Positions 1 through 64,000 of a stretch of 64,000 nucleotides of DNA are shown in pieces. The notes below the pieces were generated by a model. The model was not told where the DNA came from, searched no databases, and saw only the letters and a program-made list of their open reading frames with translations. Source of the stretch: Deltaproteobacteria bacterium (GTDB taxonomy: Bacteria; UBA10199; JADGCS01). Numbering within the stretch: the stretch's first letter is position 1; each line of letters begins with the position of its first letter. A program made the position numbers and the translations under genes. Location of the stretch: contig JADGCS010000006.1 of the NCBI GenBank assembly GCA_015228875.1, forward strand, positions 1 to 64,000. The letters are read 5' to 3'.

Positions 1-89
1 CTTTTCTCCATTACTTTTTTAAGATCATCATCAATAATACCAATATAAGAATTGGTTGAATGTAAATCGATTCCAACATATAAACTCAT
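1..89 (-). CDS. IS110-family (DEDD) transposase, N-terminal fragment, truncated by window edge
   Basis: Reverse strand reads MSLYVGIDLHSTNSYIGIIDDDLKKVMEK, typical of IS110-family N-termini (YVGIDLHS..); GGGAGGG Shine-Dalgarno-like sequence just upstream. Confidence 0.75.
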   Translation of the reverse strand, partial: MSLYVGIDLHSTNSYIGIIDDDLKKVMEK

Positions 90-90
90 A

Positions 91-180
91 AACCCTCCCA
101 GGTTTTCTAACCACAATTGTGGTGTTAAAGGTTAATATTAAAATTTCTTTAACAACCATTGGCGATTTCCTGGAGGGTTT
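91..180 (-). promoter_or_regulatory. Structured leader upstream of the IS110-type transposase (RBS-sequestering stem, possible bridge RNA region)
   Basis: Closing stem AACCCTCC(C)AGG / CCTGGAGGGTT encloses CCACAATTGTGG and GTTAAAG..CTTTAAC hairpins; the SD GGGAGGG lies in one arm. Confidence 0.4.
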
Positions 181-199
181 TTTTTATTTTTTTTCAAAA

Positions 200-268
200 G
201 CCTTATTCACAAGGAGGTAGCTAGGAAATCCCAAAAAATTTCCTGGCGTAGCTCCTTGTGAATAAGGC
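200..268. repeat. Long inverted repeat
   Basis: GCCTTATTCACAAGGAG..AGGAAAT / ATTTCCT..CTCCTTGTGAATAAGGC. Confidence 0.8.
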
Positions 269-341
269 GCTCTCCGTTATTTCTGCTGATTCTGCTGTTT
301 TCTTCTTGTTATACTAATGCTATCAAGTCTTGATTAAGTAC

Positions 342-369
342 TAAAAACACACCTCCGTCATACTTTTTC
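342..369 (+). repeat. 28 bp direct repeat, left copy, flanking the HigBA-like module
   Basis: TAAAAACACACCTCCGTCATACTTTTTC, identical to 1425-1452. Confidence 0.8.
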
Positions 370-573
370 TACTTTTTCATACTTTTTCTTGTTGCATGTT
401 TTGTCGATGAAAAAGAAACGGCTTAACAAGTCGCTACAGCGAACGCCCTACGGGTGTCGCTGAGCTTTACGTTATAAAGCATAGAATCCACAGAAAAATC
501 ACACGTAAATTCAAGCAGACAAAAAACACATAGTAACGGTTGACGTTATTAACGAAATGCGTTATCATTGGCC

Positions 574-855
574 ATGATTAAGTCTTTTTGCTGTAAAGAA
601 ACTCAAAAACTGTTTAACAGGCAGCTCTCAAAAAAAATGCCATCAAGCATTCAGAAAAATGCTATAAAAAAACTATGGATTTTACATGCTGCTACACAGA
701 TAAATGATTTACGAGTACCACCTTCAAATCATTTAGAAGCATTAAAAGGCAACAGAAAAGGACAACACAGTATACGTATTAATCAGCAATGGCGAATCTG
801 TTTTAATTGGCATAAAGGGAATGCTTTTGAAGTTGAAATTGTTAATTATCATTAG
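574..855 (+). CDS. higB: HigB/RelE-type toxin
   Basis: MIKSFCCKETQKLFN...LEALKGNRKGQHSIRINQQWRICFNWHKGNAFEVEIVNYH, a HigB-like pattern; followed by a HigA-like gene. Confidence 0.85.
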   Translation: MIKSFCCKETQKLFNRQLSKKMPSSIQKNAIKKLWILHAATQINDLRVPPSNHLEALKGNRKGQHSIRINQQWRICFNWHKGNAFEVEIVNYH

Positions 856-894
856 GTCCCTTTAAAGAACCTTGATTGTAATAACGGAGGGTTT

Positions 895-1194
895 ATGACA
901 AAAAATAAAATACCACCAATTCATCCTGGCGAAATATTATTAGAAGAATTTCTTGAGCCAATGGAAATTAGTCAATATCGTTTAGCCAAAGATATTAATG
1001 TTCCAGCACGTCGAATTAACGAGATAGTTCATGGTAAAAGATCTATTACGGCAGATACAGCAATTCGTCTTGGGCATTATTTTAATATGTCAGCTGAATT
1101 TTGGATGAATCTCCAGATACACTATGATCTAGAATTACAGAGAGATCAAATCATGGACACAGTAGAAAATGCAGTGCGGGTATGTGCTTTATAA
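895..1194 (+). CDS. higA: HigA-type antitoxin (XRE HTH)
   Basis: IHPGEILLEEFLEPMEISQYRLAKDINVPARRINEIVHGKRSITADTAIRLGHYFN signature. Confidence 0.9.
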   Translation: MTKNKIPPIHPGEILLEEFLEPMEISQYRLAKDINVPARRINEIVHGKRSITADTAIRLGHYFNMSAEFWMNLQIHYDLELQRDQIMDTVENAVRVCAL

Positions 1195-1424
1195 CAAGGC
1201 GCTCCAAAGGAAATTGTTTTTGGGGTTTTTGGGGGTCAGTTTTTTGGGGTCAAGTTTTGATTAAGGCCTATTCGAAAACCTCTGATTATGAAATAAGAAC
1301 GGTCTCCAAGTATTGATAACAGTGGTGTCGCGGATGCAACACAGGAGCCTAGCCGTAGGCTTCAGCCTACGGTTTATTGCAATAAAGTGGTTTTGCACCC
1401 TGAAGGGGTGCGGGTACTTAGTTG

Positions 1425-1452
1425 TAAAAACACACCTCCGTCATACTTTTTC
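1425..1452 (+). repeat. 28 bp direct repeat, right copy
   Basis: Identical to 342-369. Confidence 0.8.
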
Positions 1453-1485
1453 ATTGGCTCTGGAGAGCAGAGCAGTCAACACTTT

Positions 1486-1926
1486 ATGAACCACGCAAAG
1501 ATCATCACACTTGACCAGCTTCCCCTGTTTGCTGTTGCGGTTTCAAAGAAGTTGAAACAGGGTGATGTTGTCTCCTTGGTGGGTGACATAGGCTCCGGCA
1601 AAACAAGCTTTATGTTTTACCTGATGCGTGCCCTAGGGCTCAAAGACATGGGCTTGTTTGCCTCGCCGACATTTACCATTATCAACACTTATCCATTGCG
1701 CAGTTTGACGATTTATCATGTCGATCTTTACCGTCTCAATCGGTTTGAGGAGATTGAGGCCCTTGATATTCTCTCCTGTTTTGGCGAAAAAAACACGATG
1801 ACGTTTGTGGAATGGGGGGACAAGTTTACAGAGATGGAAGGTCTGTACACCAAAAAGATTTTTTTAGAACACGTCCCCGATCATCCTGATCAACGGATGG
1901 CAAAGTGCGAGGGTTTTCTTGACTGA
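1486..1926 (+). CDS. tsaE: tRNA threonylcarbamoyladenosine biosynthesis protein TsaE
   Basis: Walker A GDIGSGKTSF and ASPTFTIINTYP..IYHVDLYRL motif. The ORF track start at 1387 lies upstream of the likely ATG. Confidence 0.88.
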   Translation: MNHAKIITLDQLPLFAVAVSKKLKQGDVVSLVGDIGSGKTSFMFYLMRALGLKDMGLFASPTFTIINTYPLRSLTIYHVDLYRLNRFEEIEALDILSCFGEKNTMTFVEWGDKFTEMEGLYTKKIFLEHVPDHPDQRMAKCEGFLD

Positions 1927-2947
1927 TACCGACCTCATCATCAAAAAATCCCATGAGCTTGGGTTTGATGCTGTTGGCATTACCCGCGAGTTTGCGCCTG
2001 CACACCGCGATTATTTTCTGGACTGGCTTGACAAGGGCAGACACGCGGAGATGGACTGGCTTTACAAGAGCAGGGGGCTTAAGTTGAGTCCCGATCGGAT
2101 CATGAAAGGCACACGATCCGCGATTGTCCTTGCCGCATCGTATCACCACAAGGTTACCCGCAAGACCGCGTACGCCATTGCGCGATACGCGCGCGGGACA
2201 GATTATCATGGCTGGATCAAACAATGGCTCGAAGAACTGGCCGTGTATATTAAACAGCAGATCGCCCCCTCTTTTCAATGGCGGAGCTTTGTGGACACCG
2301 GCCCTGTTCTGGAGCGGGATCTCGCAGAAAAGGCGGGGCTTGGCTGGATTGGAAAAAACACCTGTCTCATCAACAAGGATCTTGGTTCGTATGTTTTTCT
2401 GGGCGTTATTTTTTGCAATCTTTTGTTTTGTGCCGAAACAAAAAAAGCAAAAAATCTGTGCGGTCAATGCGATTTGTGCGTTAAGGCATGCCCCACGGGG
2501 GCCCTCACACCGTTTAAACTCGATGCTGGTAAGTGCCTTGCGTATCACAACATTGAAAAAAGGGGCGAGAGGGCAAAGGCTGTCTGGAAACCTCTTCACA
2601 ACCGATTGGTGGGATGCGACATCTGTCAGGAGGTTTGTCCGCGCAACATCAGGGCCAGGGCCGGCAAAAATGTCCAGTGGCTCGAAGGATATGAAGAGAC
2701 ACACCTGGCGGATATTGCCGGATTTCTTGAGCTTGACAAGGGTGGCTACCAGAAAAAATTCAAACACACCGCTATCAGCCGCGTGAAATATCAGGATTTT
2801 ATGCGCAATGTGTTTATTGTGATTGCCAATTTAAAAAGAAAAGATTTGATTGAACAGGTGAAGGCGTGGAAGATAAGAAACCCCCATGAGGGGCTTGCAG
2901 AACTGGAGTTTTGTATTGGAGAACTCGAAAAAGAATATGAGGAGTGA
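1919..2947 (+). CDS. queG: Epoxyqueuosine reductase QueG
   Basis: 4Fe-4S motifs CGQCDLCVKACPTGAL and CDICQEVCPRN; GWIGKNTCLI. Confidence 0.92.
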   Translation: MTDTDLIIKKSHELGFDAVGITREFAPAHRDYFLDWLDKGRHAEMDWLYKSRGLKLSPDRIMKGTRSAIVLAASYHHKVTRKTAYAIARYARGTDYHGWIKQWLEELAVYIKQQIAPSFQWRSFVDTGPVLERDLAEKAGLGWIGKNTCLINKDLGSYVFLGVIFCNLLFCAETKKAKNLCGQCDLCVKACPTGALTPFKLDAGKCLAYHNIEKRGERAKAVWKPLHNRLVGCDICQEVCPRNIRARAGKNVQWLEGYEETHLADIAGFLELDKGGYQKKFKHTAISRVKYQDFMRNVFIVIANLKRKDLIEQVKAWKIRNPHEGLAELEFCIGELEKEYEE

Positions 2948-3798
2948 TGATGTATAAATTGAAGTCTAGCAATTTCAAAGTTGACAGAGCGCGGGTGCAT
3001 TCCTCGCAAAATGGAGGCATTCAATCGCGTCACAGTCAAGTGAGTAACTTGTATAGAACCTTGGAAGGTTTTTTCTACGCGTTTCGGCATCAATTTTTGC
3101 ATGGTGTCCGCCCGCGTAGTGTTTTCCGTTTTATGCGGGTTATGATTGTTGTGTGCCTCATGATGTTTGCCGTTATACCCGCCTGCCAGTCCGGGCGGGA
3201 ACCCCTGCCGGTGCTTGTCCCGCAGCAGATCGATGTGGCACAGGCATTACAGCGGGGTATTTTTAAACTTGTCATCGATGCCTCGATGATCAAGGTGAGG
3301 ACAATCAAGGACAGCAGCATCCCCGTGGCCGCGAGTTTTTATTTTAATTCGGGGGCCTTAAATCTCAATCCCGGGCGGTCTTTTTTTAAAACCGAGATTG
3401 ACATCACGAGCTTTTATTCGGGACTCTCGGTGAGGGACGATAACGTGCTCAAGGTTTTCTTTAAGACGGACGAGACCCCAAACAAGGCTGCCTTTTTTTC
3501 TGTGGCAGGCCTTGGGAAGGAAAAAACAGCAGGGTTAAAAACAGCGAAAAAACTGGACGAACTCTCTGTTGATGGGGTTCTCACATACAACCAGAAAGAG
3601 GTGATGGTTAAGGCAATCCTCAAGATCTCGTTTAACAAGTACGGGAGGCTTGTCGTTGAAACTGTCAAGCCGTTTGCAGTCAGCATTTCGGACCTTGGGT
3701 TAACCAAAAATTTAAACGAGCTGCTGGTGGTCTGCAATCATCAATCCGTGGATGACGTGGTTCAGGTTGAAGTCCATATCGAATTTGAACCTGGGTGA
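2947..3798 (+). CDS. YceI-like lipoprotein; N-terminus interrupted in frame by type I and type II repeats
   Basis: TGATG overlap with the queG stop; open frame through the repeats, then MRVMIVVCLMMFAVIPAC lipoprotein signal and a YceI-like body (VDGVLTYNQKEVMVKAIL). Confidence 0.65.
   Translation: MMYKLKSSNFKVDRARVHSSQNGGIQSRHSQVSNLYRTLEGFFYAFRHQFLHGVRPRSVFRFMRVMIVVCLMMFAVIPACQSGREPLPVLVPQQIDVAQALQRGIFKLVIDASMIKVRTIKDSSIPVAASFYFNSGALNLNPGRSFFKTEIDITSFYSGLSVRDDNVLKVFFKTDETPNKAAFFSVAGLGKEKTAGLKTAKKLDELSVDGVLTYNQKEVMVKAILKISFNKYGRLVVETVKPFAVSISDLGLTKNLNELLVVCNHQSVDDVVQVEVHIEFEPG
2971..3052 (+). repeat. Type I repeat, copy a
   Basis: AATTTCAAAGTTGACAGAGCGCGGGTGCATTCCTCGCAAAATGGAGGCATTCAATCGCGTCACAGTCAAGTGAGTAACTTGT. 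Confidence 0.9.
3053..3144 (+). repeat. Type II repeat, copy 1 (abuts type I copy a)
   Basis: TAGAACCTTGGAAGGTTTTTTCTACGCGTTTCGGCATCAATTTTTGCATGGTGTCCGCCCGCGTAGTGTTTTCCGTTTTATGCGGGTTATG. Confidence 0.9.
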
Positions 3799-4559
3799 TG
3801 ATAAAAAAAATATTACATATATTATATCAGCCTTATAAATGGCTTGTGCTTCTTCCCTTTTTTGTTCTGGTGACAATCGGTTTGAGTTTTATTGCCTTAA
3901 GCACCATGGCGGTCTTTGGGCCCAAGCCCGGCGCGCTCTGCGGCGTGGTCTGGGCGCGTCTTAATGCGTGGATGACACCTGTGTGGGTCAGTGTCAGGGG
4001 GCGGGAGAATGTCAATCCACAGCAATCTTACGTTATTGTCAGCAATCATCAGAGCATTTACGACATTTATTTGTTTTATGGCTGGATGGGCGTTGATTTT
4101 AAGTGGGTCATGAAACAAGAGATCCGAAAAATCCCCTTTATCGGTATTTCCTGCGACAGGATCGGCAACATTTATATCGATCGCTCCAATACCGAGGCGG
4201 CTCTTAAGTCCCTCAACATGGCAAAGGAAAAAATAAAAGACGGGACCTCTGTCATGTTTTTTGCCGAGGGCACGCGTTCCAAAACAGGTGAGATTGGCCC
4301 TTTTAAAAAAGGGGCGTTTATGTTTGCAAGGGATCTTAATATTTCGATACTGCCGGTCACCGTCAGCGGCACATTCAAGATCATGCCGCCACACACCATG
4401 AATGTCTTTCCGGGCCACGCAAAGATGACGATTCACCCACCCGTTGATATCAACGCATGGAAGGACAGGGATATCAGTGAATTAATAAATTACGTGAGGG
4501 ACATTATTGTGTCGGGATATAAAAAGGATACCATGGATGTGCGAAACTGTAGATCCTAA
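3795..4559 (+). CDS. plsC: 1-acyl-sn-glycerol-3-phosphate acyltransferase (PlsC family)
   Basis: NHQSIYDIYL and FAEGTRSKTGEIGPFKKGAF motifs. Confidence 0.9.
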   Translation: MMIKKILHILYQPYKWLVLLPFFVLVTIGLSFIALSTMAVFGPKPGALCGVVWARLNAWMTPVWVSVRGRENVNPQQSYVIVSNHQSIYDIYLFYGWMGVDFKWVMKQEIRKIPFIGISCDRIGNIYIDRSNTEAALKSLNMAKEKIKDGTSVMFFAEGTRSKTGEIGPFKKGAFMFARDLNISILPVTVSGTFKIMPPHTMNVFPGHAKMTIHPPVDINAWKDRDISELINYVRDIIVSGYKKDTMDVRNCRS

Positions 4560-4614
4560 AAACGGCTATTGAACCGCCCTGTACTCTTTACTGCAGAATC
4601 CAGTGCTTCGACAA

Positions 4615-4647
4615 TTTAATAATTTTCTTTATTAGAAAATTATTAAA
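4615..4647. terminator. Bidirectional hairpin between convergent genes
   Basis: TTTAATAATTTTCT ttat(t) AGAAAATTATTAAA perfect stem between plsC and the amidohydrolase. Confidence 0.7.
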
Positions 4648-4665
4648 CGCTCAGCACTAGGTTAA

Positions 4666-5973
4666 TCAAAGGGAGTGTCTATTCCCCCCGTAGATCAACA
4701 CATCAACCTTGTCCCTGCTTGTAAAGAGGTCGATGATTTCTTTGGTCCCGCGGAGTTTAAATCCGACCATGTCTGCCCGATACCCTTCTTTGATCATGCC
4801 GACTTTTTTCAATCCGATCGCATGGCACGCATTTGTTGTGATCATCGGCAGGAATTCGAACAGATTTGTCTTGGGATGTCTTTTTAAAAAAAGCCGGGTT
4901 TCCTGCAGAAAATTGAGTGTGCTGTTGCTGGCGATGCTGTCGGTCCCAAGGGCTATCGGGATTTTATTTTCTTTGTATTTTTTAAACGGAAATGAGTCAT
5001 GCCCAAAAAAATCAAAAGAGCCCGGGCAGTGCACGACACAGATGTTTGGCCACGTGGCCATGATTTTTATATCTTTGCTGTCTGTGTAATTTGCGTGGAT
5101 GACGAGTGCGTGATGAAGGCTGTGTTTGTGATGGTGAATGAATTTAACAGCAGAGTCTGCTGCGTGCAGCGGGGATGTATGAATATCGGGCCTGAGGGCT
5201 GCAATAAAGAGCCACAGGGGGCCGGCGCGGTATTTAAAATAGTCACATTCCTCCCTTGATTCTGCAAGGTGCAGCGAGAGGGCCTTGTATTTTTTGCCAA
5301 GCACTGTTTTCAGCACCTCGGGTGACACGGCATGAACGGAATGCAGTGTCTGGTAAAAGGGGATCGGTGCATGCGTCAGGCTGTCCCTGATTTTACGCAA
5401 TGCAAATTGAGACATCTCGGTTCTGGTCCCGACAACCTCTCCGAAGCCAATGACCCTGACCTGGACATCATTGTAGTAAGAGAGCGGTGTATCAAAACTG
5501 ATGTGATCGATGATTGTGGTACAGCCGGACAAAAGGTTGAGCCTTATGCCGGTGCGTATGGCATTCTTGACCTCTACTTTGCGTTGACCCTGTTTTTTTT
5601 CAAGGAGGGTTTTGATCCACGGTACAAATTTTTTTTCTTTGAGAGGACCAAGATTTGTGAGTTCGAGATGGCAGTGTGCATTGACAAAACCTGGGAGGAG
5701 CACGGTGTCTTTAAGCACTAAGCTGGGCGTGTCTACGCGTTTCGGCATCAATTTTTGCATGGCGCCCGCCCGCGTTGTGTTTTCAGCTTTATGCGGGTTA
5801 AGGATGCGCGCATGACTGAGCGCCTTTTTGGGGATGTGTTCTGAAATTTTTGTGATCACCCCGTTTTCAATGATGATCAGTGCCGGGCTGATTATTTTTG
5901 TATTTTCGATTACGGCAGCAGAGGCGATGACCGCTATTTTTTTTTCCGCTTTATGCGGGTTATGAGATTTCAT
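4666..5973 (-). CDS. Amidohydrolase-family protein, candidate aminodeoxyfutalosine deaminase; carries an in-frame type II repeat
   Basis: LLPGFVNAHCHLELT, VVHCPGSFDFFG, PIALGTDSIASNSTLNFLQE; next to mqnC/mqnA. NPHKAENTTRAGAMQKLMPKRV is repeat-derived. Confidence 0.8.
   Translation of the reverse strand: MKSHNPHKAEKKIAVIASAAVIENTKIISPALIIIENGVITKISEHIPKKALSHARILNPHKAENTTRAGAMQKLMPKRVDTPSLVLKDTVLLPGFVNAHCHLELTNLGPLKEKKFVPWIKTLLEKKQGQRKVEVKNAIRTGIRLNLLSGCTTIIDHISFDTPLSYYNDVQVRVIGFGEVVGTRTEMSQFALRKIRDSLTHAPIPFYQTLHSVHAVSPEVLKTVLGKKYKALSLHLAESREECDYFKYRAGPLWLFIAALRPDIHTSPLHAADSAVKFIHHHKHSLHHALVIHANYTDSKDIKIMATWPNICVVHCPGSFDFFGHDSFPFKKYKENKIPIALGTDSIASNSTLNFLQETRLFLKRHPKTNLFEFLPMITTNACHAIGLKKVGMIKEGYRADMVGFKLRGTKEIIDLFTSRDKVDVLIYGGNRHSL
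5731..5801 (+). repeat. Type II repeat, copy 2, inside a CDS
   Basis: GTCTACGCGTTTCGGCATCAATTTTTGCATGGCGCCCGCCCGCGTTGTGTTTTCAGCTTTATGCGGGTTA; lacks the AACCTTGGAAGGTT hairpin. Confidence 0.9.
5944..5964 (+). repeat. Solo terminal hairpin of type II repeat at the mqnC/amidohydrolase junction
   Basis: TTCCGCTTTATGCGGGTTATG. Confidence 0.75.
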
Positions 5974-7045
5974 TATAAAAAGAATCCCGTTGATAAGGGA
6001 CACACCCTGATTTCTTTATGGCCCCTGCAAGATCCTCAGGTGTGAGATGCCCCGTGTTACTGCACCCTGCAAGACTGACCACATGCTCTTCGAGCATGAC
6101 CGAACCGATATCATCCGCCCCGTAGTGCAGGGCCATCTGCGCTGTTTTAATCCCCTGTGTGAGGCTGGATGCCTGAATGTGCTTAAAGTTGTCGAGGTAG
6201 AGACGGGCAATGGAAATGAGTTTTAAATAATCATACGGTGTGGACAGGATGACGTCCTCGTTGTTTTTTAATCGCGGGTGAAGCGCCGTGTTTTCGGGCT
6301 GAAATGTCCATGGTATAAACGAGATAAAACCCTGTGTCTTGTCCTGCAACTCCCTTAATTTTCTGAGATGTTCTATCCGGTCCGGCCACCTTTCGACATG
6401 ACCCATCATCATTGTCGCGGTGGTCTTTAAACCGAGTGTGTGGGCTGTCTGCATGACATCAAGCCACTGCGTGGCGGTACATTTGTTCATCGAGATGCGG
6501 TCGCGGATTTTGTCCACCAGTATTTCGGCCCCCCCGCCCGGGATGGAGGCAAGTCCCCTGTCCATCAGGCGATTAATGACCTCGCTGATACTTAAATGAG
6601 AGACCTGTGCTGCATGGTGAATCTCTGGAGGTGAAAAGGCGTGGATGTGAATTTTATGATGATTGTGAATATGCCCCACCAGGTTTTCCAGGTCGGTGAT
6701 GGTGTAATCGGGGTGATTCCCTCCCTGCAACAGAACCCTTGTGCCCCCTTTTTTAAGGGTGTCCATGATTTTTTTGTCAATCGCCTCGTAAGATATTTCA
6801 TAGGCCTCTTTGTGGCCCTTGGGTCTGTAAAATGCGCAGAAAAGGCATGTTGACTTGCAGATATTGGTGTAATTGATGTTCCGGTCGATCAGATAGGCAA
6901 CACGGTTTTTGTTTTGCGCCCTGTTTTTTTTGTCGGCGTATCCTGCCAGTTTAAGGATGTCCCCGTTTTCTGCCAGGGCGAGTGCCTCGTCTTCGGAGAG
7001 GCGTCCTCCTGCATCTGCTTTAAAATAAATATTGTCCAATGACAT
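5960..7045 (-). CDS. mqnC: Cyclic dehypoxanthinyl futalosine synthase MqnC (radical SAM)
   Basis: DRNINYTNICKSTCLFCAFYR (CxxxCxxC) and LLQGGNHPD; neighbour is mqnA. Confidence 0.88.
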   Translation of the reverse strand: MSLDNIYFKADAGGRLSEDEALALAENGDILKLAGYADKKNRAQNKNRVAYLIDRNINYTNICKSTCLFCAFYRPKGHKEAYEISYEAIDKKIMDTLKKGGTRVLLQGGNHPDYTITDLENLVGHIHNHHKIHIHAFSPPEIHHAAQVSHLSISEVINRLMDRGLASIPGGGAEILVDKIRDRISMNKCTATQWLDVMQTAHTLGLKTTATMMMGHVERWPDRIEHLRKLRELQDKTQGFISFIPWTFQPENTALHPRLKNNEDVILSTPYDYLKLISIARLYLDNFKHIQASSLTQGIKTAQMALHYGADDIGSVMLEEHVVSLAGCSNTGHLTPEDLAGAIKKSGCVPYQRDSFYNEIS

Positions 7046-7073
7046 GGCGGATAGCTTTGGGTTTTAAGAAGTA

Positions 7074-7835
7074 TCAGGCCACTTTTAATTTGCGCGGCTC
7101 GCTGTACTGGTACTCTTTAAGATAGTCCTTGTAGAGTCTTAACCCGTCTTTAATAGCGGGGGTGGGTTCGTAGATGATGCTGTTTGTCAGGTAGTCGTTG
7201 ACCAAGCCCCTTTGCTCCTTGTTAAAGGTGGAGCTGATATGATCGATGTGGGCGAGGCCTGCTGTTTTTGCATTTTTTAAGACGGCGATTTCGGCAGGTG
7301 TCAATGCGCGTTGTGATGCCCACGAGGCGAACATAAAACCCGCGCCTGTGTTTTGTTTCCAGACCGAGCCGATATCCCAGAACTTGTAGGGGAGACTGCT
7401 GTTAATTTCTGAAAAGAGGACTTTGTCTCCAATCAAAAGTTGGGCATCTGCCATTTCACGGTTATCGTAATGAAAGAACTCAAGGTCATAGAGACTGACG
7501 CCGTAAAACTTTTTTAGAATTATTTTTGCAAGGTACACGGATGAGAGTGATTCTTTGTCCATGTATATAGATTGAATCTGGCTTAAGTTTTCGATGTAGG
7601 AGCGGGTGTAAAAACCCACACTGCCCACATCACCGTCACAGGCGATGATGCCGGCATCGGGGTGCATGCGCAATTTGTGTTTAATGATACTGTAAAGCGG
7701 GAGCAGGGCGCAGTCGACGGTGCCATTAAGCAGTGCCGCCGCAAGTTCTGAGGGATACATTTTGATGATCTGGTTATTCTCCAAAAAATAACTGAGCGGA
7801 AGAGCATTGATATAAGGTACGATTCCAATCTTCAT
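7074..7835 (-). CDS. mqnA: Chorismate dehydratase MqnA
   Basis: MKIGIVPYINALPLSYFL N-terminus; futalosine cluster context. Confidence 0.88.
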   Translation of the reverse strand: MKIGIVPYINALPLSYFLENNQIIKMYPSELAAALLNGTVDCALLPLYSIIKHKLRMHPDAGIIACDGDVGSVGFYTRSYIENLSQIQSIYMDKESLSSVYLAKIILKKFYGVSLYDLEFFHYDNREMADAQLLIGDKVLFSEINSSLPYKFWDIGSVWKQNTGAGFMFASWASQRALTPAEIAVLKNAKTAGLAHIDHISSTFNKEQRGLVNDYLTNSIIYEPTPAIKDGLRLYKDYLKEYQYSEPRKLKVA

Positions 7836-7888
7836 AAGATTTCCTCCAAAAAAGTTTTTTATGATTAACCCTTACTCCAATATCCAGG

Positions 7889-7970
7889 AATTTCAAAGTT
7901 GACAGAACGCGGGTGCAGTCCTCGCAAAATGAAGGAATTCAACCGCGTCAAAGTCAAGTTAGTAACTTGA
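7889..7970 (+). repeat. Type I repeat, copy b
   Basis: AATTTCAAAGTTGACAGAACGCGGGTGCAGTCCTCGCAAAATGAAGGAATTCAACCGCGTCAAAGTCAAGTTAGTAACTTGA. Confidence 0.9.
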
Positions 7971-8061
7971 AAAACTTATCGCCGTGCAGTTTAAAAAGTT
8001 GCCTGAAATTTTTGAGGTTTTGGTTAAACCATAACCTTTTGTGACTACTACAGTTTTTTAA

Positions 8062-8112
8062 TATTTCCGTCAATAAGTGGTACTTGGCTGGCAGGGCCTT
8101 GCAGAGAACGCC
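8062..8112 (+). repeat. 51 bp direct repeat S, copy 1, left of the second TA module
   Basis: TATTTCCGTCAATAAGTGGTACTTGGCTGGCAGGGCCTTGCAGAGAACGCC; about 4 mismatches to 9036-9086. Confidence 0.8.
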
Positions 8113-8272
8113 TGTTTTCTGGCTGTGCCCATGAATATACAACCCAGGAGCGAGATTTATGGCAAGGTCTTCGAACATTTTATCTTTACAGAACTGAGTG
8201 CCTACAAATATGTCGCTCACCCGTTAAATTTTTAACCCTTGAAAAATATAACAGTATTGTTATACAATAAGC

Positions 8273-8590
8273 ATGAAGACATTGATACTGCCGCAGGCCG
8301 CCAAGGCTGTTGAAAAAGAACCCTTTGAATTAAAGCAAAGCGTCTTTGGAGTCTTGGAGAGACTCTCTGACGGTGAAGAAATCGGGATGCCGTTATGCAG
8401 ATCCCTTTCGACAATAATGAGGGGATTGTATGAATTGCGGTTTTCATATCAAGCCGGCGAATATAGAGTTTTTTATTACATCAAGGTTGGAGAAGCCATT
8501 TATGTGGTTCACGCGATGAAAAAGAAATCTCGAAAGATAGACACCAAAACGATCATGTTACTTAAAAACAGGATAAGGAGTCTGCCATGA
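8273..8590 (+). CDS. RelE/HigB-like (phage Gp49-type) toxin
   Basis: LSTIMRGLYELRFSYQAGEYRVFYYIKVGEAIYVVHAMKKKSRK pattern; followed by an XRE antitoxin. Confidence 0.85.
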   Translation: MKTLILPQAAKAVEKEPFELKQSVFGVLERLSDGEEIGMPLCRSLSTIMRGLYELRFSYQAGEYRVFYYIKVGEAIYVVHAMKKKSRKIDTKTIMLLKNRIRSLP

Positions 8591-8886
8591 AAAGAAAAAA
8601 TGCATTGTTAACCCTTGATCAGTTTGGTTCGGATATTGGCTTGTCAGAAATTGATAAAAAGATGATCAGGCAAAAAAACAAAATCATCACATTTCTAAAA
8701 AACCTTCGTCTAAAAAAGAATATTTCACAAAAACAGCTCGCCAAGAAACTCGGCACTGCACAACCGGCGATAGCCAGAATGGAGGCCGGTCATGTCGGTA
8801 GTGTGAGTTTTGATTTTCTTGTGCGTGTCGGTATTATGCTTGGGGTGACGATCACGATGGTGGGGGAGCGCATGAAGGCCGCTTAG
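8587..8886 (+). CDS. XRE-family antitoxin
   Basis: LRLKKNISQKQLAKKLGTAQPAIARMEAGHVGSVSFDFLVRVGIMLG HTH; overlaps the toxin stop by 4 nt. Confidence 0.88.
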   Translation: MKRKNALLTLDQFGSDIGLSEIDKKMIRQKNKIITFLKNLRLKKNISQKQLAKKLGTAQPAIARMEAGHVGSVSFDFLVRVGIMLGVTITMVGERMKAA

Positions 8887-8900
8887 ATTAAATGTCCATG

Positions 8901-9034
8901 GACTTTCAAAGTTGACAGAGCGCGGGCCATGTTCCGTACGGAACATGGCGGGTGCATTCCTCGAATAACGGAGGAACTCAATCGTGTCCCCCAAGGGGAT
9001 TTCCTTCGGGGCATAAAAGTCAAGTTACTAACTT
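8901..9034 (+). repeat. Type I repeat, copy c, with two nested palindromic insertions
   Basis: Type I sequence interrupted by CCATGTTCCGTACGGAACATGG (8927-8948) and CCCCAAGGGGATTTCCTTCGGGGCAT. Confidence 0.88.
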
Positions 9035-9035
9035 G

Positions 9036-9086
9036 TATTTCCGTCAATAAGCGGTACTTTGCTGGCAGGGTTTTGCAGAGAACGCC
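9036..9086 (+). repeat. 51 bp direct repeat S, copy 2, right of the second TA module
   Basis: TATTTCCGTCAATAAGCGGTACTTTGCTGGCAGGGTTTTGCAGAGAACGCC. Confidence 0.8.
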
Positions 9087-9170
9087 CTTAAGGGCCACGT
9101 GGCAGGTCTTGCTTATGAATTCACATGCTGCTTAAGGATGACAATCAGGAAAATTTATTCGGGACATAAT

Positions 9171-9317
9171 TTAGAGAACATTTTCCAAGACCAGAAATGT
9201 TTCGGTCTGTCCCAATCCCGGGATTTTTCTTAGGTGATTAAGCAACAAATGGTTGAGGTCGTTCATGTCCCTTAATCTGAATTTAAGCATAATGTCGTGT
9301 CGGCCTTCGCAAGCTCA
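9171..9317 (-). pseudogene. C-terminal remnant of an Lrp/AsnC-family regulator (ligand-binding domain)
   Basis: Reverse strand: stop, then ACEGRHDIMLKFRLRDMNDLNHLLLNHLRKIPGLGQTETFLVLENVL*, typical of Lrp/AsnC C-termini; no upstream HTH half. Confidence 0.65.
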
Positions 9318-9530
9318 TGCCTCAACCACCGGCTAATCGCTAAAAAAACCCTCCGGGTTTCACCAAGCCCCCCCAACCTCATGGACTCATCAAAATAACC
9401 TAAAATCACAGCCCCCATCTTCTGGTTTTTGGAAATATAAAAAAAATTTGCCTACGATGCCCTGGGCAACACCATCAGACCAGCAAGGTGGATCGCAGAT
9501 GATGCCCAGGTTGGCTTCTCGGCGGTAAAA

Positions 9531-10751
9531 TCACGGCTTAAATAGATAAATCAGCACCGCGATGACTGTGATGATCACGAAGGTTCCAAAAACGAGCAGG
9601 ATGGTTTCTGAGGCGGTGAGCTTTTTGCCCTTGTTCTTTTGGGGTGCTGGGGCAGGCGTGTCTTCGGTTTTTTGGGGTTCTTCTTTTTCGAGGTCCTGTT
9701 TTTTTTCTGCCGGGTCTTCTTTTTTATCTTTTTCTTTTGTTTGTTTTGTTGCGTTTTGATCTTTTGTTTCTGTGTTTGTGTTGTCTTTTGGTTTTTCTTC
9801 GGGGAGATTTTTATTTTTGGGTTCCTGTTTATTGTCCTCCGCTGACACTGTGGGGTCTTTCGCTTCGGGTTTTGTTTCTTTGTTTTCGGGGTCTGTTTGC
9901 GTCTTGTTTTTAAATTTGCTGAGGTCGAACGAGGCGGTGTCCTCGAATTTTTTCTCCTTGATTTTTTCTTCTTCGATCGTGCGGCTGATCACGCTGATGT
10001 CGAACTCCTGCGGGTTTTTAAAGATGGTCTTGATGGTGCCAAAGACAATCTCGTCCCCGTCTTTGATGGAGGCTTCTTCCACTTTTCGGCCGTTGACAAA
10101 TGTTCTGTTTTTGCTGCCAAGGTCCTTGATGACAAAGCTGCCCCATTTCATGGAGAGGACGGCATGTTTGCGGCTGATGACTGCCGAGTTGAGTGAGAGA
10201 TGACATTCGGGGTCGCGTCCAATGATCAGGTCTTCTGTGTTGTCTTCGAAGATGGCCTTTTTATCCTTGAATTCTTCGCTCACGACCGTGAGGCAGGGCT
10301 GTTTGTCCTGATCCAACGCACCCAGCACCTTTTTGATCATGCTGATCTCTACCATGTCGGGCTTGTCTTTGCTGACTTTGGTGTCTTCAGGGTCCGGTTT
10401 GACAATGGCTGGGGGTTTTTCCGGGGAGGGGGTGTCCGTTGGTTGATTTGAAAAACTAAACTTGAGTTCAAACTCTTCGATCCTGACTGTATCAGAAGTT
10501 TGAAAGGGGATTTTTTCGTTCTTTTGTATCTTTTGGTTATTGATGTTTGTCCCGTTGCCGCTGTTTAAGTCTTCCACTTCCAATACATCCTTGTCGACAG
10601 AAATTTTTGCGTGCCGGCGTGAAACAGACCCGGATGCAAGAACCACATCGCAATTCTGCTGACGGCCGATGAAAATGGTCTGCTGGGTGAGCTTGTAGGA
10701 TTTTTGTTCTTTGGTGTTGCGGTTTGTGACAAGGATTTCCAGCATAATCAA
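9531..10751 (-). CDS. Two-FHA-domain protein with charged low-complexity linker and C-terminal TM anchor
   Basis: FIGRQQNCDVVLASGSVSRRHAKI, LIIGRDPECHLSLNSAVISRKHAVL; C-terminal TM ETILLVFGTFVIITVIAVLIYLFKP. Confidence 0.85.
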   Translation of the reverse strand: MIMLEILVTNRNTKEQKSYKLTQQTIFIGRQQNCDVVLASGSVSRRHAKISVDKDVLEVEDLNSGNGTNINNQKIQKNEKIPFQTSDTVRIEEFELKFSFSNQPTDTPSPEKPPAIVKPDPEDTKVSKDKPDMVEISMIKKVLGALDQDKQPCLTVVSEEFKDKKAIFEDNTEDLIIGRDPECHLSLNSAVISRKHAVLSMKWGSFVIKDLGSKNRTFVNGRKVEEASIKDGDEIVFGTIKTIFKNPQEFDISVISRTIEEEKIKEKKFEDTASFDLSKFKNKTQTDPENKETKPEAKDPTVSAEDNKQEPKNKNLPEEKPKDNTNTETKDQNATKQTKEKDKKEDPAEKKQDLEKEEPQKTEDTPAPAPQKNKGKKLTASETILLVFGTFVIITVIAVLIYLFKP

Positions 10752-10763
10752 GACGGCCCTTTG

Positions 10764-12017
10764 TTAATGGCACCCCCCAAGTGATTTAATCAAGCCCTTT
10801 GCGGTCTCGACGTCTTCTTTATACTCGTCTGGTTTTCGTTTTACAAATTCGCAGTAAACATTTGCGGCCTCCGAGTTTTTTCCCGTCAATTGGTACATTT
10901 GACCGAGGACAAAATAGGCGCGGTAGAAGGTGGCATCGAGCGTGATGGTTTTTTTGTACCACTCTGCGGCACTGCTGAAATTTTTAAGCTGCTGGTAGTT
11001 GTAGCCGATATTAAATGTGGCCTCGGGGTAGTTGGGTTTGAGGGTCACCGCCGATTGATAGGCCCTGTTGGATTCTTGATAGGCCTCGTGCGATTGCGCG
11101 CTGCTGCCTTTTTCACTGAGCATGCTGGCGAGCTTGTAATAAGAGTATCCAATATTAAAATAGGCAAGTTCATTTGTGGGATCATCGATAATCACCTTGT
11201 TGAATTCATTGATGGCCATTGTGATGTTGTCATCCTTTAAATAATTGAGACCCATGTTAAGATGGGCGTGCGACGAATCGGGGTTGGCGACAATGGAATG
11301 GTTGAGGGCCTGCTGCGCCTTAAGCGTTTGTCCGGTCTTTGTATAAAGCTCTGCAAGGTTGTTCCATGCCTCTGCGAGGTTGGGGTCGATTTCGAGCGCC
11401 AGCTTGTAACGGATGATGGCCTTTTCGTATTCACCCAGCCTGTGATACGCCATACCAAGTTGCATGTGTGCGTAAGGGTGGTCGCTGTTGATCTGTGTGG
11501 CTTTAACAAAACACGCGGCGGCATCACTTAAGTGATCGAGGTTTTTGTCCTGCTTGTACAGATCCACATGGACAAGCCCTGCATTGTAATGCGCATCGGA
11601 GTATTTGTTGTTGTATTTTAAGGCCAGACCAAACTGTCTGAGCGCTTCTTTGTGATTTTTTAATTTAAGATAAACAATCCCAAGATGATTGTATGTTGAT
11701 GGAAATTTTTTATCGAGACTGATGGCCCTTTTGAGAACAACGATGGCATCGTCAAAGCGTCCCTTGTGCTTGTAGGCAAGACCAAGGTTGCTTAAGGCCT
11801 CGACATATTTTGGGTTGAGCTCTGTGGCGATTTTAAATTCAAAGATCGCCCTGTCGATGTCCCCCTGATAGAGGGCTGTGACCCCCTTGTTGTTGTGCTG
11901 CACGGCCCTGTCCGAGGGTTTCTCCGCCTTTTTTGCAGAGACAGCATGAGGGATCAGGCATAGGATTAAAAACAACAGGGTCAGCATGGCGGCGGTTTTG
12001 TTATTTATGGTGTGCAT
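10764..12017 (-). CDS. Exported TPR-repeat protein
   Basis: Multiple TPRs (AYFNIGYSYYKLA..); signal peptide after MHTINNK. The upstream MQKLMPKRVEKTFQGS in the ORF track is type II repeat. Confidence 0.85.
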   Translation of the reverse strand: MHTINNKTAAMLTLLFLILCLIPHAVSAKKAEKPSDRAVQHNNKGVTALYQGDIDRAIFEFKIATELNPKYVEALSNLGLAYKHKGRFDDAIVVLKRAISLDKKFPSTYNHLGIVYLKLKNHKEALRQFGLALKYNNKYSDAHYNAGLVHVDLYKQDKNLDHLSDAAACFVKATQINSDHPYAHMQLGMAYHRLGEYEKAIIRYKLALEIDPNLAEAWNNLAELYTKTGQTLKAQQALNHSIVANPDSSHAHLNMGLNYLKDDNITMAINEFNKVIIDDPTNELAYFNIGYSYYKLASMLSEKGSSAQSHEAYQESNRAYQSAVTLKPNYPEATFNIGYNYQQLKNFSSAAEWYKKTITLDATFYRAYFVLGQMYQLTGKNSEAANVYCEFVKRKPDEYKEDVETAKGLIKSLGGCH

Positions 12018-12107
12018 AGAACCTTGGAAGGTTTTTTCTACGCGTTTCGGCATCAATTTTTGCATGGTGTCCGCCCGCGTAGTGTCTTCCGCTTTATGCG
12101 GGTTATG
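12018..12107 (+). repeat. Type II repeat, copy 4
   Basis: AGAACCTTGGAAGGTTTTTTCTACGCG..CGCGTAGTGTCTTCCGCTTTATGCGGGTTATG; fills the gap between the flanking genes. Confidence 0.92.
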
Positions 12108-12110
12108 GAT

Positions 12111-13199
12111 TCAAAAACATATGGGGTTATTAATCATGATTTCACCATCTCTTTTTGCTGCTGTTGTTAAATAGAGATTTTGCAGCAGGCCATCTTCGGG
12201 GACAAGTTTTAAAGCCTCGTAAGCGAGAGTGCCGGTCATCTTGGTGTTGCCGGTCATCGAGGCGGTCTCTGCTTTCATGGCCAGTTTGTAGGACTCCAAA
12301 AAACGGCCTGCCGCCAGATATTTTATTGATGATCGCTTTGTGGCAGGACTCACCAAACCCATGGCCGCAGTGGCGCTTCTCCAGTTGATTGAAAAATCAT
12401 CCTTGTTGAGTTTGTTGATGAGCGCCATCATAAAATTGACACGGGCAAGATGGAGTGCTGCATTATCGTACCGTTGATAACTCTCTTTGAGGGCGTTTTC
12501 AAACCACAGCGAGGCCAGATCCAGCGCTGTGAGGTCGTACTGCATGGAGAACTCAAGCCCCTTGCCAAAGAGAACAAAGGCCTGCATGGAAGGTGAGGAG
12601 ATGTAGGTCTTGTTGATTGTGCTCGTGACACCGGCGCGTTTTAACGCGATGGCCAGATGGTTTTTGACAAGATCTATAAAAGCATCATCGGCATTGGCGT
12701 CAAGTTCTTCTGCAGGGGACAGCATCTGATCTTTTTTCGAGTCGTAAATATTGATGATGACCCTTATTGTGCCCCTGTAGGTTCGTTGATACGTTCCAAA
12801 GACAACGTAACTGGCAGATAGTTTTTGTGCCAGTTTTTGTGCGGTCTCTTTTTGCGCGAGAATCTGACCCGTCATGTTTTCGTTATTGATAAAATTAAAA
12901 CTCACAAAGGGGTGAATCATGTTGTCATGCGAGGCCGAGTATATGTCATACACAAGAAAGGGGATGCCGTAGAACAGCGCCCTGTCTGGTTGTCCCACCG
13001 CGTTGTCAAAAAAAGGGAGCACGGCAATGCTGTTTTTTTTGTCTTTTGTCTGGTGGGCAAGAAAATTTAAAAAATTGTTGTTCATCGTTGATAAATTGGG
13101 CGAAGGATGACATTGAGCTGTCGCTAAGGGTGTGGACAGAAGGTGCAGGAAAAAAAACAGGGCAGCCAACTTTAACAAAAAGATTTTTTTTCCACACAT
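12111..13199 (-). CDS. Exported hypothetical protein, possibly TolB-N/FlgO-like
   Basis: Signal peptide FLLKLAALFFFLHLLSTPLATA; IAVLPFFDNA and ASYVVFGTYQRTYRGTIRVIINIYDSK pattern. Confidence 0.55.
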   Translation of the reverse strand: MCGKKIFLLKLAALFFFLHLLSTPLATAQCHPSPNLSTMNNNFLNFLAHQTKDKKNSIAVLPFFDNAVGQPDRALFYGIPFLVYDIYSASHDNMIHPFVSFNFINNENMTGQILAQKETAQKLAQKLSASYVVFGTYQRTYRGTIRVIINIYDSKKDQMLSPAEELDANADDAFIDLVKNHLAIALKRAGVTSTINKTYISSPSMQAFVLFGKGLEFSMQYDLTALDLASLWFENALKESYQRYDNAALHLARVNFMMALINKLNKDDFSINWRSATAAMGLVSPATKRSSIKYLAAGRFLESYKLAMKAETASMTGNTKMTGTLAYEALKLVPEDGLLQNLYLTTAAKRDGEIMINNPICF

Positions 13200-13299
13200 G
13201 CCGTCAATTTAAGGCCAAAGACCGCGGCGGTCAATGATATTTTTTTGAAAATCTTTGTGATTTCTGGTAGTTAGTAGTGCCTTTGCTGTCCTGTCGGGT

Positions 13300-15645
13300 T
13301 TGTATAAACACATGAAAAATGATTTTCCAAAACTGGTGGTCCTTTCCGGCGGCACAGAAGCGGGGCAGGAAATCGTGCTTAAGGGCAGGGAGCGGGTCAG
13401 TATTGGTCGTTCAGATGATAACGACTTTATCCTTGCCGATACCTCTGTTTCCCGCAGGCATTCTGCCCTGATCTTTAAAGATAATGTATGGATGATCGGT
13501 GACGAAAGCTCGCGAAACGGAACCCTTCTTAACGATGAGTCTGTAGAAGTAGACCATCCTGTCCCTGTTGCAAACCTCGATGTGATCAGGATTGGCATGT
13601 ATGAGCTGAGGTTTGTCGAAAAAGAATCATCTCCTTCCGAGATCAGAGAAAAAACATCCTATAAAAAATTAACCCCCAAAGAGCAGGATGAGGTGGCGGC
13701 AATTGAAAACAAAGACGCAACAGAAGAACAGCAGCGGGAGGCCGCAGACAAAGCGGCAGAGGGTGCGACTGATTTGGAAGAATCCTCCGGGGCAGAGACC
13801 GACAAAGAAGAACTTATCGAGCTTGAGCGCAAGGGATACCCCCCCGAAAACCAGCGTCTCATGGCAAAAGGGCTTTTGATATTTTCTATCATCGCCGTCT
13901 TGTTCTGTGGTCTTGGGGTGGGGTTGTATTTTACTTATGGGCATTACGCAGAAAAAAAGGTCGATGATCAGGCACAAACAACCGATGTGCAAAAAAACAC
14001 CGGTGTTAAAGAGACTGTGTTCTTTGATATCCTGCGCGGGGCAAAGAGGTTTGTGATGGACAAACTGCGAGTGTTGCAGGGAAAAAAAAATCAGCAGGAT
14101 GTTAAAACCGGTGGTGTGACGGGGGCGGGCGATGGCACAAAAGGGGCAGGGGTTGCAGCGCTTCAAACAGGCGGTGATGCGGTCAAAGGGCAGACACAGA
14201 CGGGGCTAAAGGGTCAGACAGAAGATGGGGGCGATCAGGCCACGGACACGGTGACCCCGAATGACGATTTTACGGTCACTTCTTTGTCAACCGAAGACAA
14301 AGCAAAGATCGACTCGCAAAAGGCGCTTGATTTTTCTGTTTTTCTCGATGTCGAGACCACACCTCTTGCTGCCACTGTTTATTTTCAGGATGAAAGACTG
14401 GGGATGACACCCTTTAAAAGAAATGTATCTGTCAAACCAAACCAGATCTACCCCCTCTATGTCGATTTTGAACTGCGTGAGATCAACGATGTCTTTCGTA
14501 AAAAAATAGAATTCAAGGCCAGACCCGATACCGACGTTATCGAACTCAAACTCGACGCCGAGATTGGGGTGTTGAGGATTCTCAAACTTCCCCGCCGTGT
14601 CGATTTTTATCTCGAGGGGTTTTACGATTACGATAAATTTAAGGCAAACCCCGTCAAGATCAGTGATATTGTTTACGGCAGGCCGGTGTATCTGCCTTAC
14701 GGGACATACACGGTTGAGTTGCGGGAAAAAACAACCATCGCCGGATCAGAAAATCTGATCACCCAGATTCGTTTTCAGAGGGAGTATACCATCAACAAAG
14801 AGAACAGGACTCTTAATTTCTCTGTCTCTGACCGTGACCTGCAGTTTTTTCCGGCAGTCATCAACTCTTCACCGGAAAACGCAGAGGTCTATTTCGGCAC
14901 CGAAAAAATAGGCACGACACCGTATACAGGAAATCTGGCCCTTGGAAAGAACCAGATCAAAATTGTCAAAGAGGGTTTTTTTCCTGCCGTGATCGACGTC
15001 GACATGCGGATGCATTCTGTTTACGATGTCAATGTGACATTAAAAACCTCAAAAATGGGCGAGTTGGTCAACAAGGCAAAGGAGTACCTGCGCTACGAAC
15101 AGACAAACAACGCGGTGGTCACACTTGTCGATGCCCTCAAATACGGCGGTTCGGCAAAAGAAAAGGCCGAGGTTTATTATTTGTTGGGAGAGACGTATCT
15201 TGGACTCAAAGAATACAATCAGGCACTGCCCTATTTTGAAAAGGCAAAAGGGCACGAGGACTTTAAACACCTTGCCACATTGGGGATGGCAAGGGCCTAC
15301 AATGCAGTGGGTCAGCAGGCTTATGCCCTCAAGACCGTTGTAGAGGTCCTTGTCACCATGAATCAAAATACCACAGCGAGGGTGAGGTCGGAGGCAGATT
15401 CTGTATTCAAACTTGTCTCGCCGGTTAAATCGGTGATGTATCTTTATACCGATCCCCCCGGCGCTGCAGTTTACATCAACGAAAAAAAAATAGATCAAGA
15501 CACCCCGCTTTTTTTGTCGGATCTTGGTCTGGGTAATTACAGGCTTCAGTTTGAAAGGCCTGGGTACAAAACCTATAAAACAAAACAAAACTTAAAGATC
15601 GGCGAGTTTGTGTTGGTCAAGGTTAGGATGGAAAAAGAAGACTAG
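13300..15645 (+). CDS. FHA-TM-PEGA-TPR multidomain protein
   Basis: N-terminal FHA (VSIGRSDDNDFILADTSVSRRHSALI), TM LLIFSIIAVLFCGLGVGLYFTYG, PEGA-like segments (AEVYFGTEKIGTTPYTGNL; PPGAAVYINEKKI), TPR segment. Confidence 0.82.
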   Translation: MYKHMKNDFPKLVVLSGGTEAGQEIVLKGRERVSIGRSDDNDFILADTSVSRRHSALIFKDNVWMIGDESSRNGTLLNDESVEVDHPVPVANLDVIRIGMYELRFVEKESSPSEIREKTSYKKLTPKEQDEVAAIENKDATEEQQREAADKAAEGATDLEESSGAETDKEELIELERKGYPPENQRLMAKGLLIFSIIAVLFCGLGVGLYFTYGHYAEKKVDDQAQTTDVQKNTGVKETVFFDILRGAKRFVMDKLRVLQGKKNQQDVKTGGVTGAGDGTKGAGVAALQTGGDAVKGQTQTGLKGQTEDGGDQATDTVTPNDDFTVTSLSTEDKAKIDSQKALDFSVFLDVETTPLAATVYFQDERLGMTPFKRNVSVKPNQIYPLYVDFELREINDVFRKKIEFKARPDTDVIELKLDAEIGVLRILKLPRRVDFYLEGFYDYDKFKANPVKISDIVYGRPVYLPYGTYTVELREKTTIAGSENLITQIRFQREYTINKENRTLNFSVSDRDLQFFPAVINSSPENAEVYFGTEKIGTTPYTGNLALGKNQIKIVKEGFFPAVIDVDMRMHSVYDVNVTLKTSKMGELVNKAKEYLRYEQTNNAVVTLVDALKYGGSAKEKAEVYYLLGETYLGLKEYNQALPYFEKAKGHEDFKHLATLGMARAYNAVGQQAYALKTVVEVLVTMNQNTTARVRSEADSVFKLVSPVKSVMYLYTDPPGAAVYINEKKIDQDTPLFLSDLGLGNYRLQFERPGYKTYKTKQNLKIGEFVLVKVRMEKED

Positions 15646-16386
15646 ATGAATATTCTTGTCACAAATGATGATGGTTTCATGGCGCGGGGGATTAAACAGC
15701 TGGCGGGGGCTTTAAAAGAAGTCAGCGGTTGCAGGGTGGTGGTTGTGGCCCCGGAAACGGAGATGTCTACAACATCGCACTCCCTGACACTTAACAGACC
15801 CCTGCGCTGTGTCAAAAAAGGCCCCCATGTTTACGCTGTAAACGGCACGCCCGTTGATTGCGTCTATATGGCAGTGGCCGCTGTTTTTAAAGGCAACCCG
15901 GATCTCATTTTTTCGGGGATCAATCATGGAGCCAATCTCGGTGATGACATCCATTATTCGGGTACGGTGGCCGCAGCTATTGAGGGCGGGATCCGGGGTA
16001 TTCCATCGGTCGCTGTTTCGCAGTTTGTTGTCAAAAAATTCAATGGACAAATGGCCGCAGCGTTTGCAAAAAGGCTTTTAATTTTTTTTAAAAAACACGG
16101 TCTGCCCCAGGGCTTGGTGCTTAATGTCAATGTGCCCGAGTCTGCCAAGTCTTTTGATTATGAGATCACAAAAATGGGCAAGCGGGACTACGGCGATCCT
16201 GTGGTCAACAAAACAGATCCCAGAGGACGGCCTTATTACTGGGTGGGTGGCAGTCAGTACAAATTTTTTGATATCAAGGGTTCGGACTGCAACGCCGTCG
16301 TGGCTGGCAAGATCTCTCTCACGCCCTTAAATATTAACATGACCTGCCATGTGGGATCGAAAGCCATGAAGCACTGGCGGGTGTAA
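15646..16386 (+). CDS. surE: 5'/3'-nucleotidase SurE
   Basis: MNILVTNDDGFMARGIKQL, VVAPETEMS, FSGINHGANLGDDIHYSGTVAAA. Confidence 0.95.
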   Translation: MNILVTNDDGFMARGIKQLAGALKEVSGCRVVVVAPETEMSTTSHSLTLNRPLRCVKKGPHVYAVNGTPVDCVYMAVAAVFKGNPDLIFSGINHGANLGDDIHYSGTVAAAIEGGIRGIPSVAVSQFVVKKFNGQMAAAFAKRLLIFFKKHGLPQGLVLNVNVPESAKSFDYEITKMGKRDYGDPVVNKTDPRGRPYYWVGGSQYKFFDIKGSDCNAVVAGKISLTPLNINMTCHVGSKAMKHWRV

Positions 16387-16447
16387 AACCAAACAATCAT
16401 AAAAGATACCGCGCCATACGATCTGCTGAAAATAGTGGATAATATTC

Positions 16448-17140
16448 TTGATGTTGATTAATGCAAATAAAATGACACCTGTTTTTGATGACAACGACAC
16501 ATACGCTGTTGCCCGCAAGAGGATGATCAGCGAACAGATCATCTCGCGTCATATTTCAGACAAGCGCGTGATCGACATCATGAGCAGGGTGCCGCGTCAC
16601 GAGTTTGTTGACGATGCACTTAAGGATCAGGCATATACGGACGGCCCCCTCAGTATTGGAGAGGGGCAGACGATCTCGCAGCCCTTTATTGTGGCCCTGA
16701 TGACAGAGACCCTGCTCCTGTCAGGTGCAGAAAAGGTCCTCGAAATCGGCACAGGCTGCGGCTATCAGACCCTGATTCTTGCCATGGCTGCAAGGCAGGT
16801 CTACACGATAGAGCGCATCAAATCGTTGGGACTCAAGGCAAGAACCAGGTTTAAAAAATTTGGTCTAAAAAATATTGTCATGCGGATAGGAGACGGTTCG
16901 CTTGGCTGGGCGGAGGCTGCGCCTTTTGACCGCATCCTCATTGCCTGTGCGGCGCCGCAGGTGCCCGATATTTTTGTCAAGCAACTTTCGGAAGGAGGGA
17001 TCATGGTGATCCCGGTCTCGACAGGTTCGGGCCACCAGGACTTACTCAGGATTACCCGAAAAAATAATTCTGTTTTTACCGAAAATCTTGGTGCCTGTCA
17101 TTTTGTCAAACTGGTTGGTCGGCACGGGTATCAGGCATAA
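16448..17140 (+). CDS. pcm: Protein-L-isoaspartate O-methyltransferase
   Basis: EGQTISQPFIVALMTETL, KVLEIGTGCGYQTLILA. Confidence 0.93.
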   Translation: MMLINANKMTPVFDDNDTYAVARKRMISEQIISRHISDKRVIDIMSRVPRHEFVDDALKDQAYTDGPLSIGEGQTISQPFIVALMTETLLLSGAEKVLEIGTGCGYQTLILAMAARQVYTIERIKSLGLKARTRFKKFGLKNIVMRIGDGSLGWAEAAPFDRILIACAAPQVPDIFVKQLSEGGIMVIPVSTGSGHQDLLRITRKNNSVFTENLGACHFVKLVGRHGYQA

Positions 17141-17155
17141 AGGCTGCATTTTTCT

Positions 17156-18052
17156 ATGAATAGAATAAACCTCATTGTTGTTTTCATCTGTCTGGCTTTG
17201 ATTTCAAGCGGCTGCAGCCAGTTTCAGGCTGTCTTTAACAAAGAAGGGCGCGCGTCTCCTCATGCCTTGACAAAGGGTCCACAAACCAAAAAAACAGTTT
17301 CCCAAAAAATAAAAAACAAAGACGCCACAATCGAAAAAAAGGATCATAAAAAAACCAAACCACCCAAAGAACAAAAAAAAATAAAAAAACAAAAACAACC
17401 TGCCCCGTTGCAAATTCAGGGAGACGGAAGACAGCCCATCGTTACAAAAAAAGGCACATACTATTTTGTGGTCAAGGGCGACACGATCTCACTCATTTCG
17501 GAAAAATACAAAATATCGCGTGATCACCTTGCCCAGATCAACGACTTGTACAACTCAGATCTTGTGGCCGGGAGGCGGATTTTTATCCCCAACAGAAAAA
17601 CAAAAAAAGACTTCCTCTCGGTCACGGATATTATCAGGGCCAAAAAAATTGAGCGCGAGAGGTCTTTACGTTCGATTAAATTTATCTGGCCTCTTAAAGA
17701 ATACGTCATCACCAGCGGTTTTGGGTGGCGGCGTGGCAGACCGCACGAAGCCCTTGATTTGTCCGCAAAACGGGGGACGCCTGTCTTTGCTGCGACTGAT
17801 GGCGTGGTGATCTTTGCCGAAAGATACGCCGGCTATGGCAATCTCCTTGTTCTTAAACACGCAAAAAATTATTTTACGGCCTACGCGCATCTGCATACAA
17901 TGCAGACAGAGGTCGGGAAAAAAGTCAAAAAGGGCGAGCAGATCGCCACTGTTGGCAATACGGGACGATCCAGTGGTCCTCACCTGCACTTTGAGATTCA
18001 TAAAAAGACGCAGGCCATAGACCCGCTCAAGCTCTTGCCCAAGAAAAAATAA
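17156..18052 (+). CDS. LysM/M23 peptidase lipoprotein (NlpD/EnvC-like)
   Basis: Lipobox LISSGC, LysM (YYFVVKGDTISLISEKYKIS), M23 (GFGWRRGRPHEALDLSAKRGTPVFAATDG, GPHLHFEIH). Confidence 0.9.
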   Translation: MNRINLIVVFICLALISSGCSQFQAVFNKEGRASPHALTKGPQTKKTVSQKIKNKDATIEKKDHKKTKPPKEQKKIKKQKQPAPLQIQGDGRQPIVTKKGTYYFVVKGDTISLISEKYKISRDHLAQINDLYNSDLVAGRRIFIPNRKTKKDFLSVTDIIRAKKIERERSLRSIKFIWPLKEYVITSGFGWRRGRPHEALDLSAKRGTPVFAATDGVVIFAERYAGYGNLLVLKHAKNYFTAYAHLHTMQTEVGKKVKKGEQIATVGNTGRSSGPHLHFEIHKKTQAIDPLKLLPKKK

Positions 18053-18143
18053 CACGGTCTGTGTGTTTCCGATGCCGAGTTTCTGGTCACGACATCACAG
18101 GTGATGTCTGGGGGCTGGTATTTTCAAAGAGAGGAGATAAAAA

Positions 18144-18656
18144 ATGGATTTAAGCAAAACCATCAGAGATGTTCCTGATTTTCCAAAAAAAGGCATCCTT
18201 TTTAAGGATATCACAACCCTTCTTAAAGACCCTTCTGCGCTGCGCGAGTGTGTCCAGCAGTTAACACAGCCCTTTATCAACAAGGGGATCAAAAAGGTTT
18301 GCGGGATAGAATCGCGGGGTTTTATTTTCGGTACGGCCCTGGCCCTTGAGCTTGGTGCAGGCTTTGTTCCTGTGCGCAAGGCAGGCAAGCTTCCCTATAA
18401 AACCGTTTCACAAGAGTACGCCCTTGAGTATGGCACCGATAAAATAGAGATTCACGTAGATGCCATAGAAAAAGGCGAAAGGGTTCTTATTGTCGATGAC
18501 CTTCTCGCAACAGGGGGGACGGCCGCGGCCTGCATGGGTCTCTTAAAAAAAATCGACGCTCAAATTTATGGATTTGCCTTTCTGGTAGAGCTTGCCTTTC
18601 TCAACGGGCGGCAAAAACTGACAGAAGGTCAGGTGGTGTCGTTGGTTGTGTATTGA
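18144..18656 (+). CDS. apt: Adenine phosphoribosyltransferase
   Basis: IRDVPDFPKKGILFKDITTLLKD; VLIVDDLLATGGTAAA. Confidence 0.95.
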   Translation: MDLSKTIRDVPDFPKKGILFKDITTLLKDPSALRECVQQLTQPFINKGIKKVCGIESRGFIFGTALALELGAGFVPVRKAGKLPYKTVSQEYALEYGTDKIEIHVDAIEKGERVLIVDDLLATGGTAAACMGLLKKIDAQIYGFAFLVELAFLNGRQKLTEGQVVSLVVY

Positions 18657-18682
18657 GGCTCCTCGTTGTTTTTAAAGTTTTA

Positions 18683-18853
18683 AACCTAGAAGCGGCAGTT
18701 GAAGAATACAAGGCGACAGGAGATACGGGATTTAATTGGGTTCTACGCGACTTCCCGTGCTTCACCCGTTGGGTGAGCAATTTTGACTCTCCGAACCCAA
18801 TTAAATCCCGTATCTCCTGTCGCTTAGCATGGTTCAATTGCCGTTTGTAGGTT
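18683..18853. repeat. Type IV long-stem hairpin element, copy A
   Basis: Perfect 31 bp arms 18713-18743 / 18793-18823 (GCGACAGGAGATACGGGATTTAATTGGGTTC); imperfect extension outward to AACCTA/TAGGTT. Confidence 0.85.
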
Positions 18854-20006
18854 AAAAACAATCGAGATACCTTGCAATCACCAGGCGCTGGATTTCTGAT
18901 GTGCCTTCGCCGATGTCCAGTAGTTTTTGATCGCGGTAGTATTTTGCCGCGGGGTATTCTTCCATTAAGCCGTAGCCGCCGTGGAGCTGCACGCAGTGAT
19001 TGGCGACCCTGTAAAACACCTCAGAGCAATACACCTTGGACATCGCGGCCTCTTTAGAGAACGCGCGGCCCTGATCCTTAAGCCAGCAGGCCCTGTAAAG
19101 AAGGCTGCGGGCGGCCTCGATCTCGGTGGCGCAGTCCACAAGTTTAAAGGCATTAATCTGAAAGGACGAGATAGGTTTTCCAAAGGCGATTCTTTCTTTT
19201 GAATATTTTAAGGCCTCTTCGAAGGCCCCCTGTGCGCCGCCAAGCCCCATCGCGGCAATCGCAAGACGCCCGCTGTCCAAGGTTTGAAGCATCTGTTTAA
19301 AACCGTCACCGCGTTTTCCCAACAGATTACCTTCGGGGACGGTGACATCATCAAAGTAAAGCTCGGCGGTATTTGATGATCTCCAGGTCATCTTGTTTTT
19401 CATGGCCTTGGCTGTGAGTCCCTTGCAGCTTTGCTCTGCGATGATGCAGGATATTTCTTTTTTACCGTTGTCTTTTGTGTCTGTAATAGCCTGCACGGTG
19501 ACACCCGCGCTCATCTCGTTGGCAGAGTTTGTGATAAAAATTTTTGACCCGTTGATGATCCATTGACCATCTTTTAAAATCGCGTTGGTCTTTGAGTTGC
19601 CGGCATCAGAACCCGCGTTGGGCTCGGTGAGTCCAAACCCCCACAGTTTTTTTTCGGAACACAGGGGAGGCAGGTATTTTTCCTTCTGTTCTTTGCTGCC
19701 AAAGTAATACAGCGGGCCAATTCCCAGAGAATTGCCCGCGGCCACCGTTGCCGCCTGACACCCGTCGATCCTTGCGAGTTCTTCCACAACAATAATGTAA
19801 GACAGATAATCCATCCCCTGCCCGCCGTATTCTGGGGAACAGGTGACCCCAAAGAGCCCAAGGTCAAACATTTTGCCGGTGAGTTCGTATGAAAATTCCT
19901 CTTTGCGGTCGAGTTCGAGCCTCACTGGTTTGATTTCCTTTTCGGCAAAATCACGGACGGTGTTTTTTAAAAGCATTTGTTCGGGGGTAAGGTCATAATT
20001 TGGCAT
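18852..20006 (-). CDS. Acyl-CoA dehydrogenase
   Basis: GFGLTEPNAGSDAGN, SQ/YRDQKLLDIGEGTSEIQRLVIAR. Confidence 0.93.
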   Translation of the reverse strand: MPNYDLTPEQMLLKNTVRDFAEKEIKPVRLELDRKEEFSYELTGKMFDLGLFGVTCSPEYGGQGMDYLSYIIVVEELARIDGCQAATVAAGNSLGIGPLYYFGSKEQKEKYLPPLCSEKKLWGFGLTEPNAGSDAGNSKTNAILKDGQWIINGSKIFITNSANEMSAGVTVQAITDTKDNGKKEISCIIAEQSCKGLTAKAMKNKMTWRSSNTAELYFDDVTVPEGNLLGKRGDGFKQMLQTLDSGRLAIAAMGLGGAQGAFEEALKYSKERIAFGKPISSFQINAFKLVDCATEIEAARSLLYRACWLKDQGRAFSKEAAMSKVYCSEVFYRVANHCVQLHGGYGLMEEYPAAKYYRDQKLLDIGEGTSEIQRLVIARYLDCF

Positions 20007-20277
20007 GGCCCAGTATTAGGTGTTCCTTAGAAAAAGTTCAAACATTTATGTCCCTGGCGGCTATGCAATTGCCTAAAATGTCTAATAAAGGTCATGGTGG
20101 TGTCGCCTGGCAGGTGGACCATTGTTGCACTGTGCCAATTCGGGATACAATCTTGTTGTTTTTACACACAAAACAGGTATTTTTTTGTTTCGGGAATACG
20201 CAACTTATGGCACGGTTGGACGATAACTCCATCGTACGGTCGTACAAATAATGCGGGGAGATTTATTTGCCTTTATG

Positions 20278-21441
20278 ATGCACAAAGAAAAACTTACAAT
20301 GATCATGGTCGTTCTCGTTTTGTTTTTTGCAGCCTGCTCGACCTTTAATTCCGAAAAGCAGTACACCAACAAGGTGGTGGCACCTGATTTTATTACCGAG
20401 CTTTATGGTCACACCGATCAGACGATCGCTGTCAATCACCCGGACGGGGCCCACATTTCATGGATGGGGTTTATTCAATCCAACGACTACAAGTATTTTC
20501 AGATTACTAAGGTGCAGGTTGGTACGCAGACGATTGTTGCAGAGAACATGGAGATCGATGGGGAGCTTTTTACGCCGTCCTGCAACGCGATTGTCGAAGA
20601 TATCACCGTCGGTGCCAGCGCATCCCAAACGACAGGTTATGCCAACGGAAACATATCTGTTGCGGGGGCCAACGATCTTAAGATCACTGTCCGTTACAGC
20701 CCGCTCATCGCGATAGAATCCGGGGACGCCCCCCACGAAACCTATTTAATTATCAACTACGATCAGCCCGAGGCCGGCTCCATGCGGATCAAGTTGCAGG
20801 GATTCACGCAGGGGGTCAAGGCCGACAAGTGCACACAGGCGGTCTCAACGATGGAGGTGATCGAATACCAGATCAAGGGCGGGGCGTTTGATCTGTACTT
20901 TTGCAGTTCGGAGGTGGCAAAGGCGGGACTTAATAATACTGAGCAGGATCCTGGCAGCCCCGATTATCACGGGGTTTCAACAAATCTGGCCACGGTCTCC
21001 GTGACCAACCCGGCGATGACATTTTATAAGGTTGATGAAGAGACGGTGTGTATTCTTACGGCACCAACACCGACAGTTGAGAAATTTGATTTGCCCATTC
21101 CTCCCATGCCCGGTGTGCCCATTGACTCCATGGAGATCAAACTCATGGAGGGCTCGATTGCCCAGTGTGATCTTGATGCGGACGGAAATATTTTATGCCC
21201 GGAGAGCATCAACATCGAGGCGTTGGTCTCTTTGTCAGGGTTTAGTTTGACAAACCAGCAAGTAACAGCCGAAGCACTTGTGACAACAGATTGTACGGAT
21301 TTTGGCAGTATCAGCGGTTCCGGCGCCTTTGGGGATGAGAGTCTCACCCTTATTCTTTCGGGCAAAACTCTGTCTGATCAAAATACACAGGAATACAACA
21401 TTGTTGATTCGCTTATTGTGGCTGTGATTAAACTTGAATAG
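20278..21441 (+). CDS. Hypothetical lipoprotein
   Basis: MHKEKLTMIMVVLVLFFAACST signal with lipobox; beta-rich body. Confidence 0.6.
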   Translation: MHKEKLTMIMVVLVLFFAACSTFNSEKQYTNKVVAPDFITELYGHTDQTIAVNHPDGAHISWMGFIQSNDYKYFQITKVQVGTQTIVAENMEIDGELFTPSCNAIVEDITVGASASQTTGYANGNISVAGANDLKITVRYSPLIAIESGDAPHETYLIINYDQPEAGSMRIKLQGFTQGVKADKCTQAVSTMEVIEYQIKGGAFDLYFCSSEVAKAGLNNTEQDPGSPDYHGVSTNLATVSVTNPAMTFYKVDEETVCILTAPTPTVEKFDLPIPPMPGVPIDSMEIKLMEGSIAQCDLDADGNILCPESINIEALVSLSGFSLTNQQVTAEALVTTDCTDFGSISGSGAFGDESLTLILSGKTLSDQNTQEYNIVDSLIVAVIKLE

Positions 21442-21467
21442 AGAGAGAGTCCTGTCGGTCCGATTCA

Positions 21468-23303
21468 CTACTCATTGCCGTATTTATCCACAAACACCTC
21501 AAGTTCGGTTTCGTATTTTGTGGTTGCCAGATCAAGAACGCTGTAGAGTTCATCAATCTCTCGTTTGATGACTGCCAGACTTTTAGAGAGGGCAATTGTT
21601 TCGTTGATGTCCTGCTGTTCGGAGGCTGCAATAAGCCTGTGTTTGATGTCTTCGATTTTTTTTTCTTTTTCGCGGATTTGATTTTCTGTCTGTTCCATTT
21701 TTTTCTTTAAAGGTCCGAGTACCCGCGACCGCTCTGCCGTTATTTCTGCGCGTTTCTGGCGTTTTTCCTTTTTTGATGTTTTTTCATCGGAAGTGTTTTG
21801 CCCCTCTGGGGGCGCGTCTTCCCAGCCAACGCGTCTTAAAAAATCGTCGTAATCACCCTCAAAGTTAATGGTCTCACCATTTTTAAAAATAATCAATCTT
21901 GTGGCAAAGCGGCGCAGGATCATTTCGCTGTGAGTGACAAGGATGACTGCCCCGTCAAAGTTGTCAAAGCCGTCAAGAAGGCCTTCTATTGATTCCTGAT
22001 CGAGGTGGTTTGTCGGCTCATCCAACAGGAGCAGGTTGACCTCACGTGCGAGTATTTTGCCAAGCAGCACGCGGCTTCTTTCGCCGCCCGAGAGTACGCC
22101 GATTTTTTTTTCTGCGAGGGCCTGGTCAAAGAGCATGAGCCCGCAGATGGATTTGACCTGACGGCGGGTGAGGGTACTGCTTTCCATGGCTATTTCTGTT
22201 TCGATGGTGTTTTCGTGATGCAGGCGCTCGATATTCATTTGTCCAAAAAAACCCTTCTCTGTCTGCGGGTGGCATGAGCTTTTGCCGGTCAACGGTTTGA
22301 GTTCGCCCGCCATGAGGTTGAGCAGTGTGGATTTGCCGGCGCCATTTTTTCCGACGATCGCGATGCGGTCACCCTGTCTGATAAAAAGATTAAACCCCTT
22401 GATCAAAGGCTCGTTCATTTTATGATAGGCAAAGGAGTAGTTTTCGTACTGCGCCAATATTTTTGCAGGGCAGTGTTTGTAGTTGAACTTAAACGCCAGG
22501 GTGTCCTCGTTTTTGAGTGCAGCCATTTCTTTAAGTTTGGAGAGCTTTTTAAGTTTGGACTGCGCCTGCGTGGCCCTGCGCGCAGAGGCCCTGAAACGGT
22601 CAATGTAGGTCTGCATGTGTCTGATCGCGTGACCCTGCTTGACCCTCGATTTTTCGTAGAGTTCTTCTTCGGCAATAAGCTGCTGATAATATTTAAACGT
22701 GTCTCCTTTTATTTTTTTAATTTTTTTTCTGTGAATCCCCATGGTGGCGTTGGTCACCTCGTCCATAAAACCGCGGTCGTGAGTGATGATGATAAATTCG
22801 CCGGAGAATGAATTTAAAAAAGACTTGAGCCAGCGGATGCTCACGATGTCCAGATAGTTTGTGGGTTCATCCAGAAGCAGAAGATCGGGTGACTGAATGA
22901 GCAGTTTTGCGAGAGTGATGCGCATCTGAAAACCGCCCGAAAAACTCTCTGGGGCGCTGGCAAAGTCCATTTCGCTAAATCCGAGGCCCATCAAGATTTT
23001 TTCAACATGGTATATTTGATCTTTTTCTTCTGCTTTAAGGGCTTGACTACATTCATCGAGCAGGTTCTTTTTTGAAAATTGAATGTATTGTTTGAGAGTG
23101 CCGATGATGTAATTTGACGGGATAATGATTTCGCCGCTGTCTGCCTCTTCTTCTTTGGTGATCAGTTTAAAGAGGGTGCTCTTGCCAAAACCGTTTCTGC
23201 CGACAAGACCGACCTTCTCTCCCTTGTCAAGAGTGAATGTGACATCATCAAACAGAAGCTGCGTGCCGTATGATTTTTTTAAACGTGAGACCTGTATCAT
23301 CAC
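21468..23303 (-). CDS. ABC-F family ATPase
   Basis: Two ABC cassettes GLVGRNGFGKST and AIVGKNGAGKST with LSGGERSRVLLGK; no TM segments. Confidence 0.93.
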   Translation of the reverse strand: MMIQVSRLKKSYGTQLLFDDVTFTLDKGEKVGLVGRNGFGKSTLFKLITKEEEADSGEIIIPSNYIIGTLKQYIQFSKKNLLDECSQALKAEEKDQIYHVEKILMGLGFSEMDFASAPESFSGGFQMRITLAKLLIQSPDLLLLDEPTNYLDIVSIRWLKSFLNSFSGEFIIITHDRGFMDEVTNATMGIHRKKIKKIKGDTFKYYQQLIAEEELYEKSRVKQGHAIRHMQTYIDRFRASARRATQAQSKLKKLSKLKEMAALKNEDTLAFKFNYKHCPAKILAQYENYSFAYHKMNEPLIKGFNLFIRQGDRIAIVGKNGAGKSTLLNLMAGELKPLTGKSSCHPQTEKGFFGQMNIERLHHENTIETEIAMESSTLTRRQVKSICGLMLFDQALAEKKIGVLSGGERSRVLLGKILAREVNLLLLDEPTNHLDQESIEGLLDGFDNFDGAVILVTHSEMILRRFATRLIIFKNGETINFEGDYDDFLRRVGWEDAPPEGQNTSDEKTSKKEKRQKRAEITAERSRVLGPLKKKMEQTENQIREKEKKIEDIKHRLIAASEQQDINETIALSKSLAVIKREIDELYSVLDLATTKYETELEVFVDKYGNE

Positions 23304-23320
23304 AAGTTACTAACTTAACT
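23302..23320 (-). repeat. Solo end palindrome of the type I repeat
   Basis: ACAAGTTACTAACTTAACT against the ABC-F start codon. Confidence 0.55.
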
Positions 23321-23322
23321 GA

Positions 23323-23474
23323 GTGTCTGTCGGGAAAGCCCCTGTTTCGCAGGAGTCCTTAAAAATCATGTCCCGTGGAAAAATATACGGACATGATTTT
23401 TAAGGGTTTGAAATATTTTGCAAGCGGCAAAATTTTCAAACTTCCGGAGAAACAGGGGCTTTCCCGATAGACAC
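23323..23474 (-). repeat. Type V cruciform element, copy D
   Basis: Outer arms GTGTCTGTCGGGAAAGCCCCTGTTTC / GAAACAGGGGCTTTCCCGATAGACAC with two internal hairpins. Confidence 0.9.
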
Positions 23475-23481
23475 TATTTAC

Positions 23482-24915
<1,434 letters not shown>

Positions 24916-25036
24916 CTAAGGTAAAGGTCGTTATTCTGTACAAAGCGATAATCTGGCAACGAATAATCAATCAGATTCTTGTGTGTCAACTAAGTTAAAT
25001 GGGCTATGATGATCTTATTGTCGCGGAGGGGGCATC

Positions 25037-25852
25037 CTACACCAACAGCGAGATCTTTGCCTTTTCTACTTCGAGGATTTTTTTGAGTACCATGATGCCG
25101 GCCTTTTGTTTGATTTGATTTTGCACCATGAGAGAGGCACCCTGGCTGTAGTCCAGGTCTTCAATCACTGATCTTGCAGCGGTGATGTTTTCGAGGGACG
25201 TCTGGTTTGCTGCTTCTATATTGTCTACCCTGTTCATGTTGGAGCCGACACTCGCCATGGCGTTTGTGACCTCACCTATGGCGTTATCGATGGCTGTGAG
25301 GGCAGATCCTGCGCCGGCCTGTGTGCTTAAATCAATACTGTCAATGCCGAGTGAAGAGGTGCGCACATCATTCAGACTGATATTAACGGTGTCCCCTTCG
25401 TTGGGGCCGATCTGGATTGACTTGTTAACATAAGCGCCATTGAGGAGTGTCTCACCGTTAAAATTGACCCCGTTGGCGAGTTGATCCATGGAAGACATCA
25501 GATCACCCGCTTGTGTAGACAATGCGGCCCTCGCACCCGAGGAGATGGTCCCATCGGCCGCCTGCACAGCGGTGGCCCTGAGGTCCTGCAGGGTGGTCAT
25601 CATCTGTGTGAGCCCGCCGTTTGCGGTGTTAAGTACTCCGTTGACAGAACTGATATTGCTGTTTGCCACGCCGTAGCCGTTGATGCTCGCCGTGAACTCA
25701 CCGATGCGTGACAAAAGCACGGGACTGTCACGTCCTGTATTGACGGCCTTTCCCGATGAAAACTTGTTGTAGAGATCCGAGATGTTGTAGCTGATGCGCG
25801 ACAGGCTGCCCAGTGTGGATAAAAAACCGCTTGAAGTATTAAAGCTCACCAT
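25037..25852 (-). CDS. Short flagellin / flagellin-like protein
   Basis: N-terminal D0/D1-like ISYNISDLYNKFSSGKAVNTGRDSPVLLS; C-terminal SVIEDLDYSQGASLMVQNQIKQKAGIMVLKK. Upstream ORF-track residues are type I repeat. Confidence 0.75.
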   Translation of the reverse strand: MVSFNTSSGFLSTLGSLSRISYNISDLYNKFSSGKAVNTGRDSPVLLSRIGEFTASINGYGVANSNISSVNGVLNTANGGLTQMMTTLQDLRATAVQAADGTISSGARAALSTQAGDLMSSMDQLANGVNFNGETLLNGAYVNKSIQIGPNEGDTVNISLNDVRTSSLGIDSIDLSTQAGAGSALTAIDNAIGEVTNAMASVGSNMNRVDNIEAANQTSLENITAARSVIEDLDYSQGASLMVQNQIKQKAGIMVLKKILEVEKAKISLLV

Positions 25853-25889
25853 AGATCCCCCCCGTGCAGGCGCCCCTTGATGTATAGGC

Positions 25890-25996
25890 ATTTCAAAGTC
25901 GACAGGGCGCGGGTGCATTCCTCGCAGAATGGAGAAATTCAATCGCGTACCCCAAGGGCATTTCCTTCGGGCATCAAAGTCAAGTTAGTAACTTGT
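25890..25996 (+). repeat. Type I repeat, copy d, with one nested hairpin
   Basis: ATTTCAAAGTCGACAGGGCGCGGGTGCATTCCTCGCAGAATGGAG..; CCCCAAGGGCATTTCCTTCGGGCAT nested; ends CAAGTTAGTAACTTGT. Confidence 0.9.
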
Positions 25997-26043
25997 CTGC
26001 AGGTCTTTCTATTGTAGCATAAACAGGGGCATTGGCAAGGGGT

Positions 26044-26133
26044 AGAACCTTGGAAGGTTTTTTTTACGCGTTTCGGCATCAATTTTTGCATGGTGTCCGC
26101 CCGCGTAGTATTTTCAGCTTTATGCGGGTTATG
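26044..26133 (+). repeat. Type II repeat, copy 5
   Basis: AGAACCTTGGAAGGTTTTTTTTACGCGTTTCGGCATC..CGCGTAGTATTTTCAGCTTTATGCGGGTTATG. Confidence 0.9.
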
Positions 26134-26163
26134 TGATTGTGACAGCACGGTTGTTGTGAGTTG

Positions 26164-27498
26164 TTAACCAATGTCAATTAATTCCGCCAACCCGACACCT
26201 TTTTCGTTGATCCCGATCAGTCTCACAGACCGGATTTGTTTTCTGATGTCGGTTTTTGAATCCACAAGGACCTGAATGTAATTTGTGCTGTAGCCTGAGT
26301 ACTGATCTTTCTTTCGCTGATCGAAGAGGACATGAAGAAGGGAGCCCATGTGTTTTTTTAAATAGCCAAGTTTATGCATGCGGCCTGTCTCGATGAGTGT
26401 CTGACTGCGTTTTTTTGCTGTTGCCGGATCAACCCTGTCTTTTAAGGAACTGGAGGCCGTGCTGTCCCTTTTACTGTAGCGGAACACATGCAGATAAGTA
26501 AAGGGTGCACTGTGCACAAAATTGAGAGTGGTCTCAAAATCATGATCGGTCTCGCCGGGGAATCCCACAATGATGTCGGTCCCGAGGGCAGAACCGGGAA
26601 GGATGTCGACGATCTGATCCAGCAGGCGCTGATAGTCTTCAATCAAGTACTTGCGGTTCATTGCCCTGAGCTGCTTGTTACACGCACTTTGCAGGGGGAC
26701 ATGCAGGTGACGGCAGATCACTGTTGAATCGCGCATGAGTTTTAACAGATCGGTGGTGATGGTGTTAGGTTCAAGAGAGCTGATGCGGATGCGCTTGAGC
26801 CCGTTGATACTTTGCATGGCATCCAGCAGATCAGTGAGCGCAAGGGGCTTGTGCTCGTTAAAACTATATGTCCCGATGTTGACCCCTGTGAGGACGATTT
26901 CCTGATACCCCTGAGAGGCGAGTTTTTTTGCCTCTGCAAGGGTGTCTTTAAACGAACGGCTGCGCGGAAGGCCGCGTGCGAAAGGGACAATGCAGTACGA
27001 GCAGAAATAATCACAGCCCTCCTGTATTTTTAAAAAGGCACGCGTGCGTGATGTGGTGGCTATAAACCCCTGATTGGTGTCATTGTTGCAGGCGACATCG
27101 TTGTTCACGCGCACTAGGGGGGTGTTGGGCTTGGTGTTTTCGAGGTGGTCGAGATAGTCAAAGATGCTGTATTTTTCGTTGTTGCCGAGAATGAGATCCA
27201 CGCCTGGTATTTTTTCGATGGCGGCGGGACTTATCTGTGCGTAACAGCCGGTCACCACAATCCTTGCTTGGGGTGCATGGCGCCGGGCCAGCCTGATCAC
27301 GGCACGGCTGTCCGCATCGGCGGCGTTTGTGACGGTGCAGGTGTTGATGATCGTGAGGTCGACGTCTTCACCAAAGGGTTTTACGGAGTAACCATTTTCG
27401 GCAAACTTATTCTGGATGGCGTCGGTTTCGGATTGGTTGAGTTTACAGCCAACGGTGGTAAGGCTCACTGTTCTTATTTTGCGGGGTGTCTTGTTCAT
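26164..27498 (-). CDS. mtaB: tRNA t6A37 methylthiotransferase MtaB (radical SAM)
   Basis: TVGCKLNQSETDAI, NTCTVTNAAD, QEGCDYFCSYCIVPFARG. Confidence 0.9.
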   Translation of the reverse strand: MNKTPRKIRTVSLTTVGCKLNQSETDAIQNKFAENGYSVKPFGEDVDLTIINTCTVTNAADADSRAVIRLARRHAPQARIVVTGCYAQISPAAIEKIPGVDLILGNNEKYSIFDYLDHLENTKPNTPLVRVNNDVACNNDTNQGFIATTSRTRAFLKIQEGCDYFCSYCIVPFARGLPRSRSFKDTLAEAKKLASQGYQEIVLTGVNIGTYSFNEHKPLALTDLLDAMQSINGLKRIRISSLEPNTITTDLLKLMRDSTVICRHLHVPLQSACNKQLRAMNRKYLIEDYQRLLDQIVDILPGSALGTDIIVGFPGETDHDFETTLNFVHSAPFTYLHVFRYSKRDSTASSSLKDRVDPATAKKRSQTLIETGRMHKLGYLKKHMGSLLHVLFDQRKKDQYSGYSTNYIQVLVDSKTDIRKQIRSVRLIGINEKGVGLAELIDIG

Positions 27499-27516
27499 GT
27501 ATTGGCCCTGTCGAGG

Positions 27517-28494
27517 CTAAATCCACCCTGCTGCCTTGTATCCCGCGGCTGTTTCCTTAAGGGCCTGTGCGAGGGCAATGTGGGGGACCCAGTTAAAATC
27601 AGACTGCAGTTTTTGACTGGAACAGAGCCACGTTTTTTGCTGAAGCTGCTGATAATATTTTTTATCAAGGACAATGGGGACCGGCAAAATATTTGAGAGC
27701 AGGGTATTGGCCTTCATGGCGAGATACAGCAGGGGCATGGGGACAGGAACCAGTTTAATCTTTGTACCCAGTGATTGTGCCACCTCGTTCCACAGGGCAT
27801 GCACATCGGTGGGTTCGTTGTGCGAGACAAAATAAAGCCTGTGATCCGTGGAGGAATCCTGTGTGAGTTTTATAATGACATCAACCAGATCGGAGAGGGC
27901 AATAAAACTGATGTGCTGGTTTTGGTTTTGGGGGACAAAACCAAACCCTCTTTTTGCCATTTTGTAAAGATTGAGAATATTGGTGTCCAAGGGGCCCACA
28001 ACAGTGCAGGGCCTGAATACGGTGACGGGGATGTCTTTTTGTGACAGCAAAAATTTTTCTGCATTGAATTTTGAAAGGCCGTAGGCGTCAACGGGGGAGG
28101 CTTTGTCTGATTCTGTCAGGGGCTGATCTGTTATTGCCGGCCCGGCGGCGGCTTGTGAACTGCAGAACAGGATGCGTTGCGGTTGCCATTTTTGATTTTT
28201 TAAAAAACTGTAAAGATTAACAGTGCTGAAAAAATTTGTTTTTTCGTAATCAGACTGTTTTTTTGCGGTGACAATGCCTGCCAGATGGATGATCTGATCG
28301 CAGTGGGGGATTTTAAACGCAGGGTCTTTAAAAGAGTCGAGGTCACCATAAATGATTTCGAGGCGGTCATGCTTAAGTGACGCGGCCTTTTTGTGTGATC
28401 TGACGAGTGCGGCAACCTCATGGCCGTGTTTAATAAGATCACGGCAGAGATGCTGTCCAATAAAACCGGTAGCCCCGGTGATAAAAAACTTCAT
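27517..28494 (-). CDS. NAD-dependent epimerase/dehydratase (extended SDR)
   Basis: MKFFITGATGFIGQHLCRDL, YGLSKFNAEKFL. Confidence 0.88.
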   Translation of the reverse strand: MKFFITGATGFIGQHLCRDLIKHGHEVAALVRSHKKAASLKHDRLEIIYGDLDSFKDPAFKIPHCDQIIHLAGIVTAKKQSDYEKTNFFSTVNLYSFLKNQKWQPQRILFCSSQAAAGPAITDQPLTESDKASPVDAYGLSKFNAEKFLLSQKDIPVTVFRPCTVVGPLDTNILNLYKMAKRGFGFVPQNQNQHISFIALSDLVDVIIKLTQDSSTDHRLYFVSHNEPTDVHALWNEVAQSLGTKIKLVPVPMPLLYLAMKANTLLSNILPVPIVLDKKYYQQLQQKTWLCSSQKLQSDFNWVPHIALAQALKETAAGYKAAGWI

Positions 28495-28583
28495 GGCACC
28501 TTTTTTACGGGATCAGGGGGCGTTGAGGCAAGGGGAATAAAAAGGGTGAGTGTGGATCAATGCAAAGACCGCACACCCACAGA

Positions 28584-29975
28584 CTACACAAGCTCTTTTA
28601 ACATTTCCTGCAGACGGCTGCTTAAATAGTGCGGGATTGTGATCAACGGGACCCTTCTGGACAAAGAAGATGCGGGGATGCTGGCTATAAAATGGTGATT
28701 AACTGAGGGGCGTTCCTTGCTGATCTTGACCATGTATTCGAGGTCTTTTTCGAAAACGGCACAGCTTTCGAGTGATTTAGAATCCCCGCGAGTGCTCTTG
28801 ACATCTATGGCTGTAAAAAACGGTGATTTAAGGACATACTCCACCTGTGCCCCCCGTTTTGATTTCCAGTAAAAGATATCATCACGCGTGGAGAGCCCGG
28901 CAATGATTTCGTTCCCAACTGCGGTTTCGTATTGAATTGCGGCGTTAAGTTCGGACATTCGTGTCTGCATGATATCGGAGCCGTTTAAAAGATAATTGAG
29001 CACACCCGCATCGAAAATGATATATTTTGAGAGATCTGTAGCAGACTCAAACAGCCTGATTTTGTGGGCAACACGGGCCCCGACCGTTTTTCCCACGAGT
29101 CGCTTTGCCTCGTTTCTCTTGATGTGTTGGACCTGTAATTTTGAGAACTTGAGTGTCTCCATTGAAAGCAGGGCGAGCCTGCGCAGGACATCCTCGTATT
29201 CGTAGAGCGATGCTTTTTCTTCAAGCACCGATTTGACATTTTCTTCTATTGTCGTGACGATATTGGATATCAACTGTGGCAGAGGTTGCTCGCCGTCTTT
29301 TTTGTCGAGGTAATTGTCAACGATTCTTGGCATTCCGCCGAGTCGCATGTAGATGCCAAACAAACGGTTTAATTCGTTGTGGAGCATCTCCGAGAATTTT
29401 TTGTCCTTCAGGGATATTTGATTGAGATATCGAATCTCCACTTCTTTGGAATGCGCTCTTAAGAACTCAAGGAAGGTGAGTGGGTAGAGATCAAAATATC
29501 TCTTTCTGCCGGTGGCGGCGTTGTCGACTTTGAGGTTCTCCAGATTTGAACCGGTATAGATGACCTTAAGTTTGTTTGAAAGTCCGGCAAGGTCCTGGAT
29601 CAATTCGAGAGAGGGCGCATACTTGTCTGCTTCATCGATAAAAACGATGACTGCCTTTTTTACACCGGCTAAGTCGCCGGTCACGAAAGATATGTTTTGT
29701 AAGAAAGGCTGGACCCCTTTTAAGCAATTTCCAAAAAGATCTCTGCCAAAATACTCGATCCCGTCTATATGTGTCTTCGTGGGCGAAGAGAGATTTGTCC
29801 TGATCTGGGGATACGCGCTCATTTCTGCAAGGCAGTTGTTGATAAAAGCGGTCTTTCCCACCTGCCTCGCCCCTCTTAAGATGAGGACTTGCGACCTTAA
29901 AGACGTAACAGATTGAATAAATTCAGCTTTTTTATTGATTCGTTCTATCCACACACAGATATTTTTACATAACAC
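28584..29975 (-). CDS. AAA ATPase with DUF4143-like C-terminus
   Basis: LRGARQVGKTAFI Walker A, VIVFIDEADKYAPSLELIQDLA, FLRAHSKE, C-terminal nuclease-like FTAIDVKSTRGDSKSLES. Confidence 0.82.
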   Translation of the reverse strand: MLCKNICVWIERINKKAEFIQSVTSLRSQVLILRGARQVGKTAFINNCLAEMSAYPQIRTNLSSPTKTHIDGIEYFGRDLFGNCLKGVQPFLQNISFVTGDLAGVKKAVIVFIDEADKYAPSLELIQDLAGLSNKLKVIYTGSNLENLKVDNAATGRKRYFDLYPLTFLEFLRAHSKEVEIRYLNQISLKDKKFSEMLHNELNRLFGIYMRLGGMPRIVDNYLDKKDGEQPLPQLISNIVTTIEENVKSVLEEKASLYEYEDVLRRLALLSMETLKFSKLQVQHIKRNEAKRLVGKTVGARVAHKIRLFESATDLSKYIIFDAGVLNYLLNGSDIMQTRMSELNAAIQYETAVGNEIIAGLSTRDDIFYWKSKRGAQVEYVLKSPFFTAIDVKSTRGDSKSLESCAVFEKDLEYMVKISKERPSVNHHFIASIPASSLSRRVPLITIPHYLSSRLQEMLKELV

Positions 29976-30034
29976 ACGTCATAAATCAACGTAATTGTGC
30001 AAAAACTGACGTCAGTTTTAATTTAATGCATAGG

Positions 30035-30116
30035 AATTTCAAAGTCGACAGAGCGCGGGTGCATATCTCGCAAGATGGAGGCATTCAACCGCGTCATAGT
30101 CAAGTTAGTAACTTGT
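30035..30116 (+). repeat. Type I repeat, copy e
   Basis: AATTTCAAAGTCGACAGAGCGCGGGTGCATATCTCGCAAGATGGAGGCATTCAACCGCGTCATAGTCAAGTTAGTAACTTGT. Confidence 0.9.
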
Positions 30117-30178
30117 TGCATACATCGACAGCCTCTATGGTGTGGGGTGGTTGAGTTTTTTTGCATAAGAGTGATTCT

Positions 30179-31966
30179 TCAGCGGTCGTCCTTTATTATT
30201 TTTAATGCTTCCCTGGCAAGTTGATTATCGGGATCAATTTTTAAGACCCTGTTAAAGAGGGCTTGTGATGCGGCGTGTTTGTTTTCGTTGTGCCTTATGA
30301 GGCCCAGTCTGTTGAGGGCGTTGACGTGCGAGGGGGTCATGACCAGTGCTGCCTCAAGATAGGCTGCGGCCCCCGTTGTGTTTTGATCGGCAATCATTGA
30401 TTCTGCAAGCCCAAAGAGGACATCACTTTTTTTTCTGTTGAGCACTTGGGGATCTGCATTTTCTGTTTCAAGCATCAGGGCGTTAAAAAAATACTCTTTC
30501 GCCTCGTCGTACTGTTTAAGGGCTTTTTTTGCGACGGCGAGGTTGTGGTGGACAAAAGGGTTGTAGGGCCTGAGGCGTATGGATTTTGAAAGGTACTGCA
30601 CGGCTGCATGATAATCTTTTCTTTTGACAAGCTCGGTCCCAAGGTAATCAGTGATCCTGTAACTGCCGGGGACCTGGGTGTATGACGCTGTCATTTTTTG
30701 TTCGGCATCACTCCATAACTCGTATTCTGATGAGAATGTTTTAAGAAGTTGTCTGGATTCCAGTACACACACAACCGAGAGGAGTATGAGCGCCGTGTAA
30801 AGGATTTTTTTGTATCTGATGAAGGAAAGACAGGGCATTAAAAGAAACAGGCCGCTGGCCCAGAGGTAACTTCGGTAGAGGACAAAATTTTCGGTGTACC
30901 TGACCGCGGCAAACTCGGTGAAGAACATCACCCACGGGAAAAGTAAAGCGGCCGCAGGTATGATATGCCTCCTGATTACCAGGGTGACAACAATCAAAGG
31001 GTACAGACAAAAGGAGCCCAAGCCAAGGAGGTGGGGCCAAGATTTAAGGCCCTGCGGAAAAACACTCTGGCAGTCGATGGACAGCAGGCCGGGCAGGGGT
31101 ATGATCCAGAGCAGCATGTATTTAAAAAAGAGCAGGGACTGATTGAGGATGCTTAAAGGGTAAAAATCTTTCAGTTGAAGCCCCTCCAGGCCTGTCGGGG
31201 CAAGGGTGTTCTGGTTGCCAAAGCTGGCCATGAGTTGTCCGTGTGGTTCGTAGAGGGAAAACAAAATCCCCCTGTTTCTCAGCGTCATTTCGGCGGCAAT
31301 GAGAATAAACATCACAAAGGGGACAAAAACATCCCTTACAGACTGCCAGACTGATTTTTTATAAAAACACGTGATGACAAACAAAAAAAACGGCAGCATG
31401 ATGACGTGTTCCTTGGCGTGGATTGCAAAAAAATAGAGGGCCGTTGCGAACATGGTAAACCAGAAACTTTTCTGCTGCAGGGCCTTAAGGTAGGTCAGGA
31501 TTGTCAGTAGTGTGAAAAATGTTGCAAGCAGCATCGAGCGCTGAATAAGGTAGGCTGTAGTATAGACGGCGACAGGATGAACCGCAAAAAGCAGGGCTCC
31601 AAAAAAACAGAGAATCTGATGATCCTGACTGTGTGCGTTCGTGGGCTTTTTTTCAAATACCACCGCAAACCGGTTGATCATAAAAAAAACAAGGATGGCG
31701 TTTGAGGCGTGCACAAGGATGTTGATCAGTCGGTGAAAAAGAATATTTTCGCCACATATTTTATAGACAGCGTAGAAGCTGAGATGGCTGATCCATCGTT
31801 TGTCAAATATGGTAAACTGGTTAAATAACTCTCTGTAAAAATGATGATCCAGAAGCAGCCGTGAATCATAGACCAGCGGGTTTTTAAGGGCGCCCGCGTA
31901 AAGGAGGGCCGTGATGATAAAAAGGGCAAGACAGGCGGTGAGTGTCTGTGTTTGCGTTGATTTCAT
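30179..31966 (-). CDS. GT-C/TMTC-like polytopic membrane protein with C-terminal TPRs
   Basis: Multiple TMs, AYLIQRSMLLATFF, FVLYRSYLWASGLF, then TPRs. Confidence 0.82.
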   Translation of the reverse strand: MKSTQTQTLTACLALFIITALLYAGALKNPLVYDSRLLLDHHFYRELFNQFTIFDKRWISHLSFYAVYKICGENILFHRLINILVHASNAILVFFMINRFAVVFEKKPTNAHSQDHQILCFFGALLFAVHPVAVYTTAYLIQRSMLLATFFTLLTILTYLKALQQKSFWFTMFATALYFFAIHAKEHVIMLPFFLFVITCFYKKSVWQSVRDVFVPFVMFILIAAEMTLRNRGILFSLYEPHGQLMASFGNQNTLAPTGLEGLQLKDFYPLSILNQSLLFFKYMLLWIIPLPGLLSIDCQSVFPQGLKSWPHLLGLGSFCLYPLIVVTLVIRRHIIPAAALLFPWVMFFTEFAAVRYTENFVLYRSYLWASGLFLLMPCLSFIRYKKILYTALILLSVVCVLESRQLLKTFSSEYELWSDAEQKMTASYTQVPGSYRITDYLGTELVKRKDYHAAVQYLSKSIRLRPYNPFVHHNLAVAKKALKQYDEAKEYFFNALMLETENADPQVLNRKKSDVLFGLAESMIADQNTTGAAAYLEAALVMTPSHVNALNRLGLIRHNENKHAASQALFNRVLKIDPDNQLAREALKIIKDDR

Positions 31967-31984
31967 CTGTTAAAATGCATTCTT

Positions 31985-32025
31985 GACTCTCCGAACCCAA
32001 TTAAATCCCGTGTCTCCTGTTGCCT
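31985..32025 (+). repeat. Solo right arm of type IV element
   Basis: GACTCTCCGAACCCAATTAAATCCCGTGTCTCCTGTTGCC matches the right arm of copy A. Confidence 0.8.
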
Positions 32026-32128
32026 TGCGCAGTCCCACAGTCGCATTTGGGGTTCAGTTCATGTCTACACACGTCCTGCAGTTTGGATCAGTTGCGGAAC
32101 TAAAGGTGCAGCCGCAGGTTTGCGAGGT

Positions 32129-32689
32129 TTATCTTTTCACACGCTCCTGGTAGGTTTTTTCCTCGATGTTGATGCGGATGACATCACCCACTTTTACAAA
32201 CTGGGGGACTTGAATCGAGACGCCGTTTGAGAGCGTGGCGTTTTTATAAGAGGCACTTGCTGTGGCCCCTTTTATTTCGGGGTCGGCCTCAACGACCTGA
32301 AAGTCCATGGTGGTGGGGAGTCTGATCATGAGTGGTGTCTGGTCGTGAAACAGGACAGTGAATATATTTTCGGGTTGCAGATACACGGCAGCGTCACCGA
32401 TCAGCTCTTTGGATAATTCGACCTGTTCGTAACTTTCGGTATCCATAAAACAAAACGCCTGCCCGTCAGCGTACAGGTACTGCATTTTTCGTTCGAAGAC
32501 ATCAACCTGTTCAAGTTTTTCTGTTGATGAGAACCTGAATTCCTTTTGCGTGCCGTCCATAATATTGCGCAGCTTGGCCTGCATAAAGGCCCTGAGGTTT
32601 CCGGGGGTGCGGTGTTCGCACGACATGCACATCCACAGAATATTGTCGATCTTGATGACGGTCCCTTTTCTGAGTTCGTTTCCTTGCAT
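32129..32689 (-). CDS. efp: Elongation factor P-like protein
   Basis: KGTVIKIDNILWMCMSCEHRTPGNLRAFMQAKLRN; EF-P length and C-terminal OB-like VSIQVPQFVKVGDVIRINIEEKTYQERV. Confidence 0.9.
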   Translation of the reverse strand: MQGNELRKGTVIKIDNILWMCMSCEHRTPGNLRAFMQAKLRNIMDGTQKEFRFSSTEKLEQVDVFERKMQYLYADGQAFCFMDTESYEQVELSKELIGDAAVYLQPENIFTVLFHDQTPLMIRLPTTMDFQVVEADPEIKGATASASYKNATLSNGVSIQVPQFVKVGDVIRINIEEKTYQERVKR

Positions 32690-32736
32690 AAAGCCTCTCT
32701 GGTTAATTTTGCCTTCGCAGTCAAAGCACAGTGGGT

Positions 32737-32843
32737 GGCAGGAGATGCTGGATTTAATTGAGTTCTACGCGACTTCCCGTGCGTCACTTGTTTGTTGCGC
32801 AACTCTGACTCTCCGAACTTAATTAAATCCAGCCTCTCCTGCC
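32737..32843. repeat. Type IV long-stem hairpin element, copy B
   Basis: 29 bp arms GGCAGGAGATGCTGGATTTAATTGAGTTC / GAACTTAATTAAATCCAGCCTCTCCTGCC; loop TACGCGACTTCCCGTGC...TGACTCTCC shared with copy A. Confidence 0.85.
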
Positions 32844-32935
32844 TGTTTATCGTGTCGCCGTTTTTTGGTTAATGGTTATCGCACAATAATAACGGCGGCC
32901 CTGCCTCATGGAACAGTTGAGAAAAAAATTCAACC

Positions 32936-33718
32936 TCAAAAATGTGGGGCGAGCGCTCTGCGTTTTTGTGATTTTGTCCCCAATGCCACCTGAATCTTTG
33001 ACAAAAAACCGCGCCAGATATTGACATCACGGTTTTTAAGCTGTGTGCGCTGCAGGATGCGACGGATGCGCCCCTGCACGCGTTCGGGGTTTCCCGCCTT
33101 TGTCATGCCGGCGTTGATCATGACCTCTTTAAAGTGCTCCATAAGGTCATCCACATCCTTTAGGGTGGCGGGGCTGTCGCTTATTGATTTTGCTGCCCTG
33201 TGCTGGTTGGTTAACGGGCCGCTGTGCCAGTTGATGTAGATTGTGGAGACGATGACCGCAACGGCATGGCTTAAATTCATTGTGGGCATGCATTGAGAGG
33301 TGGGGATCTGGCAGAAATGCGTGCAGAGCTGCAGTTCTTCCCATGTGAGACAGTTGTCTTCCCTGCCAAAGACGAGTGCTGTTTTTATGGCACTGGTTTT
33401 ATTTTTATTTGCAATCCATTGTGGCAATTCCAAGAGGGGGATTTCGGCGGGACTCCATTCGCCTGTTTTGCGTGTGATGGCTATCGAGCAATGGCAGTCT
33501 TTAAGCGCTTCGGAAAGCGTCTGTGCTGTTTTGATACCCAGAAGAAATTCCCTTGAGGACCCTTTGCCGTAAAGTTCTGCCTGTTTATCCCTGATGTCGC
33601 ATTGAGGGGCCACAGCATAGATATCGGGACAGTTAAAGTTTGCGGCAACCCGCGCGCAGGCGCCCACGTTACCCGAATATTTGGGGGCAACAAGAATGAT
33701 GCGGATGTTTTGATCCAT
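32936..33718 (-). CDS. TrmH/TrmJ-family RNA 2'-O-methyltransferase
   Basis: IILVAPKYSGNVGACARVAANF, ALVFGREDNCLTWEEL, MNLSHAVAVIVS. Confidence 0.85.
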   Translation of the reverse strand: MDQNIRIILVAPKYSGNVGACARVAANFNCPDIYAVAPQCDIRDKQAELYGKGSSREFLLGIKTAQTLSEALKDCHCSIAITRKTGEWSPAEIPLLELPQWIANKNKTSAIKTALVFGREDNCLTWEELQLCTHFCQIPTSQCMPTMNLSHAVAVIVSTIYINWHSGPLTNQHRAAKSISDSPATLKDVDDLMEHFKEVMINAGMTKAGNPERVQGRIRRILQRTQLKNRDVNIWRGFLSKIQVALGTKSQKRRALAPHF

Positions 33719-33825
33719 GGGCTGTTATGTAGAGGGGAATGAGCGCTGGATCAAGCTGGAATATTTGGTAGCAGGTCTGTCCCTCCGTCCTCAACTCTGC
33801 ATCGCGGATGTGACAACCGAAGGGT

Positions 33826-36063
33826 CTACGGCAACCGATTTATTTCCCGCTCAATCTCTTCTATGTTTGTGAGCCTTGCCCCCATGTCAAAGAGGTGAAG
33901 GAGTTTTGACCCTCCTTTTTTAAGGAGAGCGCCATCGCCTTTTAAGAGACCCGCGTAGACATCTTCTGCGGCATGGAGTGCCGTTTGAAAACCGCCTGTG
34001 TACGACACATAGTACCCGGGAAGACCTGCAAAATGGGGTGTTGCCCAGACACGCCCACCTTCACTGCCCTTGAGGGCCTCGACGTGCAGATATTTTTTTG
34101 CCCACTCTGTCCAAAAATCTAGCCGCTCCTTAAGTGATCTCGCTGTGCCGTCGGGGTTTTTGTCCTGATAAAGATTGATCTCAAAGCGTGCGCGGGACAT
34201 CGCAACCATTTGATCATAAATAGTGAGCCCCTCATCGGCCTCTGCTATGGCTTTGCGGACAGCAGGGTCGCTAAACTGTGGCAGGTGAGAGAGATATCTG
34301 TCCAGAAAACCCTGGCTGGTCACCAATTTGTCGGTCGCCACGGCAATGCCTTCGACCCAGATGTTGGGGTTGCCGTCAAGGCCCATGGCACGGTTGCCCC
34401 TTGCCCTTTGTGCCGCTGTAATAAAGTGAATGTCGTGGACAAGCTCGTGGATAATCGTGCCCAGGTCTTCCAGTGAAATCTCTTCTGTTGTATCAAAGTT
34501 GGTATTAAACCAGGCCTGTCTGCCGTCTCCCAAGGCCTCGGCAAAGGCGTTGCCGTATTTGTCTGCTCTTTTGTTTGTGTCAAAAAAGATATTTCCCTTA
34601 AGGGGGGCCTGATCAAGATCAATACCAAGATCCTTAAAAAACATTTTTGCCGCATCAAGGGCATCTGAGAAACGGATTTTTGGGATCTCCCCGCCCGAAA
34701 GTTTTTCTTTTGCAAGTTGATCGGCAAGGTGGTGGACGTCCCATTCGTAAACTGTTTTACCGCCATTAAGGCGCGTGAGCTCTTTTATAAATGCCTCGAG
34801 CGCAGCGCTGTTTGCCTCGTGATATTCGCGGCACTGTTTGTCAAATTGTTCGGGTGTGATCCCGTGCATGACATCACCCTTGTAGGCTGCAAAGTTTGTG
34901 TAGCCGTACTTTTGCGCGAGCGCGTTGAGCCTGTCAATCATCGGGAAGAGCCCGTTTTGATGGGCCTTAAGGACGGCTCCTGAGTAGGTTTCGAGGAGTT
35001 CGCGTCTGTCTTTGGGGTCGTTTAATTCTCTGAGTGTTTGATAAAATTCGGCGCGTGTGAGTTGTTTGCCCTTCCACTTGAATTTTTCGAGGGCCCCGGT
35101 CATGAGTTTTTCGGACGCTGTGGCGAGTTCGGTTATGGTATTGGCGTCCTCTTTTTTGAGCAGGAGTTCTTTTTTTGCATAGATGGTCATGGCCTTCATG
35201 AAGGGGATAAGGTCAGGGTCTCTTTGTGAGTAATAGGCCTTGAGGGCTTCGTCTTTCATGATGGCGTCAAAGCGGTCAACAAGGCGCATCAGCGGTGCGC
35301 TGAGAAGATGCACAACCTCTGTGGCAGTCTTGCCCGCTTGCTCAACTGAGGCATTGCCCTTTGAGAATTCCGCGCCCTGCAGAATGGCAAAATATCCCAG
35401 GCTGTTTAAGACATAACCCTGAATTTCAAAGAGGGCATCAAAGAGTTGTCGGTCCTTGAGGTATTGTTTCTCTACTGTATCGGCAGGCTCTGACATACCG
35501 GTATCCAGGGTCTTGTCGACGTATTGCCCTGTAGCCGGGTCGTAAGCGCGGTAATGGACCGCATGTTGGCCATCGGTGGCTGTGACTGCAAAATCGGTAA
35601 AGGGGTGGCATTCCCCTAGGTGTTGTGCAACGGCAATGACAGCCCCTTGTTTGATCATATCGGGGGAGGGGATATCGCCTTCTTTGTCTCCGTTTTGTCC
35701 TGGAACTTTAATAAGGAAGCTGATTGTTTTGTGGTCTGTGACCTTGGCATCGGGCTCCGCGTAGATTTGGAACGAGCGGATCATCAAGACACCAGCCGTT
35801 GTTTCGCCCTGTTGTTGCAGTCCCCCCAGCATAACGGTGTTGACAGGCATTTTAACTGCATCCCAGGGGGTGAGTGTCCTGATGGCCGCCTGGCTTGTGC
35901 CATGTCCTGCAATCAGCCTCCCCAACTCCTTAAGGATGACCGGATTGCCTACAGTGACCTGTGTGGCAGCACTCATTGAGTAGGGTGCGCCCCTCACACG
36001 GAATAGAGAGGGGTTTGCCGGTTGTGGAAAGGTGGGTGATAAAAAGGGCGCGATTCCTGCCAT
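33826..36063 (-). CDS. M3-family (thimet oligopeptidase-like) metallopeptidase
   Basis: HELVHDIHF zinc motif within TIIHELVHDIHFITAAQ; SYTGGFQTALHAAEDVYAGLL. Confidence 0.82.
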   Translation of the reverse strand: MAGIAPFLSPTFPQPANPSLFRVRGAPYSMSAATQVTVGNPVILKELGRLIAGHGTSQAAIRTLTPWDAVKMPVNTVMLGGLQQQGETTAGVLMIRSFQIYAEPDAKVTDHKTISFLIKVPGQNGDKEGDIPSPDMIKQGAVIAVAQHLGECHPFTDFAVTATDGQHAVHYRAYDPATGQYVDKTLDTGMSEPADTVEKQYLKDRQLFDALFEIQGYVLNSLGYFAILQGAEFSKGNASVEQAGKTATEVVHLLSAPLMRLVDRFDAIMKDEALKAYYSQRDPDLIPFMKAMTIYAKKELLLKKEDANTITELATASEKLMTGALEKFKWKGKQLTRAEFYQTLRELNDPKDRRELLETYSGAVLKAHQNGLFPMIDRLNALAQKYGYTNFAAYKGDVMHGITPEQFDKQCREYHEANSAALEAFIKELTRLNGGKTVYEWDVHHLADQLAKEKLSGGEIPKIRFSDALDAAKMFFKDLGIDLDQAPLKGNIFFDTNKRADKYGNAFAEALGDGRQAWFNTNFDTTEEISLEDLGTIIHELVHDIHFITAAQRARGNRAMGLDGNPNIWVEGIAVATDKLVTSQGFLDRYLSHLPQFSDPAVRKAIAEADEGLTIYDQMVAMSRARFEINLYQDKNPDGTARSLKERLDFWTEWAKKYLHVEALKGSEGGRVWATPHFAGLPGYYVSYTGGFQTALHAAEDVYAGLLKGDGALLKKGGSKLLHLFDMGARLTNIEEIEREINRLP

Positions 36064-36300
36064 AAGGACTCCTTTTATGTGGATAATAAAAAAGTCTTTC
36101 TATTGCGGACTGCTTTGTCAACTGGTTGATTAAATATGTTTTGTGTTTTTTTGGGATGACGCAGACACGTGAATATGTCAAGTAATTACAAATGGTTGGT
36201 GCGCGTGTGTTTTTCTGTTTCCCCCCATGACGTCTCAGCACGATTGAATGTTTTTAACAAAAGGGCTATCGGCTAAAAAAAATCAAAAAGGTGCACAACG

Positions 36301-37665
36301 ATGAAACCAATCATGTACTATTCAACAAATTTAAAAACAAAACCCGTCACTTTTAAAGACGCACTGATCAAGGGGCTTGCCCCTGACAAGGGGCTTTTTA
36401 TGCCGGAGAAAATCCCTGAAATCTCCCGGGATGAACTCGTCTCGTTCCCGCAGATGCCGTATCACGAGATTGCCTATGCCATTGCCAATAAATTTCTTGA
36501 AGGCGAGATCCCCGCCCAAAAATTAAAAGATCTTATCAGTGACGCCTACAATTACGAGGTGCCACTCCAAAATGTCTATGACAGGAAATACGTGATGAGA
36601 CTCGATCAGGGGCCAACAGCGTCCTTTAAGGATTTTGCGGCACGGCAGATGGCGCGGCTCATGCAGTTTTATCTTGGCGAAGAAAAAAGGGAGCTCCTGA
36701 TACTCACCGCCACATCAGGCGATACGGGGAGTGCCATTGCCAATGCCTTTTATGGGCTCGATAACATCAAGATTGTTGTTCTCTTTCCCTTGCATGAAGT
36801 GACCAGCCGTCAGAGAAAACAGATGACCACTCTGGGGAGAAACGTGCGGATCATGGCGCTTGATGCCAAGTTTGATGACTGTCAGGCCCTTGTCAAAAGG
36901 GCGTTTACGGACAGTGACCTCGATCATCTTAAACTCTCTTCGGCAAATTCCATCAATATTGGCAGACTCCTGCCGCAGACGATGTATTATTTTTACGCGT
37001 ATGCAAAGCTCACACGTTCGGTTGACGAACAGATCATCTTTTCTGTTCCGTCGGGCAATTTTGGAGACATGATGGGCGGGCTGATCGCGATGCGCATGGG
37101 GCTCCCGGTCAAGCGGTTTGTGATTGCGACCAACTCAAACGATGAGTTTCCAGAATTTTTAAGTTCGGGCCGGTATGAAAAAATAGTCCCTTCAAAAAAT
37201 TGTATTTCATCCGCGATGAACGTGGGACACCCGAGCAATCTTTCCCGCGTTGTTGCGCTGTATGGCGGGGTGATGGATGAGACGGGGCTTGTGACAAAAA
37301 TGCCCGATCTCAAACAGATGAACCGGGACATGCACGCGGTCAGCATTTCGGAGGCCGAGACAAAAAACGCCATCAAAGAGGCCTATGCAAAGCACAAACT
37401 CATCCTCGAACCGCACGGTGCGGTCGCGTGGGCGGCCCTGCAGCAATACATTAACGACAGCGGGCAAAACACCCCGGACCAACTCATGGTCTCGCTCGAA
37501 ACCGCCCACCCCGCAAAGTTTCCCGAAGAGATCAGGGAGATCCTTTCAATCGAGCCCAACCTGCCGCAGAGTCTCGAGGGCATCGAGGCCAAAGAAGAGT
37601 CTTTTATGCAGCTGGAAAATAATTATGAAGTTTTTAAGAGGCACCTGCTTCAAAATTATGGTTAA
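36301..37665 (+). CDS. thrC: Threonine synthase
   Basis: QGPTASFKDFAARQMARLMQ, TATSGDTGSAIANAF, SVPSGNFGDMMGG. Confidence 0.95.
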   Translation: MKPIMYYSTNLKTKPVTFKDALIKGLAPDKGLFMPEKIPEISRDELVSFPQMPYHEIAYAIANKFLEGEIPAQKLKDLISDAYNYEVPLQNVYDRKYVMRLDQGPTASFKDFAARQMARLMQFYLGEEKRELLILTATSGDTGSAIANAFYGLDNIKIVVLFPLHEVTSRQRKQMTTLGRNVRIMALDAKFDDCQALVKRAFTDSDLDHLKLSSANSINIGRLLPQTMYYFYAYAKLTRSVDEQIIFSVPSGNFGDMMGGLIAMRMGLPVKRFVIATNSNDEFPEFLSSGRYEKIVPSKNCISSAMNVGHPSNLSRVVALYGGVMDETGLVTKMPDLKQMNRDMHAVSISEAETKNAIKEAYAKHKLILEPHGAVAWAALQQYINDSGQNTPDQLMVSLETAHPAKFPEEIREILSIEPNLPQSLEGIEAKEESFMQLENNYEVFKRHLLQNYG

Positions 37666-37802
37666 AACCTTAGAAGGTTTTTTCGACGCGTTTTTGCATC
37701 AATATTTTACAAGGTGCCAGCCCGCGTAGGATCCGGCGCATAGCGCCAAACATGAAACCCTTCATGTTTGATCGCAATGCACTCCGCTTTATGCGGGTTA
37801 TG
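37663..37802 (+). repeat. Type II repeat, copy 6, with nested type III module; overlaps the thrC stop codon
   Basis: TAAAACCTTAGAAGGTTTTTTCGACGCG..CGCGTAGGATCCGGCGCATAGCGCCAAACATGAAACCCTTCATGTTTGATCGCAATGCACTCCGCTTTATGCGGGTTATG. Confidence 0.9.
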
Positions 37803-37822
37803 GTTTAACGTGAGGAAAAAAA

Positions 37823-39028
37823 ATGAAATCCATTATCATCCTCTGTGATGGCATTGCCGATCATCCCATACAAAGACTGGGCGGGAAAACGCCGCTCATG
37901 GCTGCACGCACACCCCACATCGATAAACTCTGCGCGATGGGGAGAACAGGGCGACTGCTTACTGTGCCCGCAGGCATGGCCCCCGGGAGTGAGGTTGCCA
38001 ATCTGGGGGTGCTTGGGTACAATGCCAAAGAGGTCTATCAGGGGAGGGGGGTGCTCGAGGCGGCCAGTATGGGTGTTGAGCTTGAGTTGACCGACCTTGC
38101 GATGAGGTGCAATCTTGTCTGTATTGAAAACGAAAACATAAAAAACCATTCGGCGGGACATATCTCTTCCGAAGAGGGCCGCGAGTTGATTAAAACCCTC
38201 AATGAGCGACTGGGTTCCCAAACGGTCAAATTTTATCCCGGTGTGAGTTATCGCCACCTCCTGGTGATTGCGCACGGGAACAACGATATCACCATGACAC
38301 CGCCGCACGATGTGCCTGGCAAGCCCTTTAGGGACGTACTTCCCAGGGCGACAACAGATCATGGTGCCCAGACGGCGGGTCTGATCAATGAGCTGATTCA
38401 CAAATCACAGCAGATTTTACAGGACCACCCCGTTAATCAGGGGCGCGTCAGGGGTAAAAAAGATCCCGGCAACAGCATCTGGCCGTGGGCTGCAGGGTAT
38501 AAACCAAAGATGAAGACCCTTGACGAATTGTTTCATGTGACAGGTGCCGTGATTGCCGCCGTTGATCTCATCAAGGGGATTGGCCGTTACGCGGGGATGC
38601 GGGTGATAGAGGTCCCGGGGGCAACAGGGCTTCATGATACCAACTACGAGGGCAAGGCTAGGGCCGCTGTCCATGCCCTTAAGGATGTCGATCTCGTCTA
38701 CCTGCACATCGAGGCGAGTGACGAGGCGGGGCACGAGGGGGACGTTGACTTAAAAGTAAGGACTGTCGAGTTTTTAGATCAAAGGGTCGTCAAATATATT
38801 CTTGAAGAAACGGCGCGTATAAACGATGACGTGGCCATTGCCCTGCTCCCTGATCACCCGACACCGTGCGAACTTAAGACCCACACCGCTGCACCTGTCC
38901 CGTTTATCATCTATCATCCCGGTGAGCAACCGGACGGGGTGATGGAATACAACGAAGAGAGCGTTAAACAAGGGTATTATGGACTGCTTGAGGGAGACCA
39001 CTTTATCAGGGCATTGCTCCAGAAGTGA
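37823..39028 (+). CDS. apgM: Cofactor-independent phosphoglycerate mutase
   Basis: IIILCDGIADHPIQRLGGKTPLMAARTPHIDKL; HIEASDEAGHEGD; LPDHPTPCELKTHTAAPVPF. Confidence 0.92.
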   Translation: MKSIIILCDGIADHPIQRLGGKTPLMAARTPHIDKLCAMGRTGRLLTVPAGMAPGSEVANLGVLGYNAKEVYQGRGVLEAASMGVELELTDLAMRCNLVCIENENIKNHSAGHISSEEGRELIKTLNERLGSQTVKFYPGVSYRHLLVIAHGNNDITMTPPHDVPGKPFRDVLPRATTDHGAQTAGLINELIHKSQQILQDHPVNQGRVRGKKDPGNSIWPWAAGYKPKMKTLDELFHVTGAVIAAVDLIKGIGRYAGMRVIEVPGATGLHDTNYEGKARAAVHALKDVDLVYLHIEASDEAGHEGDVDLKVRTVEFLDQRVVKYILEETARINDDVAIALLPDHPTPCELKTHTAAPVPFIIYHPGEQPDGVMEYNEESVKQGYYGLLEGDHFIRALLQK

Positions 39029-39049
39029 TGCGTTTTTTCAGGGGTGTTT

Positions 39050-39751
39050 ATGGGAACAAAAGAGACCGTCAAATTTGATTTAAAGGACTACTACGACGCG
39101 GAAAATCCGTTTTATTATTTTACAGGACAGGGAAACAAGCAGGCCATTGTCCGGATCAGACGGATTGGGGTGAGCGACCTTATTGTGGACACCCACGTGG
39201 AGATCAAGATGCGGGAGACCACGCAGGGTTTTATCATCATCAAAAACAATCAGGGGATCTTAAATTTTACTGCGCGGTTCGTGCCAGAGAAACTTGTTGA
39301 TAATAAACTCGATGTCTTAAAACTGCAGATTGATCCAAAAAGCATCAAGTCGGTCAACCGCAGGGAGTATTACCGTATCAAGATCAACCCGCCGATTGAG
39401 TGCCGGCTCATCGACGAAGCAGGATTGCAAGGCTCTGTTTTTTTAAATGACCTCAGCGCGGGTGGTGTTGGTTTTGGTTCCCCTGTGCCGCTAAAATGCA
39501 ACAAGGTCTATCAGATCTCGGTCCCGCTCGATATCGCCAAAACCAACCCGCTCAAACTTCCCATTCTTGTCTTGCACGACATCACAAACAGGTTTCCCAA
39601 AGGGGAGATCACCTTTTTTTACGGGGCGAGTTTTGTTGCGGGGCAGACAGCAAAAGGCTTTGAGCCCTTTACCGAGGACACACGCGCTGGTATTATCCGA
39701 TACGTCAATCAATACCTCATCGAGTTAAGAAGAAAACTTAAGGATTTATAA
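39050..39751 (+). CDS. PilZ-domain / YcgR-like protein
   Basis: RREYYRIKINPPIECRL, FLNDLSAGGVGFGSP pattern. Confidence 0.75.
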   Translation: MGTKETVKFDLKDYYDAENPFYYFTGQGNKQAIVRIRRIGVSDLIVDTHVEIKMRETTQGFIIIKNNQGILNFTARFVPEKLVDNKLDVLKLQIDPKSIKSVNRREYYRIKINPPIECRLIDEAGLQGSVFLNDLSAGGVGFGSPVPLKCNKVYQISVPLDIAKTNPLKLPILVLHDITNRFPKGEITFFYGASFVAGQTAKGFEPFTEDTRAGIIRYVNQYLIELRRKLKDL

Positions 39752-39766
39752 ACCGTGCGCGTTATT

Positions 39767-40444
39767 TTAAAACCCTTCAAGCTCCCTCTTGAGTTGTTGC
39801 GACAGCCTGTCGTCACTGTTTGTGGGGTTGTTTAAGGTGGTGCTGGTTTTGTTGTTTAAGTGCTGTGACAGGCTGGCTAAATCTTGCAGGCGATGACCCC
39901 GCCATCTTTTTAACAAAACGAGGACGGTGACAAGACTCAAGACACCGAGGGCAAGCGGCATCACAAAGGCAAGCCTGTTAAAGCCCGACTGCGGGGGGAT
40001 GGAGAGGATTTTGATGCCGTATTGCTTGACATACTCATCAAGGATGGCTTGTTTTGATTTTCCAAGCCCAAGCATTTTACGAATCTCTGCCTTGATCTCG
40101 TCTGAAACGCCGGAAGGGTGGATGGAGACAGGCTGCGTAAAGCAGCAGGGGGCGATGATCTCGGTTTCCAGCTCCTTTGCCGTTTTTTCCTGATCGGGGG
40201 TGAGTGCGTGTGATGGCAGAGTCTGGACCAAGAGCAGTACGAAGAACAGGGCAGTCAACGGATTTTTTTTAAACACGGTTGTTCCTTTTTTTAAGGTTGA
40301 GCAATATGCCCTGATCGAATTTTGATCAATCATTCTCAAAGACGCCTTGTTTTCACCATGAGTAAAAGAACACTCATCTCCAAAGGAATGCATTATTTTT
40401 ATAACGCAGGGAATAATTCTTAAGGCATTGATCACACTTGACAA
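39767..40444 (-). CDS. CcmH-like cytochrome c biogenesis protein
   Basis: APCCFTQPVSIHPSGVSDEIKAEIRKMLGLGKSKQAILDEYVKQYG, then a TM segment; true start probably downstream. Confidence 0.75.
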   Translation of the reverse strand: MSSVINALRIIPCVIKIMHSFGDECSFTHGENKASLRMIDQNSIRAYCSTLKKGTTVFKKNPLTALFFVLLLVQTLPSHALTPDQEKTAKELETEIIAPCCFTQPVSIHPSGVSDEIKAEIRKMLGLGKSKQAILDEYVKQYGIKILSIPPQSGFNRLAFVMPLALGVLSLVTVLVLLKRWRGHRLQDLASLSQHLNNKTSTTLNNPTNSDDRLSQQLKRELEGF

Positions 40445-40573
40445 TTTTAATCAATTGGTCGCGATTTTGGCGCGTTTGTTTTTCCTGTTGCAATTGACAT
40501 CGTTCATATCAATGCTACCTGCAAGATCAGCAGGTTGTTTGACACGTGTGATCAGTGAAGGGGTTTTATTCAT

Positions 40574-41461
40574 ATGAGTTTGCTCGAACACATTGGTTTG
40601 GGACGATCGCGATCAGATTTATCTGGCGAGGTGCTGCAGGCACACGTTTCTGGTGCAGGGGTACCTCACACTCAAGGCGGTGATCTTGGCAAGGCTCACG
40701 ATGCAGGGTTTGTTTCTCAGGGGAGTGATGCGGCAAGGGGTCGTGAGTTATTAAAGGGAGACAGGTGGATTCGTTCGGCAGGGCTTTGGAAGACCCTCAA
40801 CATGAGGGTGAGTCAATTGCGGGGCAGCGCGGCTGTTGATCAAGAATCTTTTGAGGTTTTATGGCCCAACATAGAAGCGGGTATTTTATTCCCTGACCCT
40901 GATCAACGAAGGGCGGCATACAACACGCTTCTGACGCGCCTGTTGGAACAACCGGTTACAAATGAACAGGCAGAGATCATTGCTGCTGCTGTGGTTGTTG
41001 ATCTCACAAAAAAGGTTGAGCAACAGATGATCCCCACACCCCTGTGGAAGGCCTCTCAACCCATGGCGACACTCCCCTCTTACCCGCTTGCGGTCTTAAA
41101 AAAAATCAGGGGGCAGCTTTCGCAGTCATGGCAGAGCGATATCGACCTGATCACGCGGGAAGAACTCAGGCCCCCCTTTCTGGATTATTGCGGGAATCCT
41201 GTGCCCCACACCGACATACCTCAAAAGGCTGCTCAGTGGAATCGCTTGACAGACGCGGGTTTGCTGTTTGTTCTGTATCGTGATTCCACTCATTGTTCCC
41301 AGCCAGCCCTCGAAGAACTGACCGGTCGCTATGCGGAACTGGGGGCGTTTTTAATGGACGAGCCTGCGCTGGACCTTTCCACAGTCTCTCTCAACATGTA
41401 TCCCTACTATAAACCGATCGCCTTTACGGCGCACGAAAAACGGCGGAGAGGGGCGGGTTGA
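40574..41461 (+). CDS. Hypothetical protein
   Basis: Long ORF with ATG and clear intergenic boundaries; no recognised domain. Confidence 0.55.
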   Translation: MSLLEHIGLGRSRSDLSGEVLQAHVSGAGVPHTQGGDLGKAHDAGFVSQGSDAARGRELLKGDRWIRSAGLWKTLNMRVSQLRGSAAVDQESFEVLWPNIEAGILFPDPDQRRAAYNTLLTRLLEQPVTNEQAEIIAAAVVVDLTKKVEQQMIPTPLWKASQPMATLPSYPLAVLKKIRGQLSQSWQSDIDLITREELRPPFLDYCGNPVPHTDIPQKAAQWNRLTDAGLLFVLYRDSTHCSQPALEELTGRYAELGAFLMDEPALDLSTVSLNMYPYYKPIAFTAHEKRRRGAG

Positions 41462-41502
41462 GATTTTTGCATGACTATTCAACCAAAATAAGATATCGGG
41501 TT

Positions 41503-41654
41503 GGGGCCTGTCGGACAGCACCTGTTTCTCCGGAAGTTTGAAAATTTTGCCGCTTGCAAAATATTTCAAACCCTGAAAAATCATGTCTTTACATTTTGTC
41601 ACGGGACATGATTTTTCAGGACTCCTCCGAAACAGGTTCTGTCCGACAGGCCCC
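41503..41654 (+). repeat. Type V cruciform element, copy E
   Basis: Outer arms GGGGCCTGTCGGACAGCACCTGTTTC / GAAACAGGTTCTGTCCGACAGGCCCC; inner hairpins GTTTGAAAATTTTGC..GCAAAATATTTCAAAC and CCTGAAAAATCATGTC..GACATGATTTTTCAGG. Confidence 0.92.
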
Positions 41655-41702
41655 TAGCTTAGTCCAGGCCCGCCAATCATATAAAATAAAAAAGGGGTGT
41701 GT

Positions 41703-42203
41703 GTGAGCCAAAACTCAACCGCAGAAGCAAACAAAAAAAAGGACAACTCTGTTAAAGAAGAAAAAACAAGTTTAACCAAAGAAGATATCGACAGCATGAC
41801 CGCCAGACAGGTCATGGAAAAGAGATACCCCACCATCGATGCCTCAAAACAAATCAGCGACGCCTACGAGCTCATGACAGAACTGGGACTCGAGTATCTG
41901 CCTGTGGTGCAGGATCAAAGGGTTGTGCGGGTGCTTACAAAAAACAGCATCGAAACAATCCGCTCCGCCCATTTTGATGCCCCCGGTCAAGATCAGCGTG
42001 TTGCGAGGCTCATGTGTCTTCCCCTTTCGATCGTCAATAACAATCAAGAACTCATTACCGCAAAGGCCGATGATCCTGTGAGAAAGGTCATGAGGGTCAT
42101 GTCAGAAAATAAAATCAATTCGGTGCCTGTGGTTAAAGACAACGGCGAGATAGAGGGTATGATCACCACACACAAAATTCTTAAATTGATCTGCGATGTT
42201 TAA
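41703..42203 (+). CDS. CBS-domain pair protein
   Basis: TARQVMEKRYPTIDASKQISDAYELMTELGLEYLPVVQDQRVV; VMRVMSENKINSVPVVKDNGEIEGMITTHKIL. Confidence 0.85.
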   Translation: MSQNSTAEANKKKDNSVKEEKTSLTKEDIDSMTARQVMEKRYPTIDASKQISDAYELMTELGLEYLPVVQDQRVVRVLTKNSIETIRSAHFDAPGQDQRVARLMCLPLSIVNNNQELITAKADDPVRKVMRVMSENKINSVPVVKDNGEIEGMITTHKILKLICDV

Positions 42204-42816
42204 TGGCCTTGAGTTCAAAGAGGGTCTGCCCCTGATCCTGATATTTCTTTTCAAACGCTGTCCGCGGGTTTTCGTCCTTTGCCCTTTCCTGATGACACGC
42301 GATTGTGTATCCCCAAAACCTGGAAAGAAAGTCACAGGCCTCACTCGCATACCCCTTGATGTTACTGGCAAGGCAGATGGTTCCGTGTTCCTTTAAACAA
42401 TCATCAAAGACCTTAAATGACGCGCCCACAAAGAAGCGCCGGTTTGCCTGTTTTTTGAGGGGGAGGGGGTTTGGGTAAAAAAAATACAACGCGCTGACCG
42501 ATGCGGCGGGGACTTTTTGCGAGATCAGCGCTGTGGCATCTGCACGGATGGCTATCAGGTTGCTGTGCTTAAGCCCGCCAGCCCTCTCGATAAAGGCGCC
42601 CCCACGGAGCGCTGTGCGTTCGATGCCGATAAATAATGTTTCGGGATCCTTTGATGCCTGTCCGATCAGCCAGTCTCCCTTGCCGCACCCTACCTCGATG
42701 ACAATGTTTTTATTCCAGTCCACCCGATCAAGGGCCTGCCAGCCTTTTGGTTCGGGGGTGTAGATGTAAGGATGGTAAGCACGGGGCCTGATCAGTTCTG
42801 CAGGCTGAAAGTCCAT
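42181..42816 (-). CDS. trmB: tRNA (guanine-N7-)-methyltransferase
   Basis: IVIEVGCGKGDWLIGQA, FIGIERTALRGG, LYFFYPNPLPLKKQANRRF. Confidence 0.85.
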   Translation of the reverse strand: MDFQPAELIRPRAYHPYIYTPEPKGWQALDRVDWNKNIVIEVGCGKGDWLIGQASKDPETLFIGIERTALRGGAFIERAGGLKHSNLIAIRADATALISQKVPAASVSALYFFYPNPLPLKKQANRRFFVGASFKVFDDCLKEHGTICLASNIKGYASEACDFLSRFWGYTIACHQERAKDENPRTAFEKKYQDQGQTLFELKAIKHRRSI

Positions 42817-43235
42817 TACTCTCCAATGATTTTGACAAGGACGCGTTTTCTTCGTCTGCCGTCAAACTCGCCGTAGAAGATCTGCTCCCATGTGCCAAAA
42901 TCAAACTCGCCCCCTGTAATCGCAACGGTGACCTGATGTCCCATCAACTGACGCTTAAGGTGGGCATCGGCGTTGTCCTCGCCGGTCCTGTTGTGGAGGT
43001 ACTGACCTACGGGTTCGTGCGGTGCAAGTCGTTCCAGCATTTTCTCGTAATCGTGGTGCAGCCCGGATTCGTTGTCGTTGATAAATACCGATGCTGTGAT
43101 GTGCATGGGGGTGACCAGGCAGAGTCCCTCTTTAATGCCGCTCTCCTGCAGGCACTCGCGCACCTTGCCCGAAATATTAACAAAGGCGCGCCTTGAGTTG
43201 ATATTGAATACAAGTTCTTTGCGGTAGGATTTCAT
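42816..43235 (-). CDS. yjbQ: YjbQ/UPF0047 family protein
   Basis: [72 protein letters not shown]. Confidence 0.9.
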
Positions 43236-43400
43236 AGGGACAACCTTTCAGCCCCAAGCCTAATCAGTCCTAAAACGAAACAGCTTGAGGTTCTTTTTCA
43301 CCGGGCCTGTTTTAATCAGGTGTTTGTCCGGCAGTCAAATGCAAAAAAATATTGCATTGAAGATTATCGACGAAGGTTTTATGACGCACGAGAATGAAGG

Positions 43401-43484
43401 ACAAGTTACTAACTTGACTTTGACGCGGTTGAGTCCCCCCGTTGTGCGAGGAATGCACCCGCGCTCTGTCAATTTTAAAATTCC
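43401..43484 (-). repeat. Type I repeat, copy f
   Basis: ACAAGTTACTAACTTGACTTTGACGCGGTTGAGTCCCCCCGTTGTGCGAGGAATGCACCCGCGCTCTGTCAATTTTAAAATT. Confidence 0.9.
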
Positions 43485-43499
43485 TATACACGGACTTAT

Positions 43500-44747
43500 A
43501 TGCCCCTCGACACACTTTATTCAGAGCAGACAATAAAAATTAAAGACACAGTCAAAGATTTTGTCTCTGCAGTCCCCAAAAAACTCCTGCTTGATATGGA
43601 CGCCGAAAGAATCAATTACCCGCGCGACTACCTCGAAGAGGCGGGCAGGCGAGGCATTCTGGGACTTCGCTTTGACAAAGAGTGGGGCGGAAAAAATATG
43701 GGCTGGACCACAGAACTCGCGGCCCTTGAAGAAGTGGGCGTGCTCGGGACATCCCTGGCATGCCTGTATTCACTTGTCTCGATTGTTGGTGAGGCCATTC
43801 ATTGTTTTGGCACACACGAGCAAAAGAAAAAATACTTAAGGCCCATGATCATGGGCAAGCTCGCGCCGGCAGAGGCTTTGACCGAGCCGCGGGGCGGGTC
43901 TGATTTTTTTGGGGCGACCACAGTGGCCACGCGCAAGGGCGATCTGTTTTATCTTAATGGTCAAAAGCGCTTTGTTGTTGGTTCTGAAGGCGCCGATCTT
44001 TTTTTGGTCTACGCACGTGTTGAGGGCATAGATGACCCGCACAAGGCGATGACGGCCTTTCTGGTAGAGCGTTCCGACACGGTCGAGGTGAAGCACGTCT
44101 ACGGATTGATGGGGACGCGCGGTGGCGGCACAGGGCGTCTTGTCTTTCGTGATACCCCTGTGCCCATTTCAAATGTGTTGGGCGAGGAAAGCGGTATTGG
44201 CCGTGGTTCCGATGTCTTTCATCAAATGATGGTCCCGGAGCGGATGACGTCCGCCGGAGGGGCCGTGGGCATGGGCAGGGCGGCCATTGAAGTCGCTGCC
44301 CGCTATGCCGACAGACGCAAGGCCTTTGGGCAGAAGATCAGGCGCTTTGAGGCCGTGAGTTTTAAAATAGCGGAGAGCCTGACACTGCTTGATGCGGCAC
44401 GCTCCCTTAATTATACGGTTGGTCGGGCCTGCGAAACAGGCGGCTCTACGGGCAAGATCAGGCGCCTGGTGAGCGAGGCAAAAAAGTTTTCCACCGAGAC
44501 CGCGTGGACTGTAGTCAATCACGCCATGCAGGTCATGGGCGGGATTGGTTACACCAATGTGTTTCCGATCGAGCGCATGCTCAGAGACGTGAGGCTCATC
44601 ACCATCTGGACCGGCACCAACGAGATCATGAATCAGGTGATTCAACACGAATACTACAAAGAGTTTTCAGGCACGCCACTTAAGGGGCGTGATACCGAAA
44701 TGGACGCGGAAGGCTCTGATCTTGAAGGTGAAAAAATTTATGAGTGA
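43500..44747 (+). CDS. Acyl-CoA dehydrogenase
   Basis: [53 protein letters not shown]. Confidence 0.92.
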
Positions 44748-44764
44748 ATCACAGGGAGAAAACC

Positions 44765-44959
44765 ATGTACATGGAAGATTATATCAGGGTCATTGCGGGT
44801 TTTTTTATTTTACTGTCAACAGCGCTGGGATACTGGTACAGCCCTTACTGGTTCTTGTTTACAGCGTTTGTTGGTGTTAACCTGATTCAGTCAGCATTTA
44901 CAAAGTGGTGCCTGATGGAGACCTTACTCAAAAAACTTAAGGTGCCCACACGGTCGTGA
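44765..44959 (+). CDS. DUF2892-like small membrane protein
   Basis: MYMEDYIRVIAGFFILLSTALGYWYSPYWFLFTAFVGVNLIQSAFTKWCLMETLLKKL pattern. Confidence 0.75.
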   Translation: MYMEDYIRVIAGFFILLSTALGYWYSPYWFLFTAFVGVNLIQSAFTKWCLMETLLKKLKVPTRS

Positions 44960-45285
44960 TCATGGGGTTTATGGTCAAAAAAAATCAAGAGGAGGTGTCT
45001 GTGCCCACAGGCAAAATTTCGCTTACGTTGCACGAAAAAGAGCAATTTGAGTCCCAGACAGTCATGCTTTCGGGACACGGTTATGTGAGGTGTGTGTTTA
45101 AAAAATGTACCGTTGTGGTGACCAACTCGCCCTTGATGATCAAACACTGCCAGTTTTATAACTGCAACTGGCGTTTCGAATACGACGTCCTGTGGGGCAA
45201 TCGGGGTCACACCAAGCTGCTTAAAGAGATTATCGCGATGATCGAAGGGGGCACTGTCAAGGATGTTTCATCCGTTGTCCATTAA
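44956..45285 (+). CDS. Hypothetical protein
   Basis: 4 nt overlap with the preceding gene; likely same operon. Confidence 0.5.
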   Translation: MIMGFMVKKNQEEVSVPTGKISLTLHEKEQFESQTVMLSGHGYVRCVFKKCTVVVTNSPLMIKHCQFYNCNWRFEYDVLWGNRGHTKLLKEIIAMIEGGTVKDVSSVVH

Positions 45286-46816
45286 TATTATGAATGCCAT
45301 AGTGAGGTTCAAAAAAGTTCTAATGTCTAGGAATTTTAAAGTTGACAGAGCGCGGGTGCATGCCTCGCATAACGGAGGAATTCGACCGCGTAAGAGTCAA
45401 GTTAGTAACTTGTTGCTCACCCTGTCTCTGGCAATATTGCTACAGGGTTTCTTTGTTGATGCCTTTGCCTTCGAAGGGGAGAGTCCTGCCTTAAAAGAAA
45501 AATGGCAGATAGGCGTTGACGCGATCATGCAACCCGCGATCGAGGCAAAAAGGCTTGTCGGTGCCGTTGTGGGGATCATCACACCCGAGGGGATGGCCGT
45601 GTACGGGTATGGGGCTACAAAACTTAATGGCAAAGATGTCCCTGATGGCGATACCGTTTTTTACATCGCGTCAATTACAAAGACGGTTACGTCCCTTGTC
45701 CTTGCACAGATGGCTGAAAATAAAGACCTTAAACTCACCGACCCCGTGGCAAAATTTTTGCCGCAGGGTGTGACAGTTCCTCATTACAAAGGCAGGGAGA
45801 TCACACTACTTGATTTATCAACACACCATTCGGGATTGCCCTTGATGCCGTCAAACTTTGATCTTTCAAATCCCGTAAAGTCCTTCAAGGCTTATGATAC
45901 AAAAATGCTTTATGATTTTTTATCGGACCACAAACTCAAATACATGCCAGGGACACGGTACGAGTACAGCAATTTGGGAGCAGGGCTTTTGGGGCACGTG
46001 CTTTCGCTTAAAAGCGGCAAAACCTACGAGGATCTTGTGACCGATCTTGTGCTTAAACCCCTTAAAATGCACGACACAGGGCAATCACGCAATAAGATCA
46101 AAAACACACTCGTCACAGGTTACGACTGGGACCTGCAAAAAAGGGTGCCTTGGCCGGATAAGGTGATCCTCGAAGGCGCGGGGGCCCTCTATTCAACGGC
46201 GCATGACATGTTAAGATATCTTGGCGCCAACATGGGATTCATTGATTCCCCACTGGGCAAGGCCATGCAGATCACGCATGTGCCGAAAAAAAAGGCCCAA
46301 GCAAAATCCATCGGTCTCGGGTGGTTTATCAGCGATCATCAGGGACAGACGCTTGTCTGGCACAATGGGGACACACCGAGTTGCAGTTCTTGGGCGGGTT
46401 TTATCAAATCAAAAAACACTGGTGTGGTTGTCCTTGCCAATACATCGACACTCTTTAACGGGATTATTGATGATGCGGGCCTTAACGTGGTGAGTCTGCT
46501 GCTTGGACGATCCTACAAACCCTTTATATTTCCGGAAGAGGTAAAGATAAAATCGGGATTGTTAAAGGAGTACTCAGGCGAGTACAGGTCGCAGGACGCG
46601 AAAAAGACCGTGCAGATCAAACCACAGGCAGGCGGGCTGTGGGTGGTGTTTTCAAAAAATGAGAGCATCAGGTTTTATGCCGCATCAGAGACCTCATTTT
46701 TTTCCAAGCTCAATCTGACAAACCTTGTCTTTAAAAGAGACAACCTTGGGACCGTCTCCCGTTTAATTTTTAACACTTATGATGGCGACGAAGCAGAATA
46801 CCGGAGAGCAAGATAA
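45263..46816 (+). CDS. Serine hydrolase, beta-lactamase/PBP family, with type I repeat read through in the signal-peptide region
   Basis: SITKTVTSLVLAQ (SxxK), YEYSNLGAGLLGHVL (YxN), HNGDTPSCSSWAGF. Start may be 45290 (MNAIVRFKKVL). Confidence 0.88.
   Translation: MFHPLSINIMNAIVRFKKVLMSRNFKVDRARVHASHNGGIRPRKSQVSNLLLTLSLAILLQGFFVDAFAFEGESPALKEKWQIGVDAIMQPAIEAKRLVGAVVGIITPEGMAVYGYGATKLNGKDVPDGDTVFYIASITKTVTSLVLAQMAENKDLKLTDPVAKFLPQGVTVPHYKGREITLLDLSTHHSGLPLMPSNFDLSNPVKSFKAYDTKMLYDFLSDHKLKYMPGTRYEYSNLGAGLLGHVLSLKSGKTYEDLVTDLVLKPLKMHDTGQSRNKIKNTLVTGYDWDLQKRVPWPDKVILEGAGALYSTAHDMLRYLGANMGFIDSPLGKAMQITHVPKKKAQAKSIGLGWFISDHQGQTLVWHNGDTPSCSSWAGFIKSKNTGVVVLANTSTLFNGIIDDAGLNVVSLLLGRSYKPFIFPEEVKIKSGLLKEYSGEYRSQDAKKTVQIKPQAGGLWVVFSKNESIRFYAASETSFFSKLNLTNLVFKRDNLGTVSRLIFNTYDGDEAEYRRAR
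45330..45412 (+). repeat. Type I repeat, copy g, inside a CDS
   Basis: GAATTTTAAAGTTGACAGAGCGCGGGTGCATGCCTCGCATAACGGAGGAATTCGACCGCGTAAGAGTCAAGTTAGTAACTTGT. Confidence 0.92.
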
Positions 46817-46869
46817 AAGAGGGCATCAGCGTTTTACGAGGGGCCAGACCGCGTTGTTATCTGCTATCG

Positions 46870-47029
46870 CCTAGGAGCCTGTCGGACAACTCCTGTTTCT
46901 CCGGAAGTTTGAAAATTTTGCCGCTTGCAAAATATTTCAAACCCTGAAAAATCATGTCTTTACGTTTTGTCACGGGACATGATTTTTCAGGACTCCTCCG
47001 AAACAGGAGTTGTCCGACAGGCTCCTAGG
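46870..47029 (+). repeat. Type V cruciform element, copy F
   Basis: CCTAGGAGCCTGTCGGACAACTCCTGTTTC / GAAACAGGAGTTGTCCGACAGGCTCCTAGG outer arms; interior nearly identical to copy E. Confidence 0.93.
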
Positions 47030-47034
47030 GCGGT

Positions 47035-49023
47035 TCAATTGCTTTTTTTGGGTTCGAGCATTTCCAGAATCTGCTGTATCTTCTTTTTTGTCTCGGGGTT
47101 GTTGGGGTTGATTTCGAGTGCGTGATTAAAATCGTCAAGGGCCTCTTTGGGTCTTTTAAGACGCAGAAGGGCCCCGCCTCTCTTTATATAACTGTCTTCG
47201 TGATTTGGGTTGGCAATCACATAACGGCTTAAATCTGTGATGGCGTTTTGGAAATCCAGGATGCCGAGGTAAGTCATGGCCCTGTTGTAAAAAGGGGGCG
47301 TAAAGTTTGGATCCAACTGTATGGCTGTAGTGAAATCAGTGATGGCAGATTGAAACTGTTTGAGTCTTCTCAAGACATTCCCCCTGTTGTTGTAGCCCTT
47401 GGCGTGCGCAGGTTGCATCGAGAGGAGCGTGTTGTAATCGTTAAGGGCCTCTACGTTTTTATTGAGGGCGTAATGGGTGGTCCCCCTGTTGAAGTAAGCC
47501 TTTGCAAGTTGCGGATTTATTTTTATGGCCTCTGTATAATCCTGAACGGCTTCATCATATTTGCCCTGCATGTGAAACACAGCACCCCTGTTAAGACGGG
47601 CGAATTCGTTCTCAGGTCTGAGTGTCACAGCCTTGTTAAGATCGTTGAGGGCCTCGTTGAGCCGGCCCATCTCAATCAGCTCTTTGCCCCTGTTGTTGTA
47701 GGCCCTGCCCTCGGACTGTGTTATTGCAATGCAGTGATCCCACAAGCTGAGGTTGGTTTTCCATACCGGAACCTGCACCAGGGAAGTTCTCAGTGCCAAC
47801 AGGCCAATTACCAACACAGGGATGGACCAGACTGCTTGTTTGTTGATGTGCCTTACCATACAGGAAAGAAATAAAGAGATGCCCGCCATTGAAAAATAAA
47901 AGTAGCGGTCGGCCACTGTAGACCACTCTTGAAATCCAAAGATTACAAGACCCGAGACGGGCAAAAACCCAGCCACAATCATTGTGAGGGCTGTCAGAAA
48001 CCAGGGCTGCTTTTTTCTCAATAAAAGGGCCGCTGTGCCAAACAGCACGGGGATCACCCACTCGATAAAGAACCACCATTCCAAAATGAGCGTGTGTGGC
48101 TTTCGTGCATAGGTTGCGGCAAGTGTGAGCGGGTTGATGACCTTTAAGAGATAAAAATTCACGGCGTCCATAAAGATCAACGGCCGCGCCCACAGTGGGC
48201 TTTGCACCTGAATGGCTACATCAGGTTGATTTAAGTTTGTGGTGATGAGTACAGGGACAAGAATGATAACAAAGGGGAGGGTCTTGATGAGGGATTTTTT
48301 AAAACCACTGCAAAGGACCACAAAAAAAATGACAAACACCGTCAGGGGCAGGCCCGCCATGATGGGTTTTGAGAGGATTGCAGGGATAAAGACCGCGAGG
48401 GCCACAACGTAGCTGGCCTTGGTATTTTTTACCAGGAGGTTGACCAGAATCAGTCCAAAGAATGTCCCTGTCAGTCCTCCGAGATTTGAAACATAACAGA
48501 CAGCCTCTGTCTGCAGCGGGTGGACAAGAAACAACAGCGTGCCAAAGAGCGCGGCCCCCTTGTGTCTTGTCATGCGAAATAGAAAACAGAAGAGCAGCAG
48601 TCCGTTTGATATGTGAATGCCCAGATTAAACAGGTGAAAATAAAACGGATCATATGTCCCACCGCCGAGCATCTTAAGGAGATACCAGATGAGATAGGGG
48701 ACAAACATAAACATGTCTGTCGTGGCTGCCTGAGAGATATTACTGACCGACAGTTGACTGATGTTAAAATTTTCAAAGAACCGCCACGGGTCATCCCAGA
48801 CAAACTCAAAAGCCATGGTTTGTCCAAAGACAGCGAGGGGGAGCAGGATCAACGTGATCAGACATAACCAGTTGGTTGGCGATTGTAAAAAACAAGTTAC
48901 TAACCTGACTGTGACGCGGTTGCATTCCGCCGTCTTGCGAGGAATGCACCCGCGCTCTGTCGACTTTGAAATTTCTATACATCCAGTTGCCGGGGGTGAG
49001 GGGGTTATAGATTTATGCTCCAT
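47035..49023 (-). CDS. GT-C/TMTC-like polytopic membrane protein with TPRs; type I repeat within the N-terminal ORF extension
   Basis: FEFVWDDPWRFFENF, many TMs, then multiple TPRs (AYNNRGKELIEMGRLNEALNDLNKAVTLRPEN). Confidence 0.85.
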   Translation of the reverse strand: MEHKSITPSPPATGCIEISKSTERGCIPRKTAECNRVTVRLVTCFLQSPTNWLCLITLILLPLAVFGQTMAFEFVWDDPWRFFENFNISQLSVSNISQAATTDMFMFVPYLIWYLLKMLGGGTYDPFYFHLFNLGIHISNGLLLFCFLFRMTRHKGAALFGTLLFLVHPLQTEAVCYVSNLGGLTGTFFGLILVNLLVKNTKASYVVALAVFIPAILSKPIMAGLPLTVFVIFFVVLCSGFKKSLIKTLPFVIILVPVLITTNLNQPDVAIQVQSPLWARPLIFMDAVNFYLLKVINPLTLAATYARKPHTLILEWWFFIEWVIPVLFGTAALLLRKKQPWFLTALTMIVAGFLPVSGLVIFGFQEWSTVADRYFYFSMAGISLFLSCMVRHINKQAVWSIPVLVIGLLALRTSLVQVPVWKTNLSLWDHCIAITQSEGRAYNNRGKELIEMGRLNEALNDLNKAVTLRPENEFARLNRGAVFHMQGKYDEAVQDYTEAIKINPQLAKAYFNRGTTHYALNKNVEALNDYNTLLSMQPAHAKGYNNRGNVLRRLKQFQSAITDFTTAIQLDPNFTPPFYNRAMTYLGILDFQNAITDLSRYVIANPNHEDSYIKRGGALLRLKRPKEALDDFNHALEINPNNPETKKKIQQILEMLEPKKSN
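48892..48975 (-). repeat. Type I repeat, copy h, overlapping the annotated CDS N-terminus
   Basis: ACAAGTTACTAACCTGACTGTGACGCGGTTGCATTCCGCCGTCTTGCGAGGAATGCACCCGCGCTCTGTCGACTTTGAAATTTC. Confidence 0.9.
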
Positions 49024-49167
49024 ATGATTGATCTTCTGTTCTTTTATCTATAAATGTTCAGCAAGGATTTGTAAATCATGAATCAGGATCCTGTGGTTCC
49101 TGTAGAGCCCGTGTGTTTTCGCTGCTGCGTGCGTGGTTGAATGTATCCAAAAAAACGAGGAGGGGTG

Positions 49168-50172
49168 ATGAACAAAAAACTGATTTTTTTTATTTTTGTT
49201 GTGATCATTGCAATTCTTGTGGTCATTGCCATGTGGGGAGGCGATAATTCGGAGAGATCGGGAAAAACAAATACGCGCTCTCTGGGAGAGGGGCGGCAAT
49301 TCGACCCAAGGTTTGCAAACAGGGGAGGCAACATCAGCCTGTTCAAGAGTCAGGATGGGGTATGGGAGTCAGACGATTGCGAAAACATCATGACCAGCAT
49401 TGATGTGCAGGGCGCAAAGAAAAATATTTCCATCAGCAATTGTCCCGGGATCTGTGAGCAGGACCTGCTCGTTGCCACCGAGTTTGGCAGATACACGCAG
49501 GGTTTTACAGCGGACGAGATCAGCACGCTTAAAACAATGCTTGAGGCAGATTTGTCAGACAACGGTGGAAACTACTTTGCCATCTGTGATCAACAGAGGT
49601 GCGATGACAGGGGGATATTCAAGGATCTCAATCAGGAAGACCCCCTGTATCACGTAGATGAATGCGGGCAGATGATGGCGAATCCGGATGAGGTCTCAGC
49701 TTCCGGGACTTATGCGGGCGAGATGCGATCGTGTGAATGTGAAATATCAGGGAGGATCATTCACGGACAGCCCTGTCAGCAGCAAGGACAAAAAAAGATG
49801 GCCTGTCTGAACGGGCAGGTGCTTTATGAACTGGTCCAGCAGGAAAAAGACTCAAGGCCCGAAGTTAAAACCACAGCAGATGTTTTGGGCAGTGATGATG
49901 CTGTGACCGACTCGAAGACCGATGCGGGGAGTGATGTGAATGCGAAGGCTGTGGTGAAGAAAGAAAAAGCAGTCAAGGTCCCTCGCAAACCCAAAGATGA
50001 CACAGAAGACCCCGACGCCCTGGATGATGAGGAAGACGGCGAGGATCAACCCACGCGTGATCATGCAAGGGATGGGGAAGATGGCAGCCCCGATGGTCTC
50101 GAGAAAGACGAAAAGGACGCTGATGGTGACGCGGGCCGCACGGGCAGGGATGAAGAAGAGACCGAAGAGTAA
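49168..50172 (+). CDS. Hypothetical membrane-anchored protein with acidic C-terminal tail
   Basis: N-terminal TM MNKKLIFFIFVVIIAILVVIAMW; Cys-containing body; D/E-rich tail. Confidence 0.65.
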   Translation: MNKKLIFFIFVVIIAILVVIAMWGGDNSERSGKTNTRSLGEGRQFDPRFANRGGNISLFKSQDGVWESDDCENIMTSIDVQGAKKNISISNCPGICEQDLLVATEFGRYTQGFTADEISTLKTMLEADLSDNGGNYFAICDQQRCDDRGIFKDLNQEDPLYHVDECGQMMANPDEVSASGTYAGEMRSCECEISGRIIHGQPCQQQGQKKMACLNGQVLYELVQQEKDSRPEVKTTADVLGSDDAVTDSKTDAGSDVNAKAVVKKEKAVKVPRKPKDDTEDPDALDDEEDGEDQPTRDHARDGEDGSPDGLEKDEKDADGDAGRTGRDEEETEE

Positions 50173-50185
50173 AAAAATCGTTGTT

Positions 50186-51949
50186 TTATCTCCAGTACAT
50201 TTGCATAGACCTGTAAAGTGAGTCTGTAATACTTGGCTGACCGGCAATCAGTTCGGCGAATCGGATCATCGCCTGCTGGCAGTCTTCGTCATAAAACAGA
50301 CGCGCGGTATGCTTATGCTCTGCGCCTGACAGGTAACACTCGCGGATCCACAGGGCCCTCAACAGAGCGATCTCTTCACGAACCGAGAGCGAGCGGTCGG
50401 TTGAGCGGAGATGGGCTTCAACAATAATATCTTTGTAATCGTCAAACAGGGCGGCCTTGCCGAGATCGTGACCTTTGTCGAGACGCTTACTCAGCCACCG
50501 AGCTGTCTGCTCATATGTCATGGCGGTTTTGCTTTTGCACAGTCTCTTAAATTGTCTGTAAAGGGATACAAGGGCGGGCCAGCGGGTGAGTCCTGTCTCA
50601 ATGTCAAAACGGGCGAGTGCCGATGCCACCATGACCGCATCGCGTGTGCAAAGGTGCGTCCCCGCTTGCTGTAACATGCCCTGCAAGAGGTCTCTTTTCC
50701 ACACGGCCATATCATAGTAGAAGGGTTTTTTAAGCGCGATGGCCTCTTCGAGGCTTCGTGTTCCAGTGACAAGGACGGGGAGGTCAGACTGCTGCATGAA
50801 CCTTAAAAAGAGTTGATGACCGACAGGTCCGACCCTGATGATGGTGACATCGGGATACTCAACGCCTTGGTTGATGACACCCTGATAAAAAACTTGTGTA
50901 AAGGGATGGCTTGTGTCCTTGAGGACCTGTAATCTTGTGCTGCATGAACTGCTAAAGTCAAAGATGACAATACCTCCCTCTGATGAAATCTCGCCAGAGT
51001 CCAGTGCCTGCTTGAGCCGATTAAAATAACCGTTCTCCCTGTTCTGAAACAAGAAGTTGCCATCGTGATAATAGGCAAAGCCCCATCTTGCCTGGGCATA
51101 ATTTTTTAGCGTGTCTCGAAGCCAGATATCGTGTTTGGTACAAAGATCCAGCAGGAGAACTTCGCGGTATTTGTCATCGCCAACGGGAGGGGTTTTGGGC
51201 AGTTCGGTATCGTCGATTAAAATGCCGTGATCGGTATCCAATAGCCCCGCGGTCATCACAGCGTGAAGGCGGCTTTTTCTATCGCGGCATACGTCGTTGA
51301 GTGACAACTGTGGGGGTAGCAGGATGTCTTGCGAGGCCCCGGGTTCTGTAAGATAAATATTCAAGGGTGCAAGGGGCGGGTGGGGGAGGGCCTCGTCAAT
51401 AAAATCAAGATCAGTCGTTGCGGCGAGGCGGATAACTTGCACTGAGTCGCGGGGGAGTTTTTTTTCGCCTTCGCGGGAAGGGTCCAAGAGAACCCTGACA
51501 CCGTCAAGATAAAATGGACGGGTCCCGTTTGGTTTTGTTGCGAAGACGCGTGATGAAAAAATTGACAAGTCTCTTTTTGCCTCGAAGACAAGGTCGACCT
51601 TGAGGTGCGGGTGCTCGTGTTTAAAACGTCTCGCTACACTAAAGAATGACATGGCATCGCCAAAACCATCATCGGGTGTGATAGGTAGAAAAAAACGGAC
51701 CCTTTGAAACCCTTCGGGGGCAGGGCCAGAGTTTTTTTGATTTCTCTTAACGCCTGTTAACGCGGAGCGGGTCGTTACCTGTCTTGGGGTGGCGGGGGGC
51801 AAGGGGGCACAGCAGGCATCTGTCTTGACATAACTTATGTCTAAGGCCCTTGAATGCCGGACGAGAGGACAAATTGTAGATGCCCCCGCGGCCGTAGACA
51901 ATACGGCATGACTGGTCATCGCAAGTTGTGGGCAGGTCGAGGGTCTCAT
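50186..51949 (-). CDS. Hypothetical protein, possibly GT-B glycosyltransferase-like
   Basis: RFFLPITPDDGFGDAMSFFSVARRF and LPVLVTGTRSLEEAIALKKPFYYDMAVWK resemble GT-B donor-site architecture; start uncertain. Confidence 0.45.
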   Translation of the reverse strand: MRPSTCPQLAMTSHAVLSTAAGASTICPLVRHSRALDISYVKTDACCAPLPPATPRQVTTRSALTGVKRNQKNSGPAPEGFQRVRFFLPITPDDGFGDAMSFFSVARRFKHEHPHLKVDLVFEAKRDLSIFSSRVFATKPNGTRPFYLDGVRVLLDPSREGEKKLPRDSVQVIRLAATTDLDFIDEALPHPPLAPLNIYLTEPGASQDILLPPQLSLNDVCRDRKSRLHAVMTAGLLDTDHGILIDDTELPKTPPVGDDKYREVLLLDLCTKHDIWLRDTLKNYAQARWGFAYYHDGNFLFQNRENGYFNRLKQALDSGEISSEGGIVIFDFSSSCSTRLQVLKDTSHPFTQVFYQGVINQGVEYPDVTIIRVGPVGHQLFLRFMQQSDLPVLVTGTRSLEEAIALKKPFYYDMAVWKRDLLQGMLQQAGTHLCTRDAVMVASALARFDIETGLTRWPALVSLYRQFKRLCKSKTAMTYEQTARWLSKRLDKGHDLGKAALFDDYKDIIVEAHLRSTDRSLSVREEIALLRALWIRECYLSGAEHKHTARLFYDEDCQQAMIRFAELIAGQPSITDSLYRSMQMYWR

Positions 51950-52039
51950 GGCATAGCATGCGCAGCGCAGTCCTGTCTTGCGTGCTCCTTAAAATAAACG
52001 GAATGCATGGGCACGTCCGTTCCGGTGTTTACATTATAT

Positions 52040-52239
52040 AGAGTCTGTCGGGAAACCCTCGATTTGAACAACAAAAGAGGATCGTCATCGCGAGCGGTGC
52101 GTTGCGGTGGACATGACGGGGTCATGTCTAACGCTGTGCGCCCACGTGGCGATCTCCCGGATATTAATTGGTTACGGGAGATTGCTTCGTCGCTAATGCT
52201 CCTCGCAATGACGTAAACCGGGCTTTCCCGACAGACTCT
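52040..52239. repeat. Chimeric palindromic element G: type V-like outer stem around a GTCATTGCGAG-type repeat
   Basis: AGAGTCTGTCGGGAAACCC..GGGCTTTCCCGACAGACTCT; interior CGTCATCGCGAGCG..CTCCTCGCAATGACG. Confidence 0.85.
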
Positions 52240-52382
52240 CTGTACAAGTTACATCGTACAGGCCAATCTAAAGTTGTGGGGAAAATTGCCCCTAAATTCC
52301 GCAGATGCATAACTTTACAGGATGATTTATAATTTCCGGGGGGCTTTTTTTAAAAAAACTTTTCCCCATTGTTTTAGTATCA

Positions 52383-53282
52383 TCAGCTATCACTGGCAAT
52401 GGCATTTGCAAGACCCTTGATCATCGCGAGAGAAAGAAGATGTGTCCTCGCCATTTCTGACAAGTGCTGTTGTCCAAGTGTTGTGGCACCCGACAAATTG
52501 CGGACAGTTTTCCATGCATCTTCTGCCTCAAGTGTGGCGGCGATGACGGCAGATTCGTCAGGGCGTTTAAGTGCAATCCATGCCGACATCGTAAGATACA
52601 GGGCTTTCTGGAAAGCGGCGCGAGTAATGATAAAGTCCGGAATTTGTGCTGCCTTGATATTATTTGGGTTAAGATAGGACTCGCATTCCTTGACCAGGCA
52701 GGCCATGATGCCGGAAAAAATTTCCATATTGGCATTAACCGGAGAAGTTGTTTCATCGGTTTTGACAAAGGCATGTGTGAGAAAAAAGTAAACACCGGCT
52801 ACAAGGTGCAGGCGCTGCATGTTAAATGCAGTTTCGGGATACCTGTTGAGGTACATCAAGATTGAAACAGCATCCGACAGGCAGACACTGGCCAGTGCTT
52901 CTTTTGCTTTTTTTTGTTGATCAGAAACGCCTTTCATAAAGCGAACAGTTGCAGAAAGATCAGAGGCCCCTTTCCCAAGCTGTGTGTTTATGACCGTTTC
53001 GGGGCCTCTGTCTGGAATAAACGGGACACCGGCTTGTGTCATTGATGTAAAAAGTGTTTTGTAGAGCGCTCTTGCGGTCCTGGCGGATGAATCGGCAGTT
53101 GTCGTCACAAGATCCGCGACGTAGTCGGTGGTAAAAAAAGTGGCCCTGCGCGATAATCTCGCGGGTGTCTGTGTGTAAAACGGTGCCGCCAACGCAAGAG
53201 TATTGACAGCGCACGCACTTCCTGAAGCTGCTTCTGTGATAAACATTGTAAATCGTCTCCATGCGATCGTGTGTTTAAACAT
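52383..53282 (-). CDS. Hypothetical alanine-rich helical protein
   Basis: Long ORF, helical composition; no recognised domain. Confidence 0.45.
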   Translation of the reverse strand: MFKHTIAWRRFTMFITEAASGSACAVNTLALAAPFYTQTPARLSRRATFFTTDYVADLVTTTADSSARTARALYKTLFTSMTQAGVPFIPDRGPETVINTQLGKGASDLSATVRFMKGVSDQQKKAKEALASVCLSDAVSILMYLNRYPETAFNMQRLHLVAGVYFFLTHAFVKTDETTSPVNANMEIFSGIMACLVKECESYLNPNNIKAAQIPDFIITRAAFQKALYLTMSAWIALKRPDESAVIAATLEAEDAWKTVRNLSGATTLGQQHLSEMARTHLLSLAMIKGLANAIASDS

Positions 53283-53601
53283 TTGAGAATTTTATTTTGA
53301 CAGGCCGCGTGTGATTGATGCACCTGTTTGGATTAAAATCAGGTGTCTCCCCGCAGAGGGGCCTCTTTGGCGCCCGACGCGGGTTGTGGAAATTAACCGC
53401 GAGAAGTCAAGTTGCCGATTTTTTTTTTGGCCGGCAACGCTACTGATCGCAAAATAACGCCAGTCATCAAAAATCGGGAGCGGAATCTAACAAAAAAAAA
53501 CGGTGTTTAGCAAGAGAAAAATTAAAAAAAAATCGTACACGATGGTGTCATCAAGTAAATCTGCGGGGATGTTTTTTTGTATCACTTGGCAAAGTGTTGA
53601 T

Positions 53602-53686
53602 TTTAAAGCCTTAGCACTTCGATTCGCAAATACGGTAACGTAATTTGACTACCATTGAATTAAATTTTTGCTCACTCAGTACTTAG
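53602..53686 (+). repeat. Palindromic direct repeat X, copy 1; overlaps the stop codon of the downstream ArsA-like gene
   Basis: CCTTAGCACTTCGATTCGCAAATACGGTAACGTAATTTGACTACCATTGAATTAAATTTTTGCTCACTCAGTACTTAG. Confidence 0.88.
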
Positions 53687-54798
53687 CTGTCCAACCAACC
53701 CATGACGTCGGCAACCATCTTCAGAGTCTTGATGTCGTGAACATCCGAGAGAAAGAGGGGGATAGTGCTTACATAATCGTTTCCAACAGAGTTGGTGATG
53801 GATGTGATCTGCCTCTTGTCTTTTTTGATCATGGGGACAAACAACCTGTAGTTATCGATGAGCAGATCAGCTTCGGCAGGTGAAAACTGCCCGACAAGCT
53901 CGTCCCTGCAGCTTTTTATTTTTTCGGGTGACAAAACATTTCCCTCATACACCCTGTTGATGATGATTTTTTTTAAGTTAAATCCCTGGTCGGAAATCTG
54001 CTTGAAGAAATCCTGTGTTTCCATGATGGAATTGGCGTTTGTGGTGCAGACGATCACAAAGTGTGTGGTGTCGAGTTTAAGCAGCGAGTTGACTTCGGAT
54101 GCCCTTGTTTCAAAGCCGCCCAGCAGATCTTTAAAGGCGACAATCATCTCGGACATTTCTTGAAGAAAGGCAAAACCCGTGATGCGGTCAAAGGCCTTGA
54201 GGATCTGCTGCGAACCTCTTTCAAGAAACTTGAGTCCTGATTTGCCGAGTGACAGTGAGGGCTTGAGCAACAGATGCAGCATCGAGTTGTTGATCATGTT
54301 CATCATTCTCTGAGGCGCACTTAAAAAATCCCTGGCATTTTGTACGGGAGGGGTGTCGACAATCATGACGTCAAATGTGTTTTGTTTGTAAATTTCGTAC
54401 AGCCTTTCCATGGCCATGTATTCCTGCGTGCCGGCGAGCATCTGCGACATGTGCTGATAAAGTTTGTTGTTGATGATTTTGTTTCTGGTTTCTGCGGATG
54501 AGGCGTATTTTTCGATGATGCGGTCGAAGGTTCTCTTGGTGTCGAGCATCATGGCCCACATCTCACCCCCGTTGTTTTCGGGGAGTGTTATTTTTTCCGG
54601 TTCGTCGGAGAGGCTTTTGATCCCCAGAGAATCGGCGAGCCTTTTTGCGGGATCAATGGTCAACACAATGGTCTTGTATCCTGCGAGGCTCATTTTAAGC
54701 CCCATGGCGGCTGCGATGGTTGTTTTTCCAACACCGCCGCTGCCGCAGACGAGCAGAACTCTGGTTTCCCTATGATGATCCGGATTGAGAGTATTCAC
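53683..54798 (-). CDS. ArsA/Get3-family ATPase, GSGGVGKT type
   Basis: VLLVCGSGGVGKTTIAAAMGLKMSLAGYKTIVLTIDPAKRLADSLGI; VMIVDTPPVQNARDFLSAP. Confidence 0.88.
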   Translation of the reverse strand: MNTLNPDHHRETRVLLVCGSGGVGKTTIAAAMGLKMSLAGYKTIVLTIDPAKRLADSLGIKSLSDEPEKITLPENNGGEMWAMMLDTKRTFDRIIEKYASSAETRNKIINNKLYQHMSQMLAGTQEYMAMERLYEIYKQNTFDVMIVDTPPVQNARDFLSAPQRMMNMINNSMLHLLLKPSLSLGKSGLKFLERGSQQILKAFDRITGFAFLQEMSEMIVAFKDLLGGFETRASEVNSLLKLDTTHFVIVCTTNANSIMETQDFFKQISDQGFNLKKIIINRVYEGNVLSPEKIKSCRDELVGQFSPAEADLLIDNYRLFVPMIKKDKRQITSITNSVGNDYVSTIPLFLSDVHDIKTLKMVADVMGWLDS

Positions 54799-55718
54799 GA
54801 GGAACCCTCCGTCAACAAGTGAAGGAGCGGTATCAGTCCCCGGTAGTCCCTGATTTCATTGAATTGGAAAGGCAGAACGATCTTTTTAAAATCGGGGAAA
54901 AACTCGTTGATTTTTTTGATGTAGATCTGGTTGAGTTTGGCCCTTTCGACGGCAAGGTTGTGATAGTTTTTGATCGTGTTGATCCCGGACTCTGTTGATG
55001 GGATACTGCGGCTCAGGGATTTTATTTCCGGCATGACGGCATTGACAAACAGCGGGCCAAAATTAAGGTTGGTGCGCTCTTTAAGGGCGTTGATGTATTC
55101 TCTTGATTCGTTAACAGGCATTTCTTCGGCAAGGGTGACCAGGCAGAAGATGGTCTTTTTTTTGTCGGCCAGCATGTTTAGTATGTCAGTTGCGTGACTG
55201 TTGAGTGGACCAATCTTGACGGCAGATCTGAGGACCCTGGGGACTTCAAGCGTGGAGAGTCCATGACCTGTGGCTGGCGCATCCACTATGACGAGATCGT
55301 AGGTGCGTTGTGCCATAAGCTTGTTTTTGTATTGCCGTTCCAAATCGTATATTTTGCCGAGCATCAGGATATCGTTTAAGCCCGGAATGGCGTCCAGAAA
55401 ATTGCTGACGAACTTGTTGTTGAAGAAGGCCTGGTAAAGCGCCTTGAAATGGAGGCGTTTGAGTACGTATTCTTCGAAGCATTTGTTTGGTGACAGGTTG
55501 ATGCCGGAGATGTAGGGGGCGAGCGAGATTTCTTCCTGCCCGTTGCTCGATGTGTTGAACAGGGGGGCAATAAGACCTGATGAATTCATTTCTACAATGA
55601 GGGTGCGTTTTTTTTTCTTGGCGGCAAAGAGGGCAAGCAGCATCGCTGTGGTTGTTTTGCCAACACCGCCTTTCCCGGAGACAAAGACGAGTCTGTGATC
55701 AAGTATTTCGGAAAGCAT
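54795..55718 (-). CDS. ArsA/Get3-family ATPase, KGGVGKT type
   Basis: RLVFVSGKGGVGKTTTAMLLALFAAKKKKRTLIVEMNSSG; VIVDAPATGHGLSTLEVPRVL; overlaps the next gene by 4 nt. Confidence 0.9.
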   Translation of the reverse strand: MLSEILDHRLVFVSGKGGVGKTTTAMLLALFAAKKKKRTLIVEMNSSGLIAPLFNTSSNGQEEISLAPYISGINLSPNKCFEEYVLKRLHFKALYQAFFNNKFVSNFLDAIPGLNDILMLGKIYDLERQYKNKLMAQRTYDLVIVDAPATGHGLSTLEVPRVLRSAVKIGPLNSHATDILNMLADKKKTIFCLVTLAEEMPVNESREYINALKERTNLNFGPLFVNAVMPEIKSLSRSIPSTESGINTIKNYHNLAVERAKLNQIYIKKINEFFPDFKKIVLPFQFNEIRDYRGLIPLLHLLTEGSS

Positions 55719-55728
55719 AAATCTGTCT

Positions 55729-55813
55729 TTTAAGTCCTTAGTACTTCGATTCGCAAATACGGTAACGTAATTTGATTACCATTGAATTAAATTTTTGCTC
55801 ACTCAGTACTGAG
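55729..55813 (+). repeat. Palindromic direct repeat X, copy 2
   Basis: CCTTAGTACTTCGATTCGCAAATACGGTAACGTAATTTGATTACCATTGAATTAAATTTTTGCTCACTCAGTACTGAG. Confidence 0.88.
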
Positions 55814-55869
55814 TGCCGAGTGAATAAATATGTTGCCATATTTATGAATCGAGGTCCTTAGCTCCACAA

Positions 55870-55921
55870 AACGAAGAACGAAGAACGTAAACGAAGAATG
55901 AAGAACGCGAACGAATAACGA
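55870..55921 (+). repeat. Degenerate short tandem repeat (ACGAAGA/ACGAATA units)
   Basis: acgaagaacgaagaacgtaaacgaagaatgaagaacgcgaacgaataacga. Confidence 0.75.
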
Positions 55922-55993
55922 GCACCCTCCCATCCCTTGGCAATGGACATCCTGTCAAGGAGGCTCAAGGGCTGTGGGGGCTCAAGGCCAAAT

Positions 55994-56548
55994 TTATCTG
56001 TTTTCGTAGGTGCGGAGTTTTTTTTCGAGAAACATGACGCGTTGTCTGAGTTTTCGAATTTCCTGTTGCAGGTTGTTTACATGAGCAAGGGAGCCGACGG
56101 TGTCCTTGATTTTGCCCTCGATATTTTTTGATATCTGCTGCGTTTTTTCTAGTACTTCTTTGATGATGTTGTCTTCACGCGATTCGATTGCCTGACCGAT
56201 TTTTTCGTAGAATGACCCCGCGCCTTCTTTGGCGCTGGACAGCGTGTTTTGCACAGAGTCGGTTGTCTTGCTGACGATATCTTTGATAGCGTCGCCGCCG
56301 TTACGGATGATGCTTTTCAGGACGTTGAGAGGCAGGAGACTCTTGGTTTTCTTTTCTTCTTCAAAGATGATTTGAGTCAGAGTGACGCTGGTCAAGTCGG
56401 ACTTGGTTTTGTTGTCGATGATCCTTACATCGTGTCCATCACGCACCATCACACCGATGTCATCAAGGGTCACGTACGTTGAGTTTTGTGTGTCGTAGAG
56501 TTTTCTGTTTTGATATCTTTTAATAATGATCGTTTTTCTGTCTTTCAA
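55994..56548 (-). CDS. PhaR-like polyhydroxyalkanoate regulator (PHB/PHA accumulation regulator DNA-binding domain)
   Basis: IIKRYQNRKLYDTQNSTYVTLDDIGVMVRDGHDVRIIDNKTKSDLTSVTLTQIIFEEE signature. Confidence 0.88.
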   Translation of the reverse strand: MKDRKTIIIKRYQNRKLYDTQNSTYVTLDDIGVMVRDGHDVRIIDNKTKSDLTSVTLTQIIFEEEKKTKSLLPLNVLKSIIRNGGDAIKDIVSKTTDSVQNTLSSAKEGAGSFYEKIGQAIESREDNIIKEVLEKTQQISKNIEGKIKDTVGSLAHVNNLQQEIRKLRQRVMFLEKKLRTYENR

Positions 56549-56689
56549 ATGGCCTCCGGTTAATAATGCAGTTCAAAATGATACACATCCCCCGATTTTG
56601 CAATAATTTTATCACACGCATCTATCAAGTGATAAAATGGGCGCGCTGTTTGGGTGTTTTTTTTTGGGGGGGGGCTGGATGTTCCAAGT

Positions 56690-57160
56690 TCACAGATTAA
56701 TGGCGTTTTCGAGTTCAAAAATGTTTTCGAGGTTGTTGCCTCTCTGGCTTTTGCGAGTGTGCTGGTAGAGGACGCCTTTGACAGTATGAAGGGCCTCAAT
56801 TTTTAAATCTTTGTTTTGTTCGCTTGATTGCGCAATTTTTTCTATTTCTTCATCGAGGACAGTAACAAGCGAGTCTACAATGTTTTTTTTGAGTTTTGTT
56901 GCGCTGTAGGGCACTGCGGGTGTGGTTTCGAGCTGATTGATGGAGTATGTCAGCAGCAACTCTATTTTTTTAAAAGTCTTTTTGAATGCGCTGATATTTT
57001 TTATGATAAAGGTATCCTGGGTGATTTGTGTGGTGATGTCGAGGGTTGACGCCATGGCGAGGAGCAGCTCTTTAAGGGCCCCGCCCAGGTGAGATTTGAC
57101 GCTCTCAATTTGCTGGATGTACTTGATAAAAAGGATAAGGCCAATTTTTTCGAGGTTCAT
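56690..57160 (-). CDS. Hypothetical protein
   Basis: ORF MNLEKIGLILFIKYIQQIESVKSHLGGALKELLLAM...; upstream of the PhaR-like gene. Confidence 0.5.
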   Translation of the reverse strand: MNLEKIGLILFIKYIQQIESVKSHLGGALKELLLAMASTLDITTQITQDTFIIKNISAFKKTFKKIELLLTYSINQLETTPAVPYSATKLKKNIVDSLVTVLDEEIEKIAQSSEQNKDLKIEALHTVKGVLYQHTRKSQRGNNLENIFELENAINL

Positions 57161-57506
57161 AATTTGTCTTGAGTTATCACAATATGTGTCATCGAAAAAC
57201 GACGAGACAACAGACCCACGCGCTTATCGATGAGCAATGCATTGTAAGTCAACAAGCATTGTAGCGTAGTGCAATATATGGCAACTTGGTATCATGAGTC
57301 ACTCGAAAAATCTGCCCCAAAAGTATAAAAAACGAGAAAAAACTGTACCTTTATGATTTTAAACAAAAAAAACTTTCGCCCATTAATTAAAGGTTGCGTT
57401 AAAAAATGTCTCATAATTTTATAATTGGCGTGTTTTTGATTGCTTTGACTAATTTGACCTTTTGATTTAGTGGGGCGGGAGTTTGTTTGTTTTTTGAGGA
57501 GGTTTT

Positions 57507-58523
57507 ATGACACGGCATATGACGACCCTTTTTATCTCTGTTATTTTTGTCTTAATGGTTGCGGTGGGTTTTCTTGCGATGCGGGTTTCGGAGCTTGGCA
57601 GTCTTTACGAGGCTCATGTCCACGCAAAACCAGCCGGCACCATGGTGGATGCCGAGGAGTTATTTGGCGGTTTGACAGCCCTCGAAAAAGAAATCAAAGC
57701 CCAAAAAGAGGTGTTGTCGGGTCTATCCGTCAGTCTCACAAACCTGTCCGACAGGATGAACGATAAAACAGCAAACGGGGCTGGTTTTATGAGGGCCCCG
57801 GAGTATTCTGTTACTGCCCCCATTTACTTTGTCAAAGAGGCCGGATCCGCACTCATCTCGGTCACTGGCGACAAATCGCGACTGACCCAATGGATCGAAA
57901 ACAACGAGATTTTTCTGGAGCATGTTATGAAGAAAAGCATGCCTCTTGAGTACGACAGAAGAACGGGCGGCGTGGTTGTGGAAGGGCTTGTCTCTGACTC
58001 TGTGTTTTACCAGATGGGGATCAGAGACGGGGACAAGATCCTGACAGTCAATGGCAGGAGGATGGCCAAGGGGATGGACTTAAGAAACGAGTTGGTCAAT
58101 CAAAAACCCGCACGCATCGCCATTATAAGGGATCACAAGAGAATGCAGATCGAGATTACCTACAAGGACAAGATTGACGATCTGTTTAACAAAATGAATA
58201 AAAAAGAAAACAATGAGATTGTCCTCGATATAACAAAAGAACAGTTCAACGAGGTTTTGGACCAGCAGATGTCCAAAATCAAAACAGAACCTGCGCTTGT
58301 CAATGGAGAAACCCCCGGTGTCAAGATTCTCGGCATCGATGAGGTCAGCGTCTTTTCCCTCATGGAATTTAAGGCGTACGATATTATCACAAAGATAGAT
58401 GGGGCCCCTGTGTCCGATTCAAAGCTTGCGTCCGTGTTGGAGAATGCCGATGACCCCATAGAAATTGACTTCGTAAGGGAAAATCAATCAGACAAAGTCC
58501 TTGTCAGGTTCAGTCGTGATTGA
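57507..58523 (+). CDS. Membrane-anchored PDZ protein, GspC-like
   Basis: N-terminal TM; PDZ-like GLVSDSVFYQMGIRDGDKILTVNGRRMAKGMDLRNEL and a second region VFSLMEFKAYDIITKIDGAPV. Confidence 0.65.
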   Translation: MTRHMTTLFISVIFVLMVAVGFLAMRVSELGSLYEAHVHAKPAGTMVDAEELFGGLTALEKEIKAQKEVLSGLSVSLTNLSDRMNDKTANGAGFMRAPEYSVTAPIYFVKEAGSALISVTGDKSRLTQWIENNEIFLEHVMKKSMPLEYDRRTGGVVVEGLVSDSVFYQMGIRDGDKILTVNGRRMAKGMDLRNELVNQKPARIAIIRDHKRMQIEITYKDKIDDLFNKMNKKENNEIVLDITKEQFNEVLDQQMSKIKTEPALVNGETPGVKILGIDEVSVFSLMEFKAYDIITKIDGAPVSDSKLASVLENADDPIEIDFVRENQSDKVLVRFSRD

Positions 58524-58663
58524 CATAACCCGCATAAAGCGGAGTGCATTGCGATCAAACATGAAGGGTTTCATGTTTGGCGCTATGCGCCAGACACTAC
58601 GCGGGCGGACACCATGCAAAAATTGATGCCGAAACGCGTAGAAAAAACCTTCCAAGGTTATAA
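58524..58663 (-). repeat. Type II repeat, copy 7, with nested type III module; starts right after the GspC-like stop
   Basis: CATAACCCGCATAAAGCGGAGTGCATTGCGATCAAACATGAAGGGTTTCATGTTTGGCGCTATGCGCCAGACACTACGCGGGCGGACACC..CGCGTAGAAAAAACCTTCCAAGGTTAT. Confidence 0.92.
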
Positions 58664-58687
58664 TAGCGGTGTCTTTTATTTTCGCCC

Positions 58688-60793
58688 ATGAAAAAACAAA
58701 ACAGCTCTCATCAGACCTCTCTTTTTGACAGAGAGCTGCACTCTCTGTGTGTGGCTGCCTTTTTTTTTGCAGCCGCCTTTCTACTCTATTTTAAAACCCT
58801 GGATAATCCCCTTGTCTTTGATTCCGCGTCACACTTTAACAACGGGGACATCATGGGTGGGCTGCGTAATTTTTCCTTTTTAAACGTTCGGGCATTTCCG
58901 TTGTTGTCATATGCTCTCATCTACAAATTTCTTGGCCAAGGATGGGCGTGGCAGCGCGTCTTTAATATTTTTCTGCATGCATCAAACGCGCTCCTTGTTT
59001 ATATTTTTTTGAGGGGCCTGTTTTGTCATGTGTTGGGTGGCAAAAGCAAATCGACATCCGTTAACCCTGCCTGGATTGCTTTTTTCGCAGGGCTTATTTT
59101 TTTGATTCACCCCGTGTCTGTCTACGCAACGGCCTATCTGGTTCAGAGATCCATTCAAATGGGACTTGCTTTTGGCCTCTTAAGCCTGATTTTTTATCTT
59201 AAAGGGGTTTTGTCCAACAGATGGTATTGGTTTTTGCCCGCTGCGTTTTTTTATTTTTTCTGTGTTCATTCCAAAGAACACTGTGTGACTCTACCGGCTG
59301 TAGCTTTGATGGTGACACTCATGCTGGATCCTTTCTCGGTGAAAAAATATTTGAAAAAATATTTCTGGGTGTATCTTTTGTTTGCAGCTATTTCCACAGA
59401 AATCATACTCAGTAGCAAAGGGTATCTGGGCAAAATCTACGAGCCACACGGTATCGACATGATCAACAATGCAGTTGTTCAGGGGGAGGCCCTGATCAGT
59501 CAGGACAATGCCTATTTTTTAAGTGTCATGACGCAGACTCATATGTTCTTCAGGTATCTTTTTCTGTGGCTTATTCCCCTCCCGCACCTGATTTACATCG
59601 ATATCCACCTCCCATTTGCCGCTGGTTTTTTAAGCTGGCCCGAGACTTTTACAGCATTCTGTTTTTGTGTGTTTGTCCTGTTTTCGTTGTGGCTGCTTGT
59701 TAAAAAAGGTCTCAGATCCCTGTTTGGCTTTGCCCTGCTTTCTCCGGTTGTCCTGTTTTCAACAGAAATGTCAGTGGTGAGACTCTCCGAGCAGTTTGTT
59801 CTTTATCGTAGTTATTTCTGGGTCATTGGGCTGGTCTCTGTCCTGCCCCTGCTGGTTTTCTGGATTGCAAAAAACAAAAAGGCTGCGCCTTTTATTCTGG
59901 CGACTTTTTTTGTCTACCTTGTCCTGCTTGTCTTTGTGACCCTTGATCGCCTTAAGACATTTGATTCCGAAATAGCGCTGTGGCGTGATGTGGTCGAAAA
60001 AGTAGATCGCACAAGCAGTAAGGTTTTGTATAAAAATTACAGACCGTTTAACAACCTCGCCAATAAACTCACAGATATTGACCGTTTTGATGAAGCTTTG
60101 CAGTATTACATGATTGGTCTAAAGTTAAATCCAAATTATGGTCTGGCAAGGGCCAACATGGGCATCATGTACTACAAACAGGGAAAATACGACGAGGCCA
60201 TGACATATTATCGGGATGCGATAGAAAAAGAACCGGGGTATCTTCAATCTTACATCGGTCTTGGCCTGTGTTTTTACAAGCAGGGAAAATATCAGGAGGC
60301 CATTGATTCTTACAACAGGGTGCTCAAAATACGCCCGTCAGATGATGACGCCCATTTTAATCTGGGCAATGCCTTCTACAAGTTGCGCGATTACCAAAAG
60401 GCAATAGCGCACTACGTAAAAGCGCTGAGCCTTAATCCAAACCTTGAGGACGTGTATTACAATCTGGCCCTTGCTTATCTTCAAAATGGACAGCATCAGG
60501 AGTCACTTGAGCAATTCAATAAAATAGTGACCGCGCAACCGGATCATAAAAGAAAGGCAGATGCCTGTTTTGAAATGGCCAACATTTATTTCAGGCTCAA
60601 AGATTTTGATCGGGCTGCACGTTATTATCAAATGGTCATTGACGTAAATCCCAAAATGGCCGATGCACACTATAATCTTGGCATCATTTATCTTAATAAG
60701 GGTGAAAGGGCGTTGGCAAAGACCCGCTTTGAAAAGGCCGTTGACATTGACCCCGCCCATCAAAAGAGTCTCAATGCCTTGAAGCAGTTTTGA
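58688..60793 (+). CDS. GT-C/TMTC-like polytopic membrane protein with TPRs
   Basis: LDNPLVFDSASHF, AYLVQRSIQMGLAFG, SKEHCVTLPAVA, VRLSEQFVLYRSYFW, then TPRs. Confidence 0.87.
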   Translation: MKKQNSSHQTSLFDRELHSLCVAAFFFAAAFLLYFKTLDNPLVFDSASHFNNGDIMGGLRNFSFLNVRAFPLLSYALIYKFLGQGWAWQRVFNIFLHASNALLVYIFLRGLFCHVLGGKSKSTSVNPAWIAFFAGLIFLIHPVSVYATAYLVQRSIQMGLAFGLLSLIFYLKGVLSNRWYWFLPAAFFYFFCVHSKEHCVTLPAVALMVTLMLDPFSVKKYLKKYFWVYLLFAAISTEIILSSKGYLGKIYEPHGIDMINNAVVQGEALISQDNAYFLSVMTQTHMFFRYLFLWLIPLPHLIYIDIHLPFAAGFLSWPETFTAFCFCVFVLFSLWLLVKKGLRSLFGFALLSPVVLFSTEMSVVRLSEQFVLYRSYFWVIGLVSVLPLLVFWIAKNKKAAPFILATFFVYLVLLVFVTLDRLKTFDSEIALWRDVVEKVDRTSSKVLYKNYRPFNNLANKLTDIDRFDEALQYYMIGLKLNPNYGLARANMGIMYYKQGKYDEAMTYYRDAIEKEPGYLQSYIGLGLCFYKQGKYQEAIDSYNRVLKIRPSDDDAHFNLGNAFYKLRDYQKAIAHYVKALSLNPNLEDVYYNLALAYLQNGQHQESLEQFNKIVTAQPDHKRKADACFEMANIYFRLKDFDRAARYYQMVIDVNPKMADAHYNLGIIYLNKGERALAKTRFEKAVDIDPAHQKSLNALKQF

Positions 60794-60859
60794 CCTCCCG
60801 CTAGACAGCGTCTCTTGGGAAGATCCATGGTGCGTCGGTTGTTTAAAAACAAAATCGTT

Positions 60860-60937
60860 TGAGGCGTGTTTCTGCATTGCAATTAAGGCGCGCCGGGTGA
60901 CATGTGAGGCGGGATTAAATTGCGTTTTTAGGATGAT
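60860..60937. repeat. Degenerate half copy of type IV element
   Basis: GCGCGCCGGGTGACATGTGAGGCGGGATTAAATTGCG resembles the left flank and arm of copy B; the antisense frame also matches (TQFNPASHVTRRAL vs TQLNPASPATHCAL). Confidence 0.45.
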
Positions 60938-60943
60938 TATAAA

Positions 60944-62896
60944 ATGGTAAAAAATACTCCGATAGCACAACCCTCAAAAAGTCTCTTTAAAAAAGATGTA
61001 GCCTCTCTCTTGTTGATCTTTGTGCTGTTTATCACTGCGGTCCTTTTGTATCTGCAGCATCTTGACAACCCCATCGTGTTTGACACGGCCCAGAGCTTTA
61101 ATGGACCATTTCTCGAAGGTTGCTACGATTCATTCAATCTGTTCAACCTGAGAAGCCTTGCGTATGTGACCTTTGGTATTTTTTACAAATGGATCGGGAT
61201 GGACTGGTTCTGGCACCGGATATTAAACCTTGTCTTTCACGCGACCAATACCTGTCTTGTCTTTGTTTTTTTAAAGGGGTTATTTGGTGAGGTACTCAAA
61301 GAAACAAAGGAGGAACTTCCCGTCAGTGTTTCGTGGATGGCCTTTCTGGGTGGGATTTTTTTTGCGGTTGATCCCATCTCCGTTTATGCAACAGCGTATC
61401 TTGTTCAACGAAGCATCCAGATGGCGACCCTTTTCTCGCTCATCTCGTTATTGTTTTACCAGAGGGCCGTGATCTTAAAACAATGGTACTGGTTTTTACC
61501 TTCCGTTCTTTCTTTTTTTCTGGCGGTTCATTGCAAAGAGCACTGTGTGATGCTGCCTGCGGTTGCCTTTATCATGACGCTGATCCTCGATCCCTTTGAG
61601 TTTAAAAAATACCTTGAGCGCTATGGCTGGGTGTTTCTGTTGTTTACTGTGGTGGCTGTTGAAATCACCCTGTATCAAATAGGCATTTTGGGTAAGGTCT
61701 ACGAACCCCATGGCGAGGGGATGATCGACAGTGCCAATGTCAAAGAATCTGTCTTTACAGCAGAGAACGCCTACCCCTTAAGTGTGATCACACAGGCGTA
61801 CATGTTCTTTCGCTACCTGTATCTGTGGATCATTCCCGATGTCCGGCTTATTTACATCGATATTCAACTGCCGTTTGCCACATCGCTCATGAGTTGGCCG
61901 GAGACCTTTGCCTTTATTTGTTTTTGCTGTTATCCCGTGATGGCCTTCTGGCTCCTGCGTAAAAAAGGAACAAAGGCCCTTTTGGGTTTTGGACTTTTAT
62001 CCCCCTGGCTTCTGTTTTTGACAGAGGTCAGTGTCGTCAGATTATCCGAGCAGTTTGTGCTGTACCGCAGTTACCTGTGGATGTTTGCCCTGCCTTCTGT
62101 CCTGCCTTTCTTGTTTTCAATCAGGATTAATAATCATCTCCACAAGAAGCTCATGGGCATTTTAGTTTTTTTATACCTTGCAGGTCTTACCGTGGCCACA
62201 GTTGACAGACTCGATTCTTTCGACACGAAGGTCTCCATATGGGAGGACGCCGTCTCCAAAATAAGGGCTTATGGTGATTACGATGCCCTGTACAAAAACT
62301 ACAGGCCCTTTAATAACCTTGCGTTTGCGCTTACATCCACCGGCAAGCTTATCGAATCGATCCCCTATTACTACGAGGCCGTGCGCATTAACCCCAACTA
62401 TGTCAAGGCGCGCAGCAATCTTGGTGCTGTTTTGACCAACCAGGGGAGATATCAAGAGGCCATCGAACACTTTAAACATGCGGTCAAGGTTAACCCGCTG
62501 TATATAGATGCCTTCGTGGGGCTGGGTGTCTGTGCGGCAGAGCAGGGAAACCAGGAAGAGGCCATCGAATACTATCAACAGGCCATTAAAATAAAAGAAG
62601 ACTATCCGGATGCCAATTTTAATATGGGCAACGCCTACCTTAAGCTCAAGGATTTTAACAAGGCTGTTTATTACTATCAGGTGGCAATTAAGGCTAATCC
62701 AAGCTTTGCAGATGCCCATCATAATCTGGGGCTTGCGTTGGGAAACCTTGGCAAATTTATGGAGGCAAGGGCCACGTTCGAAAACACACTCAAGATTGAC
62801 CCCAATCACACACGAAGCCAAAATGCCCTTAAACTATTAAACGAACAATTATTAAAAATCACTCAAATGAGAATGATGCAGGGTGCGACAAAATAA
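60944..62896 (+). CDS. GT-C/TMTC-like polytopic membrane protein with TPRs, tandem paralogue of the preceding gene
   Basis: LDNPIVFDTAQSF, AYLVQRSIQMATLFS, CKEHCVMLPAVA, VRLSEQFVLYRSYLW, TPRs. Confidence 0.87.
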   Translation: MVKNTPIAQPSKSLFKKDVASLLLIFVLFITAVLLYLQHLDNPIVFDTAQSFNGPFLEGCYDSFNLFNLRSLAYVTFGIFYKWIGMDWFWHRILNLVFHATNTCLVFVFLKGLFGEVLKETKEELPVSVSWMAFLGGIFFAVDPISVYATAYLVQRSIQMATLFSLISLLFYQRAVILKQWYWFLPSVLSFFLAVHCKEHCVMLPAVAFIMTLILDPFEFKKYLERYGWVFLLFTVVAVEITLYQIGILGKVYEPHGEGMIDSANVKESVFTAENAYPLSVITQAYMFFRYLYLWIIPDVRLIYIDIQLPFATSLMSWPETFAFICFCCYPVMAFWLLRKKGTKALLGFGLLSPWLLFLTEVSVVRLSEQFVLYRSYLWMFALPSVLPFLFSIRINNHLHKKLMGILVFLYLAGLTVATVDRLDSFDTKVSIWEDAVSKIRAYGDYDALYKNYRPFNNLAFALTSTGKLIESIPYYYEAVRINPNYVKARSNLGAVLTNQGRYQEAIEHFKHAVKVNPLYIDAFVGLGVCAAEQGNQEEAIEYYQQAIKIKEDYPDANFNMGNAYLKLKDFNKAVYYYQVAIKANPSFADAHHNLGLALGNLGKFMEARATFENTLKIDPNHTRSQNALKLLNEQLLKITQMRMMQGATK

Positions 62897-62906
62897 TTTA
62901 TTGTCC

Positions 62907-63072
62907 AGAACCTTGGAAGGTTTTTTCTACGCGCCGGGGTCTGGCGCATAGCGCCGGACATGAAATCATTCATGTCCGATCGCAATGCACCCCGCGTAGT
63001 GTCTGGCGCATAGCGCCAAACATGAAACCCTTCATGTTTGATCGCAATGCACTCCGCTTTATGCGGGTTATG
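62907..63072 (+). repeat. Type II repeat, copy 8, carrying two type III modules
   Basis: GGCGCATAGCGCC-GGACATGAAATCATTCATGTCC-GATCGCAATGCAC inside the CTACGCG..CGCGTAG loop, and GGCGCATAGCGCC-AAACATGAAACCCTTCATGTTT-GATCGCAATGCAC before CCGCTTTATGCGG. Confidence 0.92.
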
Positions 63073-63154
63073 AATTTCAAAGTCGACAGAGCGCGGGTGC
63101 AGTCCTCGCATGACGAAGGGACTCAATCGCATAAAAGTCAAGCTGGTAATTTGT
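63072..63154 (+). repeat. Type I repeat, copy i (abuts type II copy 8)
   Basis: GAATTTCAAAGTCGACAGAGCGCGGGTGCAGTCCTCGCATGACGAAGGGACTCAATCGCATAAAAGTCAAGCTGGTAATTTGT. Confidence 0.88.
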
Positions 63155-63463
63155 GCCAAAAACAAAACCATCAAGGGCCAAACAATCCTCGTATCGCAAG
63201 AAGATTCAAAATATCAAAAATCAGGTTGTTCGTGATTCATTAGCAAAAAAATCACATGCAAACACAGCGCGTTTTTTTTCATTGCAAAAATCCAAAACAC
63301 CAAAGAATTGATGCCCCCTTAGCGTATCATCACAGCGACAACCCGATGGGATGGCTGCTTTATTGCGTGTAACACACTGATTACAGGGAAAAATTTTGGG
63401 TATTTACTTTGTGGGTAAGTTTTTTTATTGAGGCGGCTCTTATTTTTTACGAGGGCATATTTT

Positions 63464-64000
63464 ATGGCAAACCAAGGCAATCTTGCAGAGGTTCAGGAAC
63501 ATCCCAACATCGACAGCTACGTTTCTTTTTTTACAAAGGGCGGCAAAGATGTCTTTGCAAACGCCTATAATTTTCAAGAAGCAGAAATGGCCAAGCAGTT
63601 TAACATGTACCCTTACTATCAGGTTATCGACCGCAATGAGGCCGCAACCTGTGTGATAGAGGGTAGAGAGACCATTATGCTTGGCTCAAACAATTATCTG
63701 GGGCTTACCATTCACCCAGAGGTCAGGCAGGCGGCGATCAAGGCTATTGCTGAGCACGGCCCAAGTCTTACAGGGTCACGTATTCTCAATGGGACTCACA
63801 GGTTGCACCTTGAGTTAGAAGAACAACTCGCTGGTTTTTTGGGCAAAGAATCCTGTCTCGTTTTTACAACGGGTTATCAGGCCAATCTTGGTTTTCTGTC
63901 CGCGTTTTTAAAAAAGGGCACGATGCTCGCCATGGACAAGGGCGATCACGCCAGTATTTATGATGGCGCAAGACTGGGCAAGGGAGAGACCGTCGGGTTT
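63464..64000 (+). CDS. Alpha-oxoamine synthase family PLP enzyme (KBL / AONS / serine palmitoyltransferase-like), truncated at window end
   Basis: MANQGNLAEVQEHPNIDSYVSFFTKGGKDVF...ETIMLGSNNYLGLTIHPEVRQAA..GPSLTGSRILNGTHRLHLELEEQLAGFLGKESCLVFTTGYQANLG; not in the ORF track because no stop is reached. Confidence 0.88.
   Translation, partial: MANQGNLAEVQEHPNIDSYVSFFTKGGKDVFANAYNFQEAEMAKQFNMYPYYQVIDRNEAATCVIEGRETIMLGSNNYLGLTIHPEVRQAAIKAIAEHGPSLTGSRILNGTHRLHLELEEQLAGFLGKESCLVFTTGYQANLGFLSAFLKKGTMLAMDKGDHASIYDGARLGKGETVGF

Follow-up and report, generated by a model that had tools for sequence, protein, structure and literature searches.

A dispersed palindromic repeat lying in frame in an amidohydrolase gene and in other unrelated genes of a 4.6-Mb bacterial genome

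Introduction

Rickettsia palindromic elements (RPEs) are repeats of 100-150 bp that lie in frame in unrelated genes of Rickettsia and are reported to be solvent-exposed in the proteins that contain them (PMC2229807, PMC10969869, PMC3767692). Their description originates with Ogata et al. 2000, cited here only as far as these three articles relay it. Wolbachia palindromic elements (WPEs) are likewise protein-coding palindromic repeats, in another host, according to PMC3767692. In-frame protein-coding repeats have so far mostly been viewed as a peculiarity of the reduced, intracellular Rickettsiales, Wolbachia included; a 2024 review considered a similar process conceivable in other prokaryotes (PMC10969869). 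A literature search, whose coverage mostly left out subscription papers, returned comparable cases only for Rickettsia, Wolbachia, and the ERIC, Correia, and Yersinia elements.

Here we describe a repeat, the type II element, found within an amidohydrolase gene in a 64,000-nt stretch of DNA (the window). The repeat is dispersed, is inserted in frame relative to orthologues, shows a strong phase bias, and resides in genes that look functional. We consider it very probable (about 0.87) that the block in the amidohydrolase gene is a copy of a dispersed, non-autonomous selfish hairpin repeat, one frame of which (R0) encodes a tolerated hydrophilic peptide; that this peptide is translated, that the repeat is mobilised in trans, and that the peptide lies at the protein surface as passive baggage are inferences.

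Results and Discussion

The amidohydrolase gene and its insert

The amidohydrolase gene lies directly downstream of mqnC (Table 1). Its best profile match was PRK08418 with 138 bits, under the equivalog cut-off of that profile, and a PF01979 match spans 340 residues. The minus-strand ORF reads ...SHARILNPHKAENTTRAGAMQKLMPKRVDTPSLVLKDTVLLPGFVNAHCHLELT... and is stop-free across the repeat. An earlier note, made from the letters alone, had placed a type II repeat in frame within this coding sequence; the open frame and the membership of the block in a dispersed family bear this out, and the phenomenon is larger than was claimed. The limits proposed then, 5731-5801, are too narrow, as the element runs 18 nt further, to about 5713. 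Similarly, the roughly 25 residues described as exactly the translation of the repeat are so only approximately (AGA vs ADT, and DTPS vs EKTF or EKHC).

An alternative left hairpin (AAGCACT...AGTGCTT) is found in few copies, the amidohydrolase copy among them. This rarer hairpin, AAGCACTAAGC..., recurs in loci L097, L109, and L152; because the variant is shared with other loci, the amidohydrolase copy reaches about 5713, and the residues SLVL are largely element-derived. The second arm of this left hairpin has been replaced in the amidohydrolase copy, with the reading frame still kept. The family is palindromic, as the earlier note had it; with an arm replaced, this copy is a weaker palindrome (fold z -1.6, against -3.2 for the consensus-like copy at 12014-12107).

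Decay of the gene, which would have undermined the reading of an in-frame insertion, was also checked. The amidohydrolase motifs HCH, H, H, and GTDS are all intact; judged by these motifs and the PF01979 match, the gene is no obvious pseudogene, and its activity is inferred. The block sits just before the LLPGF segment, a position known from the sequence. The predicted structure of the protein with its insert (pLDDT 40, from a three-sequence AlphaFold input) was too poor for locating the block.

A solo right-end module (family D8) lies across the mqnC stop, at the mqnC/amidohydrolase junction. A minus-strand TAA within it is the mqnC stop codon, and in another frame the module gives the residues HNPHKA close to the amidohydrolase N-terminus. 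Together with the main insert, the amidohydrolase gene thus holds two pieces of one repeat family.

Table 1. Positions of genes and repeats in the window.
Feature	Position	Strand	Details
Amidohydrolase gene carrying the insert	4666..6003	-	aminofutalosine-deaminase-like, PF01979; PRK08418; structures 3v7p, 7lkj
mqnC (cyclic dehypoxanthinyl futalosine synthase)	5960..7045	-	TIGR03699 432.6 bits, cut-off 428.1
Type II element, short form (87 nt, 29 codons), frame R0	5713..5799	-	residues 69-97 NPHKAENTTRAGAMQKLMPKRVDTPSLVL; ends uncertain, ~3 nt
Left terminal module, variant AAGCACTAAGC	5713..5739	+	second arm diverged (TGGGCGTGT replacing AGTGCTTTT)
Right terminal module CAGCTTTATGCGGGTTAAG	5784..5802	+	consensus CCGCTTTATGCGGGTTATG
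Solo right-end module CCGCTTTATGCGGGTTATG	5946..5964 (within 5942-5969)	+	across mqnC stop
Type II element, near-consensus	3054..3144 (repeat match 3050-3144)	-	
Type II element, near-consensus	12017..12107 (repeat match 12013-12107)	-	at start of TPR-protein ORF
Type II element, near-consensus	26043..26133 (repeat match 26039-26133)	-	
Type II element, long form	58524..58663 (repeat match 58594-58663)	+	48-nt extra hairpin module
Mosaic of type II modules	62903-63154		left hairpin, two long modules, right end, then type I element directly
Type I copies	2955-3052, 7873-7970, 25873-25970, 30019-30116, 43401-43490, 45316-45413, 48892-48981, 63057-63154		
Third repeat, ~132-164 nt	23333-23464, 41494-41657, 46865-47028		own inverted repeat: 46870-46915/46984-47029
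Fourth repeat family, containing GACTCTCCGAACCCAATTAAATCC	18677-18859, 31977-32054, 32717-32850		partly a 67-nt inverted pair, 18677-18743/18793-18859
86-nt direct repeat	53601-53686, 55728-55813		94% alike; flanks ORFs 53683-54798 and 54795-55718

The type II repeat family

The genome (4.58 Mb in 228 contigs, contamination estimate 4.6%) contains 115 matches to the 27-nt core CGCGTTTCGGCATCAATTTTTGCATGG with at most three mismatches; the reversed control had none, which excludes chance. Elsewhere in the genome, the closest copies share 92-96% identity across some 70 nt. The consensus rests on 106 non-redundant copies, taken from surrounding stretches that total 1.24 Mb. These stretches were picked around copies, and the densities in them are therefore not genome averages.

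On the + strand of the repeat, the consensus is TAGAACCTTGGAAGGTTTTTTCTACGCGTTTCGGCATCAATTTTTGCATGGTGTCCGCCCGCGTAGTGTTTTCCGCTTTATGCGGGTTATG. It contains three hairpins (AACCTT/AAGGTT, CTACGCG/CGCGTAG, and CCGC/GCGG), and the folding of the consensus-like copy in the window is that of a hairpin-rich RNA. Copies are either 87 or 135 nt long, each length being divisible by three, and the difference is a 48-nt hairpin module. The module architectures were ABD (55), ABCD (23), A alone (26), and D alone (19); modules occur solo and in other orders, which makes the family a mosaic. Three phases are open through the element: R0, F1, and F2. R0, HNPHKAENTTRADTMQKLMPKRVEKTFQG, is the frame that would be translated, giving an insert of 29 or 45 residues. 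The R0 peptide is hydrophilic (GRAVY -1.5), whereas the F1 peptide is hydrophobic (+0.8).

The core was absent from all 45 of the other genomes of the phylum that were searched, which argues for recent spread. Neither phage nor plasmid sequences nor IMG/VR gave a match for the element, and searches of Rfam, Pfam, PHROGs, PDB, and NCBIfam returned no matches for the element or its peptides.

The element's right end, GGGTTATG, may give a start codon before a signal-peptide-like sequence in two ORFs, a secretin (L129:11162-13105:+) and a putative lipoprotein (window 2944-3798).

Comparison with orthologues

The block is absent in 17 of 17 aligned homologues of the amidohydrolase from relatives, which supports its proposed insertion into a pre-existing gene. 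The amidohydrolase from a genome of the same family (G001) reads HIPKKA-EN-MIMLDDMLLLPGF, where the protein in the window reads HIPKKALSHARIL-[29 residues]-KDTVLLPGF. No close strain with an empty site was available in this comparison; the nearest relative's amidohydrolase is 43% identical.

Other interrupted proteins gave corresponding gaps. In OppD, the orthologues of all six relatives are exactly 29 residues shorter at the site, with the flanks aligned (..KKEARLNAIPGVVP.. vs ..KSAKYL-[29]-KSIPGAVP..), and LysS of the nearest relative has 29 residues fewer. The ComEC proteins of relatives are without the 45-residue form, give or take a few residues, and the Mfd comparison fits the insert length to within one residue; for IspE, a clean alignment at the insertion site was not obtained. 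Orthologue gaps of 29 or about 45 residues imply that the net insertion is 87 nt in the short form and, with the same limits, 135 nt in the long form.

These comparisons bear on two other accounts of the block: misassembly, or a loop native to the amidohydrolase of this lineage whose likeness to the repeat is coincidental. Only a single genome of the genus entered the comparison, and it is fragmented into 228 contigs; yet the core has 114 other copies, homologues are without the block, and about 20 genes, spread over different contigs, contain the insert in phase and are present on both sides of it. We regard chance resemblance and misassembly as negligible.

Host genes and reading phase

We counted a copy as lying inside an ORF if there were at least 60 codons on either side of the element and at least 200 codons in total. 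By this criterion, R0 accounted for 19 copies and F1 for three; F2 had none. The ratio of R0 to F1 and F2 combined, 19 to 3, would have a binomial p of about 4e-7 if the three open frames were equally tolerated. Copies deep inside genes make up about one fifth of all type II copies, and within genes the element is almost always in one orientation. The absence of stops in the coding copies was excluded as evidence because these copies had been chosen stop-free. As a control independent of the stops in the element, we removed the element and tested the flanks of 102 copies for a long ORF in six phases. The flanks joined into a long ORF without the element in 19 cases for R0, none for R1, one for R2, two for F0, four for F1, and one for F2. 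On inspection, the apparently disrupted genes in phase F0 (L118 and L105) proved to be gaps between neighbouring genes and were rejected.

The control also speaks to the possibility that host proteins are normal because the inserts are eliminated ahead of or in the course of protein synthesis, whether by RNA splicing, by ribosomes bypassing the hairpins, or by protein splicing. A hairpin-rich RNA (z -3.2 in the consensus-like copy) would suit such a process, and the near-uniform orientation within genes is what a strand-specific RNA mechanism would require. However, splicing and ribosome bypassing are both indifferent to phase, and the scarcity of insertions in R1 (none) and R2 (one), against 19 in R0, argues against them. 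Moreover, the net length of both forms is a multiple of three, the element has no Rfam match, and it is far too short for an intein. Removal of the inserts thus appears very improbable.

The interrupted proteins include LysS, Mfd, IspE, ComEC, OppD, a FabD-like acyltransferase, a relative of MTA/SAH-nucleosidase, a radical-SAM/DUF2344 protein, a relative of Rsm22, an ArsP permease, a protein kinase, and a glycosyltransferase. OppD, with its 51-codon tail, just misses the strict threshold. Several of these proteins keep family matches on either side of the insert; gene calls were ORF-based and are firm only for those with family matches. LysS, the bacterial-type lysyl-tRNA synthetase, is present in a single copy (615 bits), the remaining matches being other synthetases. 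LysS is essential elsewhere; if it is essential here and no class I enzyme exists, the single copy should work with its insert, although its function is inferred. Both convincing F1 cases are membrane-type proteins, and we infer from the hydrophobicity of the F1 peptide that an insert in this frame may be easier to bear in such proteins.

In the mechanism that we propose, a hairpin-rich mobile repeat of about 87 or 135 nt would insert within and between genes, mobilised by a transposase acting in trans. Copies landing in phase R0 would be translated as an insert of 29 or 45 residues that the host protein tolerates. In-gene copies in other phases would be removed by selection, whereas those in R0 would survive, the peptide presumably being carried as passive baggage at the surface of the protein.

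Alternatively, the peptide or the mRNA hairpins may have been adopted for a function (as a binding or localisation tag, or in regulation), and the in-gene copies kept because they are helpful. The number of R0 coding copies is somewhat above the random-frame expectation: 0.109 of random points in the same stretches, or about 11-12 per 106 points, against the 19 observed. The copies are also well conserved; however, conservation is equally high outside genes, the host genes have no common theme, and the amidohydrolase copy lost half a hairpin while keeping its frame. Selection on the peptide was sought as an excess of synonymous changes and not found in the coding copies, where 12 of the 48 changes were synonymous against an expectation of 23.5%; with few changes in 13 short-form copies, this is a weak test. 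We therefore consider adoption unlikely, though less so than removal of the inserts, and retain a tolerated selfish repeat as the preferred reading.

Mobility

Over 104 copies, no offset had matching flanks beyond chance, as a target-site duplication would produce. A TA duplication would suit the net length of 87 nt; it was rejected, as the left and right dinucleotides vary independently. The genome has ten Y1 transposase matches. Element ends were not present as a rule at the eight Y1 loci examined; only one (L157) has clear modules, and these are more than 1 kb off. With no target duplication and, among the Y1 loci examined, no transposase tied to the element ends, transposition is inferred from dispersal alone.

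The type II element resembles the bacterial MITEs ERIC, Correia/NEMIS, YPAL, and RU-3, which are likewise short, non-autonomous, and hairpin-forming, and some of which contribute open frames fused to genes (PMC2229807, PMC10969869). Most such MITEs are marked by terminal inverted repeats, by TA ends, or by duplication of the target (PMC2229807). When compared for terminal inverted repeats, the ends of the type II element are just AACC... and ...GGTT; it differs from these MITEs in having no detected target duplications and in the share of copies deep in genes. With the REP/BIME mosaics, mobilised by Y1 transposases (RAYT), it has in common small palindromic units, the lack of target duplication, and the presence of Y1 genes in the genome. 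In contrast, REPs are mainly extragenic, and the examined Y1 loci are not flanked by the type II element.

Comparison with Rickettsia palindromic elements

Like RPEs, and RPE-1 to -3 above all, the type II element is a dispersed palindromic repeat with one open frame that is found in frame within numerous unrelated genes, apparently functional ones, and also between genes. Features of an RPE are seen in its 115 copies of 87 or 135 nt with their hairpins, and in the in-frame insertion that is absent from orthologues; the function of the products is inferred from their intact families. The RPE-like behaviour suggested for the amidohydrolase block therefore extends to about 20 unrelated genes, all with the element in the same frame, and the element is absent wherever orthologues could be aligned.

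The differences anticipated by the earlier note, an unrelated sequence and another lineage, are also supported. The peptides have no NCBIfam match, and a search of the genome with the RPE1 model (TIGR01045) gave no hit; some RPE families are without a model. That the host is not Rickettsia is inferred from the genome size, mqnC, and the aminofutalosine-deaminase-like gene, that is, from genes of the futalosine pathway. In addition, the basic unit is shorter (87 nt) and comes in two lengths an in-frame 48-nt hairpin module apart, and the element is a mosaic of exchangeable hairpins, with three separate hairpins where an RPE has a single long stem-loop. RPE-like behaviour without a match to RPE1 or NCBIfam indicates that the type II element works like an RPE and is not itself one.

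It is quite possible, though short of even odds, that the element represents an independently evolved class of protein-coding palindromic repeat in a large-genome bacterium far from the Rickettsiales. Selection would then have shaped it (multiple-of-three lengths, a hydrophilic open frame, in-frame hairpin swaps) to invade genes, even essential ones, without killing the host. An unrelated case of similar scale in a 4.6-Mb genome implies that genome decay is not a prerequisite for the phenomenon. The approximately 20 natural insertion experiments, with one peptide in many proteins and a clear frame contrast, make the question of adaptation for tolerance directly testable.

Other repeat families

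A second dispersed family, type I, is about 85-112 nt long, and 131 copies were counted in 1.24 Mb. Its copies frequently adjoin a type II element, with GGTTATG followed by AATTTCAAAGT. We rejected type I as an equally strong invader of proteins: only 13 ORF-spanning cases were found among the 131 copies, in mixed frames. A membrane-type protein (L128:8807-10669:+) contains type I (QVTNLTLTRLNASILRGMHPRSVNFEIP) plus a long type II insert, both in frame, and a large ORF (L127:3338-7762:-) contains two tandem type I-like units in frame. The window also holds a third repeat, whose three copies are about 90% alike and occur in both orientations, a fourth family, and a direct repeat that flanks two ORFs (Table 1).
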